Source: Oscillospiraceae bacterium
Lineage (GTDB): Bacteria > Bacillota > Clostridia > Oscillospirales > Oscillospiraceae
Assembly: GCA_021770845.1 (NCBI GenBank)
Contig: JAETQF010000001.1
Location: forward strand, 248,001 to 312,000
Length of the DNA: 64,000 nt
Direction: 5' to 3'
Position numbers and translations under genes: made by a program. Below are positions 1-64,000 of the stretch, piece after piece; position 1 is the first letter of the stretch; each line of letters begins with the position of its first letter. The notes under the pieces were generated by a model that was not told the origin of the DNA, did no database searches, and saw nothing but the letters and a program-made list of their open reading frames with translations.

Positions 1-123
1 ATGATTCACCACCCGCAGCCACGTCTCCTGGTACAGGTCGTCCGCGTCAAAGCGGTTGGGGCACAGGGAGCGGCACAGGCCATACAGCCTCCGGCCGTAC
101 TGCTGTATGTATTGGTCAATCAA
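1..123 (-). CDS. ECF-type RNA polymerase sigma factor, N-terminal part only
   Basis: The reverse strand reads MIDQYIQQYGRRLYGLCRSL and continues to DADDLYQETWLRVVNH at the window edge. This is the sigma-70 region 2 signature of extracytoplasmic-function sigma factors: an N-terminal helix, then the conserved acidic 'DADDLYQETWL' stretch of the core-polymerase and -10 recognition helices. The gene leaves the window at base 1, so region 4 is not visible. I placed the start at a TTG (123-121) because AAGGTGG lies just upstream. The frame stays open further upstream, with a GTG at 177 that lacks a ribosome site, so the start is uncertain. No anti-sigma gene is visible. Confidence 0.7.
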   Translation of the reverse strand, partial: MIDQYIQQYGRRLYGLCRSLCPNRFDADDLYQETWLRVVNH

Positions 124-251
124 CCGCCCCACCTTCCCTTCGCTATGATATACCTTTGCGCGGGGCAAAAGGTTCACGCAAATTTTCAAAAAGTTCCGGG
201 CCGGATCCGGGGTCAATCCGCCGCGGGGATCCCTCCGGGCCCGCGGACGGC

Positions 252-289
252 AAAAAGCGCCCCGCGGACGGCGATCCGCGAGGCGCTTT
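252..289 (-). terminator. Rho-independent terminator after lysS
   Basis: On the minus strand AAAGCGCC pairs with GGCGCTTT, with an inner TCGCGGA/TCCGCGG extension, and the stem ends in a run of T. It lies about 10 bases past the lysS stop codon. Confidence 0.8.
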
Positions 290-298
290 GTCTCATAC

Positions 299-1804
299 TT
301 AGTCCAGCGGCTTCATGGTGGGGAACAGCAGAACCTCCCGGATGGAGTCGTTGTTGGTCAGCAGCATCACGCAGCGGTCGATGCCGATGCCCATGCCGCC
401 CGTGGGGGGCAGGCCGTATTCCAGGGCGGTGATGAAATCCTCGTCCATCATGCCCGCCTCGTCGTCTCCCTTGGCCCGGAGCTCCACCTGCTTCTGGAAC
501 CGCTGGCGCTGGTCGATGGGGTCGTTGAGCTCGGAGAAGGCGTTGCACATCTCGCTGCGGCAGATGAACAGCTCGAATCGCTCGGTGAGCCGGGGATCCT
601 TGGGGGAACGCTTGGACAGCGGGGACACGTCCACCGGGTGCATCGTGATGAAGGTGGGCTGGATCAGCTTGCCCTCCACCCGCTGGTCGAACACCTCGTA
701 CAGGGCGTTGCCCCAGGTCTTGTCCGCCGTCTCGGGCAGCTCCACGCCGATGGACTTGGCGGCGGCCACCGCCTCCTCGTCCGAGCTGATGGCCATGAAG
801 TCCAGACCGGTGTACTGCTTCACCGCCTCGTGCATGGGCAGGCGGGGCCAGCCCGGGGTCAGGTCGATGTGCTCCCCCTGCCACTCCACCTGATAGGTGC
901 CCAGGATCTTCTGGGCGGCGGAGGACAGCAGATCCTCCATCAGATCCATCATGTCGTTGAAGTCGGCATAGGCCTGGTACAGCTCGATGGTGGTGAACTC
1001 CGGGTTGTGCCGGTTGTCCATGCCCTCGTTGCGGAAGATGCGGCCGAGCTCATACACCCGCTCCAGCCCGCCCACGATAAGCCGCTTCAGCGGCAGCTCG
1101 GTGGCGATGCGCAGATACATATCAATGTCCAGGGTGTTGTGGTGGGTGATGAAGGGCCGGGCGGTGGCGCCGCCGGAGATGGTGTTGAGCACCGGGGTCT
1201 CCACCTCCATATAGCCCCGGGCGTCCATGAAGTCCCGGACGTACTTGATGAACTGGGAGCGGATGACGAAGTTCCGCTTCACGTCCGGGTTGACGATGAG
1301 ATCCACATACCGCTGGCGGCAGCGGGTCTCCACGTCAGTGAGGCCGTGGAACTTCTCCGGCAGGGGCAGCAGGGACTTGGACAGCAGGGTGATGGTCTTG
1401 GCCTTGATGGAGATCTCCCCCCGCTTGGTGCGGAATACCTCCCCCTCCACGCCCACGATGTCGCCGATGTCGTACTTCTTGAAGGCGGCCAGGGCCTCCT
1501 CCCCCACGTCGTCGATGCGGACATAGAGCTGGATCCGCCCGCCGCCGTCCTGGAGGTCGGAGAACACGGCCTTGCCCATGCCCCGCTTGCTCATCAGGCG
1601 GCCGGCCAGCCGGACGGTCTGGCCCTCCATGGCGTCAAACTGATCCTTGATCTCGTCGCTGTGGTGGGTCACGTCGAACCTGGTGATCTGGAAGGGATCC
1701 TGCCCCCGGCTCTGGAGCTCCGCCAGCTTTTCCCGGCGTATGCGGAGCAGCTCGGACAGGGAGGGCTCCTCCCGCTCGGGCTGGTTGTTGGTCTGATCGG
1801 CCAT
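299..1804 (-). CDS. lysS: Lysyl-tRNA synthetase, class II
   Basis: Charges tRNA-Lys with lysine in the cytoplasm. The 501-residue product has the usual bacterial LysRS length and order: an N-terminal OB-fold anticodon-binding domain (about residues 60-170, with 'GRLMSKRGMGKAVFSDL'), then the class II catalytic core. Motif 2 is seen as 'FRNEGMDNRHNPEF' near residue 255 and motif 3 as 'GGMGIGIDR' near residue 470. It lies 32 bases after greA on the same strand and probably shares the consensus promoter at 2390-2418; the greA-lysS order is common in Firmicutes. The first ~20 residues are a charged extension (DQTNNQPEREEP). Nothing suggests damage. Confidence 0.97.
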   Translation of the reverse strand: MADQTNNQPEREEPSLSELLRIRREKLAELQSRGQDPFQITRFDVTHHSDEIKDQFDAMEGQTVRLAGRLMSKRGMGKAVFSDLQDGGGRIQLYVRIDDVGEEALAAFKKYDIGDIVGVEGEVFRTKRGEISIKAKTITLLSKSLLPLPEKFHGLTDVETRCRQRYVDLIVNPDVKRNFVIRSQFIKYVRDFMDARGYMEVETPVLNTISGGATARPFITHHNTLDIDMYLRIATELPLKRLIVGGLERVYELGRIFRNEGMDNRHNPEFTTIELYQAYADFNDMMDLMEDLLSSAAQKILGTYQVEWQGEHIDLTPGWPRLPMHEAVKQYTGLDFMAISSDEEAVAAAKSIGVELPETADKTWGNALYEVFDQRVEGKLIQPTFITMHPVDVSPLSKRSPKDPRLTERFELFICRSEMCNAFSELNDPIDQRQRFQKQVELRAKGDDEAGMMDEDFITALEYGLPPTGGMGIGIDRCVMLLTNNDSIREVLLFPTMKPLD

Positions 1805-1836
1805 TGGTATTCTCTCCTTTTATCTTTGCGCCGTCC

Positions 1837-2310
1837 TCACCGCTGGATGGCGACGACCTCGTATTCAATGTTGCCCGCGGGGGCCTCCACCACCGCCACC
1901 TCGCCGATGGCCTTGCCCAGCAGGGCTTTGCCGAAGGGGGACTCCTCGGAGATGCGCCCGTTCATGGGATCCGCCTCCTGGGAGCCCACCACCTGGTAGG
2001 TCTCCTCCTCGCCGGTGGCCACGTCCTTCACGGTGATCCGGCTGCCCATGCGCACGGTGTTGGGATCGGTGGCGTGCTCCTCGATCACCACGCAGTTGGC
2101 CAGGATATTCTCCAGCTCGGCAATGCGGGAGTAGAGCTTGCCCTGCTCGTTTTTCGCCTCGTCGTACTCGCTGTTCTCCGACAGATCGCCAAAGGATCGG
2201 GCTTCCTTGATCTGATCGGCCACCTCTTTCTCCCGGACGGTTTTCAGGTAGGTCAGCTCGCTTCTCAGTTCCTCCAGGCGCTCCGCGCTCAGTTTGTACT
2301 CTTTGGCCAT
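1837..2310 (-). CDS. greA: Transcription elongation factor GreA
   Basis: Rescues backtracked RNA polymerase by stimulating transcript cleavage in the secondary channel. The 157-residue length is typical. Residues 1-77 form the antiparallel coiled coil (start 'MAKEYKLSAERLEELRSEL'), with the acidic tip segment 'ARSFGDLSENSEYDEAKNEQ' (Asp and Glu at the loop), and residues 85-157 form the FKBP-like domain ending in 'YEVVAIQR'. It is the first gene after a perfect sigma-A promoter and is followed by lysS. Confidence 0.97.
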   Translation of the reverse strand: MAKEYKLSAERLEELRSELTYLKTVREKEVADQIKEARSFGDLSENSEYDEAKNEQGKLYSRIAELENILANCVVIEEHATDPNTVRMGSRITVKDVATGEEETYQVVGSQEADPMNGRISEESPFGKALLGKAIGEVAVVEAPAGNIEYEVVAIQR

Positions 2311-2389
2311 CTCGGCTCCATCCTTTCTTCCGCCCGTTTCCGGTTCCGGAATCCCCTTTTCGGGGAAAACGGCACGGTGGTTCTATGGA

Positions 2390-2418
2390 ATTATAGATAC
2401 TTTACCGGCTTTTGTCAA
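2390..2418 (-). promoter_or_regulatory. Consensus sigma-A promoter for greA-lysS
   Basis: The minus strand carries TTGACA (2418-2413), exactly 17 bases, then TATAAT (2395-2390): a perfect consensus match. The -35 box overlaps the TGA stop codon of the upstream 90-codon gene (2417-2415), so the two units abut. The leader to greA is about 70 bases and contains a small hairpin, TCCCC-ttttc-GGGGA. Confidence 0.9.
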
Positions 2419-2687
2419 GGGGTTCCGGCCGCCGTGGCGTCCAAAAGGATCCGCCTGGTCTCGTCGCCGGCGTTTTGCGCCTGTCCTCCGGAGCCCTGGG
2501 GGCGCTCGTCGCTCACCGCGTTCAGCGCCATCAGCGACAGGTTGCTGCGCATCAGGTCGAACAGGGAGGCCAGAATGGCCAGCTCGTCCGCCGTCTTGCC
2601 CTGGCCGATCCACACGGACAGGGCCGCGGCCACGGCCACCAGGTTGGCCCCCTGGCCCTGGGGCACGCCGGAATTCCGGCACGGCAT
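2415..2687 (-). CDS. Small hypothetical protein
   Basis: A 90-residue protein with a good start: ATG at 2687 preceded by AAAGGGGG nine bases upstream. Residues 14-50 (segments 'ANLVAVAAALSVWIGQG', 'KTADELAILASLFDL') are a conserved-looking helical pair of the kind found in small Firmicutes proteins of the DUF6774 type; that assignment is from memory of the pattern. The C-terminal 30 residues are polar and low complexity. No signal peptide or catalytic motif is seen. It sits between an acetyltransferase gene and greA, and its stop codon lies inside the greA promoter. Function unknown. Confidence 0.7.
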   Translation of the reverse strand: MPCRNSGVPQGQGANLVAVAAALSVWIGQGKTADELAILASLFDLMRSNLSLMALNAVSDERPQGSGGQAQNAGDETRRILLDATAAGTP

Positions 2688-2740
2688 GACGGATCACCCC
2701 CTTTACCCCAGTATATGCGGGGCCGGGAGGGCGGCGCACA

Positions 2741-2774
2741 AAAACCGCCCGGGCGGCAAAAATCCCGGCGGTTT
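2741..2774 (-). terminator. Terminator between the GNAT gene and the 90-aa gene
   Basis: On the minus strand GCCGCCCGGGCGGTTTTT forms a compact hairpin with a T run. AAACCGCC/GGCGGTTT also pair over a wider span, so alternative stems are possible. Confidence 0.6.
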
Positions 2775-2781
2775 GGAGCGG

Positions 2782-3342
2782 TTACAGCGTTTTCACATAC
2801 CGCAGGTCATGGCAGGGCGGGCTGTCGGGAAAGGGGATGTCGGCGCTGGTACCGTCCCAGGAGAAGCCGTGGGCGGCGTAAAACCGCCGGGCTCCCTCGT
2901 TCTCCTGGAGGACGAACACGAAGGCGTTCCGGAACCCCTTCTCCTTCATCCGGCGGCAGGCCTCGTCGAACAGCAGCCCTCCGTAGCCCCTCCCCCGCTC
3001 CGCCGGGTGGGTGTAGAAGGAGGCGATCTCCCCCCAGTCGGCGTAGGCGGCGTTGTCGAATTTGCAGATATCGCCGGGGTTGTAGTTCACCATCCGGGCC
3101 TTGCAGTAGTTCAGGCAGGACACCGGCTCCTCCCCCCGGTAGAGCAGCAGGCCATGCACGCCGTTCCGGCTCTCGTAGTTGGCGCGGAACACCTCCACCC
3201 AGCGGTCATCGGTGATCTCCCGGGCCATGTAGTCGGCGGGCACCGCGTCCACATAGGTGTCCCGCCAGCCCAGGGCGTGGAGGAGGGACATGGCCCGGAA
3301 ATGCTCCTCGGTGCAGGCGTCCACAAAATGCAGTTCGTCCAT
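2782..3342 (-). CDS. GNAT family N-acetyltransferase
   Basis: A 186-residue acetyl-CoA-dependent acetyltransferase of unknown substrate. The acetyl-CoA loop (motif A) is visible as 'HPAERGRGYGGLLFDEACRR' near residue 125, followed by 'GFRNAFVFVLQENEGARRFYAAHGF', the usual beta5 and motif B with the catalytic-region Tyr. I chose ATG 3342 (MDELHF) because GGGAGG sits five bases upstream. The longer frame back to 3432 encodes a Pro/Gly-rich run that looks like read-through of the upstream GC hairpin. It stands alone, with a terminator behind it. Confidence 0.9.
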   Translation of the reverse strand: MDELHFVDACTEEHFRAMSLLHALGWRDTYVDAVPADYMAREITDDRWVEVFRANYESRNGVHGLLLYRGEEPVSCLNYCKARMVNYNPGDICKFDNAAYADWGEIASFYTHPAERGRGYGGLLFDEACRRMKEKGFRNAFVFVLQENEGARRFYAAHGFSWDGTSADIPFPDSPPCHDLRYVKTL

Positions 3343-3504
3343 AAATACCTCCCAAATGAGCGGCCCCGCCCCGGTTGGGGCGGGGCCGCGATACGGCGGC
3401 AGTTCCCCTTGCCCGCCCTCGCTTCCGGTCAACGCTGTGGGAATACGATGTCAATATGGGCCCTTGCCCTGTAACGGTACGGTCGTGCGCGGTTTGGGCC
3501 TAAC
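3343..3504. other. Non-coding stretch with a GC-rich hairpin
   Basis: Part of the 375-base gene-less gap 3343-3717. Just upstream of the acetyltransferase ribosome site, CGGCCCCGCCCC and GGGGCGGGGCCG (3361-3389) form a very stable hairpin that could sit in the leader of that gene. TAACGGTAC and TAACGGTAAC recur about 30 bases apart (3471-3510). No gene seen. Confidence 0.5.
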
Positions 3505-3606
3505 GGTAACGTGGAGGGATCGAACCCCCTCGCGCCAGCCCCTTGGCGCCACCAATGATCCGGCTCATTCTCAACCGGTGAGATCGCGTTCGCCCCGAAA
3601 GCTACC
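3505..3606 (-). other. tRNA-like sequence of unclear identity, possibly degenerate
   Basis: On the minus strand a T-arm (GGGGG-TTCGATC-CCTCC) is followed by ACGTTACC. A preceding GCGCC/GGCGC hairpin looks like a long variable arm, and GGTAGC about 100 bases upstream can pair with GTTACC as an acceptor stem. The putative anticodon stem CCGGTT/AGCCGG encloses GAGAATG, which lacks the invariant U33, and the D-loop GG is not seen. The 102-base length would fit only a long-arm type tRNA. I regard it as a tRNA relic or tRNA-derived repeat, not a proven functional gene. Confidence 0.3.
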
Positions 3607-3619
3607 TGCTTGCCGCATT

Positions 3620-3641
3620 CCTTTTTCTCGAGAGAAAAAGG
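3620..3641. repeat. Palindromic element CCTTTTTCTC-GA-GAGAAAAAGG
   Basis: Ten-base perfect arms around a two-base centre, in the gap downstream of the DIP1984-family gene. It resembles the arms of the larger inverted repeat at 24643-24674 (GGTTACTTTCTCTC / GAGAGAAAGTAACC), suggesting a dispersed repeat family. It may also help end transcription of the minus-strand operon. Confidence 0.5.
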
Positions 3642-3717
3642 AACCGAAAAAGAGCTTGAATTCGCTGACGGAAATTGTGCTGATCTGTAAAGTGGGTATC
3701 ACGACAACGGACGCGGG

Positions 3718-4170
3718 CTAAATCAATTCCGTGGCCCAGTTGGCCGCTTGGATCGTATTGTCCAACAGGCGCAGCTCCTTGGACAGCCCGTCCACCTCCC
3801 GCTGGAGCTGGGGCACGTCCACGGCGCTGAACAGCTTGATCTCCCGGCCGCTCATCCGCTGGCCCACCTGGCTGGCCCGGTAGGCCAGATCCCGGTAGGC
3901 GCCCAGCTTCAGCTTCAGCGCGTCCCGCCGGGCCAGGTGCTGGGTGAGGGTTTTGCCCTCCACCTGGGTGCGGCAGTTGGTCAGGTTGATCCGGGCGATG
4001 ATATCCTCCAGCTCCGCCACGCAGCGATCCAGCTCCGCCAGCAGGTTCTTCGGATCCTCGATGGGCTTCTCCTTCTCCTGGACGATGGCGTTGTTCCCCA
4101 GCCGCTGCTGGAGCTGCTGGATCCGGCGGTTCAGATCCGCCCGCTCCTGTAAGGCCTCCGCTAATTTCAT
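3718..4170 (-). CDS. DIP1984 / septicolysin family coiled-coil protein
   Basis: A 150-residue all-helical protein starting 'MKLAEALQERADLNRRIQQL', with 'LNRRI.QLQQRL', a central 'LLAELDRCVAELEDIIARIN' helix, 'RDALKLKLGAYRDLA' and a C-terminal 'VDVPQLQREVDGLSKELRLLD'. This matches the DIP1984 (septicolysin-like) family, whose function is unresolved despite the name. No signal peptide, so a cytoplasmic protein. It is the last gene of the minus-strand operon that starts with the dehydratase activase, 15 bases after the preceding gene; what it does there is unknown. Confidence 0.85.
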   Translation of the reverse strand: MKLAEALQERADLNRRIQQLQQRLGNNAIVQEKEKPIEDPKNLLAELDRCVAELEDIIARINLTNCRTQVEGKTLTQHLARRDALKLKLGAYRDLAYRASQVGQRMSGREIKLFSAVDVPQLQREVDGLSKELRLLDNTIQAANWATELI

Positions 4171-4185
4171 GGTATCCCCTCCCTT

Positions 4186-5490
4186 TTATACGTCCGCCCC
4201 CGCAGGCTCTTTTTCCGGCTCCGCCTCCTGTCTGGCCAGGGCCTTGGCGTTGGCCAGCATCAGCTTGATCCGGTTTTCCTGGTTGATCTTGGTGGCCCCG
4301 GGGTCGTAGTCGATGGCCACGATGTTGGAGTTGGGGTAGTCGTCCTTCAGCTTGCGGATCATGCCCTTGCCCACGATATGGTTGGGCAGGCAGCCGAAGG
4401 GCTGGGTGCACACGATGTTGGGCACCCCGGAGTGGATCAGCTCCAGCATCTCGCCGGTGAGCAGCCACCCCTCCCCCATCTTGTTCCCGTCCCCCAGGTA
4501 GCCCTGCACCAGCTTGTGCATCTCCTCAAAGGTGCCGGGGGCCCGGAAGCGGCTCTTTTTCAGGGCGGCGATCATGTCCTTCTGGCAGGCCTCGATGTAG
4601 CCCTTGAAGAGCTGGGCCACCTTCTTCTTGGCCCACAGCCCGCCGTAGATGTCCACATCCGTCTCCCGGTTGAAAATCTTGAAGATCATAAAGTCGGTGA
4701 GGCCGGGCACCACAGGCTCCGCCCCCTCGGACAGCAGGAAGTCCTCCAGGTTGTTGTTGCCCAGGGGGGAGAACTTCACGTAGATCTCCCCCACCACCCC
4801 CACCTTCACCTTCTCAACCTGGGAGACAGGGACGGCGGCGAAGTCGGCGATGATGGCGTCGAAGCTCTCCCGCATCTGCTTGCGGCTCATGCCCTTCCCC
4901 TGCTGGAAGCCGTCGATGAGCCTGCCCTGCCACTCGTCCACCATGCGGTCGGTCTGGCCGTGGTTCAGCTCGTAGGGCCGCACCTGGTTGGCCACGTTGA
5001 CAATCAAGTCCCCGTACAGCATGGCGTAGATCATCTTGCGGATCATGCCCAGGGTCAGCGTCCAGCCCGGGTTTTTCTCCAGCCCGGACAGATTCACCGA
5101 GATGACGGGCACGAAGGCCAGATCCGCCTTTTCCAGCGCCTTGCGCAGCAGGTGGATGTAGTTGGACGCCCGGCAGCCGCCGCCGGTCTGGGTGATGAAC
5201 AGCGCGATCTTGTGGGGGTCGTAGCCCCCGTGCTTGATGGCGTCGATGAGCTGGCCGATGACCAGCAGGGCGGGGTAACAGGTGTCGTTGTGGACGTATT
5301 TCAGGCCCTCGTCCACAATGCCCCGGTGGTTGGTGGTGAGCATATCCACCTTGTAGCCCTCCAGCACCAGCAGCTGGCGGAACATCCCGAAGTGTACGGG
5401 CAGCATCTGGGGCATGAGGATGGTGTACTCCTCCTTCATCTCCTTGGTAAAGAGCAGCCGTCCGTCCTTGTCATATTTCAATTCAGCCAT
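4186..5490 (-). CDS. 2-hydroxyacyl-CoA dehydratase-type protein, C-terminal portion of a split activase-related polypeptide
   Basis: 434 residues. The N-terminal part ('ILMPQMLPVHFGMFRQLL', 'NDTCYPALLVIGQLIDAI', 'QTGGGCRASNYIHLLRKAL') corresponds to the C-terminal module of the ~1400-residue 'acyl-CoA dehydratase activase-related' proteins of Clostridia, and the middle part ('GDGNKMGEGWLLTGEMLEL', 'CTQPFGCLPNHIVGKGMIR') resembles HgdB/BcrC-type Fe-S subunits. Several Cys in the conserved positions could bind an Fe-S cluster. Here it is a separate gene, parted from its usual N-terminal partner (6245-9184) by an acetyltransferase gene. The acidic tail 'AEPEKEPAGADV' is likely disordered. Exact substrate unknown. 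Confidence 0.85.
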   Translation of the reverse strand: MAELKYDKDGRLLFTKEMKEEYTILMPQMLPVHFGMFRQLLVLEGYKVDMLTTNHRGIVDEGLKYVHNDTCYPALLVIGQLIDAIKHGGYDPHKIALFITQTGGGCRASNYIHLLRKALEKADLAFVPVISVNLSGLEKNPGWTLTLGMIRKMIYAMLYGDLIVNVANQVRPYELNHGQTDRMVDEWQGRLIDGFQQGKGMSRKQMRESFDAIIADFAAVPVSQVEKVKVGVVGEIYVKFSPLGNNNLEDFLLSEGAEPVVPGLTDFMIFKIFNRETDVDIYGGLWAKKKVAQLFKGYIEACQKDMIAALKKSRFRAPGTFEEMHKLVQGYLGDGNKMGEGWLLTGEMLELIHSGVPNIVCTQPFGCLPNHIVGKGMIRKLKDDYPNSNIVAIDYDPGATKINQENRIKLMLANAKALARQEAEPEKEPAGADV

Positions 5491-5514
5491 GGTGAAGCTC
5501 TCCTTTCGCGGGGA

Positions 5515-6255
5515 TCAGTCATTGCGGACGGCCCAGTAGAGCCGCCCCATGGAGCGGGTCATGCCCAGGGACTGCTGGAGGGCCAGGGACGCCTCGTTGC
5601 CGTCGAACACCTGCCCGTAGGGGACGCGGCCCCGGGACAGCTCCAGATCAATCAGACGGGACTGGAGCAGCCTGCCCAGCCCCCGGCGGCGGTACTGGGG
5701 CAGCACCTCCAAAAGCCCCATGGATCCCTCGGCGTGGCGGCCGATGAAGGCCATGAGCGTACCGCCGTCAAATGCGCCGTACAGCTCCCCCTGCTCGATC
5801 AGCCCGGACAGATAGCCGTCGTCCACGCCGTTCTCGGCGTAGTGCTCCACCACCGTGGGCAGATGGGACAGCTCCAGCCGCCGGATCTCTGCCTCACAGT
5901 CCGGGGCGGCGGGGGCCATGGTTCGCAGATACCCCACCTGCCAGCAGGGGTTCAGCCGGTCAAACCCAAACCGCTTCTCCAGCTCGTCCAGGTAAAAGTC
6001 CTCGTGGACGGTGAGGAAGTCCGGCTGGGGCGGCAGCATGGCCAGCAGCCGCTTGGCCGTCTCCAGATCGTCGGCGAACATGGTAAAGCCCAGCTCCTGC
6101 CCGTCCTTCTCATAGTTCCGGAAGGAAACCAGCGCGCCCCGGGGCATGGCGGCGATGAGCTGCCCCTCCCCCCGGCGGATTGCCTCGGTGAGATCCAGGT
6201 AGAGCACCGGATCCCGGTTCAGCGCCTCCTGGCAGATACTCAAGTCAGTGTTCAC
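5515..6255 (-). CDS. GNAT family N-acetyltransferase between the two halves of the dehydratase system
   Basis: 246 residues. The C-terminal half carries the acetyl-CoA binding motif 'LLEVLPQYRRRGLGRLLQSR' (about residues 180-200) and 'VFDGNEASLALQQSLGMT', typical of GNAT enzymes. The N-terminal half is a degenerate GNAT-like fold. It starts with GTG at 6255 behind GGAGGAGAG and overlaps the end of the activase gene by 11 bases, so translation is probably coupled. Substrate unknown. Its place inside the operon suggests an acyl-CoA or amine substrate linked to the neighbouring enzymes, but that is inference. Confidence 0.88.
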   Translation of the reverse strand: MNTDLSICQEALNRDPVLYLDLTEAIRRGEGQLIAAMPRGALVSFRNYEKDGQELGFTMFADDLETAKRLLAMLPPQPDFLTVHEDFYLDELEKRFGFDRLNPCWQVGYLRTMAPAAPDCEAEIRRLELSHLPTVVEHYAENGVDDGYLSGLIEQGELYGAFDGGTLMAFIGRHAEGSMGLLEVLPQYRRRGLGRLLQSRLIDLELSRGRVPYGQVFDGNEASLALQQSLGMTRSMGRLYWAVRND

Positions 6256-9184
6256 GGCGTTTTCTCTCCTCCATGGCGGCCATCAGCGAGCGGACACGGA
6301 TCTTCACCGCCCCCAGATTGCTGATGTCGTCGATCTTCAGCTGGGTATACAGCCTGCCGCCCCCCTCCAGGATGGAGCGCACCTCGTCCCCGGTGATGGC
6401 GTCGGTGCCGCAGCCGAAGCTCACCAGCTGCACCAGCTCCATGTCGGGCTGGGTGCACACATACCGGGCGGCGTTGTACATACGGGCCTGGAATGTCCAC
6501 TGGTTGAGCACCTTCCGGGGGGCGTAGTCCTCCAGCCAGGCCACCGCGTCCTCGCTCACCACCACAAAGCCGAAGGAGGTGATGAGGTCGTTGATGCCGT
6601 GGTTGATCTCCGGGTCGATGTGGTAGGGCCGGCCCGCCAGCACCAGGATGGGCAGCCCCTGGGCCCGGGCCTGCTCGATGTACTGCCGCCCCGTGTGGCG
6701 GATCTCCTCCTTGTACCGGTCATAGGCCAGGTAGGCCGCCCGGATGGCGCTGACGGCCTCCTTCCGGGGGATGCCGAAGGTGTCGGCAAACCACTGGGAG
6801 CCGATGCGCTCGTAGTCCTTGGGGCGGTGCAGGCCCGCGTAGGGGTTGAGGAAGCGGGTCTTTTTCAGATCCGGCATATTGGCGGCCAGCAGCTCGGGGT
6901 AGTAGGCCACCACCGGGCAGTTGTAGTTGTTGTCCGAGGTCTTTTCGTCGAAGTTGTAGGACATACAGGGGTAGAAGATGGCGTCCACCCCCGCCTCCAC
7001 CAGGGCCTCCACGTGGCCGTGGAGCAGCTTGGCGGGATAGCACACCGTGTCCGACGGGATGGTGCGCTGGCCCTTGATGTACAGCTTCCGGGAGGACTCC
7101 GGGGAGAGCACCACCTCGAAGTTCAGCCGGGTGAACAGGGCGTACCAGAAGGGGAGGTTTTCGTACATATTCAGCCCGAAGGGCAGGCCGATCCGCCCCC
7201 GGGATCCATCCCCGAGGCCCTTGCCCTCCATGGCCCGCAGCTTTTCGTACTTCCAGCGGTACAAATCGGGCAGCTCCGCCTTCTCCTTGCCCAGAGGCCG
7301 GGAGCAGCGGTTGCCGGAGATGAACCGCCTCCCGCCGTCGAAGCTGTTCACCGTGAGGGAGCAGTGGTTGGTGCACAGGTTGCAGGTGACGGGCTTGGCG
7401 GAGTGGGTGAAGCCCTCCAGCGCCCCCTCGTCCAGCAGGGCGGACTGATCCAGCCCCAGATCCCGGGCGGCCAGCGCCGCCCCGAAGGCCCCCATGATGC
7501 CCGCGATGGTGGGGCGGGTGACGTCCCGGCCCAACTCCTGCTCGAAGGCCCGGAGCACCGCGTCGTTGTGGAAGGTGCCGCCCTGCACCACGATGTGCTT
7601 GCCCAGGTCGTCGGCGCTGGCGGCGCGGATCACCTTATAAATGGCGTTCTTTATGATGGAGATGGACAGGCCCGCGCTGATATCCTCCACGCTGGCCCCG
7701 TCCTTCTGGGCCTGCTTGACGCTGGAGTTCATGAACACAGTGCACCGGGAGCCCAGGTTCACCGGCTTCTGGGTGAACAGGCCCAGCTTGGCGAAGTCGG
7801 CGATGCTGTAGCCCAGGGCCTTGGCGAAGGTCTCGATAAAGGAGCCGCAGCCGGAGGAGCACGCCTCGTTGAGCATGATGGAGTCCACCGCCCCGTTGCG
7901 GATCTTGAAGCACTTCATGTCCTGGCCGCCGATGTCGATGATGAAGTCCACGTCGGGGTTGAAGTGGGCGGCGGCCCGGTAATGGGCCACCGTCTCCACC
8001 AGTCCCAGATCGCAGGAGAAGGCGTTTTTGATCAGATCCTCCCCGTACCCGGTGACGGCGGAGCCGCGGATTTTGATCCGGTTCCCGCACAGCTTGTAAA
8101 TCTCCTTGAGCTGCTCCAGCACGATGGCCACCGGGTTGCCCAGGTTGGAGTGGTAGTAGGTATACAGCAGCCCGCCGTCCGGGGCGATGAGGGCCATTTT
8201 CGTGGTGGTGGAGCCGGCGTCGATGCCTAAGTAGGCGTCCCCCTCGTAAGTGCCGATGTCCAGCTGGGGCGGCGTGGAGGCGTTGTGCCGGGCGGCGAAG
8301 GCGTCATAGTCCGCCTGGCTCTCGAACAGGGGGGGCATGGTGTCCACCACCGAGGTGGCGTCCCGGCTCTCCCGGAGCTTCCGCAGCAGCTCGTCAAAGG
8401 GCCTAGCCTCGTAGTCGGAGGAGCACAGCGCCGCCCCCATGGCGGCGAAGCAGTCGCCGTCCTCGGGGAAGACGGCGTGCTCCTCATCCAATTGCAGGGT
8501 GTCCACAAACCGCTCCCGCAGGCCCATGAGGAAGTGGAGGGGCCCGCCCAAGAACACAATTTTACCCTTGAGCTCCCGGCCCTGGGTGAGGCCGGCCACC
8601 GTCTGATCCACCACCGCCTGGAAGATGGAGGCGGCCACATCCTCCTTCCGCCCGCCCTGGTTCAAAATGGGCTGGATGTCGCTTTTGGCGAACACGCCGC
8701 ACCGGGAGGCGATGGGGTAGATCTTCTCGTGCTTCAGGGACAGGGCGTCCAGCTCGTTGACGGTGACGTTCATCAGGGTGGCCATCTGGTCGATAAACGC
8801 CCCGGTGCCCCCGGCGCAGGAGCCGTTCATCCGCTCCTCCAGCGCGCCGCCGAAGAAGATGATCTTGGCGTCCTCGCCCCCCAGCTCGATGACCGCGTCG
8901 GTGTCCGGGATGTAGGCATTTACCGCCGCCGCGGTGGCGTACACCTCCTGCACGAAGTCCAGCTCCGCGGCCTTGGCCACCCCCAGGCCCGCCGAGCCGG
9001 TGATCACCAACCGCACATCCTTGCCCTTCAGCATATCCTCGATGGAGTCCAAGGTCTCGCAGGCCCGCTCCCGGGCCTTGGAATAGTGCCGCTCATAGGA
9101 GCGGAACAGCAGCTTATTGTCCTCGTCCAGCACCACCACCTTGACAGTAGTGGAGCCGATGTCGATGCCAACCCGCAGAATCAT
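6245..9184 (-). CDS. Acyl-CoA dehydratase activase (two ASKHA domains plus DUF2229-type domain)
   Basis: 979 residues. Two BadF/BcrA-type ATPase domains in tandem: the first begins 'GIDIGSTTVK' (residues 6-15), the second 'GIDAGSTTTK' (about 320). 'SSGCGSFIETFAKALGYS' near residue 440 carries the cysteines that in HgdC-like activators hold a bridging [4Fe-4S] cluster. From about 665 a DUF2229-like domain follows ('GLPFGLNMYENLPFWYALF', 'PCMSYNFDEKTSDNNYNC'). These enzymes use ATP to push one electron into a 2-hydroxyacyl-CoA dehydratase. In related genomes this protein and the 4186-5490 product form one ~1400-residue chain; here they are separate. It is the first gene of the operon, with a clear promoter at 9259-9287. 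Confidence 0.93.
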   Translation of the reverse strand: MILRVGIDIGSTTVKVVVLDEDNKLLFRSYERHYSKARERACETLDSIEDMLKGKDVRLVITGSAGLGVAKAAELDFVQEVYATAAAVNAYIPDTDAVIELGGEDAKIIFFGGALEERMNGSCAGGTGAFIDQMATLMNVTVNELDALSLKHEKIYPIASRCGVFAKSDIQPILNQGGRKEDVAASIFQAVVDQTVAGLTQGRELKGKIVFLGGPLHFLMGLRERFVDTLQLDEEHAVFPEDGDCFAAMGAALCSSDYEARPFDELLRKLRESRDATSVVDTMPPLFESQADYDAFAARHNASTPPQLDIGTYEGDAYLGIDAGSTTTKMALIAPDGGLLYTYYHSNLGNPVAIVLEQLKEIYKLCGNRIKIRGSAVTGYGEDLIKNAFSCDLGLVETVAHYRAAAHFNPDVDFIIDIGGQDMKCFKIRNGAVDSIMLNEACSSGCGSFIETFAKALGYSIADFAKLGLFTQKPVNLGSRCTVFMNSSVKQAQKDGASVEDISAGLSISIIKNAIYKVIRAASADDLGKHIVVQGGTFHNDAVLRAFEQELGRDVTRPTIAGIMGAFGAALAARDLGLDQSALLDEGALEGFTHSAKPVTCNLCTNHCSLTVNSFDGGRRFISGNRCSRPLGKEKAELPDLYRWKYEKLRAMEGKGLGDGSRGRIGLPFGLNMYENLPFWYALFTRLNFEVVLSPESSRKLYIKGQRTIPSDTVCYPAKLLHGHVEALVEAGVDAIFYPCMSYNFDEKTSDNNYNCPVVAYYPELLAANMPDLKKTRFLNPYAGLHRPKDYERIGSQWFADTFGIPRKEAVSAIRAAYLAYDRYKEEIRHTGRQYIEQARAQGLPILVLAGRPYHIDPEINHGINDLITSFGFVVVSEDAVAWLEDYAPRKVLNQWTFQARMYNAARYVCTQPDMELVQLVSFGCGTDAITGDEVRSILEGGGRLYTQLKIDDISNLGAVKIRVRSLMAAMEERKRREH

Positions 9185-9258
9185 AGTCGTCCTCCTGTGT
9201 TGTCGCGCCGTCAGGCCCTGGGACGGCCCAGGCGCTCAGGCTGAAAAGTTCAGACGAT

Positions 9259-9287
9259 ATTATATAAAAGTAATAGGCTTTTTTCAA
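9259..9287 (-). promoter_or_regulatory. Sigma-A promoter for the activase operon
   Basis: Minus strand TTGAAA (9287-9282), 17-base spacer, TATAAT (9264-9259), within an A/T-rich island. The ribosome site GGAGG lies just before ATG 9184. Confidence 0.82.
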
Positions 9288-9341
9288 TAGTATAGTTTGA
9301 CGGTTTTTCCGCAATTCGACAAAAAAAGCAAACCGTAAACC

Positions 9342-9370
9342 TGTAGGGGCGGCTGCCAGCCGCCCCTACA
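9342..9370. repeat. Perfect inverted repeat TGTAGGGGCGGCT / AGCCGCCCCTACA, probable asnB terminator
   Basis: Thirteen-base perfect arms around GCC. On the minus strand it follows the asnB stop codon and is itself followed by a stretch ending in seven T, so it can work as a terminator. Its form (TAGGGGCGGCTGCCAGCCGCCC) is that of dispersed palindromes in high-GC Clostridia, so it may also be a repeat-family member. Confidence 0.65.
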
Positions 9371-9404
9371 AAGGGTTTTATTTTCGCCACGGGCAGGCGT
9401 TCTG

Positions 9405-11267
9405 TCATTTGCCGGGTACAAAGGGCGACCCGCCGCATTTTTCCGGGAAATAGACCTGATACCAGATCAGGAAGGACAGCACCGTGTACAGCTTGCGGTG
9501 GGTTTTCGCCCTGCCGGAGTAGTGGGCGTCCAGCAGCTCCAGCAGGTACTTCTGGTCGAAGAACTCCGCCGCATAGTCCTGGCTGATCAGGTCTTTGGCC
9601 CAGTTGTAGTACTTTTCCTCCCGCAGCCAGGCGATGAAGGGCACCGGGAAGCCCTTCTTGTCCCGTTTCACCCAGTCGTCGGGGAGCAGGGGCACCGCCG
9701 CCATCCGCAGGGGGTACTTGGTCATGGTCTTGCCCCGCATTTTCTGGCTGCTGGGGATGGCCCGGGCCACCGCCCACACCTCCCGATCCAGGTAGGGCAC
9801 CCGCAGCTCCAGGGAGTGGGCCATGGTCATCCGGTCGGCCTTGCGGAGGATGTCCAGCGGCTGCCACAGGTGGAGATCCAGATACTGCATCTTGGTCAGG
9901 TCGTCGGCGCCCTGGATGGCCTCGAAGTAGGGCTCCGTCATGTCGTGCCAGGTCAGCTCCGTCCGGTAGGCGGGGGTGAGCACCCGCTCCGCCTCCTCGT
10001 TGCCGAAGATGAAGGCCTGGCCCACAAAATACTCATCCACTCCCTTGGCGGCCTTGGTGAGGAAGCCCTGGCCGTGGAACTTGGGCAGGCCGGACACCGC
10101 CTTGGCCACCGCCTTCCGCAGGGCCAGAGGGGTCTTGCGGTAGACCCGGAAGGGCTTGGTAGTGTGGTAGGTGATATAGCCGCCGAACAGCTCGTCCGCC
10201 CCCTCACCGGACAGCACCACCTTCACGTCCCTGGCCGCCAGCTGGGACAGGAAGTACAGCGGCACGGTGGACAGGTTGGCGTTGGGCTCGTCGGCGTAGT
10301 ACTGGATGGCGGGCAGGGCGTCGAAAAACTCCTGGGCGGAGATGGTCTTGGAGATGTTGCGCAGCCCCAGCTCCTCACACAGGGCCTTGGCCTCGCCGGT
10401 CTCGTCGAAGTCCTTGTTGGCAAAGCCCACGGAGTAGGTCTTGTCCGGCCGGGACAGGGCGGCGATGACGCTGGAGTCGATGCCGCCGGACAGGAAGGAG
10501 CCCACCTCCACGTCGCTGATCTCGTGGGCCTTGACGGACTCGGTAACCACCTCCCGGATCTGGGCCGCCCGCTGTTCCAGGGGCATGGGCTGGGGATCGA
10601 AGGAGAAGGTGTGGTAGGAGGCAAACTCCGTGTGCCCGTCCCGGTGGATCAGGTAGTGGCCGGGGAGCAGGCGGTACACCCCCTTGAAAAAGGACTCGTT
10701 GAGGGCGGAATACTGGAAGGTGAGGTAGAGCTTCAGGGCGTTGGGGTTGAGCTCCTTCCGGAAGCCCGGGTGGGGCAGGAAGCTCTTGCACTCCGAGCCG
10801 AAGAAGAACAGATCCCCCATCTGGGCGTAGTAGAAGGGCTTGATGCCGAAGGGATCCCGGGCGCCGAACAGCTCCTTTTTCTCCTTGTCCCAGATGACAA
10901 AAGCAAACATCCCCCGCAGCTTCTTCAGCACCTCCGCTCCCCACTCCAGGTAGCCGTGGAGCACCACCTCGGTGTCGCAGTCGGTGTGAAAGCTGTGGCC
11001 CGCGGCGATGAGCTCCTCCCGCAGCTCCCGGAAGTTGTAGGTCTCGCCGTTGTAGGCGATGATATACCGCCCGTCGGGGCTGACGATGGGCTGCTGCCCC
11101 TTCTCCAGATCCAGGATGGACAGGCGGCGGTGGGCGATGCCGCAGCATTCGTCGGTGTACTGTCCCTCGCCGTCGGGGCCCCGGTGGCGGATGGCGTCCC
11201 CCATGGCCCCCAGGGCCGTCTTGTCCGGGGGGGCGGAGCGGGACACAAAGCCGGTAAAACCGCACAT
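9405..11267 (-). CDS. asnB: Asparagine synthase (glutamine-hydrolysing)
   Basis: Makes asparagine from aspartate, glutamine and ATP. 620 residues, close to the usual length. Cys2 ('MCGFTGF') is the glutaminase nucleophile, with 'RHRGPDGEG' and 'YNGETYNFRELREEL' completing the N-terminal Ntn amidotransferase. The synthetase domain has the PP-loop 'SGGIDSSV' near residue 258 and 'SGEGADELFGGY' downstream. Start fixed by GGAGG seven bases upstream. It follows a 39-codon membrane-peptide gene by 27 bases, and both appear to be read from the promoter at 11451-11479. The family also includes enzymes that amidate other substrates, but nothing nearby suggests that. Confidence 0.95.
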   Translation of the reverse strand: MCGFTGFVSRSAPPDKTALGAMGDAIRHRGPDGEGQYTDECCGIAHRRLSILDLEKGQQPIVSPDGRYIIAYNGETYNFRELREELIAAGHSFHTDCDTEVVLHGYLEWGAEVLKKLRGMFAFVIWDKEKKELFGARDPFGIKPFYYAQMGDLFFFGSECKSFLPHPGFRKELNPNALKLYLTFQYSALNESFFKGVYRLLPGHYLIHRDGHTEFASYHTFSFDPQPMPLEQRAAQIREVVTESVKAHEISDVEVGSFLSGGIDSSVIAALSRPDKTYSVGFANKDFDETGEAKALCEELGLRNISKTISAQEFFDALPAIQYYADEPNANLSTVPLYFLSQLAARDVKVVLSGEGADELFGGYITYHTTKPFRVYRKTPLALRKAVAKAVSGLPKFHGQGFLTKAAKGVDEYFVGQAFIFGNEEAERVLTPAYRTELTWHDMTEPYFEAIQGADDLTKMQYLDLHLWQPLDILRKADRMTMAHSLELRVPYLDREVWAVARAIPSSQKMRGKTMTKYPLRMAAVPLLPDDWVKRDKKGFPVPFIAWLREEKYYNWAKDLISQDYAAEFFDQKYLLELLDAHYSGRAKTHRKLYTVLSFLIWYQVYFPEKCGGSPFVPGK

Positions 11268-11294
11268 ATATAATCCTCCAATTCGCCGGTTATA

Positions 11295-11414
11295 TTATCG
11301 TTTCTTCAGCAGAAATTTGGCTACTGTTATTGCAATCGCAGCAACTATGCCGATGTATACACCCAAGATCAGCATGGATGCAATCACAGCTATCGTAAAA
11401 TATAGTGGAAGCAT
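11295..11414 (-). CDS. 39-residue single-span membrane peptide upstream of asnB
   Basis: Reads MLPLYFTIAVIASMLILGVY followed by IGIVAAIAITVAKFLLKKR: one long hydrophobic helix ending in a basic Lys/Arg tail, so probably N-out/C-in. The start is supported by GGGAGGA six bases upstream, and a near-consensus promoter lies 37 bases further up. No homologue recognised. It is co-directional with asnB (27 bases apart). Single-span peptides of this size include type I toxins, small regulators of transporters and leader peptides; which applies here cannot be told from the sequence. Confidence 0.65.
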   Translation of the reverse strand: MLPLYFTIAVIASMLILGVYIGIVAAIAITVAKFLLKKR

Positions 11415-11450
11415 TTTCCGTCCTCCCTTCCACATATACAGTCTTTCCAT

Positions 11451-11479
11451 AGAATAAGGCTTCCAATAAAAAATGTCAA
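11451..11479 (-). promoter_or_regulatory. Strong sigma-A promoter for the 39-aa peptide and asnB
   Basis: Minus strand TTGACA (11479-11474), 17-base spacer, TATTCT (11456-11451). This is the only good promoter upstream of asnB, so the peptide gene is in its 5' region. Confidence 0.82.
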
Positions 11480-11588
11480 CCAATAAGATGGAGATTGCCG
11501 TGGGAATTGGGATTTGAAAAGCGTAGGCAGTTGTGGTATGATGAAAGGCACATTCATCATTGGACAACCATAACCCGGAGGAACTCTC

Positions 11589-12950
11589 ATGAACGAGCCT
11601 TGGAAAAAATACCTGCCGCCCCTGTGCACCGGGGCGGGCCTGCTGCTGCTGGCGGGGGCGGTGTGGGCCTGCCTGTCGCTGGAGCGGGGCGGCAGGGCGG
11701 ATCACATCACGCTGGCGGCGTCGCTGCTGATCCTGGCGGAGCTGGCGCTGCTGCTCCTCCGGCGGGAGGGCTGCCGGCTGGACACGCTGCTAATGATGCT
11801 GCTGCCCATCGGGGCGGCCATGCTGTTCCGGGCCCTGAGCTTGGACTACGCCGGGTCGGACTACAACAACTTCCTGTCCGGATGGTATCAGTATTTCCAG
11901 GAAAACGGGGGTTTCGAGGCCGTGGCCCATTCGGTGGGGGACTACAACGTGCCCTACCTCTACTTCATGGCCTTCATCTCCTACCTGTCCGTACCGGATC
12001 TGTACCTCATCAAGCTGTTCTCCCTGGTGTTCGACGTGATCCTGGCCTGGGGCTGTTACCGGCTGGTGCGTTCCCTCACCGGGGAACGCCAGGGGAGCGC
12101 CGCTCCCCTCATCGCCTTCGCCGCCGCCCTGCTGCTGCCCACGGTGGTGCTCAACGGGGCCCTCTGGGGCCAGTGCGACGGGATCTACGGCGCGCTGTGC
12201 GTCCACGCCGCCGCCTCGGTGCTGGAGGGGAAAAACAAGGCCTCGGTGGCCCTGATGGCCCTGGCCTTCTCCTTCAAGCTCCAGGCCATCTTCGTTCTGC
12301 CGCTGTGGGGGGTGCTGTGGCTGGCGGGCCGGGTGAAGTTCCGGGAGCTGTGGGTGTTCCCCCTCACCTATCTGGTCACCATCATCCCCGCCCTCCTGCT
12401 GGGCAAGCCCTTGGGGGACATCATCGGCATCTATTTCAACCAGATGGGGGAGTACAGCAGCCGCCTGGTGCTCAACGCCCCCTCGGTGTACCAGCTCCTG
12501 CCCTACGGCGCCCAGGATCCGGGGTACTTCGCCACACTGGGGGTCGTTGCCGCCGGGGCGCTGGTGCTGGCCCTGCTGGCGCTGGGCTTCCTGCTCCGGG
12601 GCAGGTTGGACAACCGGCTGGCCATGTCCATGGCGGTGGTGCTGTGCCTGGGGGTGCCCTTCCTGCTGCCCTATATGCACGAGCGGTACTTCTTCCTGGC
12701 GGACGTGTTCACCCTGTGCTGGGCCTGCACCAACTGGCACCGCCTGCCCGCCGCGGTGCTGGCGGAGCTGTCCTCCCTGGCCAGCTACATCCTCTACCTG
12801 CGGCTGAAATTCAACTTCACCCTCACCATCGGCGGGAAGTTCTACGTCATGCCGCTGGAGACGGCGGCCATGCTGGGGGCGCTGGTGTTCTCCGCCGTCA
12901 TGCTGATTTGGGAACTGCGAGATCATCGAAAGGGGCTGGAAACCATATGA
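11589..12950 (+). CDS. Polytopic membrane protein, GT-C / GT87-type glycosyltransferase-like
   Basis: 453 residues with about eleven to thirteen hydrophobic segments. After two N-terminal spans, an extracytoplasmic-type loop 'DYAGSDYNNFLSGWYQYF' with acidic residues precedes 'DYNVPYLYFMAFISYLSVPD' and 'KLFSLVFDVILAWGCYRL'. That layout (an Asp-bearing first large loop, then 'P.LY.Y...' and 'K....DV') is the pattern of polyprenyl-phosphate-sugar-dependent GT-C enzymes of the GT87/PMT group. ATG 11589 follows GGAGGAACTCTC. It overlaps the exonuclease III gene by four bases. The glycosyltransferase role is inferred from topology, not from a proven motif. Confidence 0.7.
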   Translation: MNEPWKKYLPPLCTGAGLLLLAGAVWACLSLERGGRADHITLAASLLILAELALLLLRREGCRLDTLLMMLLPIGAAMLFRALSLDYAGSDYNNFLSGWYQYFQENGGFEAVAHSVGDYNVPYLYFMAFISYLSVPDLYLIKLFSLVFDVILAWGCYRLVRSLTGERQGSAAPLIAFAAALLLPTVVLNGALWGQCDGIYGALCVHAAASVLEGKNKASVALMALAFSFKLQAIFVLPLWGVLWLAGRVKFRELWVFPLTYLVTIIPALLLGKPLGDIIGIYFNQMGEYSSRLVLNAPSVYQLLPYGAQDPGYFATLGVVAAGALVLALLALGFLLRGRLDNRLAMSMAVVLCLGVPFLLPYMHERYFFLADVFTLCWACTNWHRLPAAVLAELSSLASYILYLRLKFNFTLTIGGKFYVMPLETAAMLGALVFSAVMLIWELRDHRKGLETI

Positions 12951-13699
12951 AATTTGTATCCTGGAACGTAAACGGCCTGCGGGCCTGCCTGAAAAAGGGC
13001 TTTTCGGACTCCGTGCTGGGGCTGGACGCCGACTTCATCTGCCTCCAGGAGACGAAAATGGAGCGGGGACAGGCAGAGGCGGATCTGCCCGGCTACCACG
13101 AGTTCTGGAACTCGGCAGACAAAAAGGGCTACTCCGGCACCGCCATCTTCGCCCGGCAGGAGCCCCTGTCCGTCTTTTACGGCATGGATCTGGACAAGCA
13201 CGACCACGAGGGGCGGCTCATCACCCTGGAGTACCCGGACTTCTTCCTGGTGGACTGCTACACCCCCAACGCCCAGGACGGGCTGGCCCGGATCGGCTAC
13301 CGCATGGAGTGGGAGGACGATCTGCTGGACTACCTGAAGGGACTGGACAAAACCAAGCCGGTGGTGTACTGCGGCGACCTCAACGTGGCCCACCAGGAGA
13401 TCGACCTGAAGAACCCCAAAACCAACCGGGGCAACGCCGGCTTCTCCGATGAGGAGCGGGGAGCCATGACCCGCCTGCTGTCCTCCGGCTTCACCGACAC
13501 CTTCCGCCTGCTCCACCCCGACGAGACCGGGGCCTACTCCTGGTGGAGCTACCGGTTCCACGCCCGGGAGAAGAACGCGGGATGGCGCATCGACTACTTC
13601 ATCGTGTCCGACCGGCTGGGGGCTCAGGTGGCGGAGGCCGCCATCCATCCGGACATCCTGGGCAGCGACCACTGCCCGGTGTCGCTGATTTTGAAATAA
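12947..13699 (+). CDS. xth: Exodeoxyribonuclease III (AP endonuclease)
   Basis: Class II AP endonuclease / 3'-5' exonuclease of base-excision repair. 250 residues, typical for the family. Motifs of the EEP fold are all present: 'WNVNGLRAC' at the start, 'CLQETKM' near residue 34 (metal-binding Glu), 'YCGDLNVAH' (catalytic Asp/Asn), and the C-terminal 'GSDHCPV' with the catalytic His. The ATG overlaps the previous stop codon (ATGA), which points to translational coupling with the unrelated membrane protein. Confidence 0.97.
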   Translation: MKFVSWNVNGLRACLKKGFSDSVLGLDADFICLQETKMERGQAEADLPGYHEFWNSADKKGYSGTAIFARQEPLSVFYGMDLDKHDHEGRLITLEYPDFFLVDCYTPNAQDGLARIGYRMEWEDDLLDYLKGLDKTKPVVYCGDLNVAHQEIDLKNPKTNRGNAGFSDEERGAMTRLLSSGFTDTFRLLHPDETGAYSWWSYRFHAREKNAGWRIDYFIVSDRLGAQVAEAAIHPDILGSDHCPVSLILK

Positions 13700-13768
13700 T
13701 TCCCAGAAAACAATCCCGATCTTTTGCCGGAAAACGGGCAAGCTAACGACGGCGAAGGAGGGATTCCA

Positions 13769-13951
13769 ATGAAAATGGATAAAAAGGCGGTGCTGCCCAT
13801 CGCGGGAGCCACCATGGTGGCGGGGGCCGCCGCCCTGGGCATGATGATGATGCCCAAAAAGAAAAAGCACTCCACCCAGAAGGCGGCGGGCAAGGCCATC
13901 AAAGCCGTGGGCGACGTGGTGGAGCACCTGGATCGCTCGCTGAAGATGTAA
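13769..13951 (+). CDS. Small membrane-anchored protein
   Basis: 60 residues. A short cytoplasmic MKMDKK, a hydrophobic stretch (about 7-26, 'AVLPIAGATMVAGAAALGMM'), a basic KKKKH boundary, then a polar C-terminal helix 'AAGKAIKAVGDVVEHLDRSL'. GGAGGG six bases before ATG 13769 fixes the start; an earlier in-frame ATG at 13724 has no site. It stands alone between xth and a strong terminator. Function unknown. Confidence 0.65.
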   Translation: MKMDKKAVLPIAGATMVAGAAALGMMMMPKKKKHSTQKAAGKAIKAVGDVVEHLDRSLKM

Positions 13952-13973
13952 ACCCGCAGCACAGCGCGGAACG

Positions 13974-14000
13974 GGGCGTCCCATAAGGGACGCCCTTTTT
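13974..14000 (+). terminator. Rho-independent terminator
   Basis: GGGCGTCCC-ataa-GGGACGCCC followed by five T: a textbook hairpin that ends the 11.6-13.95 kb plus-strand transcripts. Confidence 0.9.
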
Positions 14001-14033
14001 CGCTGTCCTTTTGGAAAGAATCCGGAATTATGG

Positions 14034-14062
14034 TTGACAGAACTTCCCGGGGAGATTACAAT
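14034..14062 (+). promoter_or_regulatory. Sigma-A promoter for the M60 metallopeptidase operon
   Basis: TTGACA (14034), 17-base spacer, TACAAT (14057). The leader to the ATG at 14135 is about 65 bases. Confidence 0.8.
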
Positions 14063-14134
14063 AAATTTCCGCATAACTGTTTTGTTTGACATAACAACAG
14101 GAACCACTCTGACAGAACAGAAAGGATGTCACCT

Positions 14135-17100
14135 ATGAAACCTGCGAAGCGATTGATCTCTGGGGCGCTGAGCCTGATCCTGGCCCTCTCCCTGCTGGCC
14201 GGGGGACTGCCCGCCGCCCATGCCGCGCCGGCCTCCGGGCCGCTCACCGGCTCCATTGGCCTTACCCTCCGGTTCGATCTGCCCCAGACCGCCGCCTCCG
14301 CCGCGGGACGGGACATTCAGCTGGAGGTGCGGGGGAGCGGCGGAACCGCCCGGATCTCTCTGCCCGGGGGGACTCCCCTGGAGAACAGCCTGGGCGCCGG
14401 CCTGTCCGTCTCGGTGAAGAACACCGACGGCGTGGAGCTCACCAACGAGACCCGGGTGGGCTATTACGAGGCCCAGCTGTCCGGCCTGCCCGCCGGAGGG
14501 AGCCGCTATGAGCTGACCCTCACCGGCACGGGGTACAAGCCCTTCCGCCAGACCCTCACCCTGGACGGCTACAGCCAGCACGTCATCGTGGGCACCGGCG
14601 ACGCCACCTTCTCCCTGGGAGATGTGAACGGGGACGGCGCGGTGGATGGCGCCGATCTCACCGCCCTGGACGTCCGCCTGGGCAAGACCGCCCAGGCGGG
14701 CCCCTACGACCTCAACGGCGACGGCAAAGTGGACGTGACCGATCTGGCCTACGTCAACCACGCCCGGAACGCCTCCGGCCAGGCCCAGGTGCTGGACGCC
14801 GCCGCCATCGTCGCCCCCCGGGTGGACGTGCCCGCCGGCCTGCTCCAGGGCAACGCGGACGACCTGTTCCGGGACGAGGGCTCCGTCACCATCCTCCCCT
14901 CCAACGGGTCGGCGGAGCTCCCCATCACCCTGGATGACAGCCGCGGCGTGGAGATGAGCCAGATCCGGATCACCTGCCCCGACGGGGCGGGCCAGGGCGG
15001 CGTGGAGGCCGGCACGGTGCTGGCCGAGCTGGCCGACGGCTCCACCCTCACCATTCCCTTTGACGCCGCCGCCCCGGCGGACGTGTACGCCATCGGGGAG
15101 CAGGAGGGCCAGCGGGTCGTCACCATCGACCTGGGCAGCAAGGTGGCGGTGAAAAAGGTCACCATCCAGGTCACCGCCGCCAGCAGCGGGAACGGCTTCG
15201 CCACCGTCACCAAGATCGAGTTCCTCAAGGACATCGTGCCCGACAACCCGGTGAACGACGCCGACCGGGTGAAGGGCCTCGCCGCCACCCCCGGCGACGG
15301 CAGCGTCATCCTGGACTGGAGCGCGGTGCGCAACGTCACCGGCTACACCGTGGCCTACGGCCTCAGCGCCTCCGCCCTCACCCAGACCCTCCCGGTCAAC
15401 ACCAACCGGGCGGTGGTCACCGGGCTGGACAACCTGAAAACCTACTACTTCCAGGTCACCGCCGTCAACGGGGACTGGCAGGGCGCCCCCTCCCGGACGG
15501 TGTCCGCCATGCCCCAGCCCGCCGGAGTGCCCGGGGCCCCCTCCAATATCGGCCTGACCGAGGCGGATCAGTCCCTGCGGCTCACCTGGGGCAAAACCAA
15601 GGACGCGGCCTACTATCAGGTGTTCTACCGCCCCGCGGGGCAGAGCGCCTTCCAGCAGTTCGGCGGCGATATCACGGCCACCTCCGCCACCATCACCGGG
15701 CTGGTGAACGGCACCGCCTATGAGGTAGCGGTGAAGGCGGGCAACGCCCGGGGCACCGGCCCCTACTCCGCCACCGCCCTGGGCACCCCCAAGCAGGAGG
15801 CCCTGGTCATGCCCGATCTGCCCCGGGAGGGCCGGATCGACAACAGCGTGGTGACCTCCGTGGTGATGGAGAACCCCAACAACGTGAACCGCTCCCTGTG
15901 CCCCAACTTCAAGGTTGAGCACGTCATTGACAACGACGCGGCCACCTACTGGGTGGCCAACCAGTGGTGGGTGAGCAGCCGCTTTACCTACACCTTCCGG
16001 GAGCCCCAGGACATGAACTACGCCATCCTGGTGCCCTACCTGGGCGGCAGCCACAAGTACGCCCTCAAGACCTACACCGTCACCGCCTGGAACAGCGCGG
16101 GGGAGCTGCTGCTGGACAACGCCCAGTACAACGCCCGCTCCATGGATCCCAACAAAAACTACCTGGTGCTGACCTTCCCCCTGCTGGAGGACGTGGCCAA
16201 GCTCTCCTTCACCCTCAACGAACGGGAGGGCAACGGCTGCCGGGTGAGCATCTCGGACATGGCCTTCTACAAGAGCGACACCCTGCCCGACGAGATCGCC
16301 TCCCTCTTTGCCGACGGCAGCTTCACCGCCCTGCGGCCGGGGGCCACCGCCGGGGCCATCGCCGCCCTCTCCGCCCGGCTGGACGCCAAGGCCGACTTCT
16401 ACCTGGATCCGGCCCGCCTGCGGGACGAGCTGAGCCTGGCCTCCGCCCTGCTGGCTGGCAACACCTCCGCCCTGGGCCTGATCAAGGGCGATTTCCAGAG
16501 CCGAGGCTCCGCCAAGGACGCCGCCTGCGGCCAGAGCGCCAGCGACCTCCAGCCCCTGGGCGTCACCGCCCGGGCGGGCTCAGTGGTGGCGGTGTACGCC
16601 TCCCTGCCCGGGGACGCGCCGGTGTACGTCACCCCCACCCAGTTCTACGGCGAGTCCGGCATCTGGCGGGGCGCCGCCGTCAAGCTGGAGAACGGCCGCA
16701 ACTACATCTACGTGCCCAAGATCGGCTCCCTCACCGACGAGCGGGGCGGCCCGCTGTACCTGTCCTACGCCGGGGGGAATCCCGGGGCCATCAAGCTCCA
16801 GGTGCGGCTGGATCAGAACAGCTTTGCCATGCCCGTGCTGGAGCTGTCCGGCTGGTACGGCATGGGCGAGGCCGCCCGCCGGGATACCATCCGCGCCTAT
16901 GTCGCCCAGCTCCAGACCTATGTGGCCGCCCTCAAGCTCTCCAAGCCGGGCACCGATATCCGCAACGCCACCGAGATCTCCACCCCCAGCGTGCTGCTGT
17001 CCATCCCCGCCGACCGGGCGCTGGCCGGCCTGTCCGGCATCGGCGCGTCGGTGGACGAGATGACGCAGGCCATGTACCAGAACGTGCTGGCCTGGGAGGA

Positions 17101-18910
17101 CGTGCTGTACGTGGCCAACCAGGTGCAGGGCATCGTGCCCGCCGGCGGGGCCCGGCCGGATTCCTACCGCTACCCCATGAGCACCCGCCAGAATATCCGC
17201 TGCATGAGAATGTTCGCCGGGGCCTTCATGTACGCCGCCGGGAACCACATCGGCATCGGCTACGGCTCCGCCCAGGGCATGGTGTGCGGGCGGCCCGTGT
17301 CCCAGACCGGTGCGGGCAATGCCAACGGCCTGTTCGGCTGGGGCATCGCCCACGAGATCGGCCACAACATGGACAAGCTGGGCCGGGCCGAGATCACCAA
17401 CAACATCTATTCCCTGGCCGTCCAGGCCTGGGACGGCGGCTCCATGGCCCGTCCCACCCGGCTCACCCTCAGCAATATCTGGCCCGCCGTCTATGACAAG
17501 ACCGCCCAGGGCCGCCCCGGCTCCGCCGGAAACGTGTTTGTCCAGCTGGGTATGTACTGGCAGCTCCATCTGGCCTATGACGGCGCCGCCAAGCCGCTGG
17601 ACTTCTACAACCGCTTCTTTACCGCCTGGAAGTCGGGCAGCTGCAGCGGCTATTCCTACGACGAGCGGGTGGCCCTCATCGCCTCCCAGACCGCGGGCCG
17701 GAACCTCACCGAGTTCTTCACCCGCTGGGGCCTGATCCTGGGGGACGGCGCTAAAGCGGAGCTGGCAAAGCTGCCCGCCGAGACCCGGGCCGTCTGGTAT
17801 CTGAACGACGACTCCTATGCCTACCGCCTGCAAAACGGCAGGGCTTTCGGCGGCCGGGTGTCCGCCTCCGCCTCCGTCAGCCAGAACCACGCCACGGTGT
17901 CCATTTCCGGCGGGGACGACACGGTGCTGGGCTACGAGATCCTGCGCAATGGCAGCCCCATCGGCTTCACCACCGGCAGCGCCTATGTGGACGATCTGGG
18001 CGCGGCCAACAACCTGACCTACTCCTACTCCGTCATCCCGGTGGACAGGCTGGGCAACCTGGGGGACACCGTGTCCGCCGGACAGGTGCGGGTGGCCTAC
18101 GACAAGACCGTCTCCCCCAGCCTCTACACCCTGACCCGCAGCGGGACGGACGTGGAGATCACCATGAAGGCCGGGGCCGTCCCCGTCACCGGGCTGAAGG
18201 TCAGCGGCGGCGGTCTGGCGGACTGCACCGTCAGCGCCCTGCTGGACGGCGGCAGCTGGAGCCCGGTGGCCCTGGGCCCGGACAACGGCGGCGTGGCCTA
18301 CTTCGCCAAGCCTGGAGCCCCCGGCGACAGCCGCATCTGGACATACGACGTGTCCGCCCTGCGGATTTCCGGCCTGCCCGCCGGGGCGGAGGTGGAGCTG
18401 CTGGACTACCCCGGCGACCGGGTGGACTTCTACCCCGGGGCGTCGGTGGGCAAGCTGGCCCAGCCTCTGGCCTATGACGGCGGCGTGGTGCCCGCGGGCA
18501 CGGTGGTTGTGGTGGGCACCTACCGGGGCGACCCCGTCTACAACACCCTGGAGATCCAGGCCCGCTACAACACCACCGCCGAGGCCCAGGAGGAGAACGG
18601 CGTCACCAGCGTGGAGCGCGCTATGAACGGCTTCGCCCTGTTCTTCGCCGAGATCCCGGCGGACGGCCAGGTGAGTGACACCAGCGACGGCTTCTGGGTG
18701 TTCGTCCCCGACTGGGAGGCGGAGGAAGCCCTCAACGCCCAGACCGGCGTCACCGCCGACGATCCCACCGAGTTCCGGGCGGTGCTCTACCGCACCGACG
18801 ATCCCTACTCCAGCGCCAGCCGCCGGGTCACCAGCGAGACGCTGTGGGCCAGCTTCCCCCAGACCCATACCCTGCCCCAGCTCGTCCTGACGGGCGAGGG
18901 CGTCCAATAA
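14135..18910 (+). CDS. Secreted multidomain M60-like (enhancin/mucinase) metallopeptidase with a dockerin-like module
   Basis: 1591 residues. A signal peptide (MKPAKRLISGALSLILALSL, cleavage near AHA-AP, ~30) is followed by a dockerin-like module at about 160-215 with two calcium loops, 'GDVNGDGAVDGADLT' and 'DLNGDGKVDVTDL'. Next come two fibronectin III domains (about 375-463, 464-555), an F5/8C-like sugar-binding domain (560-715) and an M60 catalytic domain (about 800-1150). The zinc site 'HEIGHNM' is at ~1073-1079 with a downstream Glu in 'RAEITNN', fitting the HExxH-X(8-28)-E rule. The C-terminus has further Ig/FN3-like modules. M60 enzymes cut O-glycosylated mucin-type proteins. ATG 14135 is preferred to 14126, which would lie against the AAAGG site. 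An SLH protein gene follows 13 bases later. Confidence 0.9.
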   Translation: MKPAKRLISGALSLILALSLLAGGLPAAHAAPASGPLTGSIGLTLRFDLPQTAASAAGRDIQLEVRGSGGTARISLPGGTPLENSLGAGLSVSVKNTDGVELTNETRVGYYEAQLSGLPAGGSRYELTLTGTGYKPFRQTLTLDGYSQHVIVGTGDATFSLGDVNGDGAVDGADLTALDVRLGKTAQAGPYDLNGDGKVDVTDLAYVNHARNASGQAQVLDAAAIVAPRVDVPAGLLQGNADDLFRDEGSVTILPSNGSAELPITLDDSRGVEMSQIRITCPDGAGQGGVEAGTVLAELADGSTLTIPFDAAAPADVYAIGEQEGQRVVTIDLGSKVAVKKVTIQVTAASSGNGFATVTKIEFLKDIVPDNPVNDADRVKGLAATPGDGSVILDWSAVRNVTGYTVAYGLSASALTQTLPVNTNRAVVTGLDNLKTYYFQVTAVNGDWQGAPSRTVSAMPQPAGVPGAPSNIGLTEADQSLRLTWGKTKDAAYYQVFYRPAGQSAFQQFGGDITATSATITGLVNGTAYEVAVKAGNARGTGPYSATALGTPKQEALVMPDLPREGRIDNSVVTSVVMENPNNVNRSLCPNFKVEHVIDNDAATYWVANQWWVSSRFTYTFREPQDMNYAILVPYLGGSHKYALKTYTVTAWNSAGELLLDNAQYNARSMDPNKNYLVLTFPLLEDVAKLSFTLNEREGNGCRVSISDMAFYKSDTLPDEIASLFADGSFTALRPGATAGAIAALSARLDAKADFYLDPARLRDELSLASALLAGNTSALGLIKGDFQSRGSAKDAACGQSASDLQPLGVTARAGSVVAVYASLPGDAPVYVTPTQFYGESGIWRGAAVKLENGRNYIYVPKIGSLTDERGGPLYLSYAGGNPGAIKLQVRLDQNSFAMPVLELSGWYGMGEAARRDTIRAYVAQLQTYVAALKLSKPGTDIRNATEISTPSVLLSIPADRALAGLSGIGASVDEMTQAMYQNVLAWEDVLYVANQVQGIVPAGGARPDSYRYPMSTRQNIRCMRMFAGAFMYAAGNHIGIGYGSAQGMVCGRPVSQTGAGNANGLFGWGIAHEIGHNMDKLGRAEITNNIYSLAVQAWDGGSMARPTRLTLSNIWPAVYDKTAQGRPGSAGNVFVQLGMYWQLHLAYDGAAKPLDFYNRFFTAWKSGSCSGYSYDERVALIASQTAGRNLTEFFTRWGLILGDGAKAELAKLPAETRAVWYLNDDSYAYRLQNGRAFGGRVSASASVSQNHATVSISGGDDTVLGYEILRNGSPIGFTTGSAYVDDLGAANNLTYSYSVIPVDRLGNLGDTVSAGQVRVAYDKTVSPSLYTLTRSGTDVEITMKAGAVPVTGLKVSGGGLADCTVSALLDGGSWSPVALGPDNGGVAYFAKPGAPGDSRIWTYDVSALRISGLPAGAEVELLDYPGDRVDFYPGASVGKLAQPLAYDGGVVPAGTVVVVGTYRGDPVYNTLEIQARYNTTAEAQEENGVTSVERAMNGFALFFAEIPADGQVSDTSDGFWVFVPDWEAEEALNAQTGVTADDPTEFRAVLYRTDDPYSSASRRVTSETLWASFPQTHTLPQLVLTGEGVQ

Positions 18911-18923
18911 AGGAGGGCCAACC

Positions 18924-19934
18924 ATGAAACGCGTTCTTTCCCTGCTGCTGGCCGCGGCGCTGGCCGCCGCCCTGCTCATTGGCCCGGCCTCCGCCGCCTC
19001 TCCCCTCTGGGTGCAGGTGGACGGCCAGGGCACCGCCGGCCAGACCATCACCCTCCGGGGGCTGTCCGGCAGCTTCGACTCCGTGCAGATCACCCTGACC
19101 TTGGACAGGGCCCCCACCGGCTTTCAGTTCGCCCCCGCCCTGTCCGGCAGCGAGACCCACACCGCCCTCACCATCAGCGGGAACAACATCACCCTCTACG
19201 CCACCTCCCGGAACCAGATCAACCAGGGGGACGCCATCCTGCTGGGCGTGCTCACCGCGGACAGCGCCTTCCGGATCACCGCCGCCACCGGCGTGAAGCT
19301 GCTGGATCTGGAGGCGGGGAGCGGCCGGGAGCTGTCCTACGCCACGGTGGGCGTGGGCTCCCCCGCCGTGTCCATGCCCTTCACCGACGTGCCCGAGAAT
19401 CAGTGGTATCACGACGCGGTGGCCTACGTCTACGCCGCCCAGCTGATGAACGGCACCGGCGGCACCCTGTTTGAGCCCGACAAAACCACCACCCGGGGTA
19501 TGATCGTCACCATCCTCTGGCGGCTGGAGGGGGAGCCGGTAGTGAACTACCTGATGCCCTTCACCGACGTGCCCGCCAGCTGGTACACCGAGGCCGTCCG
19601 CTGGGCCTCGTCGGAGCGCATCGTCAACGGCTACACCGACGGGACGTTCCGGCCCGAGGCCGCCATCACCCGGGAGCAGCTGGCCACCATCCTGTTCAAC
19701 TACGCCAAGTACAAGGGCTACGACGTGAGCGGCAGGGCCAACCTGTCCGCCCTGTTCCCCGACGCGGGCAGGGTCAGCGGGTACGCCGCCGACGCCCTGT
19801 CCTGGGCCAACCAGGCCAAGCTCATCAACGGCGTGGCCGACGGCGGCGCCACCTTCCTCCAGCCCCAGGGCTCCGCCATCCGGGCCCAGGTGGCCGCCAT
19901 CCTTATGCGCTTCCAAGAGAACATCGCGAAATAG
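18924..19934 (+). CDS. SLH surface protein with cohesin-like N-terminal domain
   Basis: 336 residues with signal peptide (cleavage near ASA-AS, ~25). Residues ~26-145 form a beta-rich domain with cohesin-like features: 'TAGQTITLRGLSG', 'SVQITLTLDRAPTGFQF', 'QGDAILLGVLTADSAFRI'. Three S-layer homology repeats follow (about 150-205, 210-270, 275-336), with 'FTDVP..QWYHDAVAYVYAA' and 'FTDVPASWYTEAVRWASS' signatures, which anchor proteins to pyruvylated wall polymers. Gene order and 13-base spacing put it in one operon with the dockerin-bearing M60 protease, so it may be the surface receptor for it. SLH is certain; cohesin is a reading of pattern and context. Confidence 0.88.
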   Translation: MKRVLSLLLAAALAAALLIGPASAASPLWVQVDGQGTAGQTITLRGLSGSFDSVQITLTLDRAPTGFQFAPALSGSETHTALTISGNNITLYATSRNQINQGDAILLGVLTADSAFRITAATGVKLLDLEAGSGRELSYATVGVGSPAVSMPFTDVPENQWYHDAVAYVYAAQLMNGTGGTLFEPDKTTTRGMIVTILWRLEGEPVVNYLMPFTDVPASWYTEAVRWASSERIVNGYTDGTFRPEAAITREQLATILFNYAKYKGYDVSGRANLSALFPDAGRVSGYAADALSWANQAKLINGVADGGATFLQPQGSAIRAQVAAILMRFQENIAK

Positions 19935-19942
19935 CAGCACAA

Positions 19943-19973
19943 ACCCCCGGGACGAGGCTCGTCCCGGGGGGTT
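19943..19973. terminator. Bidirectional terminator between the convergent SLH and M3 peptidase genes
   Basis: CCCCCGGGACGAG and CTCGTCCCGGGGG face each other around one base, followed by T-rich sequence on the plus strand (GTTCTTCTTTG). It lies between two convergent stop codons. Confidence 0.85.
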
Positions 19974-19989
19974 CTTCTTTGTTGTTCTC

Positions 19990-21693
19990 TTACGCGATGC
20001 CGGAGAGGTCGAAGCCGTCCAGCCACTGGCTGGCGGTCTCGCACACCTCCCGCAGGCACTTCTCGTCGAAGGGGGTGTCCAGCCCGGCGTTCTTCAGCAG
20101 GTCGGTGAAGGTGCGGCTGCCGCCCTGGCGGGTGTAGGCCATGTACTTCTCCCAGGCCGCCTTTTTGTCCTTCTGGAGCAGCGCCCAGAACTCCAGCGCC
20201 ACCGTCTGGGCCAGGCAGTAGTCGATATAGTAGAACGGGGCCTCGTAGATGTGGCTCTGCCGCTGCCACGCCTCGCCGTCGGCGAAGAAGGGGATGTCCC
20301 CGTCCAGCCGCACCCAGGGCATATACTGCCCCTGGAGCTCCTTCCAGACCGCGTGGCGCTGGGCGGGGGTCATGTCCGGATTGGCATAGACCTCGTGCTG
20401 GAAGTGATCCACCAGGGTGCCGTAGGGGATGAAGGTCAGCGCCCCGGCCAGGTGGCTGTAGAGGAATTTCCTGGTGTCCGGGCCGAAGAAGCCCTCCGCC
20501 CAGGGCCAGGCCATAAACTCCATGGACATGGAGTGCACCTCGCAGGCCTCCATGCCCGGCCAGACGTAGCTGCCGGGGATCCGATCCCGGTTCATCCAGC
20601 AGGCGAAGGCGTGGCCCGCCTCGTGGGTCACCACCTCCACATCCCCCTGGGTGCCGTTGAAGTTGGCGAAGATGAAGGGAACCTTGTAGTCCATGATGCC
20701 GGTGCAGTAGCCGCCGCCGGCCTTGCCCTCGGTGGCCAGCACGTCCAGAAGCTCGTTGTCCAGCATGGTCTGGAAGAACTCGGAGGTCTCCGGGGACAGC
20801 TCGTCATAGAACTTTTTGCCCTGGGCCAGGATGTCGTCCGCCGTGCCCTGGGGCTTGGGGTTGCCGGAGCGGAACATCAGGGCGTTGTCGGCGTAGTTCA
20901 TGGGGTACTCCTTGCCCAGGCGCTTGGCCTGCTCCCGGTACACCCGGTCGGCCAGGGGCACCAGGTACCGGCGCACGGCGGCCCGGAACCGCTCCACGTC
21001 ATCCTTGGTATAGCAGTTGCGGCCCATGCGGTAGTAGCCCAGCTGGGTATAGCCCTCATAGCCCAGCTTGCGGCCCATCTCGTCCCGCAGGTGGGTCAGC
21101 TCGTCATAGATGCGATCCAGGTCGGCCTGGTGCTCCTTGTACCACGTCCCCACCGCTTTCCAGGCGGCCAGACGGCGCTGGTCGTCCGCGTCGCTCTGGA
21201 AGGGCCCCATCTGGGCCAGGGTGTAGGTCTTGCCCTCGAAGGGGATCTGGGCGGAGGCGATGAGCTTCTGGTACTCCAGGGTCAGGTCGTTCTCCTTCTG
21301 GAGTTGGGGGATGATCTCCGGGGAGAAGGTTTTCAGCTCGATCTCCGCGTTGACAAACATCAGGCCGCCGTACTCCGCCTCGAAGTCCTTCCGGAAGGGG
21401 GAGGCCAGCATGGCCGCCGTCCACGCCTTGGTGTACTCCTCCAGCTCCGGGCTGGCGGCGTTCCAGAACCTCGCCTCGCCATCGTAGAACTCGTCTCGGG
21501 TGTCGATGTTGTTGCGGGTGTTGGCCAGGGTGGCCAGGGTGTCGATGTGGCGCTCCACCTCCTCCTTCTCCAGGAATACGGCCTTGGCCTCGTCATAGCT
21601 TGTTGCCGCCTTCAGGCGCTGGGTAAGCCCCGCCAGGGTCTGCTTCAGCCCCTCCAGGTCAGGGCGCTCATAGGGCATCTCGGAAAATTTCAT
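19990..21693 (-). CDS. M3 family oligoendopeptidase (PepF-like)
   Basis: 567-residue cytoplasmic zinc peptidase that cleaves short peptides. The metal site is 'HEAGHAFACW' near residue 355, with the third ligand Glu in 'EACEVHSMSMEFM' about 25 residues on, as in the M3B clade. Length and the start 'MKFSEMPYERPDLEGL' are typical. I chose ATG 21693 because AAGGAG sits eight bases before it; the longer reading to 21717 would overlap the NUDIX gene by 8 bases and lacks its own site. Last gene of the dnaX-ebfC-NUDIX-M3 operon. Confidence 0.95.
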   Translation of the reverse strand: MKFSEMPYERPDLEGLKQTLAGLTQRLKAATSYDEAKAVFLEKEEVERHIDTLATLANTRNNIDTRDEFYDGEARFWNAASPELEEYTKAWTAAMLASPFRKDFEAEYGGLMFVNAEIELKTFSPEIIPQLQKENDLTLEYQKLIASAQIPFEGKTYTLAQMGPFQSDADDQRRLAAWKAVGTWYKEHQADLDRIYDELTHLRDEMGRKLGYEGYTQLGYYRMGRNCYTKDDVERFRAAVRRYLVPLADRVYREQAKRLGKEYPMNYADNALMFRSGNPKPQGTADDILAQGKKFYDELSPETSEFFQTMLDNELLDVLATEGKAGGGYCTGIMDYKVPFIFANFNGTQGDVEVVTHEAGHAFACWMNRDRIPGSYVWPGMEACEVHSMSMEFMAWPWAEGFFGPDTRKFLYSHLAGALTFIPYGTLVDHFQHEVYANPDMTPAQRHAVWKELQGQYMPWVRLDGDIPFFADGEAWQRQSHIYEAPFYYIDYCLAQTVALEFWALLQKDKKAAWEKYMAYTRQGGSRTFTDLLKNAGLDTPFDEKCLREVCETASQWLDGFDLSGIA

Positions 21694-21709
21694 CGCAAAC
21701 ATCTCCTTA

Positions 21710-22198
21710 TCAATCAATGGGCAGGGATCTGCCGTCCAGCACGGCCCGCACCAGGCGCTCGCCTTCGCTCCGGTAGTCCAGGGTGAGCAGGAAGGGCGGG
21801 GCGTCCTGGGCCAGCAGCTTGAGGAAGATCTCGTCCCCCTCCCAGATGGGCAGATCCAGCACCTTCCCCTTGGGCACCCAGGCCAGGTCGCCCTCGCTGC
21901 AGTCCAGGTTCAGCTCCCCCGTCCAGCCCGTGGCGGTGAACAGGTACATATACTGATCCGAGCCGCTGTCATTGCACAGGAAGGTGACCACGCCCCGGAA
22001 CTGGAACTCGGTCAGGGCCAGGCCCGTCTCCTCCCAGACCTCCCGGCGCAGGCACTCGTCGGGGCTCTCCCCCTCCTCAAACTTGCCGCCTATGCCGATC
22101 CACTTGCCCTGGTTGATATCCACCTGTTTCTTCACCCGGTGGAGCATCAGGTACTCCCCCTGCGGGTTCTCCAGATAGCAAAGCGTGCTGTTGTACAT
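21710..22198 (-). CDS. NUDIX hydrolase (8-oxo-dGTPase / MutT type)
   Basis: 162 residues. A complete Nudix box is seen at residues 38-60 (GGKFEEGESPDECLRREVWE then ETGL), matching G-x5-E-x7-REUxEExGU. The opening 'YNSTLCYLENPQGEYLMLHR' is typical of MutT/YtkD-like proteins. Likely removes oxidised or excess nucleotides; the substrate is not provable from sequence. It lies 14 bases after ebfC and 16 bases before the M3 peptidase start, on the same strand. Confidence 0.93.
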   Translation of the reverse strand: MYNSTLCYLENPQGEYLMLHRVKKQVDINQGKWIGIGGKFEEGESPDECLRREVWEETGLALTEFQFRGVVTFLCNDSGSDQYMYLFTATGWTGELNLDCSEGDLAWVPKGKVLDLPIWEGDEIFLKLLAQDAPPFLLTLDYRSEGERLVRAVLDGRSLPID

Positions 22199-22212
22199 AC
22201 CCGGCGCCCTTC

Positions 22213-22560
22213 TTAGAACGGCAGATTCAGCCCGCCGGTGAGCCTGGACATCTGGCTGGCGGCGTCCTCATTGGCCTTGCGCAGCGCCTCGTTGACGGCG
22301 GCCACGATGAGATCCTGGAGCATCTCCACGTCGTCCGGATCCACCGCCTCGGGGTCGATGGTGACGGACACCAGCTCCTTCTTGCCGGACACCGCGGCGG
22401 ACACCACGCCGCCCCCCGCGGCGGCCTCGTAGGTCTTGCTCTCCAGCTCCTCCTGGGCCTTGAGCATATCCTGCTGCATCTTCTGGGCCTGGCGGATCAT
22501 GTTGTTCATGCTGCCGCCCCCCATGCCGCCCATGCCGCGGCTGTTGAATCCCTTTGCCAT
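22213..22560 (-). CDS. YbaB/EbfC family nucleoid-associated protein
   Basis: 115 residues. Start at ATG 22560 ([12 protein letters not shown]) behind CAGGAGG; the frame extends further but without a site. The Gly/Met-rich N-terminus '[20 protein letters not shown]' and the core '[20 protein letters not shown]' then '[15 protein letters not shown]' are diagnostic of this small DNA-binding dimer. It follows dnaX, the classical dnaX-ybaB pairing; recR, often next, is absent and a NUDIX gene takes its place. Confidence 0.95.
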
Positions 22561-22621
22561 ATTCCTTGCCTCCTGTATGGATTTTTCCCGTCCTCCGCCG
22601 GGGCGGGGACGCTGTGTCACG

Positions 22622-24394
22622 CTACTCTACGATGATGTTGGGCCCCGCGTCCACCAGAAACGCGGCCAGCGGATCCGCCGCACCCTCCGGGGCGGCGGGC
22701 AGCTCCTCGGCCGGGGCCTGCCCCTCCCTGACCTCCACCTGGCGGGCGACGCCGGTCAGCTGCTGGCACAGCCGGGCCATGGCCTGGGCCACCTCCGCCT
22801 TGTTCAGCGTGGTGCGCACCACCTCAATCTTCGTCCACACCGTGAGCTTGTGCCCGTCAAAGCGCCCCTCCGCCATGGCGGGGTTTTTGATCAGGCTGTA
22901 GTCGCCGATGTCCAGCGTCCCCTTGAGCCGCTCCACAAAGGCGGCCCACCCCGGCCAGCCGGGGACGTTGGCGGGGACGGGCTCCGGCTCCTCCGCCGGG
23001 GATTGGGGGGGCTCCTCCGCCTGGGGTGCGGGCGCGGGTTTGGGGGCCTCCCGCTTCACCGGGGGCTGGTCAGGCAGGGGCGCGGCCCGCTCCATGGGGG
23101 GCTCCTCCGGAATCGCCGCCTCCCGCTCCATTGGCGGTTCCTCCGGCAGGGGCGGTTCCTCAGGCAGCGGCGGCTCCTCCCGGGACAGGGGCGGGGGCGC
23201 TTCCCGCTTGGGGGCGGGCCTGGGCCGGGGCGCGGCCTGGGCGGGGGCGGGTACGCCGCCCTGCTCCAGCCGCGCCATCCGGGCGGCCAGCCCCGCCGGA
23301 GAGGGATCCAGGGTGGGATCGCACAGCGTCACCACGCACAGCTCCATATCGGTGCGGCGGTTGGCGGAGCGGGCCAGATCCGCCGCCGTCCGCTGTAACA
23401 GGGCCAGCATCTGCACCAGCCGGGGCACGTCGAATTGGGCGGACAGCTTCCGCAGGGTCTCCCCGTCAAAGCCGCCGGTCATCAGGGCGGAGCCCGTCCT
23501 GGGGGCGGTCTTGCGCACCAGCAGATCCCGCACCAGGGCGGACAGCTCCCCCGCCAGGGCGGTCATCTCCTTGCCGTTGGCGTACAGCCCGTCCAGCCGC
23601 TCCAGGGCGGAGGCCGTGTCCCCCTGGGCCGCGTCCAGCAGCAGACGGGCGGTCTCCACGTTTCCCGCCAGCCCCAGGCAGGCGTACACCCGCTCCTCGT
23701 CCACCGCCCCGGCCCCGCCGCCGGAACACTGATCCAGCAGGGACAGCGCGTCCCGCATCCCGCCGTCCGCCAGCCGCGCGATGAGGGCCGCCCCGCCCTC
23801 GGTGAGGGAAAAGCCCTCCTCCCCCGCCACGTGGAGCAGATGGGCGGCGATGTCCTCCGCCCGGATGCGCTTGAAGGAGAACTGCTGGCACCGGCTCTTG
23901 ATGGTGGCGGGCACCTTGTGGATCTCGGTGGTGGCCAGAATGAACATCAGGTGCTCCGGCGGCTCCTCCAGGATTTGCAGCAGGGCGTTGAACGCCTGGG
24001 CGGACAGCATATGCACCTCGTCGATGATGTACACCCGCTTCTTCACCGTGGCGGGGGTGTACACCGCCTCGTCCAGAATGGCCCGGATGTCGTCCACCCG
24101 GTTGTTGGAGGCGGCGTCCAGCTCCAGCACGTCCAGAATGGAGCCGTTCTCAATGCCCACGCAGGAGGGGCAGCTGTTGCAGGGGCTTCCGTCCACGGGA
24201 TGCTCACAGTTCACCGCCCGGGCCAGCAGCTTGGCGCAGGAGGTCTTGCCCGTCCCCCGGGTGCCGGTGAACAGGTAGGCGTGGGACAGCCGCCCCGTCT
24301 CCACCTGCCGCTTCAGCGTCTGGGTCACGTGCTCCTGCCCCACCACCTGGTCAAAGGTGCGGGAGCGCCACTTGCGGTACAGCGCCTGGTACAT
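22622..24394 (-). CDS. dnaX: DNA polymerase III subunits gamma/tau
   Basis: 590 residues from ATG 24394 ([20 protein letters not shown]), preceded by GAGGTGG. AAA+ clamp-loader ATPase: Walker A 'GTRGTGKTS' (44-52), zinc-binding cysteines 'CNSCPSC', 'IIDEVHMLS' Walker B, '[18 protein letters not shown]' sensor 1. Domain III extends to about 370. Then comes a Pro/Glu-rich linker with '[16 protein letters not shown]' repeats (about 390-480) and a C-terminal tau-type domain ('[20 protein letters not shown]'). A shorter gamma form by frameshift is not evident. The longer in-frame extension upstream runs into the repeat region and is not coding. The SRP RNA gene lies upstream, as in Bacillus. Confidence 0.96.
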
Positions 24395-24611
24395 GGAAAA
24401 CCACCTCAGCATAAAAGAAATGCGCAGCGCCACGTCCGCGCCGCGCTCCATCCGTTTGTTTTTTAGCCCTGCCCACTCAGGCGCACCCATCATGGGCCCC
24501 GCCGCCCCCCAGCGCCCAGACACAAGCGGCAGCACTAATAGGAGGACACCAGTCCAGATCCGCCCGCGCCGGTCACTCCCCCGCCACGCATTCCAAGGAA
24601 GCAAGGGGGTA

Positions 24612-24674
24612 CATAGGGGCACAGCCCCTATGCGCGCTCTTTGGTTACTTTCTCTCGCGTGAGAGAAAGTAACC
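24612..24674. repeat. Composite inverted repeat (two perfect hairpins in tandem)
   Basis: Hairpin 1 has 9-base arms (CATAGGGGC/GCCCCTATG); hairpin 2, ten bases on, has 14-base arms (GGTTACTTTCTCTC/GAGAGAAAGTAACC) with a GCGT loop. No T run follows on either strand, so it is more like a dispersed palindromic element than a plain terminator. The arm sequence recurs in reduced form at 3620-3641. Confidence 0.6.
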
Positions 24675-24678
24675 CCCC

Positions 24679-24695
24679 GCGGAGCGGCGCTCCGC
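24679..24695 (-). terminator. Small GC hairpin at the 3' end of the SRP RNA gene
   Basis: GCGGAGC-gcc-GCTCCGC on the minus strand just after the RNA; it lacks a T tract, so termination or processing here is only probable. Confidence 0.45.
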
Positions 24696-24698
24696 ATT

Positions 24699-25005
24699 TC
24701 ACCTCAGCGCATGGTAAGACCGCGAACCGGCCTTTGAAGGACGGCATATGCCCGTTACCCATACAGCCGGCTCAGGATCGGCAACCCCGCGGCACACGTC
24801 CGGGTCCGCTTAGTGCTGCTCGGTTCCCCGCCTGACACGGTTCACGGGTGGGCGTTGCGCGGGACCGATCCATCATCGCTGCTTATATGGGGCAGGCGGC
24901 ACATTCCGCCTCCGGGGGCCGGGATTCATCCCTGCTGTAGCGGGTTGCAGGTACAGGGCACCGCTATCTCCCCGACTATCGCGGCCTTACCCCGCGCTGA
25001 GGCGC
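24699..25005 (-). ncRNA. ffs: Signal recognition particle RNA, large (Alu-containing) Gram-positive type
   Basis: Minus strand. The Alu domain reads GGGGAGATAGCGGTGCCCTG followed by TACCTGCAACCCGCT, nearly the same as Bacillus scRNA. The S-domain apical helix reads GTCAGG-CGG-GGAA-CCG-AGCAGC: the universal GTCAGG/AGCAGC asymmetric loop and GGAA tetraloop that bind Ffh, with a compensated CGG/CCG stem in place of TCC/GGA. The ends close by CCTCAGCGC (25002-24994) with GCGCTGAGG (24710-24702), supporting a length near 300. It scaffolds Ffh (encoded at 37835-39175) in membrane protein targeting. The exact 5' and 3' ends are approximate. Confidence 0.93.
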
Positions 25006-25022
25006 TTGGCAGACTATCGGTT

Positions 25023-25051
25023 ATTTTATCACGCCCGGGCGGATTTATCAA
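25023..25051 (-). promoter_or_regulatory. Promoter of the SRP RNA gene
   Basis: TTGATA (25051-25046), 17-base spacer, TAAAAT (25028-25023) on the minus strand, placing the start of transcription close to the predicted 5' end of the RNA. Confidence 0.85.
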
Positions 25052-25155
25052 CCGTTTTTTCAAAAAAAGGGCCGGCGGCAGAGCGCGGGCTCTGGTCTGG
25101 CCTCCATCATTTTGCCTAAAATACGGCTCAGGGCGGGCTCCGCGCAATCCGCCGG

Positions 25156-25184
25156 TTGATTTTTTCCCGCTGCTGTGCTAAACT
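25156..25184 (+). promoter_or_regulatory. Promoter of the esterase / ATP-grasp operon
   Basis: TTGATT (25156), 17-base spacer, TAAACT (25179). Transcription would begin near 25191, which rules out the earlier GTG at 25175 as the esterase start. Confidence 0.65.
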
Positions 25185-25231
25185 ATGCTGTACTCCATCA
25201 ACGCTTTGAAGCGGGAAAGGACGCCTTGTTT

Positions 25232-26035
25232 ATGATCCACCAATGGAACCTCACCATACCCGCCCTCACCGGAGACGAGCCCCGCCGGGCCTACGTCTAC
25301 ATCCCTGGCTCCTGGGAGGAAAACCACGACCTGCGCTATCCCGTTCTCTATATGTTCGACGGGCACAACGTCTTTTTTGACGAGGACGCCACCTACGGCA
25401 AGAGCTGGGGGATGGGGGACTACCTGGACGCCACCCAGACCCAGCTCCTGGTGGCGGCGGTGGAGTGCAACCACCACCCGGACAACGGGCGGCTGAGCGA
25501 ATACTCCCCCTTTACCTTCCGCGCCCCCCAGTTCAAGAAGGTGGTGGGCCGGGGGAAGATCACCATGGAGTGGATGACCCGGGTGTTCAAGCCCGAGATC
25601 GACCGGGAGTTCCCCACCCTTCCCGGCCGGGAGGACACCTTTATCGCCGGCAGCTCCATGGGGGGTCTGATGAGCCTGTACGCCCTGCTGGAGTATAACC
25701 ACGTGTTTTCCCGGGCGGCGGCGCTGTCCCCCTCCCTGTGGGTGGCTCCGGGGCGGGTGGAGAGCCTGATCCGCTCCGCCCAGGTGGCGCCGGACACGGC
25801 CCTCTACCTGGACTACGGCTCGGAGGAGCTGAACAACCACCCCGCCCAGCTCAAGGCCCTGGGCCGGGCGGCGGCGCTGCTGACGGAAAAACGGATCGGG
25901 CTGGACTTTCGCATCATCCCCGGCGGGGAGCACTGCGAGGCCAGCTGGGAGCGGCAGATCCCGTTCTTTATCCACGCCCTGTTCTATGGCAGGGCGGATT
26001 GCTCATCCCATCCCGCCGCGGGGGCAGAACACTGA
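25232..26035 (+). CDS. Esterase-family alpha/beta hydrolase (esterase D / enterochelin-esterase-like)
   Basis: 267 residues from ATG 25232 (MIHQWNLTIPALTGDEPRRA), downstream of the predicted transcription start; the ribosome site AAAGGA is ten bases away. Fold markers: 'YPVLYMFDGHNVF' (beta strand and oxyanion region), nucleophile elbow 'GSSMGGLMSLYALL' with Ser near residue 142, acid in 'LDYGSEE', and catalytic His in 'PGGEHCEASW'. No signal peptide, so cytoplasmic. The product of the next gene belongs to the same superfamily. Substrate unknown; the operon context with an ATP-grasp ligase suggests processing of an amide- or ester-linked metabolite. Confidence 0.88.
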   Translation: MIHQWNLTIPALTGDEPRRAYVYIPGSWEENHDLRYPVLYMFDGHNVFFDEDATYGKSWGMGDYLDATQTQLLVAAVECNHHPDNGRLSEYSPFTFRAPQFKKVVGRGKITMEWMTRVFKPEIDREFPTLPGREDTFIAGSSMGGLMSLYALLEYNHVFSRAAALSPSLWVAPGRVESLIRSAQVAPDTALYLDYGSEELNNHPAQLKALGRAAALLTEKRIGLDFRIIPGGEHCEASWERQIPFFIHALFYGRADCSSHPAAGAEH

Positions 26036-26049
26036 AGGAGGAGAAACCC

Positions 26050-26808
26050 ATGGAGACACAATATTTTAAGCGCTGCAGCCCCGCCCTGGGCCGGGACATG
26101 GAGCTGAAGGTGTACGGCCACAGGGGGCGGCCCGTGCTGTTTATCCCCTGCCAGGACGGGCGCTTCTTTGACTTTGAGAACTTCAAAATGACGGACGCCT
26201 GGTCACCCTGGATCGACTCCGGCCAGGTGATGGTGTTCGCCATCGACACCATGGACAAGGAGAGCTGGTCGGACAAGGAGGGCGACCCCTACCGGCGCAT
26301 CCGCCGGTACGAGCAGTGGATCGCCTACATCACCGACGAGGTGGTGCCTTTTATGCGCTCCATGGTGAATGAGCGCAACGGCTGGACGGGAGAGCCCGGG
26401 GTGATGGTCTTCGGGTGCAGCCTGGGGGCCACCCACGCCGCCAACCTGTTCTTCCGCCGCCCGGATCTGTTCGACCGGGTGCTGGCCCTCAGCGGGATCT
26501 ACACCGCGGACTATGGCTTCGACGGCTATATGGACGAGGTGGTGTACCGCAACTCCCCGGTGCACTATCTGGCGGGTATGCCCGACGATCACCCGTACAT
26601 TGAGCTGTACAATCGGAAAAAGGGGGTCGTCTGCGTGGGCCAGGGCCCCTGGGAGCTCCCGGAGTCCACCCGGCAGCTGGCGGATATCTGTTTCCGGAAG
26701 AACATCCACCTGTGGGTGGACTTCTGGGGCTGGGACGTGTCCCACGACTGGGACTGGTGGTATAAACAGGTGGCCTACTTCGTGCCCTACCTGCTGGATC
26801 AGAGGTAA
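26050..26808 (+). CDS. Second esterase-family alpha/beta hydrolase
   Basis: 252 residues, ATG 26050 behind AAGGAGGAG, 14 bases after the first esterase. Markers: 'RPVLFIPCQDGRFFDFENF', nucleophile elbow 'FGCSLGATHAANLFF' (Ser near residue 124), and a C-terminal 'WGWDVSHDWDWWYKQV' where the His is the likely catalytic base. Many Trp/Tyr near the C-terminus. It resembles the putative esterase family often annotated beside ATP-grasp genes in gut Firmicutes. Related to, but clearly diverged from, the preceding gene, so not a recent duplicate. Confidence 0.85.
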   Translation: METQYFKRCSPALGRDMELKVYGHRGRPVLFIPCQDGRFFDFENFKMTDAWSPWIDSGQVMVFAIDTMDKESWSDKEGDPYRRIRRYEQWIAYITDEVVPFMRSMVNERNGWTGEPGVMVFGCSLGATHAANLFFRRPDLFDRVLALSGIYTADYGFDGYMDEVVYRNSPVHYLAGMPDDHPYIELYNRKKGVVCVGQGPWELPESTRQLADICFRKNIHLWVDFWGWDVSHDWDWWYKQVAYFVPYLLDQR

Positions 26809-26926
26809 GCTCTGAGGAAGCCCTTTCCCCGCCCCCGTCAGGGTGCGGCGGACAAGGCGGCCGCTCTGCCCGATCCGGCGCGTTCGGCCGTCCGAACCGC
26901 GAAACGAAAAGAGAGAAGGAATCCCC

Positions 26927-28153
26927 ATGAAAAACGTGATCTTCATTTCCCCCAACTTCCCCACCAACTACTGGCAGTTCTGCCGGGAGCTGAAAAACAA
27001 CGGCATGAACGTGCTGGGCATCGGGGACGCGCCCTACGACGGGCTGTCCGGTGAGCTGAGGGACAGCCTCAACGAATACTACAGGGTGGACAGCCTGGAG
27101 GACTACGACGAGGTGTACCGGGCCGTGGCCTATTTCATCTTCAAGCACGGGCGCATCGACTGGCTGGAGTCCAACAACGAGTACTGGCTGGAGCGGGACG
27201 CCCAGCTGCGCACCGACTTTCACATCACCTCCGGCTTCCAGACAGAGGATATGCCCCGGATCAAGTACAAGTCCCGGATGAAGGAATTCTATCAGAAGGC
27301 GGGCATACCCGTGGCCCGGTGGCATATTGTAGACGACGAGCAGGGCTGTCTGGCCTTCATCCAGGAGGTGGGCTGGCCGGTGGTGGTGAAGCCGGACAAC
27401 GGCGTGGGCGCCTCCGACACCCACAAGCTGTCCTGCCAGGCCGATCTGAAGCACTTCCTGGAAACCAGGCAGGATGTGACCTACATCATGGAGGAGTTCA
27501 TCCACGCGGAGGTCAACTCCTATGACGCCATCATCGACTCCCAGGGGAACCCCATCTTTGAGACAGGCAACGTCACCCCCATGTCCATCATGGACATTGT
27601 CAACGACGAGGACAATTCCATCTACTATATCGTCAAGGATCTCCCCGCCGATACCCGTAAGGCGGGCCGGGCCGCCGTCAAGAGCTTCGGCGTGAAAAGC
27701 CGCTTCGTCCACTTCGAGTTCTTCCGCCTCACCCAGGATCAGGAGGGCATGGGCAAAGAGGGGGACGTGGTGGCCCTGGAGGTCAATATGCGGCCCTGCG
27801 GCGGGTTCAGCCCGGACATGATGAACTTTGCCAACTCCACCAACGTCTACAAGATCTGGGCGGACATGATCGCCTTTGACCGCTCCACCCTGGAGGACGG
27901 GGAGCACGCCTTCTGCGCCTACGCCGGGCGGCGGGACGGCAAGGACTTCGCCCTGAGCCACGCGGACATTCTGGTCAAGTACGGCGCCCAGCTGAAGCTG
28001 GTGGGCCGGATCCCCGACGTGCTGTCCGACGCCATGGGCAACCAGATGTACGTGGCCGTCTTCCCCACCAAGCGGGGGCTGGACGCCTTCTACAAGGACG
28101 TGCTGAAGCTGCGCAAGGCCAAGGCCCCGGCCGGAAAAGTGAAAAAATCCTAA
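26927..28153 (+). CDS. ATP-grasp carboxylate-amine ligase family protein
   Basis: 408 residues from ATG 26927 (MKNVIFISPNFPTNYWQFCR) behind AGAAGGA. The pre-ATP-grasp domain is followed by the nucleotide-binding lobes: 'GWPVVVKPDNGVGASDTHKL' (the K-P-D/N-x-G-GA.. loop), 'TYIMEEFIHAEVNSYDAIID', and the Mg-binding 'VVALEVNMRPCGGFSPDMMN' (Glu and Asn). Such enzymes join a carboxylate to an amine or thiol through an acyl-phosphate. The substrate cannot be read. Third gene of the esterase-esterase-ATP-grasp set; a strong terminator follows. Confidence 0.9.
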   Translation: MKNVIFISPNFPTNYWQFCRELKNNGMNVLGIGDAPYDGLSGELRDSLNEYYRVDSLEDYDEVYRAVAYFIFKHGRIDWLESNNEYWLERDAQLRTDFHITSGFQTEDMPRIKYKSRMKEFYQKAGIPVARWHIVDDEQGCLAFIQEVGWPVVVKPDNGVGASDTHKLSCQADLKHFLETRQDVTYIMEEFIHAEVNSYDAIIDSQGNPIFETGNVTPMSIMDIVNDEDNSIYYIVKDLPADTRKAGRAAVKSFGVKSRFVHFEFFRLTQDQEGMGKEGDVVALEVNMRPCGGFSPDMMNFANSTNVYKIWADMIAFDRSTLEDGEHAFCAYAGRRDGKDFALSHADILVKYGAQLKLVGRIPDVLSDAMGNQMYVAVFPTKRGLDAFYKDVLKLRKAKAPAGKVKKS

Positions 28154-28158
28154 AGTCT

Positions 28159-28190
28159 GCCCCCGGCGTATGGAAACGCCGGGGGCTTTT
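28159..28190 (+). terminator. Terminator after the ATP-grasp gene
   Basis: CCCCCGGCGT and ACGCCGGGGG pair around tggaaa and are followed by CTTTT, immediately after the stop codon. Confidence 0.88.
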
Positions 28191-28228
28191 ATGCTATACT
28201 ATCCAGGTAATGAACTGGGGGGATCACC

Positions 28229-28921
28229 GTGGAACACGCCAATATCCTGATCGTCGAGGACGACGCCGATATCAACCGCCTGCTGTGTACCATTTTAGAG
28301 GGGGCGGGCTGCACCTGCCGGGCCGCCTTCTCCGGCAGCGAGGCCCTGCTCTGGGCGGAAAAGTACGACTACGATCTGGTGCTGCTGGATCTCATGCTCC
28401 CCGGGGTCACCGGCGAGGAGTTCATCCAGCGGGTGCGCCGGGGCAAAACCATGCCCATCATCGTGGTGTCCGCCAAGCTGGGGGTGTCCGACCGGGTGAA
28501 CGTTCTCAAGCTGGGGGCGGACGACTTCATCCCCAAGCCCTTCGACAACGCCGAGGTTCTGGCCCGGGTGGAGGCCCAGCTGCGCCGCAGCCGCCAGTTC
28601 AGCGTGCCGGCGGCGGAGGCCCTGTCCGCGGGGCCGCTGACCCTGGATCTGGACAGCCACGCCGCCCTGGTGGACGGGCGGGAGGTGCCCCTCACCGGCC
28701 GGGAGTTCGACATTCTGGCCCTGCTGATGAAAAACCCCCGGCGGGCCTTCTCCCGGGCCCAGATCTACGAGGCGGTGTGGGGAGAGGACTTCATCGGGGA
28801 CGACAACACGGTGAACGTCCATGTCAGCAACCTGCGCTCCAAGCTGGCCAAGGCCGACCCGGATCGCAGCTATATCAAAACCGTGTGGGGGATTGGGTTC
28901 AAATTGGGAGACGTCTTGTAG
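28229..28921 (+). CDS. OmpR/PhoB-family response regulator
   Basis: 230 residues, GTG start at 28229 behind GGGGGGATC. Receiver domain with a full acidic set: 'VEDDAD' (10-13), phospho-acceptor Asp54 in 'LVLLDLMLPG', Ser in 'IVVSAK', and Lys in 'GADDFIPKPF'. The C-terminal winged helix has 'LTGREFDILALLMKNPRRAF' and 'NVHVSNLRSKLAK..PDRSYI'. It is the DNA-binding partner of the histidine kinase at 30905-31807; the ABC transporter pair and a 20-codon peptide gene lie between. The tandem TTTAG boxes at 28986-29018 are its likely operator. Arrangement RR - ABC - kinase is typical of peptide-antibiotic sensing modules. Confidence 0.93.
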   Translation: MEHANILIVEDDADINRLLCTILEGAGCTCRAAFSGSEALLWAEKYDYDLVLLDLMLPGVTGEEFIQRVRRGKTMPIIVVSAKLGVSDRVNVLKLGADDFIPKPFDNAEVLARVEAQLRRSRQFSVPAAEALSAGPLTLDLDSHAALVDGREVPLTGREFDILALLMKNPRRAFSRAQIYEAVWGEDFIGDDNTVNVHVSNLRSKLAKADPDRSYIKTVWGIGFKLGDVL

Positions 28922-28985
28922 GTGAGGGGCAAGCCCCTTCCCTGCATGGTGCGCCGATTTTTCTCGGAAAACGCGTGCGATGGAA

Positions 28986-29039
28986 TTTAGGTTTTCTTTA
29001 GATTTCCTTTCAGGAGTTTTGGCCTTTCGGCGGTATCCT
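28986..29039 (+). promoter_or_regulatory. Tandem 11-bp operator boxes and activator-dependent promoter for the ABC transporter
   Basis: Three head-to-tail 11-mers: TTTAGGTTTTC (28986), TTTAGATTTCC (28997) and a weaker TTTCAGGAGTT (29008), i.e. one box per helical turn as bound by OmpR/PhoB regulators. A TATCCT -10 follows at 29034 with no good -35, as expected for a class II activated promoter. ATG of the ABC gene lies 33 bases after the -10. Confidence 0.65.
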
Positions 29040-29071
29040 AAGGGCAGTTCAAACAGAAAGGCGGAAACGCT

Positions 29072-29998
29072 ATGACGGAAAATACAGCGGTGCTGGCGGC
29101 CTACGGCCTGTCCAAGGCCTACGGGAGCTGCATGGCCCTGGACGGCCTGAACCTGATGGTGCGCCGGGGGGACGTCTACGGCCTGGTGGGCCGAAACGGG
29201 GCGGGCAAAACCACCTTTATGCGGATGGCCACCGGCCAGTCCACCCCCACCGGCGGCGAGCTGGAGCTGTTCGGCGCGTCGGGAAAGGACTTGCGCGCCC
29301 AGCGATCCCGCACCGGGGCCATGATCGAGATCCCCTCCTTCTCCCCCTTCCTCACCGCCCGGGAGAACCTGGAGTACTACCGCCTCCAGCGGGGCATCCC
29401 CGGCAGGGAGACGGTGGACGAGGCGCTGAAGCTGGTGAACCTCACCGACACCGGGCCCAAGAAGTTCAAGTCCTTCTCCCTGGGCATGAAGCAGCGGCTG
29501 GGGCTGGCCCTGGCCCTGATGAACCACCCGGACTTCCTCATCCTGGACGAGCCCATCAACGGCCTGGATCCGGAGGGGGTGGCGGAGTTCCGGCAGATCC
29601 TCCGCCGGCTCAATGTGGAGCGGGAAACCACCATTTTGATCTCCAGCCACATCCTGTCCGAGCTGTCCAGCATCGCCACCCGGTACGGCTTCATGGAGCA
29701 GGGGAAGCTATTGGAGGAGATCTCGGCGGAGGCGCTGCACGACAAGTGCCGCACCTGCCTGCGCTTAGAGGTGGACGACGCGGCCAAGGCCGCCGCCATC
29801 CTCCAGACCCAGCTGGGCACCGACAAGTTCGAGGTGCTGCCCGGCAATGTGATCCAGCTCTACGACTGCCTGGACGACCCCAAACGGGCGTCCTACGCCC
29901 TGGCCCAGAACGGGGTGGCCCTGCTGGCCATGGAGCAGAAGGGCGCGGATCTGGAGGCCTATTTCCTCAACCTGATCGGGGGTGGCCCTCATGCTTAA
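29072..29998 (+). CDS. ABC transporter ATP-binding protein (BcrA / lantibiotic-immunity type)
   Basis: 308 residues. Walker A 'GRNGAGKTT' (40-48), Q-loop region, signature 'SLGMKQRLGLA' near 135, Walker B 'LILDEPINGLD' near 155, and an H-loop 'SSHILSEL'. The C-terminal ~90 residues ('LRLEVDDAAKAAAILQTQLG') are the regulatory tail seen in BcrA/LanF proteins that expel bacitracin or lantibiotics. Follows the tandem operator. The next gene (permease) starts inside its 3' end. Substrate not known. Confidence 0.93.
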   Translation: MTENTAVLAAYGLSKAYGSCMALDGLNLMVRRGDVYGLVGRNGAGKTTFMRMATGQSTPTGGELELFGASGKDLRAQRSRTGAMIEIPSFSPFLTARENLEYYRLQRGIPGRETVDEALKLVNLTDTGPKKFKSFSLGMKQRLGLALALMNHPDFLILDEPINGLDPEGVAEFRQILRRLNVERETTILISSHILSELSSIATRYGFMEQGKLLEEISAEALHDKCRTCLRLEVDDAAKAAAILQTQLGTDKFEVLPGNVIQLYDCLDDPKRASYALAQNGVALLAMEQKGADLEAYFLNLIGGGPHA

Positions 29999-30770
29999 CT
30001 ACATCCGCGCCGAGATCTACAAGCTGCTGCGCCGGCCCTACACCTATATCACCCTGGGCGTCCTGCTGGCCCTGGAGGGGCTGTACGCCTCCATGTTCGC
30101 CTTCCACAACTCCCATTCCATGGCAACCCCCTTCGGCGGGGCCATTGTCACCCTCGTGGAGATGGGGGCCATCGGCTTCTGTGTCTGTTTGCTCACCGGT
30201 GACATTGTGTTCGCGGGGCAGTACAAGAACTCCACCTTGAAAAACGAGGTGTCCTTCGGCCTGAGCCGCGCCCGGATCTACCTGGGCAAGCTCATCGCCC
30301 AGACTCTGCTGTCCATTGTGTACCTGGCGATCATGATGGCCTTTTTCCTGGGCCTGTGCGCCATCTGCCTGCCCATGGAATCGTCCGCCGGGTTTTACTC
30401 CGCCCAGGAGGGTCTCGCCATTGTGGGCTACTTCCTGGCGGTGGGCCTGCCCCTGTGGATCGGCGCCCAGGCGGCGGCCTGTATGTGCCTGTTCCTGATC
30501 CACGGGGAAATGGCGGCGTCCTTCCTCCATGTGGGCCTGATCTTTGTGGCGCCCAGTATTGTGGAGGTGGCGGGCCTGCTCCTTGAGGGCGGGATCGGGG
30601 AGCTGCTGCTGAAGGTACACGCCTACTTCCCCAATACCATGCTGTCCAACGCCAAGGCCGTGGTGGGCGACCCGGTCTACCTGGGGCAGGCGTGGATTGT
30701 GGGGGCCTTCTGGGTGGCGGTCTGCACCGCCATCGGCCTGTACGGGTTCCATAAAAAAGAGATCAAATGA
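29991..30770 (+). CDS. ABC transporter permease (ABC-2 / lantibiotic-immunity type)
   Basis: 259 residues, ATG 29991 (MLNYIRAEIYKLLRRPYTYI), overlapping the ATPase gene by eight bases with GGGGGTGG as ribosome site; a GTG nine bases earlier is also possible. Six hydrophobic segments. The N-terminal 'AEIYKLLRRPYTY' amphipathic entry helix is the hallmark of ABC-2 permeases that pair with BcrA-like ATPases. Forms the membrane half of the exporter. Confidence 0.88.
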   Translation: MLNYIRAEIYKLLRRPYTYITLGVLLALEGLYASMFAFHNSHSMATPFGGAIVTLVEMGAIGFCVCLLTGDIVFAGQYKNSTLKNEVSFGLSRARIYLGKLIAQTLLSIVYLAIMMAFFLGLCAICLPMESSAGFYSAQEGLAIVGYFLAVGLPLWIGAQAAACMCLFLIHGEMAASFLHVGLIFVAPSIVEVAGLLLEGGIGELLLKVHAYFPNTMLSNAKAVVGDPVYLGQAWIVGAFWVAVCTAIGLYGFHKKEIK

Positions 30771-30828
30771 ATGCACGCGTTCAGCCGGGGCTTTTGTCCC
30801 GGCTGACGGTGCCGCATGAGGTGCGTTT

Positions 30829-30891
30829 ATGAGGGTTCCTGTTGTCATCGTTCTTTTGCTGCTCTATCTGCTGATTTTTGGCTGGAATTGA
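30829..30891 (+). CDS. 20-residue hydrophobic peptide between permease and kinase
   Basis: MRVPVVIVLLLLYLLIFGWN, ending TGA at 30891. GAGGTG lies five bases before the ATG. The peptide is one short transmembrane helix with a single Arg at the N-terminus. It sits in the operon between the ABC permease and the sensor kinase, 13 bases before the kinase start. A stem TCAGCCGGG/CCCGGCTGA (30781-30806) precedes it. Translation is plausible but unproven; if real, it could modulate the kinase or permease in the membrane. Confidence 0.5.
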   Translation: MRVPVVIVLLLLYLLIFGWN

Positions 30892-30904
30892 ATCTGGGGG
30901 GAAG

Positions 30905-31807
30905 ATGATGAAAACCGTCCTGATTGTCATTCTGCTCCTGCTGTGCGCCGTCCTGATCTGGCGGCAGTATACCCTGGAGCAGGGCCTCCACCGGGCCGCC
31001 CGCCGGATGCGGGAGCAGATGGCCGACGAGACGACGGCCCGACTGGCCCTGCCCTGCCCCTGTGCCGGGGCGGAGGAGCTGCTGGCCTGCCTGAACCAAC
31101 TGCTGGAGCTGCGGCAGGAGGAGCGGGCCCTCTACCGCCGGAAGGAGCAGGAGCTGCGGCGGCAGATCGCCAACGTGTCCCACGATCTCCGCACGCCGCT
31201 GACCTCCATCCTGGGCTATCTCCAGCTGCTGGAGGGGGACGGGCTGTCCCCCGAAAAAAAAGAGGAGTACCTGACGGTGATCGAGGGCCGGGCCCGCACC
31301 CTCCAAACCTTCATCGCCTCCTTCTACGACCTGTCCCGGATCGAGGGGGGCGAGCTGCCCTTGGAGCGGGAGCAGGTGGATCTGGGCCGCGCCCTGTCCG
31401 ATCAGCTGGCCGCCTCCTATGGGCAGATCGAGGAGACAGGGCTGGACATGGCGGTGGATATCCAGGAGGGCCTGCCCCCGGTGTGGGCGGACAGCGGGGC
31501 AGTGACCCGGATCTTCTCCAACCTGCTCACCAACGCCCTGCGCCACGGCACCGGCACCCTCACGGTGCGGCTGTACCGGGAGGGGAACGCCATCGTGTCC
31601 GCCTTCTCCAACCGGGCGGAGGGGCTCACCGAGGAGGACGCCGCCCACGTGTTCGAGCGGTTCTACACCGCCGACAAAATGCGTACCGGCCAATCCACCG
31701 GCCTGGGGCTGGCCATCGTCAAGGCCCTGGCGGAGCGGATGGGCCACAGCGCTGCCGCCCGGTGGGAGGGCGGAGTGTTCACCCTTGAGGTAAGATGGAG
31801 CCTTTAA
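30905..31807 (+). CDS. Membrane sensor histidine kinase
   Basis: 300 residues. One N-terminal membrane helix (about 3-19, 'TVLIVILLLLCAVLIW') and no sizeable extracellular domain, i.e. an intramembrane-sensing type. The dimerisation/phosphoacceptor helix is 'NVSHDLRTPLTSILGYLQLL' (His ~94). The catalytic domain has the N box 'IFSNLLTNALRHG', an F/G region 'FERFYTADKMRTGQSTGLGL' and a terminal 'GGVFTLEVRW'. ATG 30905 or 30908, both behind GGGGGGAAG. Partner of the regulator at 28229. Intramembrane kinases of this build commonly use their ABC transporter as sensor. Confidence 0.93.
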   Translation: MMKTVLIVILLLLCAVLIWRQYTLEQGLHRAARRMREQMADETTARLALPCPCAGAEELLACLNQLLELRQEERALYRRKEQELRRQIANVSHDLRTPLTSILGYLQLLEGDGLSPEKKEEYLTVIEGRARTLQTFIASFYDLSRIEGGELPLEREQVDLGRALSDQLAASYGQIEETGLDMAVDIQEGLPPVWADSGAVTRIFSNLLTNALRHGTGTLTVRLYREGNAIVSAFSNRAEGLTEEDAAHVFERFYTADKMRTGQSTGLGLAIVKALAERMGHSAAARWEGGVFTLEVRWSL

Positions 31808-31877
31808 AGGAACCGCACTCTTGTCACGCCGCGCGCCCTCCGCGCTTCTTATTTGTCTGATTTAAGAAAACGTTAAA

Positions 31878-31906
31878 GGGTTGGCGGTTTACGCCAGCCC
31901 TTTTTT
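31878..31906 (+). terminator. Terminator of the two-component / ABC operon
   Basis: GGGTTGGCG-gttta-CGCCAGCCC followed by six T. A TATGAT (31911-31916) directly after it is the likely -10 for the next gene. Confidence 0.88.
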
Positions 31907-31959
31907 ATGGTATGATAGGCAATAGCAACCTGCAAATTATGACAAAAAGGAGCTTTCTT

Positions 31960-34482
31960 ATGGCTCAATCGTCGCAGACACAACAGGCCCCGCCCCCCAA
32001 ACGGGGACGGGAGGAAAAGCAGCGGGAGCGCCGCCGGGAGGAGCGGGCCGCCCGCTCGCCCAGGGAGCCGGAGCGTCTTTTCCCCGACCCCAAAACCGGC
32101 CTCACCGCCGCCCAGGCCACCCGGCTGCTGGAGCAGGGCATGGGCAACGAGGCGGTGGGCTCCACCGCCAAGTCCACCGGGCAGATCATCCGGGAGAACA
32201 CCCTCACCTTCTTCAACCTGGTGTTTGTGGTGCTGGCCGCCCTGCTGATCCTGGCCGGAGACTTCAAGGACATGATGTTCCTGGGCATCGCCCTGGTCAA
32301 CTCCCTCATCGGCATTATCCAGCAGCTCCGCTCCCGGGCCACCCTGGAGAAGCTGTCCCTCATCAGCGAGACCCGGGTGAAGGTGGTGCGGGACGGGCAG
32401 CTGGGCACCGTCCCCGTCCACAAGCTGGTGCGGGAGGACATTGTGGAGCTGGGGGCGGGGGATCAGATCCCCGCCGACGGCCCGGTGATGTCCGGCCAGG
32501 TGACGGTGAACGAGGCCCTCATCACCGGCGAGGCCGACCCCATCACCAAGGATCCCGGTGACGAGCTGCTGTCCGGCAGCTTTGTGGTGTCCGGCAAGTG
32601 CCGGGCCCGGCTGGATCGGGTGGGGGCGGCCAGCTACGCCTCCCGGCTGTCCCTGGAGGCCAAGGCGGATCAGGGCGTGGCCAAGTCGGAGATGATGAAG
32701 TCGCTGGACAAGCTGATCCGGTTCATCGGCTTTGCCCTGATCCCCATCGGGGCCGCCCTGTTCTACAACGAGCTGATGGTGCAGGGCAACGAGTTTTCCG
32801 ATGCCGTCCCCGCGGTGGTGGCGGCACTCATCGGTATGATCCCCGAGGGGCTGTACCTGCTCACCAGTGTGGCGCTGGCGGTGTCCGTCATGCGGCTGGC
32901 CCAGAAGCAGACCCTGGTGCACGAGCTGTCCGCCGTGGAGACGCTGGCCCACGTAGATGTCCTGTGCGTGGACAAGACGGGCACCGTCACCCAGCCGGAG
33001 ATGTCCGTGCAGGAGATCGTCCCCCTGGACGAGGATCGCTGCCCCGCCGGCCGGGTGGAGGAGATCTTCAACGCCTACTATCGGGCCATCGACGCGGACA
33101 ACGACACCGCCCGGGCTATGGCCCAGCGGTTTTCCAAGTCCTCCCTGTGGCAGGTGGAGCGGACGGTGCCCTTCACCTCCGCCAACAAGTGGTCGGCGGT
33201 GGTGTTCAAGGCCTACGGGGCCTACGTGGTGGGCGCCCCCGAGTTCATCATGAAGGCCCGGTACGCCGACCTGCAGCACATGGTCACCCCCTATCAGGAG
33301 CAGGGCTGCCGGGTGCTGCTGCTGGCCAAGTGCGGGGCGCCTCCCACCATGGAGGGCGGCATCACCGGCACCGTGGAGCCCCTGGCCCTGGCGGTGATCT
33401 CCAACCCCATCCGGGCGGAGGCCCCCAAGACCTTCCAGTACTTCGCCCAGCAGGGGGTCACCGTCAAGGTGATCTCCGGGGACAACCCCTCCACCGTGTC
33501 CGCCGTGGCGGTGCAGGCGGGTATCGCCGGCGGGGACAAATTCGTGGACGCCGCCACCCTGAAGGAGCCGGCGGACTACGCCCGGGCGGTGCGGGACTAC
33601 AACGTGTTCGGCCGGGTAACGCCGGATCAGAAGCGCAAGCTGGTGAAGGCCCTGCAAAAGGCGGGCCACACCGTGGCCATGACCGGGGACGGCGTCAACG
33701 ACGTGCTGGCCCTGAAGGACGCGGACTGCGGCATCGCCATGGCCTCCGGGGCGGAGGCGGCGGCCCAGGTGGCCCAGGTGGTGCTGCTGGACTCCAACTT
33801 CGCCTCCATGCCCCAGGTGGTGGAGGAGGGGAGGCGGGTGATCAACAACATCCAGCGGGCGGCGGCCCTGTACCTGGTGAAGAACATCATGTCCCTGTTC
33901 CTGTCCCTGGTCACCCTGTTCGCCGGGTTCCCCTACCCCTTCGTGCCCATCCAGCTCACCCTCATCAGCGCCCTCACCATCGGCGCGCCCTCCTTCGTGC
34001 TGGCCCTGGAGCCCAACCACGAGATTGTGAAGGGCCGCTTTATGACAAACGTGCTGCGCCGCGCTCTGCCCGGGGGGCTGGCCAACGTGGTGCTGATGAT
34101 CCTCATCGAGCTGTTCACCTTCGCCTTCGCCTTTGAGCGGGTCACCCTGTCCACCCTGGCCACGGTGATCATGGGCGAGGTGGGCCTGCTGGTGCTGTAC
34201 TATATCTCCAAGCCCCTGGACTGGAAGCGGTGGACGCTGCTGGGCGCTATGACGGCGGCCTTTGCCGTGGCGGTGCTTGGCTTCGGCTGGATGTTTGAGC
34301 TCGTCCCCCTGGACTTCCAGGCGGGGCTGGTGATTTTAGTGTTCCTCATGCTGACGCCGTCGGTGATCTTCGTCTTTGAGCGGGCCTTTGAGTGGGGCAG
34401 CGCGGCCCTGGCCCTGATAGCCCAGCGGCGGAGCGGCGGACAGCCCAAGCGGGCCGCGCCCAAACGGGCGGCGCGGCGCTGA
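31960..34482 (+). CDS. P-type cation ATPase, CtpE-like (putative Ca2+ transporter)
   Basis: 840 residues from ATG 31960 behind AAAAAGGAG. An unusually charged N-terminus (residues ~10-45, Arg/Glu-rich) precedes the core. The actuator has 'LITGEADPI'; M4 carries 'GMIPEGLYLLTSVALAV' (PEGL, ~295); the phosphorylation motif is 'DKTGT' with Asp338; the hinge is 'TGDGVND' near 575; then four more C-terminal membrane spans. The PEGL-LTSVA motif and absence of heavy-metal CPC or N-terminal Cys motifs fit the CtpE group, for which calcium uptake is reported in mycobacteria. Ion specificity here is inferred. Basic tail 'KRAAPKRAARR'. It is a single-gene unit. Confidence 0.9.
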   Translation: MAQSSQTQQAPPPKRGREEKQRERRREERAARSPREPERLFPDPKTGLTAAQATRLLEQGMGNEAVGSTAKSTGQIIRENTLTFFNLVFVVLAALLILAGDFKDMMFLGIALVNSLIGIIQQLRSRATLEKLSLISETRVKVVRDGQLGTVPVHKLVREDIVELGAGDQIPADGPVMSGQVTVNEALITGEADPITKDPGDELLSGSFVVSGKCRARLDRVGAASYASRLSLEAKADQGVAKSEMMKSLDKLIRFIGFALIPIGAALFYNELMVQGNEFSDAVPAVVAALIGMIPEGLYLLTSVALAVSVMRLAQKQTLVHELSAVETLAHVDVLCVDKTGTVTQPEMSVQEIVPLDEDRCPAGRVEEIFNAYYRAIDADNDTARAMAQRFSKSSLWQVERTVPFTSANKWSAVVFKAYGAYVVGAPEFIMKARYADLQHMVTPYQEQGCRVLLLAKCGAPPTMEGGITGTVEPLALAVISNPIRAEAPKTFQYFAQQGVTVKVISGDNPSTVSAVAVQAGIAGGDKFVDAATLKEPADYARAVRDYNVFGRVTPDQKRKLVKALQKAGHTVAMTGDGVNDVLALKDADCGIAMASGAEAAAQVAQVVLLDSNFASMPQVVEEGRRVINNIQRAAALYLVKNIMSLFLSLVTLFAGFPYPFVPIQLTLISALTIGAPSFVLALEPNHEIVKGRFMTNVLRRALPGGLANVVLMILIELFTFAFAFERVTLSTLATVIMGEVGLLVLYYISKPLDWKRWTLLGAMTAAFAVAVLGFGWMFELVPLDFQAGLVILVFLMLTPSVIFVFERAFEWGSAALALIAQRRSGGQPKRAAPKRAARR

Positions 34483-34503
34483 GGGGGCCAGACGCGGCAG
34501 CGC

Positions 34504-34540
34504 AAAACGCAGGAGCGGAAGATCCGCTCCTGCGTTATTT
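34504..34540. terminator. Bidirectional terminator between ATPase and rsmA
   Basis: CGCAGGAGCGGA-aga-TCCGCTCCTGCG with TTATTTT on the plus side and AAAACG-type flanks on the other, between convergent genes. Confidence 0.82.
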
Positions 34541-34566
34541 TGCGCCGCGACGCCGCGGGGTTTGGA

Positions 34567-35415
34567 TCAGCCCAGCGCCCGGGCCAGGGCGGCGAACTCC
34601 GCCAGCCCCAGCCGCTCCCCACGGACGGTCTCCGGCAGGCCGCAGTCCGACAAAATCTGCCGGAGCTGCTCCTTGGAGAAGCGGCTGCCGTAGGCGGCGG
34701 ACAGGGCGTTGAGCAGGGTCTTGCGCCGCTGGGCAAAGGCGGCCTTTACCACGGCAAAGATGGCCTCCCGGTCGCCCTCCACCGGGGGGGCGGGCCGGGG
34801 GGTGAGCCGCACCACCGCCGACGTCACCTTGGGGGCGGGCAGGAAGCAGTCCGGCGGCACCTCAAACAACAGCTCGCAGGCCGCGTGGTACTGGCAGAAC
34901 AGGGAGAAGGCCCCGCAGTCGGCTTCCCCGGGGGCGGCGCAGATCCGCCGCGCCACCTCCCGCTGGATCATCACCGTGACGGACTGGAAGCAGCCCGCCT
35001 CCAGCAGCTTGGTGATCACCGGCGTGGTGATGTTGTAGGGCAGGTTGGCGCAGGCCCGCACCGGCAGGCCGGGGAACTTCTCCGCCGCCAGCAACCCCAG
35101 ATCCAGCTTCATCACGTCGCCGGGGATGACCTCCACGTTGGGGCAGTCCGCCAGCGTCTCGGCCAGGATGGGCAGCAGGGCCTTGTCTAACTCCACCGCC
35201 GCCACCTTCCCCGCCCGCCGGGACAGCTCCACCGTCAGGGGGCCGATGCCGGGGCCGATCTCCAGTGCGGCGCAGCCCTTGTCCAGCCCCGCCGCGTCGG
35301 CGATGTCCCGGGGCACCCAGTCCGCAATCAGGAAGTTCTGCCCCATGGACTTGGAAAACCGGAAGCCGTGCCTGGCCAGCAGGGCCTTGATGTCCCGGAT
35401 ATCGGTGAGATTCAC
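34567..35415 (-). CDS. rsmA: 16S rRNA dimethyladenosine transferase (A1518/A1519)
   Basis: 282 residues, usual length. SAM-binding 'ALEIGPGIGPLTVELSRRAG', 'VAAVELDKALLPIL', and the target-base motif 'CANLPYNITTPVI' (NLPY) that defines the KsgA/RsmA family. The N-terminal 'HGFRFSKSMGQNFLIADW' is also characteristic. Its start overlaps the trmD fusion gene by four bases, so the two are translationally coupled. Last gene of the ylxM-ffh operon. Confidence 0.96.
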   Translation of the reverse strand: MNLTDIRDIKALLARHGFRFSKSMGQNFLIADWVPRDIADAAGLDKGCAALEIGPGIGPLTVELSRRAGKVAAVELDKALLPILAETLADCPNVEVIPGDVMKLDLGLLAAEKFPGLPVRACANLPYNITTPVITKLLEAGCFQSVTVMIQREVARRICAAPGEADCGAFSLFCQYHAACELLFEVPPDCFLPAPKVTSAVVRLTPRPAPPVEGDREAIFAVVKAAFAQRRKTLLNALSAAYGSRFSKEQLRQILSDCGLPETVRGERLGLAEFAALARALG

Positions 35416-36713
35416 CTCTGCCCCGCCCCCTTCAGCTTCTTCTCATAGGCCACCCGCCGGGGGTCGTGGGGCGGGGCCGCCCCCACCAGCACGTTCCCCC
35501 GGTACTGGAAGCCGGATTTCCGCAGCAGCCCCAGCATGGCCTTGTTCTTCTTGTGGGTGTCGATCCGCAGCCAGCCCAGGCCCATCCCCCGGGCCAGCTC
35601 CTCCCAGGCGGCGGCCATCTCCCCCGCCAGTCCGGAGCCCCGCCACCGGGCCGCCACCGCGCAGCGGTGGATGGAGGCGTAGGGCTCCTCTCCCCCGCCC
35701 CACTTACCGTCGGTGATGGCGGCGTAGCTCTCCTCCGGGCGGGCGTACAGGGTGAACACCGCCCCCACCTGCCCTCCGCAGGTGAGCACATAGCACTCCC
35801 CCCGGGCCATGTCGGCCCGGTAGTCCGCCGCCGCGGGGTATTCCTTCGTCCACTGGTCGATGCCGTTGGCGTCCATCCAGGCCCGGGCCTGGGCAATGAT
35901 CTCCATCATGGCGGAAACGTCCCCCTCCTGCGCGGGGCGGCATTCCACCGGCCGGGGCAGGACAGGCCGGGACAGCTCCCGCTCCAGCTCCGCCAGCAGC
36001 TTCTGATCCTCTTTGGAGGACAGATCCAACCGCTCATACAGGTCGGGCCGCCGCTGCCGGGTGCGCAGCAGGGACTGCTTCCGCCGCCACCGCTCCACCC
36101 CGGCGTGGTCGCCGGTGAGCAGCTCCGGCGGGACGGCCCTGCCGTGCCACACCTCGGGCCGGGAGTACTGGGGGTACTCCAGCAGACCGTTCCAGTGGCT
36201 CTCGTCCTCAAAGCATTCGGGGTCGGACAGCACCCCCGGCACCAGCCGGCTCACCGCGTCCGCCACCGCCATGGCGGCGATCTCCCCCCCGGTGAGCACG
36301 AAGTCACCCAGGGAGATCTCCTCGTCCACGCACTCGTCGATAAACCGCTGGTCAATCCCCTCATAGTGGCCGCACACCAGGATCAGGCGCTCCTCCTCCC
36401 AGGCCAGCCGCTTGGCGTCCGCCTGGGTGAAGGTCTTGCCGCAGGGGGACAGATAGATGGTGCGGGGCTTGCCCTGCGCCTGCTTGCAAAGGTACTCCCA
36501 GCAGCGGTACAGGGGGTCGGCCTGCAAGACCGCCCCGTGCCCCCCGCCGTAGGGGTAGTCGTCCACCTGCTTCTGCTTGTTCACCGTGTAGTCCCGGAGC
36601 TGGTGGGCCTCGATGCGCAGGTAGTCCCGCTCCTGGGCCCGGCCCAGGATGGACTCGGACAGCACGTCCCCCACGGTGTCGGGGAATAATGTGATGATAT
36701 CAATGCGGTACAT
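35412..36713 (-). CDS. trmD: TrmD tRNA (guanine-37-N1)-methyltransferase fused to a GNAT acetyltransferase
   Basis: 433 residues, against about 240-250 for ordinary TrmD. Residues 1-250 are a full TrmD with its trefoil knot: 'YRIDIITLFPDTV', 'DDYPYGGGHGAVLQADPLY', 'LVCGHYEGIDQRFID', 'SLGDFVLTGGEIAAM' and 'HWNGLLEYPQYSRP'. From about 257 a GNAT domain follows ('VECRPAQEGDVSAMMEIIAQ', 'IHRCAVAARWRGSGLAGEMA' with the acetyl-CoA loop, 'IDTHKKNKAMLGLLRKSGF'). Both parts look intact. Methylation of G37 prevents +1 frameshifting; the role of the attached acetyltransferase is unknown. In-frame continuity is clear, with no stop or start-site between the parts. Confidence 0.93.
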   Translation of the reverse strand: MYRIDIITLFPDTVGDVLSESILGRAQERDYLRIEAHQLRDYTVNKQKQVDDYPYGGGHGAVLQADPLYRCWEYLCKQAQGKPRTIYLSPCGKTFTQADAKRLAWEEERLILVCGHYEGIDQRFIDECVDEEISLGDFVLTGGEIAAMAVADAVSRLVPGVLSDPECFEDESHWNGLLEYPQYSRPEVWHGRAVPPELLTGDHAGVERWRRKQSLLRTRQRRPDLYERLDLSSKEDQKLLAELERELSRPVLPRPVECRPAQEGDVSAMMEIIAQARAWMDANGIDQWTKEYPAAADYRADMARGECYVLTCGGQVGAVFTLYARPEESYAAITDGKWGGGEEPYASIHRCAVAARWRGSGLAGEMAAAWEELARGMGLGWLRIDTHKKNKAMLGLLRKSGFQYRGNVLVGAAPPHDPRRVAYEKKLKGAGQR

Positions 36714-36725
36714 GGGGCGTACCTC

Positions 36726-37208
36726 CTACATTCCTTCGATGAGGCGCACCTTGAGGCAGCCGCCTTCGATGTTGGTCTCCAGGATGAACTCGGGCACGGC
36801 GGGTATGAGGATTTCCCGCTCCCCCGCCACCACGTACACCTGCTGGAGGGAGGGGGAGAGCACCTCCTTCAGCACGCCCAGCTTCTGGCCGTTTTCGTCC
36901 ACCACGTCCAGGCCGATGATGTCCGCCAGGAAGAAGGCCCCCTCTGGCAGTCTGGCGTCCGCCCGGCGGATCTGGACGGTTTTCCCCTTGAGGCGCATGG
37001 CCTCCTCCACTGTGTCCACGCCGTCCAGCTTTGTGATGACGCTGCCCTTGTGGACGCGGCTGGACAGCACCCTCCGGGGCGCGCCGTCCACGTAGAGCGT
37101 GCCGAAGCCCCGCAGAAAGTCCGGGCTGTCCGCCCAGGGGACGACGCGCACCTCCCCGCGGACGCCGTGGGTGTTGACGATCTGGCCGCAGTCTAAAAAT
37201 TCCTTCAT
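36726..37208 (-). CDS. rimM: Ribosome maturation factor RimM
   Basis: 160 residues, ATG 37208 behind GGAGAGAAC. N-terminal beta-barrel 'QIVNTHGVRGEVRVVPW' and C-terminal PRC-barrel 'FFLADIIGLDVVDENGQKLG', 'LIPAVPEFI'. Assists late 30S assembly. Twelve bases upstream of trmD, the normal neighbour. Confidence 0.95.
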   Translation of the reverse strand: MKEFLDCGQIVNTHGVRGEVRVVPWADSPDFLRGFGTLYVDGAPRRVLSSRVHKGSVITKLDGVDTVEEAMRLKGKTVQIRRADARLPEGAFFLADIIGLDVVDENGQKLGVLKEVLSPSLQQVYVVAGEREILIPAVPEFILETNIEGGCLKVRLIEGM

Positions 37209-37239
37209 GGGTTCTCTCCTCCCTGACGGGATCCTTGGT

Positions 37240-37271
37240 AAAAAAACAGGCGGGGCTTGCCCCGCCTGTTC
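37240..37271 (-). terminator. Intra-operon terminator or attenuator between khpA and rimM
   Basis: Minus strand AACAGGCGGGGC-aa-GCCCCGCCTGTT followed by seven T: strong and complete, only eight bases past the khpA stop and 32 before the rimM start. No separate rimM promoter was seen, so partial read-through would set the level of rimM-trmD-rsmA. Confidence 0.82.
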
Positions 37272-37278
37272 CTCGTGT

Positions 37279-37509
37279 TCAGTCAACAATGTCAACCGAA
37301 ATCTTTTTGCCCTGGCGCTGGGCCACCGAGCGCATCAGCGCCCGGATCTCCTTGGCAATGCGGCCCTGGCGGCCGATCACCTTGCCCATATCGCCGGGGG
37401 CGACCCGGAGCTCCAGCACCGTCTCGGCGGGGGTCTCGGACTGGGAGACGGACACCGCGTCGGGATCGTCCACCAGGCTGCGGGCGATATAAGTGAGCAA
37501 TTCCTTCAT
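37279..37509 (-). CDS. khpA: KH-domain RNA-binding protein KhpA
   Basis: 76 residues, one KH domain with the GxxG-type loop 'VIGRQGRIAKEIRALM' (residues ~43-58). Usual place between rpsP and rimM. The family partners with KhpB/EloR in RNA binding and control of cell elongation. Confidence 0.93.
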   Translation of the reverse strand: MKELLTYIARSLVDDPDAVSVSQSETPAETVLELRVAPGDMGKVIGRQGRIAKEIRALMRSVAQRQGKKISVDIVD

Positions 37510-37527
37510 GTGTCCTCCAAATCCCGA

Positions 37528-37764
37528 TTACAGCCCGGCCTTCTTCAGCAGGTCGCGCACGGTGTCGGTGGGCTGGGCGCCGGTGCGGATCCAGGCCTGG
37601 GCGCGCTCCACGTCGATGTTGACGGCGGCAGGGGTCTGCCGGGGGTCATAGGTACCGATCTCCTCGATGAAGCGGCCGTCCCGGGGATAGCGGGAGTCGG
37701 CCACCACCACGCGGTAGAAGGGGGCCTTCTTGGCGCCCATGCGGCGCAGACGAATCTTAACCAT
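37528..37764 (-). CDS. rpsP: 30S ribosomal protein S16
   Basis: 78 residues beginning '[20 protein letters not shown]', with '[20 protein letters not shown]' as in all bS16 proteins. Lies 18 bases before khpA and 70 bases after ffh in the conserved ffh-rpsP-khpA-rimM order. Confidence 0.98.
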
Positions 37765-37834
37765 TGTATCTTCACCTCCAAAAGTAGTCGTTTCGTTATG
37801 GTAAAAGTCCCGGAAGGGACATCAACCAACTGGT

Positions 37835-39175
37835 TTAGAAGGGCAATCCCATGCCCTTGAACCGCCCAAACAGGCCCTTGGCCTTCTTGGGGTTGGAAAA
37901 TTGCCGGGTGAGCTGCTGCACCATGTCGAACTGCTTCAGCAGCCGGTTCACATCCACCACCTGGGTGCCCGAACCGGCGGCGATCCGCTTTTTCCGGCTG
38001 GAGTTGAGCACGGAGGGATTCTCCCGCTCATAGGGGGTCATGGACTGGATGATGGCCTCAATGCGCTTCAAATTGCCCTCGTCGGCGGACAGATCCAGCT
38101 TTTTACCCCCCATGCCGGGGATCATCCCCGCGATATCCTCCAGATTGCCCATGCTCTTGAGCTGGAGGAGCTGGTCGTAGAAGTCGGACAGGGTGAACTT
38201 GTTCTTCCGCAGCCGCTCCAGCTGCTCGGCGGCCTTTTTGGCGTCCAGGTTCTGCTCCGCCTTCTCGATGAGGGAGAGCACGTCGCCCATGCCCAGAATC
38301 CTGCTGGCCATGCGGTCGGGGTGGAACACCTCCACCGCGTCCAGCTTTTCGCCCACGCCGGCGAATTTGATGGGCTTGCCCGTCACCGCCCGGATGGACA
38401 ATGCCGCGCCGCCCCGGGCGTCGCCGTCCAGCTTGGTGAGCATCACGCCGTCGATGTCCAGCGCCTCGTCAAAGGCCTTGGCGGCGTTCACCGCGTCCTG
38501 GCCGATCATGGCGTCCACCACCAGCAGGATCTCGGTAGGGTTCACCGCCTCTTTAATGCGCCGCAGCTCGTCCATCAGCGTCTCGTCCACGTGGAGCCGG
38601 CCGGCGGTGTCCAGGAACACCATGTCGTTGCCGTGCTTTTTGGCGTGCTCCACAGCGGCCTTGGCGATGTCCACCGGGTCGATCTGACCCATCTGGAACA
38701 CGGGGATATCCAGCTGCTCCCCCACCACCTCCAGCTGCTTGATGGCGGCGGGGCGGTACACGTCGCAGGCGCACAGCAGGGGCCGCTTGCCCTGCTTCTT
38801 CATCAGGCCGGCCAGCTTGGCGCCGTTGGTGGTCTTGCCCGCGCCCTGGAGGCCCACCAGCATCACCACCGTGGGGGGCGCGGAGGCGATGGCCAGCTTG
38901 CTGTCGCCGCCCCCCATGAGGGCGGTGAGCTCCTCGTTGACGATCTTGACGATCATCTGGGCGGGGGTGAGGGACTCCATCACGTCTTGCCCTACCGCCC
39001 GCTCCGTCACGGAGGAGACGAAGCCCTTCACCACTTTGAAGTTCACGTCCGCCTCCAGAAGGGCCATCTTGATCTCCTTCATGGCCTCCTTCACGTCGGC
39101 CTCGGACAGACGGCCCTTGCCCCGCAGGCGCTTGAAGGTGGCGGACAGCTTTTCGGTTAAGCTCTCAAATGCCAT
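37835..39175 (-). CDS. ffh: Signal recognition particle protein (SRP54)
   Basis: 446 residues. N domain ('FESLTEKLSATFKRLRGKG'), G domain with 'GLQGAGKTTNGAKLAG' (G1), 'DVYRPAAIKQLEVVG', 'DTAGRLHVDETLM' (G3) and 'TKLDGDARGGAAL' (G4), then the M domain from about 300 with 'GMIPGMGGKK' and 'RKKRIAAGSGTQVVDVNRLL', which holds the SRP RNA-binding helix-turn-helix. It would bind the SRP RNA encoded at 24699-25005. Four bases after ylxM. Confidence 0.98.
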   Translation of the reverse strand: MAFESLTEKLSATFKRLRGKGRLSEADVKEAMKEIKMALLEADVNFKVVKGFVSSVTERAVGQDVMESLTPAQMIVKIVNEELTALMGGGDSKLAIASAPPTVVMLVGLQGAGKTTNGAKLAGLMKKQGKRPLLCACDVYRPAAIKQLEVVGEQLDIPVFQMGQIDPVDIAKAAVEHAKKHGNDMVFLDTAGRLHVDETLMDELRRIKEAVNPTEILLVVDAMIGQDAVNAAKAFDEALDIDGVMLTKLDGDARGGAALSIRAVTGKPIKFAGVGEKLDAVEVFHPDRMASRILGMGDVLSLIEKAEQNLDAKKAAEQLERLRKNKFTLSDFYDQLLQLKSMGNLEDIAGMIPGMGGKKLDLSADEGNLKRIEAIIQSMTPYERENPSVLNSSRKKRIAAGSGTQVVDVNRLLKQFDMVQQLTRQFSNPKKAKGLFGRFKGMGLPF

Positions 39176-39179
39176 AAGG

Positions 39180-39551
39180 TTACTCCTGATTCAGCTTGGC
39201 CGCGTTTTCCTTGATGGTGCGGGCCAGCCCGTCCAGCATGGCGTCGTTGTAGCTCCGGGTATCCACGGCCTGGAGGATCTGGTCGGCGGCCTGGTCGATG
39301 GCGGCGATGGCCGCCTGGGACTGGTGGAAGCGGCGGATGATGTGGGTTTTCTCCTCGATCTCGGACATGGCGGCCTCCGCTCGGACGATCACGTCCCGGA
39401 CGCCCTGGCGGGAGATGCCGTAGTTCTCCGCGATCTCGGACAGGGACAGATCCTCATTATAATAGAGATCGTAAAATTCCCGCTGGCGCTCGGTGAGCAA
39501 GTCGCCGTAGAAATCGAACAGCATGGCCATCCGGTACGCCTGATTCTTCAT
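39180..39551 (-). CDS. ylxM: YlxM/p13 family SRP-associated HTH protein
   Basis: 123 residues, ATG 39551 behind GGAGGTGGG. Sigma-region-4-like HTH: 'LTERQREFYDLYYNEDLSLS' then 'EIAENYGISRQGVRDVIVRA', with a C-terminal helical tail. Always next to ffh and reported to modulate SRP GTPase activity in streptococci. First gene of the operon. The reading frame runs back to 39779 but that part has no ribosome site and spans the promoter. Confidence 0.94.
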   Translation of the reverse strand: MKNQAYRMAMLFDFYGDLLTERQREFYDLYYNEDLSLSEIAENYGISRQGVRDVIVRAEAAMSEIEEKTHIIRRFHQSQAAIAAIDQAADQILQAVDTRSYNDAMLDGLARTIKENAAKLNQE

Positions 39552-39603
39552 GGGCCCACCTCCGCAGTCCTGAGTGTAAAGCTGTTGAACTTTACAACGT
39601 GGT

Positions 39604-39632
39604 ACTATACCACACAACCGCCGCAAAGTCAA
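39604..39632 (-). promoter_or_regulatory. Promoter of the ylxM-ffh-rpsP-khpA-rimM-trmD-rsmA operon
   Basis: TTGACT (39632-39627), 17-base spacer, TATAGT (39609-39604) on the minus strand, about 50 bases before ylxM. Confidence 0.88.
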
Positions 39633-39808
39633 GGGCAATGCGGAATTTTCCAGGGATTTTTTCCTTCTTTCGGAGCGGGCCGGCGGCCCCGCCCCGGCTT
39701 CTCCGGCGGCGGCTTGAAAACTTTTCAGATTTTGGTGAAAAAACGCTTGACAAAGCCGGACGTTCTGGTATAATAGCATTCGTTCTTGTGAATGAGCAAC
39801 TTTGAAAT

Positions 39809-39882
39809 AGCGGATTAGTGTAATGGTAGCACACCAGACTCTGACTCTGTTTGTGAGGGTTCGAATCCTTCATCCGCTGCCA
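39809..39882 (+). tRNA. tRNA-Gln (anticodon CTG)
   Basis: Acceptor AGCGGAT/ATCCGCT, D-arm with TGGTAG, anticodon arm CAGACT-CTG-ACTCTG with loop containing CTG, T-arm GAGGG-TTCGAAT-CCTTC, and an encoded CCA. It reads CAG codons. It marks the border to the accessory region. Confidence 0.95.
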
Positions 39883-39942
39883 CCCAAACTCCTGGAACTA
39901 CAAGGTTTACACGCATAAAGAATGTTTTGTAAATCTGCGGGG

Positions 39943-39985
39943 AAGTAACAGCACGGTGTAACAGCTCCGTGCTGTTACTTCTTTT
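39943..39985 (+). terminator. Terminator after tRNA-Gln
   Basis: AAGTAACAGCACGG (39943) pairs with CCGTGCTGTTACTT (39967) and is followed by CTTTTT. It abuts the stop codon of the convergent recombinase remnant. Confidence 0.82.
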
Positions 39986-41217
39986 TATCCGCAATATTCC
40001 GGGGAAAAATCAATCTCCCCGATAAAGTTGTAGTGTACGTCAATCCGCTGGATGCGGTGACCGCTGGACTTGTCGGCTTCATGGACAACGATCTTGTCCA
40101 CAAATTCATGCAGGAGTTGGGGAGTCAGTTCTGTCGGTTCGGTGTACTTCTTTACGATTTTCAGAAAACTTTTGATATTGACAGCCTGCGCTTCGGAGGC
40201 TTCCACAATGGCACTCAGACTTTCAACGGACTGTTTCAATTCTGCCTGCTCCGTCTCATAGGTTGCAGACAGTTTGGCAAACCGTTCATCTGTCAGCTTG
40301 CCCATCACATTGTCCTCGTAAAGTCTCTGTATAATCGCGTCCAACTCCGCAATACGCCGCTTCTGCTTCTCCAGTTTTCTTTTGGACTGTTCCTGTTCCG
40401 TGCGTTGGACAGCCAGCTTGTTTTCTATCACGCGACGGACAAATTCATCCTCGTCCTCCCGCGCATAGGCCACAACACGCTGTAAGTTTTGCAATACAAG
40501 TTCCTCCAGCACTACAACACGGATATAGTGTGCGGAACATTGGTTGCGGTAACGGCGGTAAGTGCCGCAGGTATAGCTCTCCTGCTCATGCTTCAGCGAG
40601 GTTGCCCGACTATGGTACAATCGCTTTCCGCACCCGGAACAAACAACCAGCCCCGAAAATAAACCGATTTCATCCTGCTTCATTGGCCGCCGCCGCTTCT
40701 CCCTGTTCTTCTGTACGATTTCCCAGGTGTCCGGGTCAATAATCGCCGGATGCGTGTCCTCAAATGTCATACGCTTTTCCGGGGGATTCAGGACGGTCTT
40801 TTTACTCTTGAACGAGGGCTTGGAATACTTAAAGTTTGTTGTCCGGCCTAAATAGGCATCCTGTCTTAAAATCCCTGACACGGTTTCCTCACTCCATAAA
40901 CAGGGGGCATCGGGGTGGTATCTGCTTGTCCGTCCCGTCCTTTGAAAGTTGATGGTTCCCGGCGTGGGGATTTCCCGCTCCTTGAGCATCCGTGCAATTT
41001 TCCCGGTGCCATGTCCCTCGACACAAAGCTGGAATATCAGCTTGACTACCGGCGCAGTTTCCTCGTCGATCAAAAGTTGTCCGTTCTCACCCTTGACATA
41101 CCCATAGGGGGCGATCCCGCCCAGCCGCTGGCCTGACATTCCCTTATTGCGAAAAACCGCTCGTATCTTTTTCGAGGTGTCTTTGGCATACCACTCATTT
41201 ATGATATTCCTTCTGTA
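39985..41217 (-). pseudogene. TndX/TnpX-type large serine recombinase, 5'-truncated
   Basis: The frame reads from '...RNIINEWYAKDTSKKIRAVF' to the stop at 39985, about 410 residues. It has the recombinase DNA-binding domain ('RLGGIAPYGYVKGENGQLLI'), the zinc ribbon ('CSGCGKRLYHSR' ... 'CGTYRRYRNQC') and a coiled coil ('KRKLEKQKRRIAELDAIIQR'), as in the transposases of Tn5397/Tn4451. The whole N-terminal resolvase domain with its catalytic Ser is missing. Homology breaks off at about 41217, beyond which the frame (to 41319) codes for unrelated sequence. The base composition is more A/T-rich than the surroundings. Remnant of a mobile element next to tRNA-Gln. Confidence 0.85.
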
Positions 41218-41309
41218 GAGAAAAAAGATGCAGACCCGTAACCGTTGCGGCGCAACGGATTTGAAGATATGCCACCCAGCCTGCGGGAATTGTGGCTGCA
41301 AGCGAAAAA

Positions 41310-41354
41310 CGTCCGGCAAGGTGGGAGCATCTTGTGTTCCCGCCCTGCCGGACG
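41310..41354 (-). terminator. Terminator after the metallophosphoesterase gene
   Basis: CGTCCGGCA and TGCCGGACG enclose a 27-base loop with its own GGTGGGAG/TTCCCGCC pairing, followed on the minus strand by TTTTTCGC. Confidence 0.75.
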
Positions 41355-41358
41355 CTTT

Positions 41359-42111
41359 TCACAGTTTCAATCGGATGATCTGCTCGTACAGCAGAACATA
41401 TTTCTTTTGGATGATCCGGTCCATGTGGTAATGTCCGAAGAAGTGGTATTTGAACTTGCACCGCCGGGTAACTTCGTCAAGGAAATCCGTCAGGGCGTCA
41501 GCCTGATAAAATCCGCCGCTCAGTTCATCCTGTACTGCGGTGGAGCAGCAGTGGGTGATGATGTAGTCCACCTCCCAGCCCACCCTGTCCAGATTGGCCC
41601 TGGCGGTCTGGCACTCCTCCTCGCTGGGCAGCTCCTCCTTCCACCAGGACAGGTGATTCACCCGGTACATCGCGCCCCTGGCGTCCAGCTCCCTGCATTT
41701 CTTCTGAAACAGAGGATCGTCTGGCTCCAGGATGCCGTCCTGGATGTCGTGGCTGCTGGCCCCGCCCATGGTGAGGAACCGCTTCCCACCCAGGTTGAAT
41801 ATCTGGCCCCGCTCCAGCAGGATCACCGAGGGGCGGATTCGCCGGATGCTCCCGCCCCGCCATTTCTCCAGCGGATATTTCCGCAGGGCATCGTAGTTTT
41901 CGTGATTCCCTGTCACGAAGGCCGTGGTGAAAGGCCGGCCCTCCAGCCAGTCCAGGCCCTCGTCATCCCGCCCATCGCCGTGCCACACACAGCCGAAGTC
42001 TCCGCATACCAGAGCTATGTCCTCTTTTGTGAGGCTCTCCTGTTCATAGAAGATTTCCGGCTGAAAGCGCCGGAGATCCCCGTGGAGGTCGCCCGTGATA
42101 TAAATTTCCAT
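41359..42111 (-). CDS. Metallophosphoesterase of the calcineurin-like superfamily
   Basis: 250 residues from ATG 42111 behind GGGAGG. All dimetal-site blocks are present: 'GDLHGD' near residue 7, 'VCGDFGCVWHG', 'VTGNHENYDAL' (GNHE), 'IITHCCS', and 'FFGHYHMDR' (GHxH). Such small phosphoesterases near recombinases occur on mobile elements; substrate (nucleic acid, nucleotide or protein phosphate) unknown. It lies 14 bases after the last recombinase gene, so probably the tail of that operon. Confidence 0.9.
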   Translation of the reverse strand: MEIYITGDLHGDLRRFQPEIFYEQESLTKEDIALVCGDFGCVWHGDGRDDEGLDWLEGRPFTTAFVTGNHENYDALRKYPLEKWRGGSIRRIRPSVILLERGQIFNLGGKRFLTMGGASSHDIQDGILEPDDPLFQKKCRELDARGAMYRVNHLSWWKEELPSEEECQTARANLDRVGWEVDYIITHCCSTAVQDELSGGFYQADALTDFLDEVTRRCKFKYHFFGHYHMDRIIQKKYVLLYEQIIRLKL

Positions 42112-42125
42112 CACGATCCTCCCTG

Positions 42126-43775
42126 TCAGCTCAGGCTTTTGTCAACCTCCAGCCCCGGATAGCGAAATTTGATGCGGACGGTTTCAGCGTCCAGAACTGT
42201 GATCTGCTCCACGAATTTACGGGTGATGGCGTCATCATATACGGCAAATTTTGTTCCCCGCTGCTCTACAAATTCCCGCAGGCGGTCCATCCGGGCCGCT
42301 TGGCCAGCCTGCCGCTCATCTGCTTGCCGGAGCGTCCCAAGCTGGTGCAGGATGCCCTCCCTCTCCTCTGCGATCTCTCTGAGTTGGGCGTTCAATTCTT
42401 CGTTTTCTATGTTCTCTGGCAGTGCCAGCGCCTGTTCCATAAGCACCGCCTGTTCCGCCGTCACAGCCGCCAGCCGCTGTCGCAGGGTGAGCGGATCGAC
42501 CCCACCGCTCTCCTGCCCCCGCTGGACAAGGCTGGCGATGTCCAGGAACTCCTCCGTGATCTCCTGCCCGGTCTGGTCAAGGCCGTTGATGGCCTCCAGG
42601 ATAGCCCGGTGCAGTTTGTCCTCGTCCAATGTGGGGGAGGTGTGGCAGTATTTGGTGCCGAACTCCAACCGAGAGACGCATCGCCAGACGATCCGCTTTT
42701 TGCCGTTTCTGGCCCAGGTGCATCGCTTATACGGCGTACCGCACTCCCCGCACACCAGCAGCTCACTGAGGGCGTACTTGGCGGAATATTTGCCCTGCTC
42801 GGTCTTGGCGGTTTTCTGCATCACCTTCCGCTTGCTGGACCTGCGGGCCATCTCCTCCCGCACCTGATAGAATATCTCTTTTGGGATGATGGGCGGGTGG
42901 TTGTTCTCCACATACACCATGGGGCGCTCACCCTGGTTTTTCTTCACCGTCTTGCTGATGCAGTCGGTGGTGTAGGTCTTTTGAAGAAGGGCGTCGCCAA
43001 TGTATTTCTCATTGACCAGGATGTTGTGGATCACCTGATATGTCCAGCCCTGGATTCCGCAGGAGGTAGGGACATGATCCGCCTCCAGCTCCGTCTTGAT
43101 CTGACCCAGGCTGCACCCGTCCAGGTAGCGGCGGAAGATACGCTTTACCGTCTCCGCCTCCTCCGGGATGATCTCCGGCTGGCCGTCAGCCCCCCGCCGG
43201 TAGCCCAGCAGCTTCTGGTACTGGAAGGGGACGTTCCCCGCCTCACGGCTCTTTTGGATGCCCCAGATCACGTTTTTGCTGATGGACTCGCTCTCCGCCT
43301 GGGCAAAGCCGCTGAACAGGGTAATCAGGAACTCGCTGGACTCGGTCAGCGTATTGATATTTTCCTTTTCAAAGATCACACCGATGCCGTTGGCCCGGAG
43401 CATCCGCACCATCTCCAGGCTGTCCACCGTGTTCCGGGCGAAGCGGGAGAGGGACTTGGTGAGGATCAGGTCGATCCGGCCCCGTTTGCAGGCGGCGATC
43501 ATCCGCTTGAACTCCGTCCGCTTTTTCATGCTTGTGCCGGTGATGCCTTTATCCGCGAAAATACCGGCCATCTCCCAATCTGGGTTCTCACTGATTTTCT
43601 GGGTGTAATAGGCTTTCTGGGCGGTGTAGCTGGTGAGCTGCTCCTCGCTGTCGGTAGATACCCGGCAGTAGGCGGCCACCCGCTGCTTGCTGCCGGAGGC
43701 CCGTCCGAGGGCTGATGCCGGTTTCGTGGCGGGGATAATGCGTATCTTCCGCTCCCGCTGTACGGTCTGTTCCAT
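42126..43775 (-). CDS. Large serine recombinase (complete)
   Basis: 549 residues. Resolvase catalytic domain with nucleophile Ser40 in 'RVAAYCRVSTDSEEQ', 'GIFADKGITGTSMKKR' and 'LTKSLSRFARNTVDSLEMVR' (catalytic Arg). Then the recombinase domain ('KLLGYRRGADGQPEIIPEEA', 'HNILVNEKYIGDALLQKTYT'), the zinc ribbon ('CGECGTPYKRC' ... 'CVSRLEFGTKYC') and a C-terminal coiled coil. Start behind GGAAGGAG, which lies inside the end of the preceding 162-codon gene. Fourth of four co-directional recombinase genes. Presumably cuts and joins element ends. Confidence 0.94.
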   Translation of the reverse strand: MEQTVQRERKIRIIPATKPASALGRASGSKQRVAAYCRVSTDSEEQLTSYTAQKAYYTQKISENPDWEMAGIFADKGITGTSMKKRTEFKRMIAACKRGRIDLILTKSLSRFARNTVDSLEMVRMLRANGIGVIFEKENINTLTESSEFLITLFSGFAQAESESISKNVIWGIQKSREAGNVPFQYQKLLGYRRGADGQPEIIPEEAETVKRIFRRYLDGCSLGQIKTELEADHVPTSCGIQGWTYQVIHNILVNEKYIGDALLQKTYTTDCISKTVKKNQGERPMVYVENNHPPIIPKEIFYQVREEMARRSSKRKVMQKTAKTEQGKYSAKYALSELLVCGECGTPYKRCTWARNGKKRIVWRCVSRLEFGTKYCHTSPTLDEDKLHRAILEAINGLDQTGQEITEEFLDIASLVQRGQESGGVDPLTLRQRLAAVTAEQAVLMEQALALPENIENEELNAQLREIAEEREGILHQLGTLRQADERQAGQAARMDRLREFVEQRGTKFAVYDDAITRKFVEQITVLDAETVRIKFRYPGLEVDKSLS

Positions 43776-43778
43776 GGC

Positions 43779-44267
43779 TTACTCCTTCCTGTGCGCCACA
43801 TGGACACAGCCGTATCTGCATGGGCAGCCATGGCTTTTTTCAAGGGACTCGCTCTCCATCCGGGCAAGTTCATTGAATACTGTAACATGGAGTTCGCCGG
43901 ATTCCATGCGGGTGTCGATGTTCTCTTTTTCAAAGATCACGCCAACACCGTGGGCTTTCAGCATCCGCACCGTCTCCAGGCTTTCCATGATATTCCTGGA
44001 GAAGCGGGAGATCGATTTGACCAGGATGATGTCGATCTTGCCCTTCTGGCAGGCGGTGAGCATCTTTTTGAACTCCTTCCGGTTCTGCCGGTCGGCGCTG
44101 GTGATGCCCTGGTCGGCGTAGATACCGGCCAGATCCCAATCCGGGTGCCGGCCCACCATCTCGGTGTAGTACGCCTCCTGGGCGGTGAGGCTGGCGGGGT
44201 GATCCTCACTGCCGGCACATACCCGGCAGTAGACGGCCACCCGCTGCTTTTGTACGGTCTGTTCCAT
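43779..44267 (-). CDS. Stand-alone resolvase-domain protein with Ser-to-Cys at the active site
   Basis: 162 residues, AAAGGAG before the ATG. Resolvase N-terminal domain only: 'RVAVYCRVCAGSEDH', 'GIYADQGITSADRQNRKEF', 'LVKSISRFSRNIMESLETVR', 'GVIFEKENIDT'. The nucleophile position, Ser in 'YCRVS' of both neighbours, is Cys17. The arginines of the active site remain. After 'ARMESESLEK' the sequence ends in 'SHGCPCRYGCVHVAHRKE' with no DNA-binding recombinase domain, although the preceding gene (44299-45063) encodes just such a domain. It may be a split, catalytically altered partner, or an eroded recombinase. Confidence 0.85.
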   Translation of the reverse strand: MEQTVQKQRVAVYCRVCAGSEDHPASLTAQEAYYTEMVGRHPDWDLAGIYADQGITSADRQNRKEFKKMLTACQKGKIDIILVKSISRFSRNIMESLETVRMLKAHGVGVIFEKENIDTRMESGELHVTVFNELARMESESLEKSHGCPCRYGCVHVAHRKE

Positions 44268-44298
44268 GACGGCTCCTTTCCCAATCGGTTTTGAACGG

Positions 44299-45063
44299 TT
44301 ACTTGAAGGTCACTGTCACCGCGTTGTCCGCAGTGATGGTGATATATTTTATCGCCTGCGCATAGGCTTTTTCCCTGATCAGACGCTGGGTGTCCGGCGA
44401 GGCTGCAGGTGTTTCAAAGCAGGAATACCGGGCAGAGATGCCCTGCAAGATCAGGGCCACCACGTCCTCCGGGCGCTCCGGCTTCTCCAGCCCCCGGTTG
44501 ATGGCGTTGGTCAAGCGGACGGTTTCCTCGGAGGGGGCGTATCCGCCCTCTGCCGGTGGGGTGTACTCCGCCGCCTGCCGCTCCACCTCCGCCAGCAGGT
44601 CAGCATCGGGGATGACGACCTCCCCGCCGCACTCAGCGCACCGAAGGTACAGCGTGTCAGGTTTATGCACGCTGCTGAACCACCGCTTCAGGCATCCACC
44701 GCAGGGACAGCGCAGTGTCTCCCGCAGAGCGGACACCGGACGGTTCCGGCGATCACGTTTTCCCCACTTCTTTTGAAGCAGAGCTTGGACAGCCCGAAAA
44801 GTTTCGCTGTCTATCAGTTCAGGATAGCCATCGGCGCCCATGTACCGCTCATTTCTGAGGATGAACGAGATCCTGAATTTGTTCCACACAGGCCGGTCCG
44901 GGCTGTAGAGAATGCCCCCGGCGTTCAGAATGTCCGATATTTCCCACTGGAACTTCCCCTCCAGGCAGAGGGCAAATATCCGGCTGACCACCGCCGCCTC
45001 CTGGGACTGGGGAGTCAGCTTGCCGTCCTCAATCTGATAGCCATACAGCACTTTCCGATTCAT
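44299..45063 (-). CDS. Recombinase DNA-binding domain protein lacking the catalytic domain
   Basis: 254 residues. Starts at ATG 45063, overlapping the previous stop codon (ATGA), so a true start and not a fragment. It begins directly with the recombinase domain ('VLYGYQIEDGKLTPQSQEAA', 'ISFILRNERYMGADGYPELI'), then a zinc ribbon ('LRCPCGGC' ... 'LRCAECGGEV') and a C-terminal '..KYITITADNAVTVTFK' strand like those closing serine recombinases. Residues of the resolvase domain are wholly absent. With the 162-residue product of the next gene it would make up one complete recombinase, but in reversed order (C-part first). Confidence 0.87.
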   Translation of the reverse strand: MNRKVLYGYQIEDGKLTPQSQEAAVVSRIFALCLEGKFQWEISDILNAGGILYSPDRPVWNKFRISFILRNERYMGADGYPELIDSETFRAVQALLQKKWGKRDRRNRPVSALRETLRCPCGGCLKRWFSSVHKPDTLYLRCAECGGEVVIPDADLLAEVERQAAEYTPPAEGGYAPSEETVRLTNAINRGLEKPERPEDVVALILQGISARYSCFETPAASPDTQRLIREKAYAQAIKYITITADNAVTVTFK

Positions 45064-46613
45064 TTTGCGTCCTCCCCGATCCGTTCCGTTACCTCGATGC
45101 CGCCGTACAGCCGGAACCGCAGGGCTGTGGGGCTGACCGCGATCTGCTCTACCAGCTCATCGAACAAGGCTTCATCGAACATCTCCAGCCGCTCCGGGCC
45201 TCGGCAGAGGGTATTCACAGTCTGGCGCAGGGCCTCCGCCGCCTCGCCAATGTCATCATTCTTCAGCAGCCTCCGGCGCTTGGCCCGGAGCTGGGTCAGT
45301 TGGGCGGTGTTGGTAGCCATCTGCGCGGCGCAGGCGTCCGCGTCCAGCAGGCCGTTGGCGCGGAGCCTGCTGATTTTATAGCCTCGCTCGGTGGCTTGGG
45401 CGATGGCCCGGTTGACCTCCAGCATGGCGGGGTTGTCCCGTTGCAGGTTGGTCTCCAGGACCTCCATCTGACTCAGGGCGGGCCGCAGGATGATGCCCTC
45501 ATGGAGCCGCAGCTTATTGTACATCCGCTGGAAGGCGGCGTAGATGTCCGCCTCCGGGACAGGGCCTGTGGGGCAGTTGGCCGCGCTTCTCAGATGCCGT
45601 CCACAGCTCCAGGCCCCAGCGCCTCTCCGGGTCATCCTTCGGTAGACAGTGAAGCCGCAGATCCCACAGCACATTTTCCGGGACAGCGGATAGACCGCAT
45701 CCGGCCCTTTGGACTGTTTCTTCTTCATCTGCCGCAGGGCCTGGGCCTTGTCATACACCTCCTGGCTGACGATGGCTGGGTGGGTCCCCTCCACATAAAA
45801 TTGGTCCACCTCGCCTTGATTGATCTTCTGGACGAAGGGAAAGCCGGTTTTATAGGTTTTCTGGCAGAGGGTGTCGCCCACATATTTCTCATTTGACAGC
45901 CAGTAATATATCTCTCTGGTGGTCCAGTGGACGTTGCCCTTTCGGTCACGGACACCCCGGCGGATCAGCTCATTGGCAATGTCCTTGGCGCTTTTCCCGC
46001 CGAGATATGAGTCAAACACCCAGCGGATGATCTCCGCCTCCTCCGGCACGATCTCCAGATCCCTTCGGTTTACCAGCCGGTAGCCGTAGGGCGGTTTCGT
46101 AGTGATGAACTCACCCCGCTCCATCCTCCGGCGATAGCTCTGGTGGATATTTTGGGAGATGGATATGGACTCCTGCTGGGCCAGGGAACCGGAAACGCTC
46201 ACCATCAATTCTGTGGTGAGCGTTCCGGTGTCGATGTTCTCTTTTTCAAACTGAACGGTCACGCCCAGCCGCATCAGCTCCCGCAGGGCGGAGAGACAGT
46301 CCTTGGTGTTTCGGGCAAAGCGGGAGATAGACTTCACCAGCACCCGGTCGATCCTGCCCTTCCGGCAGTCGGTCAGAAGACGGTTGAAGTCCTCGCGCTT
46401 GTCCATTTTTGTGCCGCTCACCGCTTCATCTGCGTAAATGTCCACCAGCTCCCAGCCCTCATGCTGGCTGATCAACTCGGTGTAGCTGCGGATCTGGGAG
46501 GCGTAGGACGTGGCCTGATCATCGGAGTCTGTGCTGACCCGGCAGTATGCCGCCACCCGCAGGATAGCGGGCCTGCCCTCGCTGGGCGGGATAATGGTCA
46601 CGTTTTTGCTCAT
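45060..46613 (-). CDS. Large serine recombinase (complete)
   Basis: 517 residues from ATG 46613 (MSKNVTIIPPSEGRPAILRV). Catalytic Ser27 in 'AAYCRVSTDSDDQ', 'DIYADEAVSGTKMDKREDF' and 'LVKSISRFARNTKDCLSALR'. Recombinase domain ('KPPYGYRLVNRRDLEIVPEE', 'YYWLSNEKYVGDTLCQKTYK'), zinc ribbon ('CCGICGFTVYRRM' ... 'CGRHLRSAANC') and coiled coil. First of the four recombinase genes. The ribosome site GGGAG is rather far (about 10 bases). It differs from the 42126-43775 enzyme well beyond recent duplication. Confidence 0.94.
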   Translation of the reverse strand: MSKNVTIIPPSEGRPAILRVAAYCRVSTDSDDQATSYASQIRSYTELISQHEGWELVDIYADEAVSGTKMDKREDFNRLLTDCRKGRIDRVLVKSISRFARNTKDCLSALRELMRLGVTVQFEKENIDTGTLTTELMVSVSGSLAQQESISISQNIHQSYRRRMERGEFITTKPPYGYRLVNRRDLEIVPEEAEIIRWVFDSYLGGKSAKDIANELIRRGVRDRKGNVHWTTREIYYWLSNEKYVGDTLCQKTYKTGFPFVQKINQGEVDQFYVEGTHPAIVSQEVYDKAQALRQMKKKQSKGPDAVYPLSRKMCCGICGFTVYRRMTRRGAGAWSCGRHLRSAANCPTGPVPEADIYAAFQRMYNKLRLHEGIILRPALSQMEVLETNLQRDNPAMLEVNRAIAQATERGYKISRLRANGLLDADACAAQMATNTAQLTQLRAKRRRLLKNDDIGEAAEALRQTVNTLCRGPERLEMFDEALFDELVEQIAVSPTALRFRLYGGIEVTERIGEDAK

Positions 46614-46635
46614 CTGGCGCACACTCCCTTCCGGC

Positions 46636-46857
46636 TTACTGCTCCTCATAGGTCCGTTTCGTGGCCTCCCACTCGTCCAAATAGTTCTGGATGGCCTCCT
46701 TGCTGTTGTAGCCGCCCACATATAGGGTGTAACCCTCGCCGTGGGCCTTGTAGCCGTCCTCGTAGTTGAGTGCCTCCGCCTCTTGGGCGGTCAGGGTGCG
46801 GGTCTCCAGGCGTCCGGCATCGTAAAATTTCTGTTCCAAATAAAATGGATATTCCAT
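46636..46857 (-). CDS. Small hypothetical protein of the recombinase operon
   Basis: 73 residues, rich in Tyr and Glu ('YLEQKFYDAGRLETRTLTAQ', 'HGEGYTLYVGGYNSKEAIQN'). AAAGGAG precedes the ATG. It directly precedes the first recombinase gene (22 bases). No membrane span, no known motif; likely cytoplasmic. Perhaps a recombination-directionality or accessory protein, but nothing shows this. Confidence 0.7.
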   Translation of the reverse strand: MEYPFYLEQKFYDAGRLETRTLTAQEAEALNYEDGYKAHGEGYTLYVGGYNSKEAIQNYLDEWEATKRTYEEQ

Positions 46858-46920
46858 GCCGTAGTCTCCTTTCCTCTGGGTACCGACAACACTACCACAC
46901 CCTGGCGGGAATAGCTACCA

Positions 46921-47070
46921 CTATTCCCACACAGTTGCGGGGCGGTAGCGCTCCAGGGCCAGCCGTTTGGCGGCCCACAGCTCCTCGGCGGACAGAAGGC
47001 CGGCTTCCGCTGCCTGTTCCAGCAGCCGGGTCACCAGGATATACCGCATTTCATTCTTCACATCGATCAT
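46921..47070 (-). CDS. Small SHOCT-like protein
   Basis: 49 residues: MIDVKNEMRYILVTRLLEQA, then AEAGLLSAEELWAAKRLALE and a short polar end. The 'LLEQAAEAGLLSAEELWAAK' segment resembles the SHOCT / 'G.IS.EE...K' short helical motif of many small mobile-element proteins. GGGAGG lies seven bases before the ATG, and ATGA overlaps the helicase stop, so it is translated with it. Function unknown. Confidence 0.65.
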   Translation of the reverse strand: MIDVKNEMRYILVTRLLEQAAEAGLLSAEELWAAKRLALERYRPATVWE

Positions 47071-48858
47071 GCGGATGCCTCCCGGAAATAATCCGGCCCT
47101 TTCACTGCTTGTATAAACCGCGCTACATCCCCCAGGCTGCCGGTGACGGGCATCTCCGGCAGGGCGGCCAGCACATCCTTGCTGTAGCGCTTGCCCTTTG
47201 CGGCCCGCTCATCCAGAATGGCCACCACGCAGGTGTCCGTCTCGGTGCGGATGGCCCGCCCGAAGCCCTGCTTCAGCTTGATCTGCATCTCCGGCACTAC
47301 CACCGCCCGGAGAAATAACCGAAGGGTGGGGTGGTTTTCCCGCTCTTTCTCCTTCAGAGCATCCGGGACGGCAAAGGGCAGGCGAGGGATGATCAGCAGG
47401 GACACACAGTCGCCGGGGAAGTCGAAGCCCTCCCAGGCGGCTCCCGCCGCCAGCAGCACACTGCCGGGGCTGGCTTTGAACTGCTCGGTGGCATGGATGG
47501 CGCTGCGGCCCATGGTGAACAGCGGATAGCGCAGGCCATGGCCCGGCAGGCGCTCCTTCACCGCCGACATGGCGGCGTAAGAGGTGAACAGCGCCAGGGC
47601 GTGGCCCTGGGCCGCATCCAGCAGGGCGGCGATCTCCTTCGCCAGCTCGTCATAGTAGGCCGCAGCCTTTTGCCTGGGCGGATATTTGGGTAAGTACAGC
47701 AAGCAATTCCGCTGGTAGTCAAAGGGTGACGGGGCGACAGACTCCGTGACGCGGCTGTCGGTCAGCAGGCCCGTTTCCTCTTTGAAGCGCCGGAAGTCCT
47801 CGCCCACGGCCAGGGTGGCGGAGGTGAGGATGGCGGGCCGCTCCTGCCGCCAGAGCGTCTGGCGGAGCTGGGCGGTTCAGCAGGCCGTGGAGCTGCCGGT
47901 GAATCACCGTAAGGCTCCGCTCCGGCGCGGCCAGCGATTTTTGGTAGTGTTCGAAGGTCTTGCCCTCCGGCGGGCGGTCCAGCTTCCGCATCAGCGGCGC
48001 GGCACTGTCGGCCAGGACTTCCGCCGCCAGCAGGAAGCGTTCGCCCCGCAGGCTGTGGGTCAGGGCGCGGATGTCCTCCGCCGTAAGGGTCACTCCGAAC
48101 ATCTGGCGGGCTGTCTCCGGCAGCTTGTGGGCCTCGTCCACGATGAGGGCGCAGGCATCCGGTAGAATGGGCTTTCGCCCGCTGCCCCGGTGGATGGCGT
48201 CCGCCAGAAGCAGGTTGTGGTTGCAGATTTGGAAGAGATAGCGCCCGGAATCACAGTCCTCCAAAAAGGCACGATACCGGCAGCCCTCCCGCTGACAGTC
48301 GCAGATCCGGGGGACGCAGACGCGCTCCCGGTCGTAGCCGCTGAGATGGGCTGCCTCGTCCATGTCAAGCTGCCTCCGCAGGGAGAGCAGGGCCGCTCCG
48401 GCTTTCCAGTTCTTCTTTTGAATATCCAGTTGGCCCAGCCGCTGCTCCAGCCGTGCGTCGCAGGCATAATGGGACTTCCCCTTGCGGATCACTGCCTGGA
48501 GGGGATGAACGATCATGCCGTCCTCCGCCAGCACATCGGACAGCAGGGGAAGGTATTCGTCCCGCGCCGCAGTCTGGAGGGCGATGCTGGAGGTGGAGAC
48601 CAGGATGGGCTTCCGCTCCAGGCCACAGGCGGCCCGGAAACGGCTGTACACCGTCCCGGCCACCAGGTAGGCATAGGTCTTGCCGATTCCCGTGCCGGCA
48701 TCACACAGGGCGATGCCGCCCTCCAGCATGGCATCCAGCATCCGATGGCAGAGCGCCGCCTGTTCGGGGCGCTCCGCCATGTTCCGGGCGGGGAGAAGGT
48801 CCTGGAATATGTGATCTATCTCGTTATGGGCGTTTTGCCTGTTATTATCGTAATTCAT
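47067..48858 (-). pseudogene. DinG/Rad3-type helicase with a single-base frameshift
   Basis: N-part (48858 to ~47880): Walker A 'GTGIGKTYAYLVAG', an Fe-S-type cysteine region ('CVPRICDCQREGCRYRAF'), and 'LIVDEAHKLPE' (DEAH). C-part in another frame (~47880 to 47067): 'QERPAILTSATLAVGEDFRR', 'AAWEGFDFPGDCVSLLIIPR', and 'QGFGRAIRTETDTCVVAI' (motif VI). The frames switch near 47871-47880, where CTGCTGAACCGCC would be continuous as CTGCTGACCGCC, i.e. one extra A. No slippery run is present, so this is a mutation or a read error. If intact, about 595 residues of a superfamily 2 5'-3' helicase. Start ATG 48858 behind AAGGGG. Confidence 0.85.
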
Positions 48859-49251
48859 CCGTGAAATTCCCCTTAAATGGTTCATTTTTCATAGGTACTC
48901 ATCGTATTCTCAGCTCGACCCCCGATGAGATATAGGGAACAGTAACGGACAAGGCTCGGCGGGCCTTCACGGACACATTCCAAGGGTCTCTACTGCTTTC
49001 AACCCAGGGGATGGCGGACGGTTTTGCCAAAATCGCCCCGCACAGGCTTTATCGCGGCCCGGAAGGGGCTTTCGCTCCCTCCGGGTCATGGCGCGCACTG
49101 TGCGTCTGTCCGTGTGGTGATCCGTACTGCTGGTGTTCAATTTTCAAGGTGCAGGAGGCTTGGTTGCCTTGGTTTTATTGTAAATGGCGCGGCATCCGTT
49201 GGATAGAGAACGATGGACACATCCCCGTGACCATGGGACACACCTACCGTC
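48859..49251. other. Gene-less interval
   Basis: About 390 bases between the helicase and the XRE gene. No supported coding sequence on either strand, no tRNA, no clear promoter. Contains CGGCCCGGAAGGGGC-type short GC repeats (about 49056-49075). It could hold an element end or the helicase operon control region, but I see no decisive signal. Confidence 0.5.
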
Positions 49252-49560
49252 TTAGAGATGGGCCTGGAGCATTGTCAGCCTGTCAATCAACTCGGCAATT
49301 TCCTTTTTCAACTGCACCTTGCTCCCATACTCCAGTGCATTATTCCGCTCCATGCCAAGGATGAGCGAATCTATGGGCACATGGAAAAATTCAGAAAGCT
49401 GTATGAACAAATCTACCGAACAGCCTTTTGTGCCGGATTCGATCCGGCTCAAATGACTCCGATCCATATTCAGCGTTTTGGCCAGTTGGTTCTGGGTGTA
49501 CCCGTTTTGGATACGCAGGTTCTGTATGTACGCGCCGCTGCGCTTCGTGTCATAGTTCAT
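49252..49560 (-). CDS. XRE-family helix-turn-helix regulator
   Basis: 102 residues from ATG 49560 (MNYDTKRSGAYIQNLRIQNG) with GGAGA eight bases upstream. HTH: 'NGYTQNQLAKTLNMDRSHLS' then 'RIESGTKGCSVDLFIQLSEF', followed by a C-terminal helix. Typical small repressor of a mobile or defence element. The inverted repeat ATCTCAAA/TTTGAGAT just upstream (49575-49606) is a candidate autoregulatory operator. Confidence 0.88.
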   Translation of the reverse strand: MNYDTKRSGAYIQNLRIQNGYTQNQLAKTLNMDRSHLSRIESGTKGCSVDLFIQLSEFFHVPIDSLILGMERNNALEYGSKVQLKKEIAELIDRLTMLQAHL

Positions 49561-49574
49561 TTGTGATGTCTCCA

Positions 49575-49606
49575 ATCTCAAATTTTGGGGGTGAGCGGTT
49601 TGAGAT
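49575..49606 (-). promoter_or_regulatory. Inverted repeat upstream of the XRE gene
   Basis: ATCTCAAA (49575-49582) and TTTGAGAT (49599-49606), perfect 8-base arms, centre-to-centre 24 bases, 15 bases before the start codon. Candidate repressor site. Confidence 0.45.
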
Positions 49607-49687
49607 CGGGGTCACGGATATTCCGCTATGTATGGCTGCCAGCAGGCGGCAGGCGGTTGGGGAACACTGTCAAATCGGGTCGAAACG

Positions 49688-49830
49688 AAAAAAAGGGCGG
49701 CCCCCTTATCGGAGGCCGCACCTTGGACAGATAGCCTATTGTGTTGTGGTATCTTTACTCCTGGCATCTGTTTCCCCTATCCGGGAAACAGCCGTTATTG
49801 CTGCAAACAGTTCCTTCCCTTTTCTACATA
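49688..49830 (-). ncRNA. Candidate structured small RNA or terminated leader
   Basis: On the minus strand a TATAAT at 49842-49837 is followed by about 140 bases with no open reading frame. They contain a perfect stem CTGTTTCCC-ggatag-GGGAAACAG (49791-49768) and end in GCGGCC-...-GGCCGC (49719-49697) followed by seven T (49694-49688), a rho-independent terminator. The unit has its own promoter and phased upstream boxes. It may be an independent small RNA, or a leader that ends before the XRE gene 130 bases further on. No known RNA family recognised. Confidence 0.4.
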
Positions 49831-49836
49831 AAAGGG

Positions 49837-49911
49837 ATTATACAGATGGATTCTGACAAATCGCTGACATAGTCTGACATTATGCTGACATTAAATGACA
49901 GTTGCCTGTCA
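49837..49911 (-). promoter_or_regulatory. Five phased TGTCAG boxes upstream of a TATAAT
   Basis: Minus strand: TGTCAT (49900-49895), TGTCAG (49890-49885), TGTCAG (49879-49874), TGTCAG (49869-49864), TGTCAG (49858-49853), spaced 10, 11, 10 and 11 bases, i.e. one per helical turn. TATAAT follows ten bases after the last (49842-49837), so the nearest boxes cover the -35 position. This is the layout of a promoter activated by an OmpR-type regulator; the regulator gene adjoins (stop codon at 49909-49911). Confidence 0.65.
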
Positions 49912-50625
49912 AATATCGCAGGATATTACAGTGTTCGGCACAAATTGATAACCCACGCCACGAATCGAGCGGATATACACAGGATTACGCTGATCTGGCT
50001 CTATTTTCTGCCGCAGCCTGTTGATGGGCTTTGCGAGACTGCTGTGAAAATCTTTGTCCGTATGCCATACCCGGTCATAGATTTGGGCTTCTGTCAGCAC
50101 GCGATCCGGGTTCTGTGCAAAAAAGAGCAGCAGGTCAAATTCTTTGCCGGACAACTCTATCTTTTCTTCTTTTAAGAAAACCTGACGGCGCATCAGGTCA
50201 ATCTTAAAATCGCCAACGCACAGTTCGGTACGGCCACCCTGTTCCCGGTCCATGTGATCGAGCAACGTGTAGCGGTTGACCAGCGTCTGCACATATGCTG
50301 TCAGAACAGCATCCGCTGTTTGGCTATCGAGTACCTGATCTGCTCCCGCTCCCAACAAGCGGACAACATTCGAATCCTCTACGTTGTCACACAGGGCAAT
50401 AATAGGCACCGGATGTGCGCGGCGAAATGAACGCAAGAGTTCTTCCTGCCCTGCGTCTGACAGGATCAGAGACAAATCCAGAACGATCAGACTGAACTGC
50501 TGTTGATTGAATTGCCGGACTCCGTCCATCAGGTTGACGGAATACACACAGGTAAAATCGTTGAGGATCGTCTTTAGCCGGAGATACTGCTCAAAATCTG
50601 CTCCAATAAATAAAATGTGCTGCAT
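49909..50625 (-). CDS. OmpR-type response regulator with a degenerate receiver
   Basis: 238 residues, GGAGGTGAG before the ATG. The receiver keeps the phosphate-site Asp50 ('FSLIVLDLSLIL') but has only one acidic residue at the first metal position ('FIGADF') and lacks the conserved Lys (reads 'GADQVLDSQTAD' where 'GADDYITKPF' is usual). The C-terminal winged helix is normal ('LSGKEFDLLLFFAQNPDRVL', 'SLAKPINRLRQKIEP', 'SIRGVGYQFV'). No histidine kinase is adjacent. It may act without phosphorylation. Co-directional with and 86 bases downstream of the giant surface protein gene; the TGTCAG array lies just past its end. Confidence 0.9.
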   Translation of the reverse strand: MQHILFIGADFEQYLRLKTILNDFTCVYSVNLMDGVRQFNQQQFSLIVLDLSLILSDAGQEELLRSFRRAHPVPIIALCDNVEDSNVVRLLGAGADQVLDSQTADAVLTAYVQTLVNRYTLLDHMDREQGGRTELCVGDFKIDLMRRQVFLKEEKIELSGKEFDLLLFFAQNPDRVLTEAQIYDRVWHTDKDFHSSLAKPINRLRQKIEPDQRNPVYIRSIRGVGYQFVPNTVISCDI

Positions 50626-50662
50626 CAGCTCTCACCTCCTTGGTGTCCCGCATTAAGAAAGG

Positions 50663-50699
50663 CGGGGCGGTGAGACATTTGGATCGTCTCGCCGCCCCG
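50663..50699 (-). terminator. Hairpin between the giant surface-protein gene and the regulator
   Basis: CGGGGCGGtGAGAC (50663-50676) and GTCTCgCCGCCCCG (50686-50699) form a long stem; on the minus strand GCCTTTCTT follows. A moderate terminator that may let some transcription through to the regulator. Confidence 0.6.
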
Positions 50700-50711
50700 T
50701 TGTATTAGGCG

Positions 50712-53700
50712 CTATTTCTCCAAGTAGTTCTTCAGCATCTGCGCTACCTGTGCGCGGGTCGCCAGTCCCTTGGGATCGAGCCGTCCGTCACCATAGCCGC
50801 CCATGACGCCGTTCTCCACGGCCCAGCGCAGGGCTTCCAGCGCAAAGCCGCTGGCCTTGTCTGTGTCGGTGAAGTGCAGTTCTTTATCGGTGGCTGCGGG
50901 GCTTCCGGCATACCGCCAGAGCATGACGGCCAACTGCTCACGGGTGATGTTATCGTTGGGGCCGAACATCCCGTTCCCGTAGCCGCTCACAACACCCTGG
51001 CTGGTGGCCCAGCGGACAGCCTCGGTGTACCATGCGCCGTCTGCCACATCGTTGTACCGCAGCAGATAATTGACAACCGGCCTGCCCTCTTTGTTAAAGA
51101 GAATTTGAGCGAATTGGGCGCGGGAGAGGTTATCATTCGGGCCAAATCTCCCGTTGCCGTAACCGCCCATCAAGCCGTTCTCGCTGACAAAGCGTACCGC
51201 ATCATAGTACCATGCGCCCTCGGCCACATCGGAGAACGGGTTCACCCATACCGCCGCGGAGTCATAGCCCACAAAGTACAAGGACAGATGGCCGGTGGTA
51301 AAGATGGCAGACTTGCTCCGAACATCGTACATGGTGGTGCAGGGGGTGATATTGCCGGTGTTGTCCAGATAGTACACCACTACGCCGGAGGGGTTCTGTC
51401 CCGCCGCCAGGGTGTAAGGCAGGGACACGGTGGCATAGCCGCCCCGGAAGTCGGTGATGGCCCCGCTGCTGCTCCGCAGCGTCAGATCGAATACCGGGGC
51501 GCTGCCCACGGCCTCTTTCTGCCTGCTGTTGAGGTCGGCGGGCTTGGCCGGGGTGACGGTCAGAGTGATTTGACTGCCTGCCTGAGCCTGGATCGCGGAG
51601 AGAGCCTTGGCGTCAAAGGAGATTTCAGCCTCCGGGAGCTTGACCGTCAGGCCCCCGACTTCCTCGTTCTGCGCCTTTGCCGCGATGTCCTTGATAGCGG
51701 CGGCGGGCAGGTTCACCGTGTCAATGGTCTTGCCCAGGCCGGTAAAGTCGATCTCCACCATGCTGGCCTGCCCGTTGTCCCCGATGACATTCTCGATTTG
51801 AGAGGTGTCGATCTTGCTCACTGTGGCGGTGGTGCCGGACACGCTGGCGCTGACATGGACGGTGCCTTTGTCGCCGGACACGGGAACGGTGACGGTGGAA
51901 CTGCCGGGGCCGGAGGGTACATAACTGCCGCCTCCGTTGCCGTTGGTTCTGACGGTAACGGTACAAGCGGCGGTCTTGGCCCCGTCCGCTGTGGTGACGG
52001 TGATGGTGGCCGTACCTGCGCTGACGGCGGTTACTGTGCCGTTGGCGTCCACCGTGGCGACGGCGGTATTGCTGGATGTCCAGGTCACGCTCTTGTCGGT
52101 GGCGTCGCTGGGGGTAACGGTGGCGGTCAGCCGCTCCGAGCCGCCCACGGTCAGGGTCGTGCTTGTCTTGTTCAGTGTGACGCCGGTGACAGGGATGGTC
52201 GGGTCGGTGACGTTCAGCGTCCCCGGTACATAGGTGATGGCCGTGTTGTAGTTGCCGCCGCTGGGGACAGCCGCTCCGCTGGCGGTGATGGGGTACTGGC
52301 CTATGGTGTTCATATCCGCGTCACAGGTCAGGGTGGGTGCGGTGGCCAGCGTGTCCCCGCTCACAAGCCCGGTCACGGTATAGGTCAGGGCGGGCTTTGC
52401 GGCGCCTACGTCGGCCCGCTTGTCGTCCGCTTCGATGGTGATACTGGCTTTGCTGATGGTGAAACTGAGGGTACGGCTGCCGGTGTAGGTGTCGTTGGGA
52501 TCTAAAGAGAATGTCACGGTGTAGTCGCCCGCATTGGTGGGCGGGCCGCTCAGGGCCGTTCCGTCCGCCGTAGCATAGGTAGTTGTGAAACCTCCGCTAT
52601 ACGGCGAGGCCGTGGGTGTGCCGGTGTAGCCGTTATGCGTACTGCCGTTGTAGGTGCCGTTCTTCGCGGTCACGCCCTCAATACTCACAGGCTGCTTGTT
52701 GACGCGGTTGACATTGATGGTCGCGTCCACATCGGCAAAGTTTTTGGAGGAGATTATCACGACGATGGTGCCGATACTACTCTCGGTGGTGGACTCCACC
52801 GCCTTGACCGGCAGCGTCAGCGTTGTGCCGCTGATGGCCGCTGTATCAATGTCGTAGTAGCCCGCCTCGGTGATGTTGACCGTTTTCAGCGTATAGGTCA
52901 CTTCGCCCCCAAAGCTCTGCCCGCTTGCCAAAACGGGGAGCAGACGGCTGAGATCATAGGTGTACTCCCTGGCATGGCCGTTCTGCACATTCAGCGTCCC
53001 GGTCTGCGGAGTTGGAGCCGTGGCTTGGGCGATGTTCAGCGTCACCTTGGCCTCCAGCGCGTTGTAGTTGTCCGCGCCGGTAGCCGGGGTGAAGGTGGCG
53101 GTGTACTCGCCGCTGTCCCCCACGTTGGGCACGGCGTCCCCGGTCAGCTTCCAGGTGCCTGTCACCGGGGCCTCGCCCAGCTTGGCGGTCAGGCCGGAAA
53201 CGGTCAGCTCGGACAGCTTATCGCCATAGGTGCCGCTGGCGGTGCCGGTGCCGTCCGCGGTCAGGTCGGCCCTGCCGATGGTAAAGGTGCCCTGGGCGGT
53301 GCCGGAGTAGTTGCCTTTGCCCGTGACGGTGATAGTCGCGGTGCCAGCGTCGGTGTTCTTGTCATAGGCCACAGTGTAGTCGGTGTTCTCCGTCAGCGTT
53401 TTCCCGTCCAGGGTCACGGTAGGCGCTGGCGTAAGGGCGTTCCCGGTGTAGGTAAACGTGCCTGTGGTTTCCACCTTCGCCCCGGTGAGGGGCTTGGCGG
53501 TGATGGTGAAAGTCGTGGTGCCGCTGACGGTGTAGTTGCCGCCCGTCTTGTCGGTAATAGTGACGGTGGCGGTGGTGCCCACGTTGGTGTTGTTGCTGTA
53601 CTCTACTGTGTATTCGTCAGCCGGGATCACCTTCTCGCCGTCCTTCACAGTGACAGCGGGCTTCTTTTCAGCGCCGTCATAGACAAACGTGGTGGGGGAC

Positions 53701-56700
53701 AATTCAATGGTGGGATTCGTAACCTCCTTGGGGCCGACAGTAATCGCCTGGGTGACGGTCTTGCCCTGGTAGGTGATGGTCAGCTCGGTGGTGGTGACAG
53801 TCAACTCGGCGGGGCTGATCTGCACTTCACCCGTCACGACCTTGGTCGCGCCGCTGGCGTAGATTGCCGTGATCACCATGCCCGCCTTATCAAAGCTCTC
53901 GCCGTAGGTATAGGTGGTTTTGGTCGGCGGGGTGGTGACGGCAATGCTTTGCAGGGCGTCTACCGCCACGGTCAGGGAAATTGTCCCGGTGGCGGTGTTA
54001 TAATTGTCGGTGTCAGCTGGCGTGAATGTCCAGGCGTACCCCTTCGTCCCAACCGTCAGCGTCTGGCTGGGGTCCAGCGCGACAGTTCCCGCCGTGTCGC
54101 CTGCCCCATGGGTCAGGGTAATGCTGTCCAAACTGGCTGATTCATAGATTGGGTCAGGGCTGCTCACGGAAACGTCCGTTACCACGGGATTGGCCTTGGT
54201 GATGTCGGCGGTGGCCGTAGTTGTGTTTGGAGTTAGATTATAATTGTTCGCCTTTGCTGTGTCAGCCAGGGTCACGGTGACGGTGACGCTCTTACCCTCC
54301 CCGACGTTTGCATCCGCAAAGGTGCCGGTGGCGGTGTAATCTGTGCCCAGGGCCAGCATCTCGACGTTTTTCAGCCCGGTGAAGGTCACGCCGGACACGG
54401 TGGCCGTCTTGGTGGTATCGTAGGACTTGGACTTGATGGTCGCACCGCTGACAGTCAGGGCGGCCTTGTTGATGGTCAAGGTCGTATCCGCTTGGGCGGC
54501 GGTCAGGTTGTCGCTCTCCGCAATGCTGGCCCGGACGGTGTAAGTTCCCGCGTTGATGGGCAGGCCGTCCTTAAAATCGGTGCTATCCTGCGCTGCGTAG
54601 GAATATTTGGGGGACACACTGACGGTCACGCCACTCTCGGCACTGACCGTTGGCTCGGTGATCGTGGCCTGGGTGCCGTTATAGGTTATGGTCTGTGACT
54701 CGCTGCCCCAGATGATATTGACAGTAGCTCTTATGATCATCCCAACATTGGCCGTGGCAGTGGTTTTGGACAGAACATAATTGTCCTTGCTGGCACCGTC
54801 CAAAGTGATACCGCTGGCATTGATAGTCTTATCCGTCCCCACGTTTTCATCGGCGTAGACATAGCTTGCGGTGACGGTCACGTTGCCAGTGTCAGCTTCC
54901 AAAAGGCCATCCAGCGTAATTGACAGGCCACTGCCATTGCAGGTTGTGCCGCCGTCATAGGTTTTCGTGGTGGTTCCTGTGATTGTTGGAGTCAATTCCT
55001 TGGGTGCGATGGTGAAGGTCGCCGTGCTGTTGTAGCCGGAATAATTGCCATCTGCCTTGGCGGTGACAGTCACGGTGACGGTTCCGGCGTTGGTATGGTT
55101 GCCAGCTCCGCCGTTGGTGTTGGAATAGCTGATGTCATACTCGCCAGCGGCAACGGCTACACCGCCCTTCGTCACAGTGACGGCAGGGGCCTTGGCAGTG
55201 CCGTCATAGGTAAAGTTAGCGGTGTCCAGTGTGACCACAGCAGTTGCCAGGGAGGGCTTGGTGATTTCAAACATCACGTCGCCGCTCAGTAGCAAGGTAT
55301 AGTTCTCCCCGGCGCTGAGGTTGCCCAGCGTGATTTTATGCTGGCCCGTCGCGCCGGTGTCAGCGCCCTCATAGGTCAGTGCGCCGCTCAGTTGATCGTT
55401 CCCAATCAGGCTGGGAGAAAATGTGTATTTCAGCACCGGATCCGCCGCGCCGTACTCCTTGCTCTGGCCGATGTCTGGGGTGACAGTGATGGCCAGGGGG
55501 CTGATGTTCAAATCCCCCGCCACATAGGAAATATCGTAGTTTTCAGTCACATCCTCGCTGCCCCGGGTAATCCTCGCACCGGTCACGGTGATACCGCCCG
55601 GATAGCTTCCCGCGTTTTTGTAGCTGGTGGATACCGTAACGCCGTTTAGCGTGTCGCCACCGGCCAGCCCGTCTGCCTCTGCCTGTGTGGGGCCGGTCTG
55701 GATGTTTTCGCCGTAGGTGATGTTCTGATTGTTGGCCGTAATGGTCAGCGGAGCCTGGTTCACTGTCACAGAAACCTTTCCGGTGACAGTACCATAATTT
55801 TTATCATTGGGCGTAAAAACAACCTCAAACTCCCCAGTCCCCGCGCTCGGTTTCACCGTGCCGTCCTTCCAGGCGAAGGTTCCATTGGCATCCCCGCCTG
55901 TCAGCGCGCTGGCACTCAGTGCCTGGCCGTAGGTGATCTCACCAGCGGTGGGCCAGCTGTTCACGGTGGGGGCGATCTTATTGATGGTCAAATCTCCGGG
56001 GGTGTATGCGATATCATAATTTCCTGTCGCGTCCGTACTGTCCCGCGTGATTTGCGCGGAAGCTGTGATTGCCCCGCTATAGGTTCCCGGTGCGGTTTGG
56101 GATGCCGTCAGCGTGACATTGAGCGTATCTCCCGCCGCCAGTCCACTGGCCGTGTACGCGGCCTGGGAAATGTTCGTCCCATAATCGATGGTCTGCGCCT
56201 GCGCCTCGATGGTCAGGGGCCGCTTTGTGATGGTAACTTCAAAATCCTTGCTGCCCTTGTCGCTGGACACCCGCAGCGTATAGCTCCCGGCATTGACCGG
56301 TGCGGACACCCGCGTTTCGCCCTGATACCACGCAAAGGTCAGGCTTTCGGCGTTGCTTGTCACCTGATCTGCGGCCGGCTCCCGCATCGGCGTCCCGTCG
56401 TACTGCTTTGTCAGGGCGTACCCGTTGAAGCTGACCCGGAAGTCAACGACATAATTCGTGCTGCCCTCGCTGTCAGGCACATAGTCCACGCCGCCCGCCG
56501 TGACGCTTGCGGGGCGGACGCCATCCGGCAGGTAGAAATACAGCTTGCCGCCGTCGCGGGTGTAGACATCCTGCAGGCCGTAATCGCCTGTGACGTTCAC
56601 GCCAGTAACAGGGGCCTGATCGCCCGCACCGTTAAGCGTGATCTCTACAGGGCTCAGGTCTTGGCCGGAACCATTTTTCGGCGATAAGACGAGCGGTGAC

Positions 56701-59624
56701 GGACTTTTATTGGCTCCATTGGCTTTGATAGAGCCGCCGGTGATCGTTGTTGACCCGCCGTTTCCGTCTCTACCGTTTCCAATCCCGTGGGAACCCCCTC
56801 CGGCGTTCGCGGTAATCGTGCCGCCGTTGATCGTCACTGTACCTGTCCCTCTATATCCGCCGCCGATCCCTGCGCCGCCGTAGCTGCCGTTGCTCTCGCT
56901 ACCGCCGGTTGCCGTGACAACGCCGCCGTTGATTGTGATCGTTCCGCTGCCTTCCTCGCCGCCGCCGATCCCGGCGCCATTTGTTCCACCCTTCGCGGTG
57001 ACCGTGCCGCCGTTGATCGTCACCGTTCCGCCGCCTTCCTCGCCGCCGCCGATCCCGGCGGCGCGCTTCCCGCCTGTCGCGGTGATCGTGCCGGAGTGGA
57101 TGATGATATCACCGCTGTTTTCATGCTTTCCCGTAGAAATCAGACGATAGTTTCCGCCAATCCCCGCGCCGCCATAATATGCCTCGCTGGATACTTCGGC
57201 ATTCAGTGTCCCTGTTCCGGTCAGCTCAAGCGTTGCGCCGGATGGCACGTGAATGGCTGCTTTCCCTACACCCTGCTTATAACTACTAACATTATTAGTA
57301 GTAGATTTTACGCTGTTGCTTCCGGAAATCTCCAATTTCACTTTTCCGCCAATTTCAATCGGGGAGTAGTCGTCGTCGTTATTGGCCATATTGACATTTT
57401 TTATGCGAACGTGTGAGCCGCCCGGCGTGTTGATGTTCAGCCGATGGGTCGTTGCTGTTCCGGAATTGCTTTGGATCACTTCATAGATTTTGGATGAATC
57501 CAGCGCAATTGTTCTTGCCTCTGCGCCTGCCCTCTCAAAATAAGTGATTGTATTATCTGCAAAAGTGATGTCGCCGCAGGCCAGATCAAGTATCAACTTG
57601 GCAGCCTGGATGGGCTGGCCGATGGTCAGCGTTTTCCCGGTTCCCGTGGAGGCATTGCCGCTCCAGGCGTTTCCCCCGGCTGTCACGGTCACTGCCGGTG
57701 TATGGTTTACGGCATCCAGTGGAAGGACGATCTTGTCAACCTTGATATTGCCGCAAGCCTCCGCAGTCTTTTTCAGCTGTCCTGCCACAGTCTGTCCGTC
57801 AATTATTACTGTGGCCTCCATGTTCCCTGTGATCTTCTCGTCATAAATCGTGACATTCAGAGAATAGTAGGCATAACACTGTGTGCCGAAAGTGACGTTG
57901 GCCGCGGTGTCGGAGAGGGAAACTGTTTTTGTCAGCGTTTTGCCGCCCAGCAGCAGCCCGACCTCAATGGAGCTTGTTTCGGGCAGCAGGATTTTCAGCG
58001 AAAAGTCACCGCAGTACGGCTGTGATGTATCCTGTTTGATGGCAACGTCGTAGGTCCTGCCGTCGATCAAGAGCCCCGCGGCGGTCTGTCCGCTTGTGAT
58101 AGACGTGTCAAAAACCCTGCCGCTCATGCTGTAGCTGTTCCAGCCCGACGGCATTGGACGGACGGCCCCATTGTTTATATTGAGCGTTGCACCGTCGGTA
58201 AGCGTGATGCTGCCGGCTGCCTCATCTAAGCTATGACCCACCGCAATCGTTCCATCTGTTGTTACGGTCCCGCCGGTTATGGAAATATCTCCGCAGCAGT
58301 ATTCTAAAGTATCTCCTGTCTGATGCTGTCCATATGATCCCGCGCCAATGCAGGCAGCTGTATCATAACCGGCCTTGGCGGTTACAGCTCCGCCGGTAAT
58401 ACTGATCGTTGGCACATATCCGTAGTAGCCGCCGCCGATTCCGGCGCCTCCCTCCATCACACCCTCTTTCTCAAAGCGGCTGCCCTCGGCATACACCGTG
58501 CCGCCAGTGATGGTGATGGAGCCTGTCCCGCAGCGCATGGTCCCTCCAATGCCCGCAGCGCCGAGGTTTCCACGCGCCGATATGGTTCCGCCGTTTATTT
58601 TGATAGAGCCAAGCGTCTGGATAGACGTATCTGTATGCCCCCAATCCGAGCCGATTCCGGCGCCTCCGGAACCGCCGTTCGCCTCAAGGGAGCCTGTGCT
58701 GGCAGACGTGATCTCCAGGGTGCAGCCCCCCGGCACGCTGATCGCCGCGAACCCGTTGCCGCCCCGGATTCGGTTCGTCCCCTCCAGGGTCAGATGCAGC
58801 GTCGCGCCGTTCCTCAGGGCAATTCCGGCGTGCATCAGTCCTGTATCCGTATCGCTGTGTTCCAACCAGAGGTACAAATCTTTTATGGTCAGGCTGACTT
58901 CCACGCCATCGATGGTCAGATGGTTTGCCTCGGTGCTGCCGGTAATCACTTTATGATCGTACTGGCTCCGGTTGCCGCTGTTGATCGTAATCCGGCTGTT
59001 CAAGGGGATCTCGTCCGCCAGGGGCGTGGCGGCGCTGGCGGCATCCAGCTGCTCCTGAAGCGTCAGGCAGGGGGTGATGTCCACCAGATCCTGCTGATCC
59101 TCCGGCAGCTCCGCAAGCAGGGCGAGGATCTCCTGGAGCCGTGCCTCCACATCCGCGCGGTTTTCCTCCGTGACCTTGTTGGGCAGGGCGTCGATCAGGG
59201 CCTCGATGGGGCAGATGCGGCACTCATACCCGCAGGGCGTGCCCGGGTCGGCCTCTACATAGCCGCACTCCTCGTTATGGACGTGCTGGCAGTCCAGCGT
59301 CCGCGTGACGCAGCCGTTCTCCACTGAGCAGATATGGGCGCAGGCATCCGCCGCCTTTTCCTCGCCCTCGGCGGGGAGCTGACCGTCACTATAGCAGAGT
59401 TCGTCATGGTTATGACAGCAGACGGTTTCCTCGCTGTAGCATTCATCCCCATGCTCATGGCTGCAGGGCTGGCCCTCGATGGGGGCAACATAGCCGCAGG
59501 CCTCCGTATGTGACCGGTGGTGCTTGCAGAGCGTGGTGTCTGCCTCCGTTGCAAAAGCCCAAGTCGGGCAAAGGCTTAGCATAAGAGCCAGGGCGGTGAG
59601 GACGCTTACGATCCTGCGTTTCAT
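50712..59624 (-). CDS. Giant SLH-anchored surface protein with Cys/His repeats, beta-helices and MBG-type repeats
   Basis: 2970 residues, AAGGAGG before ATG 59624. Order: signal peptide (1-26); Cys/His-rich tract (~32-145) of five or six units such as 'CSHEHGDECY', 'CCHNHDELCY', 'CQHVHNEECGY'; a helical segment (~150-200); a beta-helix with 'GGAGIGG'-type turns (~205-490); a second beta-helix (~690-970), including near-identical 28-residue units; a long tract (~1080-2475) of MBG/YDG-like repeats ('TYGENIQTGPTQAEADGLAG' style, 'ADGNYSGYNSTATFTI'); a BIG2 Ig domain (~2475-2560, 'VTGVTLNKTSTTLTVGGSER'); a beta-rich domain; and three SLH repeats (~2793-2970, 'FSDVAEGAWYYDAVRFVSEN'). Likely a fibrous adhesin on the wall. 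No catalytic motif found. Confidence 0.92.
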   Translation of the reverse strand: MKRRIVSVLTALALMLSLCPTWAFATEADTTLCKHHRSHTEACGYVAPIEGQPCSHEHGDECYSEETVCCHNHDELCYSDGQLPAEGEEKAADACAHICSVENGCVTRTLDCQHVHNEECGYVEADPGTPCGYECRICPIEALIDALPNKVTEENRADVEARLQEILALLAELPEDQQDLVDITPCLTLQEQLDAASAATPLADEIPLNSRITINSGNRSQYDHKVITGSTEANHLTIDGVEVSLTIKDLYLWLEHSDTDTGLMHAGIALRNGATLHLTLEGTNRIRGGNGFAAISVPGGCTLEITSASTGSLEANGGSGGAGIGSDWGHTDTSIQTLGSIKINGGTISARGNLGAAGIGGTMRCGTGSITITGGTVYAEGSRFEKEGVMEGGAGIGGGYYGYVPTISITGGAVTAKAGYDTAACIGAGSYGQHQTGDTLEYCCGDISITGGTVTTDGTIAVGHSLDEAAGSITLTDGATLNINNGAVRPMPSGWNSYSMSGRVFDTSITSGQTAAGLLIDGRTYDVAIKQDTSQPYCGDFSLKILLPETSSIEVGLLLGGKTLTKTVSLSDTAANVTFGTQCYAYYSLNVTIYDEKITGNMEATVIIDGQTVAGQLKKTAEACGNIKVDKIVLPLDAVNHTPAVTVTAGGNAWSGNASTGTGKTLTIGQPIQAAKLILDLACGDITFADNTITYFERAGAEARTIALDSSKIYEVIQSNSGTATTHRLNINTPGGSHVRIKNVNMANNDDDYSPIEIGGKVKLEISGSNSVKSTTNNVSSYKQGVGKAAIHVPSGATLELTGTGTLNAEVSSEAYYGGAGIGGNYRLISTGKHENSGDIIIHSGTITATGGKRAAGIGGGEEGGGTVTINGGTVTAKGGTNGAGIGGGEEGSGTITINGGVVTATGGSESNGSYGGAGIGGGYRGTGTVTINGGTITANAGGGSHGIGNGRDGNGGSTTITGGSIKANGANKSPSPLVLSPKNGSGQDLSPVEITLNGAGDQAPVTGVNVTGDYGLQDVYTRDGGKLYFYLPDGVRPASVTAGGVDYVPDSEGSTNYVVDFRVSFNGYALTKQYDGTPMREPAADQVTSNAESLTFAWYQGETRVSAPVNAGSYTLRVSSDKGSKDFEVTITKRPLTIEAQAQTIDYGTNISQAAYTASGLAAGDTLNVTLTASQTAPGTYSGAITASAQITRDSTDATGNYDIAYTPGDLTINKIAPTVNSWPTAGEITYGQALSASALTGGDANGTFAWKDGTVKPSAGTGEFEVVFTPNDKNYGTVTGKVSVTVNQAPLTITANNQNITYGENIQTGPTQAEADGLAGGDTLNGVTVSTSYKNAGSYPGGITVTGARITRGSEDVTENYDISYVAGDLNISPLAITVTPDIGQSKEYGAADPVLKYTFSPSLIGNDQLSGALTYEGADTGATGQHKITLGNLSAGENYTLLLSGDVMFEITKPSLATAVVTLDTANFTYDGTAKAPAVTVTKGGVAVAAGEYDISYSNTNGGAGNHTNAGTVTVTVTAKADGNYSGYNSTATFTIAPKELTPTITGTTTKTYDGGTTCNGSGLSITLDGLLEADTGNVTVTASYVYADENVGTDKTINASGITLDGASKDNYVLSKTTATANVGMIIRATVNIIWGSESQTITYNGTQATITEPTVSAESGVTVSVSPKYSYAAQDSTDFKDGLPINAGTYTVRASIAESDNLTAAQADTTLTINKAALTVSGATIKSKSYDTTKTATVSGVTFTGLKNVEMLALGTDYTATGTFADANVGEGKSVTVTVTLADTAKANNYNLTPNTTTATADITKANPVVTDVSVSSPDPIYESASLDSITLTHGAGDTAGTVALDPSQTLTVGTKGYAWTFTPADTDNYNTATGTISLTVAVDALQSIAVTTPPTKTTYTYGESFDKAGMVITAIYASGATKVVTGEVQISPAELTVTTTELTITYQGKTVTQAITVGPKEVTNPTIELSPTTFVYDGAEKKPAVTVKDGEKVIPADEYTVEYSNNTNVGTTATVTITDKTGGNYTVSGTTTFTITAKPLTGAKVETTGTFTYTGNALTPAPTVTLDGKTLTENTDYTVAYDKNTDAGTATITVTGKGNYSGTAQGTFTIGRADLTADGTGTASGTYGDKLSELTVSGLTAKLGEAPVTGTWKLTGDAVPNVGDSGEYTATFTPATGADNYNALEAKVTLNIAQATAPTPQTGTLNVQNGHAREYTYDLSRLLPVLASGQSFGGEVTYTLKTVNITEAGYYDIDTAAISGTTLTLPVKAVESTTESSIGTIVVIISSKNFADVDATINVNRVNKQPVSIEGVTAKNGTYNGSTHNGYTGTPTASPYSGGFTTTYATADGTALSGPPTNAGDYTVTFSLDPNDTYTGSRTLSFTISKASITIEADDKRADVGAAKPALTYTVTGLVSGDTLATAPTLTCDADMNTIGQYPITASGAAVPSGGNYNTAITYVPGTLNVTDPTIPVTGVTLNKTSTTLTVGGSERLTATVTPSDATDKSVTWTSSNTAVATVDANGTVTAVSAGTATITVTTADGAKTAACTVTVRTNGNGGGSYVPSGPGSSTVTVPVSGDKGTVHVSASVSGTTATVSKIDTSQIENVIGDNGQASMVEIDFTGLGKTIDTVNLPAAAIKDIAAKAQNEEVGGLTVKLPEAEISFDAKALSAIQAQAGSQITLTVTPAKPADLNSRQKEAVGSAPVFDLTLRSSSGAITDFRGGYATVSLPYTLAAGQNPSGVVVYYLDNTGNITPCTTMYDVRSKSAIFTTGHLSLYFVGYDSAAVWVNPFSDVAEGAWYYDAVRFVSENGLMGGYGNGRFGPNDNLSRAQFAQILFNKEGRPVVNYLLRYNDVADGAWYTEAVRWATSQGVVSGYGNGMFGPNDNITREQLAVMLWRYAGSPAATDKELHFTDTDKASGFALEALRWAVENGVMGGYGDGRLDPKGLATRAQVAQMLKNYLEK
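56914..57060 (-). repeat. Near-identical 84-bp tandem units inside the giant surface-protein gene
   Basis: Two copies, from 56914 and from 56998, share runs such as CGCCGCCGTTGAT and CCTTCCTCGCCGCCGCCGAT and encode 28-residue beta-helix turns ('TINGGTVTAKGGTNGAGIGG'). Looser copies flank them. Recombination between them could change repeat number. Confidence 0.6.
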
Positions 59625-59765
59625 ACAGTTTCCTCCTTGCGCGGCAAAGGAAGCTCAGCCCCCCGTGGGGGGCTGAGGAAGGGGCCGGCCCCTTCTTTGA
59701 TTCGGCTTCGCCGCAGTTTGCTATTTCACACCATACACAAAGGCACTTCAAAAAACAAGGCCGCA
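59625..59765. other. Divergent intergenic region, leader side of the giant gene
   Basis: Holds a perfect hairpin CTCAGCCCCC-cgtg-GGGGGCTGAG (59653-59676) in the likely 5' leader of the surface-protein mRNA, a GGGGCCGGCCCC palindrome next to it, and on the minus strand a weak promoter TTGTTT-17-TATGGT (around 59757-59728). Confidence 0.5.
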
Positions 59766-59838
59766 CGACCAGAATGCAGGATTTGCGACCAGATAACATC
59801 CTTCGGCCCTTGACAGCGGCCATTATCCCGGTTACGCT
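59766..59838 (+). promoter_or_regulatory. Direct repeat CGACCAGA and promoter of the GHKL kinase gene
   Basis: CGACCAGAAT (59766) and CGACCAGATA (59786) repeat with a 20-base period, two helical turns, as for LytTR or OmpR-type sites. Fifteen bases on, TTGACA (59810), a 17-base spacer and TACGCT (59833) make a promoter for the kinase. The site could also influence the divergent surface-protein gene. Confidence 0.55.
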
Positions 59839-59868
59839 AAAGGCAAGCGAAACTGAGGAGGGCGGAGT

Positions 59869-61632
59869 ATGCGGATAGGAAAACAGTGGGTGAGCCGTTT
59901 GGCAGCGGGGGTGTTCCTGTTGTGCGCGGCAGGGCTTCTGTGGCTGCTGGGGGCGGAGACGGTTCCCCGGACGGAGCCCGCATACCTGGCCCCGGAAGCC
60001 GCGCCGGAGGATCTGGTATCCTACGCCGGACCGCTGAAGCTCTCCTACACCCTCCCGACCCCGCTGGGCGAGCTGCGCCCGGTGCTGGAGATTCGGATGC
60101 TGGACGGGGCGGCGGAGCTGCTGCTGGACGGGGCGCCCTTCCAGCGGATTTCGGAGGGCATCGGGTGGGCGTACCTGACGCTGCCCCCAGACTGCGCCGG
60201 GAAAACCCTCACGCTCATCACGGAAAAGAGGGAGGGCGGCACCGTGCCGGTCCTCTATCTCACGGACAACGAAATGATCCTGGAACAGGCCAGAGCCGAT
60301 ACCAGCCTGCGGGCTTTTCCCGCCGCCGTGTTCGGTATGCTCTTTTTGCTGGCGCTGGGCCTGTTCCTGTTCGGCGCTCTGGAGGGGACCCGGCCTTGGC
60401 CGGTACTGCTGCTCAGCGCCGCCGCCCTGGGCCAGACCATCTATTTTTATCTGCAAAACCTGCCCAATGCCAGCCTGCCCCCTGCGCTTTTCGGGCTGGC
60501 GCTTTGGCAGTCACGGGCGCTGCTGTTTGCCGCGCCGCCGTTGTACCTGATGCTGGGCATGAAAAAACGGCGGAGGGTGTTCGCACCCTTCGCCATCCTG
60601 CCCGCGCTGATTTATTGGGTAATAGCGGGATTTCAAACGGTGGTCCCGCTGTTCTCCAACATCGCCGTCCACGCCGGGATTGGGTTTTGCCTTACTATCG
60701 CCGCCCTGCTGGTCTGCGCCGTGCTGGAGGTCCGGGACGGCAACCCGAAGTTCCGCCTTTTTCTTGCCTGGTTGGGAGCTTGCGCCGCCGTCATTGGGGC
60801 GCTGTGCGCTGTCTCATTGGCGCGGACGGGGGCGCTGCCGTCCACCTTGGGGATGTTTCTCAGCGCCCCGCTGGCCTGGCTGGACATGGAGCTGTTCTAT
60901 TGGAACACGCTGCTGCTGGCGCTGTGCTGTTTAGAGAGCGTGGCTGCTCTGATCCGGCGCGTGTCCCAGCGGGAGACGGAGATGCGGGTGCTGTCCGCCC
61001 GCGAAAACCTGACGCGGGAGCAGCTTGCCACAGTACGGGAGAGTGCCGCCGCTCTGGGAGAACTGCGGCATGAGGTGAAAAATCATTATCTGGTCCTGCA
61101 AAATCTGAACCGCGCGGGAGAGACGGAGAGGCTGGATGCCTATCTCACCGAGCTGGTATCCGAGGCGGCGTCCATCCCCGCAATGGCCTGTGCGCCCCAC
61201 CCGGCGATCAACGCCGTGCTGACTGCCATGCTGGCGCGGGCACAGAAACAAGGCATCGAGGTCGAGCGCCGGGTGGACGTGCCGGAGACGCTGCCCTTTC
61301 CGGATACGGAGCTTAGCACCGTGCTGATGAACCTGCTGCAAAACGCGCTGGAAGCCAACGCCCTGGCCCCGGAGGGGGCGCGGAAATGGCTGCGGGTGGA
61401 TCTCCATATTCGGGGCGTTCATCTGTACATCGGGGTGGAGAATTCCCGCTTTTCCCCGGTGGACTATGATGGGGAGAGCGGCCTGTGCCGCACCACGAAG
61501 CAAGACAGATCCGCCCACGGCTACGGCTTGAAAGCGGCTCAGGCTGTGGCAAGGAAGTACAGAAGCGAGCTGCTGCTGAAATTCCCGGATGGCTCTTTCT
61601 CCGCCGCCACCGCGCTGCAAATGCCGGACTGA
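59869..61632 (+). CDS. GHKL-family membrane sensor kinase (AgrC/VirS-like)
   Basis: 587 residues, GGAGGGCGGAGT before the ATG. N-terminal membrane helix (~8-28), an extracytoplasmic domain (~40-145, 'LSYTLPTPLGELRPVLEIRM', a 7TMR-DISM-like beta domain), seven membrane spans (~148-365), then the cytoplasmic kinase: 'GELRHEVKNHYLVLQNLNRA' with phospho-His near 400, N box 'TVLMNLLQNALEANA', and a G box around 'HGYGLKAAQAVARKY'. This 7TM-DISM plus GHKL layout belongs to kinases that pair with LytTR regulators; one is encoded convergently at 61672. Signal unknown. Confidence 0.9.
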   Translation: MRIGKQWVSRLAAGVFLLCAAGLLWLLGAETVPRTEPAYLAPEAAPEDLVSYAGPLKLSYTLPTPLGELRPVLEIRMLDGAAELLLDGAPFQRISEGIGWAYLTLPPDCAGKTLTLITEKREGGTVPVLYLTDNEMILEQARADTSLRAFPAAVFGMLFLLALGLFLFGALEGTRPWPVLLLSAAALGQTIYFYLQNLPNASLPPALFGLALWQSRALLFAAPPLYLMLGMKKRRRVFAPFAILPALIYWVIAGFQTVVPLFSNIAVHAGIGFCLTIAALLVCAVLEVRDGNPKFRLFLAWLGACAAVIGALCAVSLARTGALPSTLGMFLSAPLAWLDMELFYWNTLLLALCCLESVAALIRRVSQRETEMRVLSARENLTREQLATVRESAAALGELRHEVKNHYLVLQNLNRAGETERLDAYLTELVSEAASIPAMACAPHPAINAVLTAMLARAQKQGIEVERRVDVPETLPFPDTELSTVLMNLLQNALEANALAPEGARKWLRVDLHIRGVHLYIGVENSRFSPVDYDGESGLCRTTKQDRSAHGYGLKAAQAVARKYRSELLLKFPDGSFSAATALQMPD

Positions 61633-61671
61633 AAAACCGCCCTTTCTGTGACATCACAGGAAGGGCGGTTT
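61633..61671. terminator. Bidirectional terminator between kinase and LytTR regulator
   Basis: AAACCGCCCTT and AAGGGCGGTTT with an inner CTGTG/CACAG stem; A and T runs on both sides serve the two convergent genes. Confidence 0.88.
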
Positions 61672-62388
61672 CTATTGCAGAAAGGCGACGTACTGCTTCG
61701 CAAATTCCTGCCGGTAGGTACGGCTGACCGGAAGCTCCGTCCCGTTGTTCAGCAGCAGTCCGTATGCGGTCTGCTTATGGACGTGCTTCAGATTGACAGC
61801 AAAGCTGTGGTGGCACCGGCAGAACGTGTTCCCAGGCAGACGGGAAAGAAGGTCCCGAAAGCTCAGGCTGACGGAGATCGCCTCTCCTGGCAGATAGACG
61901 GCGGACTTATGGTTGACCGCCTCCGCATAGAGGATGTCATGAACTGCCGCCTTGCGGAAACCTCCGCCCACGGGCAGTGTGATCTGCTCCGGGCGGTAAT
62001 TTTTTTGCAGATCCCACTGGATGGCCTTTTCCAGCTTTTTTTCGTCTACCGGCTTGATCAGGTAGTCCAGCGGGCGGGTAGCAAAAGAATCCAGCGTATA
62101 CTCCTCATAGGAGGTAATGTAGATGATGGAGCAGTCAACATTCCATTCCCGCAGACGGCTGGCCAGCTCCACGCCGTTTTCCTGCGCCAGCCCAATATCC
62201 AGCAAGAGCAGATGGAAGGCCGAGGGCTGCTTTTGCAGGGCTGCCAGCAGCGGTTCCGGCGTGGAGAAGCAGACAACGGAAAAGTCAATATCCCGTTGGA
62301 AACAGCGGGCTTCCAGAACACGGCAAATCATATCCTCGTTTTCCTGGGCCATGGATGGCTCGTCCTCGCATATGGCAATACGGTACAT
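61672..62388 (-). CDS. LytTR-family response regulator (AgrA/VirR-like)
   Basis: 238 residues. Receiver: 'AICEDEPSM' (acidic pair 8-10), phospho-Asp64 in 'LLLLDIGLAQENGVELA', and Lys in 'RPLDYLIKPVDEKKL'. The DNA-binding LytTR domain occupies ~140-238: 'AAVHDILYAEAVNHKSAVYL', 'FCRCHHSFAVNLKHV', 'LPVSRTYRQEFAKQYV'. The start is behind GGGAGGTGAC. Probably phosphorylated by the GHKL kinase encoded opposite. Its likely targets are direct-repeat sites such as CGACCAGA at 59766-59795. Confidence 0.93.
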   Translation of the reverse strand: MYRIAICEDEPSMAQENEDMICRVLEARCFQRDIDFSVVCFSTPEPLLAALQKQPSAFHLLLLDIGLAQENGVELASRLREWNVDCSIIYITSYEEYTLDSFATRPLDYLIKPVDEKKLEKAIQWDLQKNYRPEQITLPVGGGFRKAAVHDILYAEAVNHKSAVYLPGEAISVSLSFRDLLSRLPGNTFCRCHHSFAVNLKHVHKQTAYGLLLNNGTELPVSRTYRQEFAKQYVAFLQ

Positions 62389-62422
62389 GGGGCAGTCACC
62401 TCCCTAAAGGACAGTTTATGCC

Positions 62423-62451
62423 ATTATAGCATTTTTCGATGCTGCCGTCAA
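62423..62451 (-). promoter_or_regulatory. Promoter of the LytTR regulator gene
   Basis: TTGACG (62451-62446), 17-base spacer, TATAAT (62428-62423) on the minus strand, 35 bases before the start codon. Confidence 0.88.
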
Positions 62452-62490
62452 AGTGCAGTGCTGCTGATTACCTTTAGCGCCCAGCGGTCA

Positions 62491-63048
62491 CTATCGGCAG
62501 CTCTCACAGGTGACTTGCCGGGTAATGGGGTCGATCACGATGATCTCCCGGCCCAGCTTTCGGGCATAGTTGACCGTTGCGCCGGTGCCGCTGCGCCGTA
62601 CTCCGTTAAAAACGGCCAGCAGCAGGCCAGCCGATTCTACCAGCCGGTGGTTCCGGTCGATCATGCAGCCGTCATAGTATTGGCGGCTCACATAGTCAAC
62701 CGAATCAGCCTGTTTCAGAATAGAATGATACCGTTCCCGCGCTGAATCACTCCACCTGTTCGCCTGCCCTTCATGGGGCAGGATACAGCGGAGCTTCAGC
62801 GCGGGATCTTTTTCGCGCATGGCAAGGACGATCTCCGCCGCCCAGCAATCGGTGCCGTCCGCGCCTCCCGTGAAATACTCTGTTACTCCAGCCCCGGCCA
62901 GCGCCGCGATCTGCTCCGCCAACGTTTCTTTCAGTGCCACGCACCGAAGATCCGCCTCATTGTCCTTCCAGGGGAACTTATGTGGGCGGTGGCCCGTAAA
63001 GGCGCAGGAGATACGGCCTTGTTTCCAGGTGTTGTTCGTCATACGCAT
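62491..63048 (-). CDS. DUF1273 / YpsA-type SLOG-superfamily protein
   Basis: 185 residues. 'ISCAFTGHRPHKFPW' at the start, 'GVTEYFTGGADGTDCWAAEI' (nucleotide-binding-like glycine turn), 'YVSRQYYDGCMIDRNHRLVE' and 'LLAVFNGVRRSGTGATVNYA' are the conserved blocks of DUF1273, a SLOG (Smf/Lysine-decarboxylase-like) fold thought to bind nucleotide-derived ligands. Copies are common in conjugative elements. Cys pair in the tail 'VTCESCR'. Start ATG 63048 or 63042; neither has a strong site. Confidence 0.85.
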   Translation of the reverse strand: MRMTNNTWKQGRISCAFTGHRPHKFPWKDNEADLRCVALKETLAEQIAALAGAGVTEYFTGGADGTDCWAAEIVLAMREKDPALKLRCILPHEGQANRWSDSARERYHSILKQADSVDYVSRQYYDGCMIDRNHRLVESAGLLLAVFNGVRRSGTGATVNYARKLGREIIVIDPITRQVTCESCR

Positions 63049-63196
63049 ATTACCACAGCCTTTGATAAGATATTGGACACAATACCACCGTCCATGATAA
63101 AGGATATAATATCGTGTGTCAAGGAATATGGAGGATAAAATACCACATTATAGGGGAGTGTGCGATATAAAATAAAGCAGAAAGGGGGAATGCGTG

Positions 63197-63508
63197 ATGT
63201 ACGAAGAATTTACCCAGGAACGTATCGCACAACTCAGAATGCAGCGGGAAGTATCTGCCCGTGATATGTCTTTATCACTGGGGCAGAATAACAGCTACAT
63301 CAACCAGATCGAAAACAAAAAGGCATTGCCCTCTTTGCAAGGACTGTTCTATATCTGCGAGTATTTCGGCATCACGCCGCACCAATTTTTTGACGAAGGT
63401 ACCGCGTATCCCGCACAACTCGCAGACCTGATGGAAGATTTAAAGAAACTGGATACTGAAACGCTGTATCATGTCTCTGCGCTGGTAAAAGCGATCACCT
63501 CCAAGTGA
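63197..63508 (+). CDS. XRE-family helix-turn-helix regulator
   Basis: 103 residues from ATG 63197, behind AAAGGGGG. HTH: 'ERIAQLRMQREVSARDMSLS' then 'LGQNNSYINQIENKKALPSL', followed by 'YICEYFGITPHQFFDEG' and a helical tail. Typical regulator at the control end of integrative elements. Divergent from the DUF1273 gene; a TATAAT at 63107 may be its -10 region. Confidence 0.9.
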   Translation: MYEEFTQERIAQLRMQREVSARDMSLSLGQNNSYINQIENKKALPSLQGLFYICEYFGITPHQFFDEGTAYPAQLADLMEDLKKLDTETLYHVSALVKAITSK

Positions 63509-63526
63509 TCATGACCGCGCATGGCT

Positions 63527-64000
63527 TTATGCCGCCTCCCCGCCGTAGAAATCATGGTTGACCTGGGCGGCGTAGTGATTCTCCATCGTTACCGGAGCGT
63601 TGTACAGCACGGTCAGCAGGTACTGTTTCATGTTCCGCACCTGGGTGGTGTTCTCCCGGAGACAGTCGAACACGAAGCGAATGTGTTCGAAGTCCAGCTT
63701 CAGCAGCCGGGACTTCACCACCGTCTGGGGGAAGTCGTTCCCCGCCACCCGGAGGTTTTTCTTTTTGGAGCAGACCGCCTCCACCATCAGTTCCACCATC
63801 TCGTCCAACTGCCCAGCGTCATAGGGGCGCTCCCGCACGAAATCGTCATAGCCGATGTTCTCCCGGATCAGCTCCCGATATGCGTCCATCTCGCCCTGAC
63901 TCATCCCGCTGCTCCTGCTCCGCGTCCTTCCCTTCGTTTCAGATGGCTGGGCTTGCACGGGTACAGTAGTCGTGAAAGGGGCGGAAGGGAAAGGAAATGA
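63527..64000 (-). CDS. DUF6017-containing replication initiator protein, C-terminal part
   Basis: The frame is open to the window edge with no credible start inside: the ~28 residues before the GTG at 63958 (..PSAPFTTTVPV) also read through. The C-terminal 120 residues ('MDAYRELIRENIGYDDFVRE', 'LDEMVELMVEAVCSKKKNLR', 'VVKSRLLKLDFEHIRFVFDC', 'NMKQYLLTVLYNAPVTMENH') match the DUF6017 domain that ends the RepA-like initiators of Tn916/CTn-type conjugative elements. The N-terminal DNA-binding part lies outside the window. Confidence 0.85.
   Translation of the reverse strand, partial: SFPFPSAPFTTTVPVQAQPSETKGRTRSRSSGMSQGEMDAYRELIRENIGYDDFVRERPYDAGQLDEMVELMVEAVCSKKKNLRVAGNDFPQTVVKSRLLKLDFEHIRFVFDCLRENTTQVRNMKQYLLTVLYNAPVTMENHYAAQVNHDFYGGEAA

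Follow-up and report, generated by a model that had tools for sequence, protein, structure and literature searches.

An M60 peptidase with an X-dockerin module and its SLH-anchored partner: a candidate one-enzyme surface dock in gut Clostridia

In the 64,000 nucleotides of Oscillospiraceae DNA analysed here (the window), the gene of an M60 metallopeptidase carrying an internal dockerin is followed by the gene of a short protein that joins a cohesin-like domain to three SLH repeats. Among relatives the two genes form a near-obligate pair. We consider it quite likely that they are a dedicated enzyme-plus-dock operon, i.e. a minimal cohesin-dockerin surface dock serving a single enzyme. In many gut Clostridia it probably attaches a single protease to the cell surface as a cellulosome would be attached, though no cellulosome is present.

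The mechanism that we propose is simple. The M60 peptidase would be secreted without a wall anchor and carry its X-dockerin dyad internally, while the second protein, also secreted, would be bound to the wall by its SLH repeats and display one small cohesin-like domain. The dockerin, to which calcium and the X-module would lend stability, would bind this domain, mainly by setting its second loop-helix against a conserved face formed by strands 3 and 6. One M60 enzyme would be held per anchor at the cell surface, where it may trim O-glycoproteins, e.g. host mucins.

The two genes and the X-dockerin module of the protease

The M60 gene (gene 1) is an open frame that runs from 14126 or 14135 to 18910 and codes for 1594 or 1591 aa depending on the start chosen. 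The SLH gene (gene 2) begins 13 bases beyond it, spans 18924-19934 and codes for 336 aa. The earlier note on this DNA had described two such genes at this spacing, and both frames lie where it had put them. The features of the locus are as follows:

13973-13996, + strand: terminator-like hairpin of 10 pairs, upstream of the gene pair
14034-14062, + strand: sigma-70-like promoter TTGACA-17-TACAAT, 5' of the M60 gene (11/12 consensus matches)
14135-18910, + strand: gene 1, secreted M60 metallopeptidase with X-dockerin module (open frames, Pfam, alignment; in-frame ATG also at 14126)
14135-14227, + strand: signal peptide of the M60 protein, end approximate (read from the sequence)
14246-14593, + strand: X-module-like beta domain immediately 5' of the dockerin, limits approximate (model pLDDT 96, Foldseek)
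14615-14761, + strand: two-loop dockerin, Dockerin_1, residues 164-212 (Pfam, alignment, model)
15278-15775, + strand: fibronectin type III domains in two stretches, start approximate (Pfam)
17204-17731, + strand: Peptidase_M60 match, with the HEIGH motif at 17351-17365 (Pfam, alignment)
18911-18923, + strand: intergenic gap of 13 bases, AGGAGGGCCAACC, containing a ribosome-binding site
18924-19934, + strand: gene 2, anchor protein with signal peptide, cohesin-like domain and three SLH repeats (open frames, Pfam)
18999-19355, + strand: cohesin-like nine-strand beta domain, residues 26-144 (fold and conserved face, without a sequence-level match)
19371-19931, + strand: three SLH repeats, cell-wall anchor, limits approximate (Pfam)
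19944-19970, + strand: terminator-like hairpin of 12 pairs, 3' of gene 2

Terminator-like sites in the region number 7 against 3.2 expected and promoter-like sites 2 against 0.3 expected. Judging from the sequence, the M60 and SLH genes may well be co-transcribed.

The Peptidase_M60 profile (PF13402) matches the gene 1 protein with 65.1 bits (cut-off 25.8, E 1e-17), and the HExxH motif and its downstream Glu are conserved in 79/79 aligned M60 proteins (the window plus 78 loci; L059 and L099, cut or split, were omitted). An F5/8 (CBM32-like) match in the same protein is weak and under the Pfam cut-off. By analogy with the characterised M60 peptidases, the enzyme may cleave O-glycoproteins or mucins. 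The Pfam scan of this protein found neither SLH nor any other wall-anchor family, in agreement with the view that the protease has no wall anchor of its own.

A two-loop dockerin had been placed near residues 160-215 of the protease, and Dockerin_1 indeed matches residues 164-212 with 34.3 bits (cut-off 22.9). The two loops are of the calcium-binding DxNxDG type. Residues 36-228 as modelled by AlphaFold2 (pLDDT 96.1) have a helix after each loop, so that the helix pairing of a dockerin is borne out, and the Foldseek top ten PDB matches of the model all come from type II X-dockerins (chains from eight entries; E 3e-7 to 4e-6, TM on the query 0.48-0.55; the next match is at E 3e-3). The sequence profile aligns to 5k39_B across both X-module and dockerin, and the C. 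perfringens FIVAR-dockerin (2jnk/2ozn) is among its matches. As modelled, the dockerin is thus part of a larger X-dockerin module. This fold has a known role in binding cohesins, and by analogy the gene 1 dockerin would bind a cohesin with calcium. Dockerin_1 is present in 74/76 members at E 0.01; the first loop is atypical in some relatives, and two partnered proteins of genus g95 score weakly, at 15.3 and 21.1 bits. From the X-dockerin alignment (A2), L059 was omitted as cut, L076 as a duplicate and L088 and L094 for their length; L093, with a long insert, was taken out by hand from 77 listed rows.

The beta domain of the anchor protein

SLH is the sole Pfam family in the gene 2 protein (three stretches, E 1.4e-33, 115 bits). 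The domain that precedes it had been called cohesin-like, a description with some backing from the predicted fold but none from the sequence. Modelled by AlphaFold2 (119 aa, pLDDT 95.4), the domain is a nine-strand sandwich whose first four Foldseek matches are cohesins, the C. perfringens cohesin 2jh2 being the best. Neither of two outcomes that the earlier note would have taken as refutation, another fold for this domain or calcium loops without paired helices, was seen in the models. The TM-scores are modest overall (0.40-0.58), and among the 50 matches listed the highest belong to cohesins (0.55-0.58 vs 0.51 for the best non-cohesin). A single match falls below E 0.001, and the cohesins are mixed in the list with CBM2 and YcnI folds. 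A search with PF00963, which had been proposed as a check, gave no match to the domain, and neither did any other Pfam family. Its profile has zero matches among PDB sequences at E 10, a Pfam scan of 75 members at E 1 gives no family in more than two of them, and alignment of its profile to that of 27 true cohesins from this bacterial family yields an hhalign probability of 0.5%, no better than ten control regions. It is a modest match of predicted folds that suggests membership among the cohesins. The partner alignment (A1) omits L048, L061 and L099 (cut, split or long), L071 (without partner sequence), L091 (duplicate) and L108 (ambiguous residues).

Cohesins bind dockerins with the face formed by sheet 8-3-6-5. 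Strands 3 and 6 of the partner domain lie in this sheet, and their exposed positions are conserved at 2.31 and 2.40 bits, against 0.64-0.99 for strands 1, 2, 4 and 9. Covariation across 75 protein pairs, the rows common to A1 and A2 (effective number 43), shows no dockerin-specific coupling to the partner domain. Column pairs above z 4 with the domain amount to 0.23% for the dockerin, vs 0.74-0.76% for the X, middle and catalytic parts and 0.51% for the C-terminal part. The strongest pairs are spread along the entire M60 protein, a pattern suggestive of shared ancestry.

Recurrence of the pair and exchange of anchors

The partner domain lies downstream of the M60 gene in 79/80 loci (the best 80 of 147 found), a count that is partly circular because A1 was built from the same loci. 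The single miss, L071, is a contig that stops 58 bases past the M60 gene. SLH is found downstream in 78/80, both misses being at contig ends. Cultured relatives that possess the pair include Flavonifractor sp. An92, Pseudoflavonifractor phocaeensis An569 and Anaerotignum lactatifermentans DSM 14214. A survey of 300 genomes of the family, less circular, detects the domain in 35, with one copy per genome, and in all 35 the domain-bearing contig also has an M60 match. The survey of relatives, which the earlier note had asked for, thus speaks for a dedicated pair. SLH proteins are everywhere, since the whole second protein is matched in 344/400 genomes, mostly through its SLH part, and their abundance might suggest adjacency by chance. 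Yet the recurrence across the related loci makes chance unlikely and, with the association between domain and M60 contig, leads us to reject it.

Relatives also differ in how the pair is anchored. In G202, G216 and G294 the partner retains the domain and a TGD-transmembrane-basic (sortase-like) tail replaces SLH. In four genomes of genus g77 the SLH repeats are fused onto the M60 protein itself and the partner domain is not detected in the genome; one of these, G152, has a true cohesin elsewhere. The four fused proteins keep a dockerin-like stretch that scores 9.3-16.0 bits, under the cut-off in 4/4, and 4/4 have lost the conserved helix-3 Tyr and Asn, a contrast that is not clean because the three proteins with a sortase-like partner keep the Tyr in one only and the Asn in none. 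Since the stretch persists in these partner-less proteins, it may have a role of its own.

The genome of the window (82% complete) has one Dockerin_1 match, the gene 1 dockerin, and no PF00963 cohesin was found in it at E 0.001; nor did the scaffoldin with several cohesins and the several dockerin enzymes of a cellulosome or mucinolysome turn up there. Among the 35 domain-bearing genomes, 30 have a Dockerin_1 match and 24 have exactly one. PF00963 was not found at E 0.001 in 31/36 genomes with the pair or its M60-X-dockerin (own genome uncounted), and for this reason a dockerin serving an unseen scaffoldin is rejected for most genomes. Dockerins without the partner domain are common in the family (103/265 genomes lacking the domain), and 12 hand-picked dockerin-rich genomes of it have 2-6 Pfam cohesin matches each (12/12).

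One might speculate that the beta domain binds carbohydrates or other ligands, as a CBM2-like sandwich, with the two proteins lying side by side without contact and the dockerin binding elsewhere, e.g. to the cohesin of another cell. CBM2 and other beta-sandwiches do appear at similar Foldseek E-values, and the domain lacks a sequence link to cohesins. But this is at odds with the domain never being detected without an M60 match in the 300 genomes, with its constancy while the anchor type changes, with the cohesins' highest TM-scores among the matches listed, and with the scarcity of PF00963 matches in the genomes concerned (none in 31/36). We hold it to be unlikely.

Taking the dockerin for a structural, calcium-stabilised hinge of the M60 protein, with the SLH partner bound to the X-module or the C-terminal domain, would fit both the stretch kept by SLH-fused proteins and a covariation signal that fails to single out the dockerin. 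However, that stretch is under the cut-off and without its Tyr and Asn in every fused protein (the latter contrast being blurred by the proteins with sortase-like partners), and the fold is one known to bind cohesins, which makes a mere hinge quite improbable. That the pair is left over from, or a satellite of, a larger assembly of cohesins and dockerins (cellulosome or mucinolysome) is suggested by the Pfam cohesins and many dockerins of other family genomes. Yet the genome of the window has one dockerin and zero Pfam cohesins, and most genomes with the pair likewise have exactly one dockerin (24/35) and no Pfam cohesin (31/36); we give this origin very little credit. Docking of the protease on its neighbour is the explanation that we prefer.

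Comparison with known docking systems

In C. thermocellum, SdbA-type anchors combine a cohesin with SLH. Type II cellulosome anchoring, in which they face the X-Doc of CipA, has the same split as the present pair, X-module-dockerin on one side and cohesin-like domain with SLH on the other. As modelled, the fold match to this system is strong on the X-dockerin side and weak on the cohesin side. Here, in contrast, the dyad is internal in an enzyme rather than at the end of a scaffoldin, the genome usually has no other dockerin and no Pfam cohesin, and the receptor domain is smaller (119 aa modelled) than a type II cohesin and escapes PF00963.

Anchoring scaffoldins that carry dockerin peptidases are already on record, and the present pair adds a variant. 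The earlier note had thought the idea new, but its novelty is smaller than supposed: the excerpts available of three papers include an X-dockerin peptidase on a cohesin that anchors it at the surface, as well as mucin degraders with dockerins (PMC5590126, PMC12484212, PMC12997984). In two of these excerpts, an R. flavefaciens cysteine peptidase with X-dockerin is on ScaE and the double dockerin of a C. thermocellum S8 protease prefers ScaD (PMC5590126, PMC12484212). Both are likewise dockerin proteases for which attachment to an anchoring cohesin is described or proposed; they differ in coming from cellulosome producers and in belonging to other peptidase families, and the same excerpts describe no dedicated two-gene operon (PMC5590126, PMC12484212).

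The cohesin (X82) and FIVAR-dockerin glycoside hydrolases of C. perfringens also make non-cellulosomal pairwise contacts among host-glycan enzymes. Their cohesin is carried by GH-domain proteins, according to an excerpt of PMC12997984, whereas here it would be on a separate wall anchor. The Limousia mucinolysome, as excerpted from the same paper, resembles our pair in its dockerin-bearing mucin enzymes and peptidases and its wall-anchored cohesin protein, but it has many enzymes and multi-cohesin scaffoldins, and it was found by Pfam cohesin and dockerin models (PMC12997984). A Pfam cohesin search like the one used for Limousia would, from its sequence, be expected to miss the gene 2 domain.

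Gene 1 shares HExxH plus Glu, FN3 domains and a weak F5/8 match with the M60-like/PF13402 gluzincins (O-glycopeptidases). In the part of PMC3267712 available, 2 of 415 M60 proteins are listed with a dockerin and 1 with SLH, and the architecture figure labels those of Clostridium and Bacillus as lacking an evident anchor. If docking is real, it would explain how, in this lineage, the cell retains M60 peptidases that have no evident anchor, and such retention matters for the question of which commensals cleave host glycoproteins at their own surface. It would also reveal docking stripped down to one operon with one enzyme and one receptor, in gut Clostridia that have no cellulosomes. Such systems would be under-counted because the standard cohesin profile misses the receptor. 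The pair is small and natural, and is therefore a candidate plug-and-socket for surface display. With some reserve, we lean towards a wider view, in which a new cohesin family outside the Pfam cohesin model serves solely as private receptor for a single X-dockerin protease. In that case docking would be a general and interchangeable means by which gut Clostridia fix single enzymes to their surface, and not a speciality of cellulosome producers; an SLH anchor, a sortase-type anchor and SLH fused directly to the enzyme would be alternatives arrived at in evolution.

The gene pair and its conservation

The + strand carries two tandem open frames, one for an M60 metallopeptidase and one for its putative SLH anchor protein:

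13973-13996, upstream hairpin
14034-14062, promoter-like site, 11/12 consensus matches
14126 or 14135 (in-frame ATGs) to stop 18910, +, gene 1, secreted M60 protein of ~1590 residues
residues 164-212 of the gene 1 product, Dockerin_1 (Pfam), 34.3 bits (cut-off 22.9)
18924-19934, +, gene 2, SLH protein of 336 aa
19944-19970, downstream hairpin, 12 pairs

The gene 1 product also matches Peptidase_M60 (E 1e-17) and FN3 repeats in Pfam, and SLH repeats are the sole Pfam matches of the gene 2 product. Gene 2 starts 13 bases past gene 1, preceded by an AGGAGG site. Both genes are likely to form one transcription unit, bracketed by the promoter-like site and the hairpins, as judged from consensus matches; promoter-like sites number 2 against 0.3 expected and terminator-like sites 7 against 3.2.

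One scan of the species-genome collection gave 147 relatives of the M60 protein, of which we kept the best 80; the names of their records include Oscillospiraceae, Flavonifractor, Oscillibacter, Butyricicoccus, Acutalibacter, Lachnospiraceae and Anaerotignum (order Lachnospirales). Among these best 80 of 147, the N-terminal domain of the SLH protein (the partner domain) is encoded downstream of the M60 gene in 79 loci and SLH in 78. The sole locus without the domain, L071, ends 58 bases past the M60 gene, and both SLH misses (L048, L071) are contig ends. The intergenic gap is -8 to 59 bases in 77 loci (L061 and L099 were left out as broken genes), a length that depends on the start codons chosen for each locus. 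The SLH profile matches none of the 80 M60 proteins, and the catalytic HExxH and Glu are intact in 79/79 aligned homologues, the window counted in. The gene pair is real and conserved, and the association of M60-X-dockerin with domain-SLH is near-obligate.

In some copies one gene is split between two frames or lacks half its length, through either decay or assembly error: L061:7001-13738 (partner domain and SLH in two frames), L099:6974-14532, L143 (genome G118) and G091:C20. Between the partner domain and SLH, six of nine partner proteins scanned match the InlB-B-repeat-like PF18998, four over cut-off (e.g. L037:11800-13134, L041:11876-13237, L046:7164-8453); Pfam finds no such match in the window's shorter SLH protein.

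The X-dockerin and the cohesin-like domain

The earlier note had proposed a two-loop dockerin-like module in the M60 protein, and both the Dockerin_1 match and the predicted structure bear this out. Residues 36-228, modelled with AlphaFold2 from an alignment of 76 sequences (pLDDT 96.1), form a beta domain and, after it, two loop-helix units, in which the calcium loops are paired with helices. In Foldseek comparisons with the PDB, the top ten matches are chains from eight type II X-dockerin entries, mostly of C. thermocellum proteins. E-values run from 3e-7 to 4e-6 and TM-scores on the query from 0.48 to 0.55, with the next match only at 3e-3. The entries are classed from their titles, except for 3kcp and 4fl4, which we take to hold type II X-dockerins. 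An HMM search of PDB sequences with the profile of this region put dockerin constructs on top, some of them presumed to be such, and calmodulins lower; the alignment of 5k39_B spans X-module and dockerin. Dockerin_1 matches 74 of the 76 members scanned (Pfam, E 0.01). The module can be recognised across the window and 79 aligned loci; first loops are sometimes atypical, and the region is missing from L059. Conservation is stronger in the second loop and helix (mean 2.75 bits vs 2.12 for the first), which would suit binding mainly via helix 3. By each test made, binding excepted, the M60 plug is, as modelled, a dockerin.

The companion proposal, that the partner domain is cohesin-like, is favoured by fold and finds no echo in sequence methods, which gave no link between this domain and cohesins; its profile-profile similarity to true cohesins did not rise above that to control regions. 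The model from its 75-row alignment has nine strands (pLDDT 95.4), and Foldseek matches 1-4 are cohesins (three C. perfringens 2jh2 chains, then Archaeoglobus 2xdh). Judged by titles, cohesins make up ~23 of the 50 matches listed, SdbA type II cohesin included, interleaved with CBM2 and YcnI folds. TM-scores on the query are modest at 0.40-0.58, and a single match falls under E 0.001. Cohesins bind dockerins through the sheet 8-3-6-5. Exposed positions of the partner domain average 2.31 and 2.40 bits in strands 3 and 6, where Gln30, Thr32, Thr65 and Tyr67 stand out, 1.17, 1.45 and 1.73 bits in strands 5, 8 and 7, and 0.64-0.99 bits in strands 1, 2, 4 and 9, exposure being assigned from hydrophobic alternation without coordinates, with weak contrast for strands 7, 8 and 9. 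Conservation of strands 3 and 6 hints, as an independent pointer, at a cohesin-like binding face. The modelled socket would be a cohesin by fold only. Inter-protein covariation over 75 pairs (effective number 43) showed no excess for dockerin columns, which scored below the X, middle, catalytic and C-terminal columns.

Family distribution and changes of anchor

In a survey of 300 family genomes, the partner domain was detected in 35, in single copy (counting weak partial matches in G216 and G294, E 1.6e-5), Dockerin_1 in 133 and M60 in 43, 42 above cut-off. Domain and M60 share a contig in 35/35. Thirty of these genomes have a Dockerin_1 match, 24 exactly one. Among those without, the M60 is cut at a contig edge in G050 and G282, only its C-terminal half is recognised in G118 (partner in two frames), G294 has a dockerin at 15.3 bits, and G071 matches the X-dockerin profile at 8.5e-66. 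A dockerin alone does not predict the domain, since 103 of the 265 domain-less genomes have one; nor do SLH proteins as such mark the pair, since at E 1e-10 the whole second protein finds matches in 344 of 400 genomes, chiefly via its SLH part. Eight M60 genomes fall outside the 35, four of them with the SLH-fused M60 described below. In G202 only the local profile picked up the partner (E 5e-5), in G180 the M60 locus runs to the contig edge, in G073 the M60 match is under cut-off, and G156 has a distant M60 without X-dockerin. This protein (L154:4014-10307, ~2100 residues), which also lacks the partner domain, is of a different M60 lineage.

The Pfam cohesin model PF00963 has no match at E 0.001 in 31 of the 36 genomes that carry the pair or its M60-X-dockerin, not counting the own genome; five match weakly (G070, G143, G147, G202, G214; E 1e-5 to 2e-4). 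True Pfam cohesins with several to many dockerins occur in other family genomes (G012, G131, G179, G171; loci within L156-L185), and real multi-enzyme complexes may therefore exist nearby in the family.

A docking function predicts the either-or pattern seen here, partner domain or SLH fused to the M60 protein. Four genomes of one genus (G077, G152, G207, G288) carry three SLH repeats on the M60 protein itself, and the partner domain was not detected in them. Their M60 dockerins score 9.3-16.0 bits, under cut-off, with the conserved helix-3 Tyr and Asn replaced in all four. Fusions of this kind provide the docking model with a natural control. One of the four, G152, has a clear cohesin elsewhere (PF00963, E 5e-11). 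The C-terminal fusions lie at L147:29-6769, L148:2157-8660 (-), L149:1963-8478 (-) and L151:2049-8627.

In G216, G294 and G202 the downstream protein retains the partner domain without SLH and ends in a proline-rich stretch, TGD motif, hydrophobic segment and basic tail; this looks like a sortase signal, and a Pfam scan called no sortase-type signal there. The swap is seen in genus g95 and in a single genome from the genus of the window (SLH-less partners with TGD-type tails: L145:8159-9163, L146:3075-3983 (-), L150:9123-9989). The either-or contrast is not clean, because two partnered g95 dockerins are also weak (15.3 and 21.1 bits) and, where the partner is sortase-like, the Tyr is kept in one of three M60 proteins and the Asn in none.

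The docking model and known systems

The gene pair is very probably a minimal protease dock. The wall-bound partner would show one cohesin-like socket, into which the X-dockerin of the neighbouring gene's peptidase would fit, and this contact would fix the enzyme to the cell surface; such socket-and-plug fixation is the most likely reading. By analogy with characterised M60 O-glycopeptidases, we infer that the substrate may be an O-glycoprotein. That it is host gut mucin would be a guess, drawn from the gut-dwelling kinds in record titles.

Among the matches listed from open-licence papers, no title or abstract describes an M60-dockerin/SLH-anchor pair, a weak absence. A 2012 study counted two M60 proteins with dockerin and one with SLH among 415, and its architecture figure marks Clostridium and Bacillus members as without evident anchor (PMC3267712). 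From Pfam cohesin and dockerin models, a 2026 paper proposed a multi-enzyme mucinolysome that includes peptidases with dockerins (PMC12997984). Docked peptidases have also been described in cellulosome producers: in R. flavefaciens a cysteine peptidase X-dockerin is placed on the anchoring cohesin of ScaE, and in C. thermocellum an S8 double dockerin prefers ScaD (PMC5590126, PMC12484212). In the proposed mechanism, the M60 pair would work like a cellulosome anchor.
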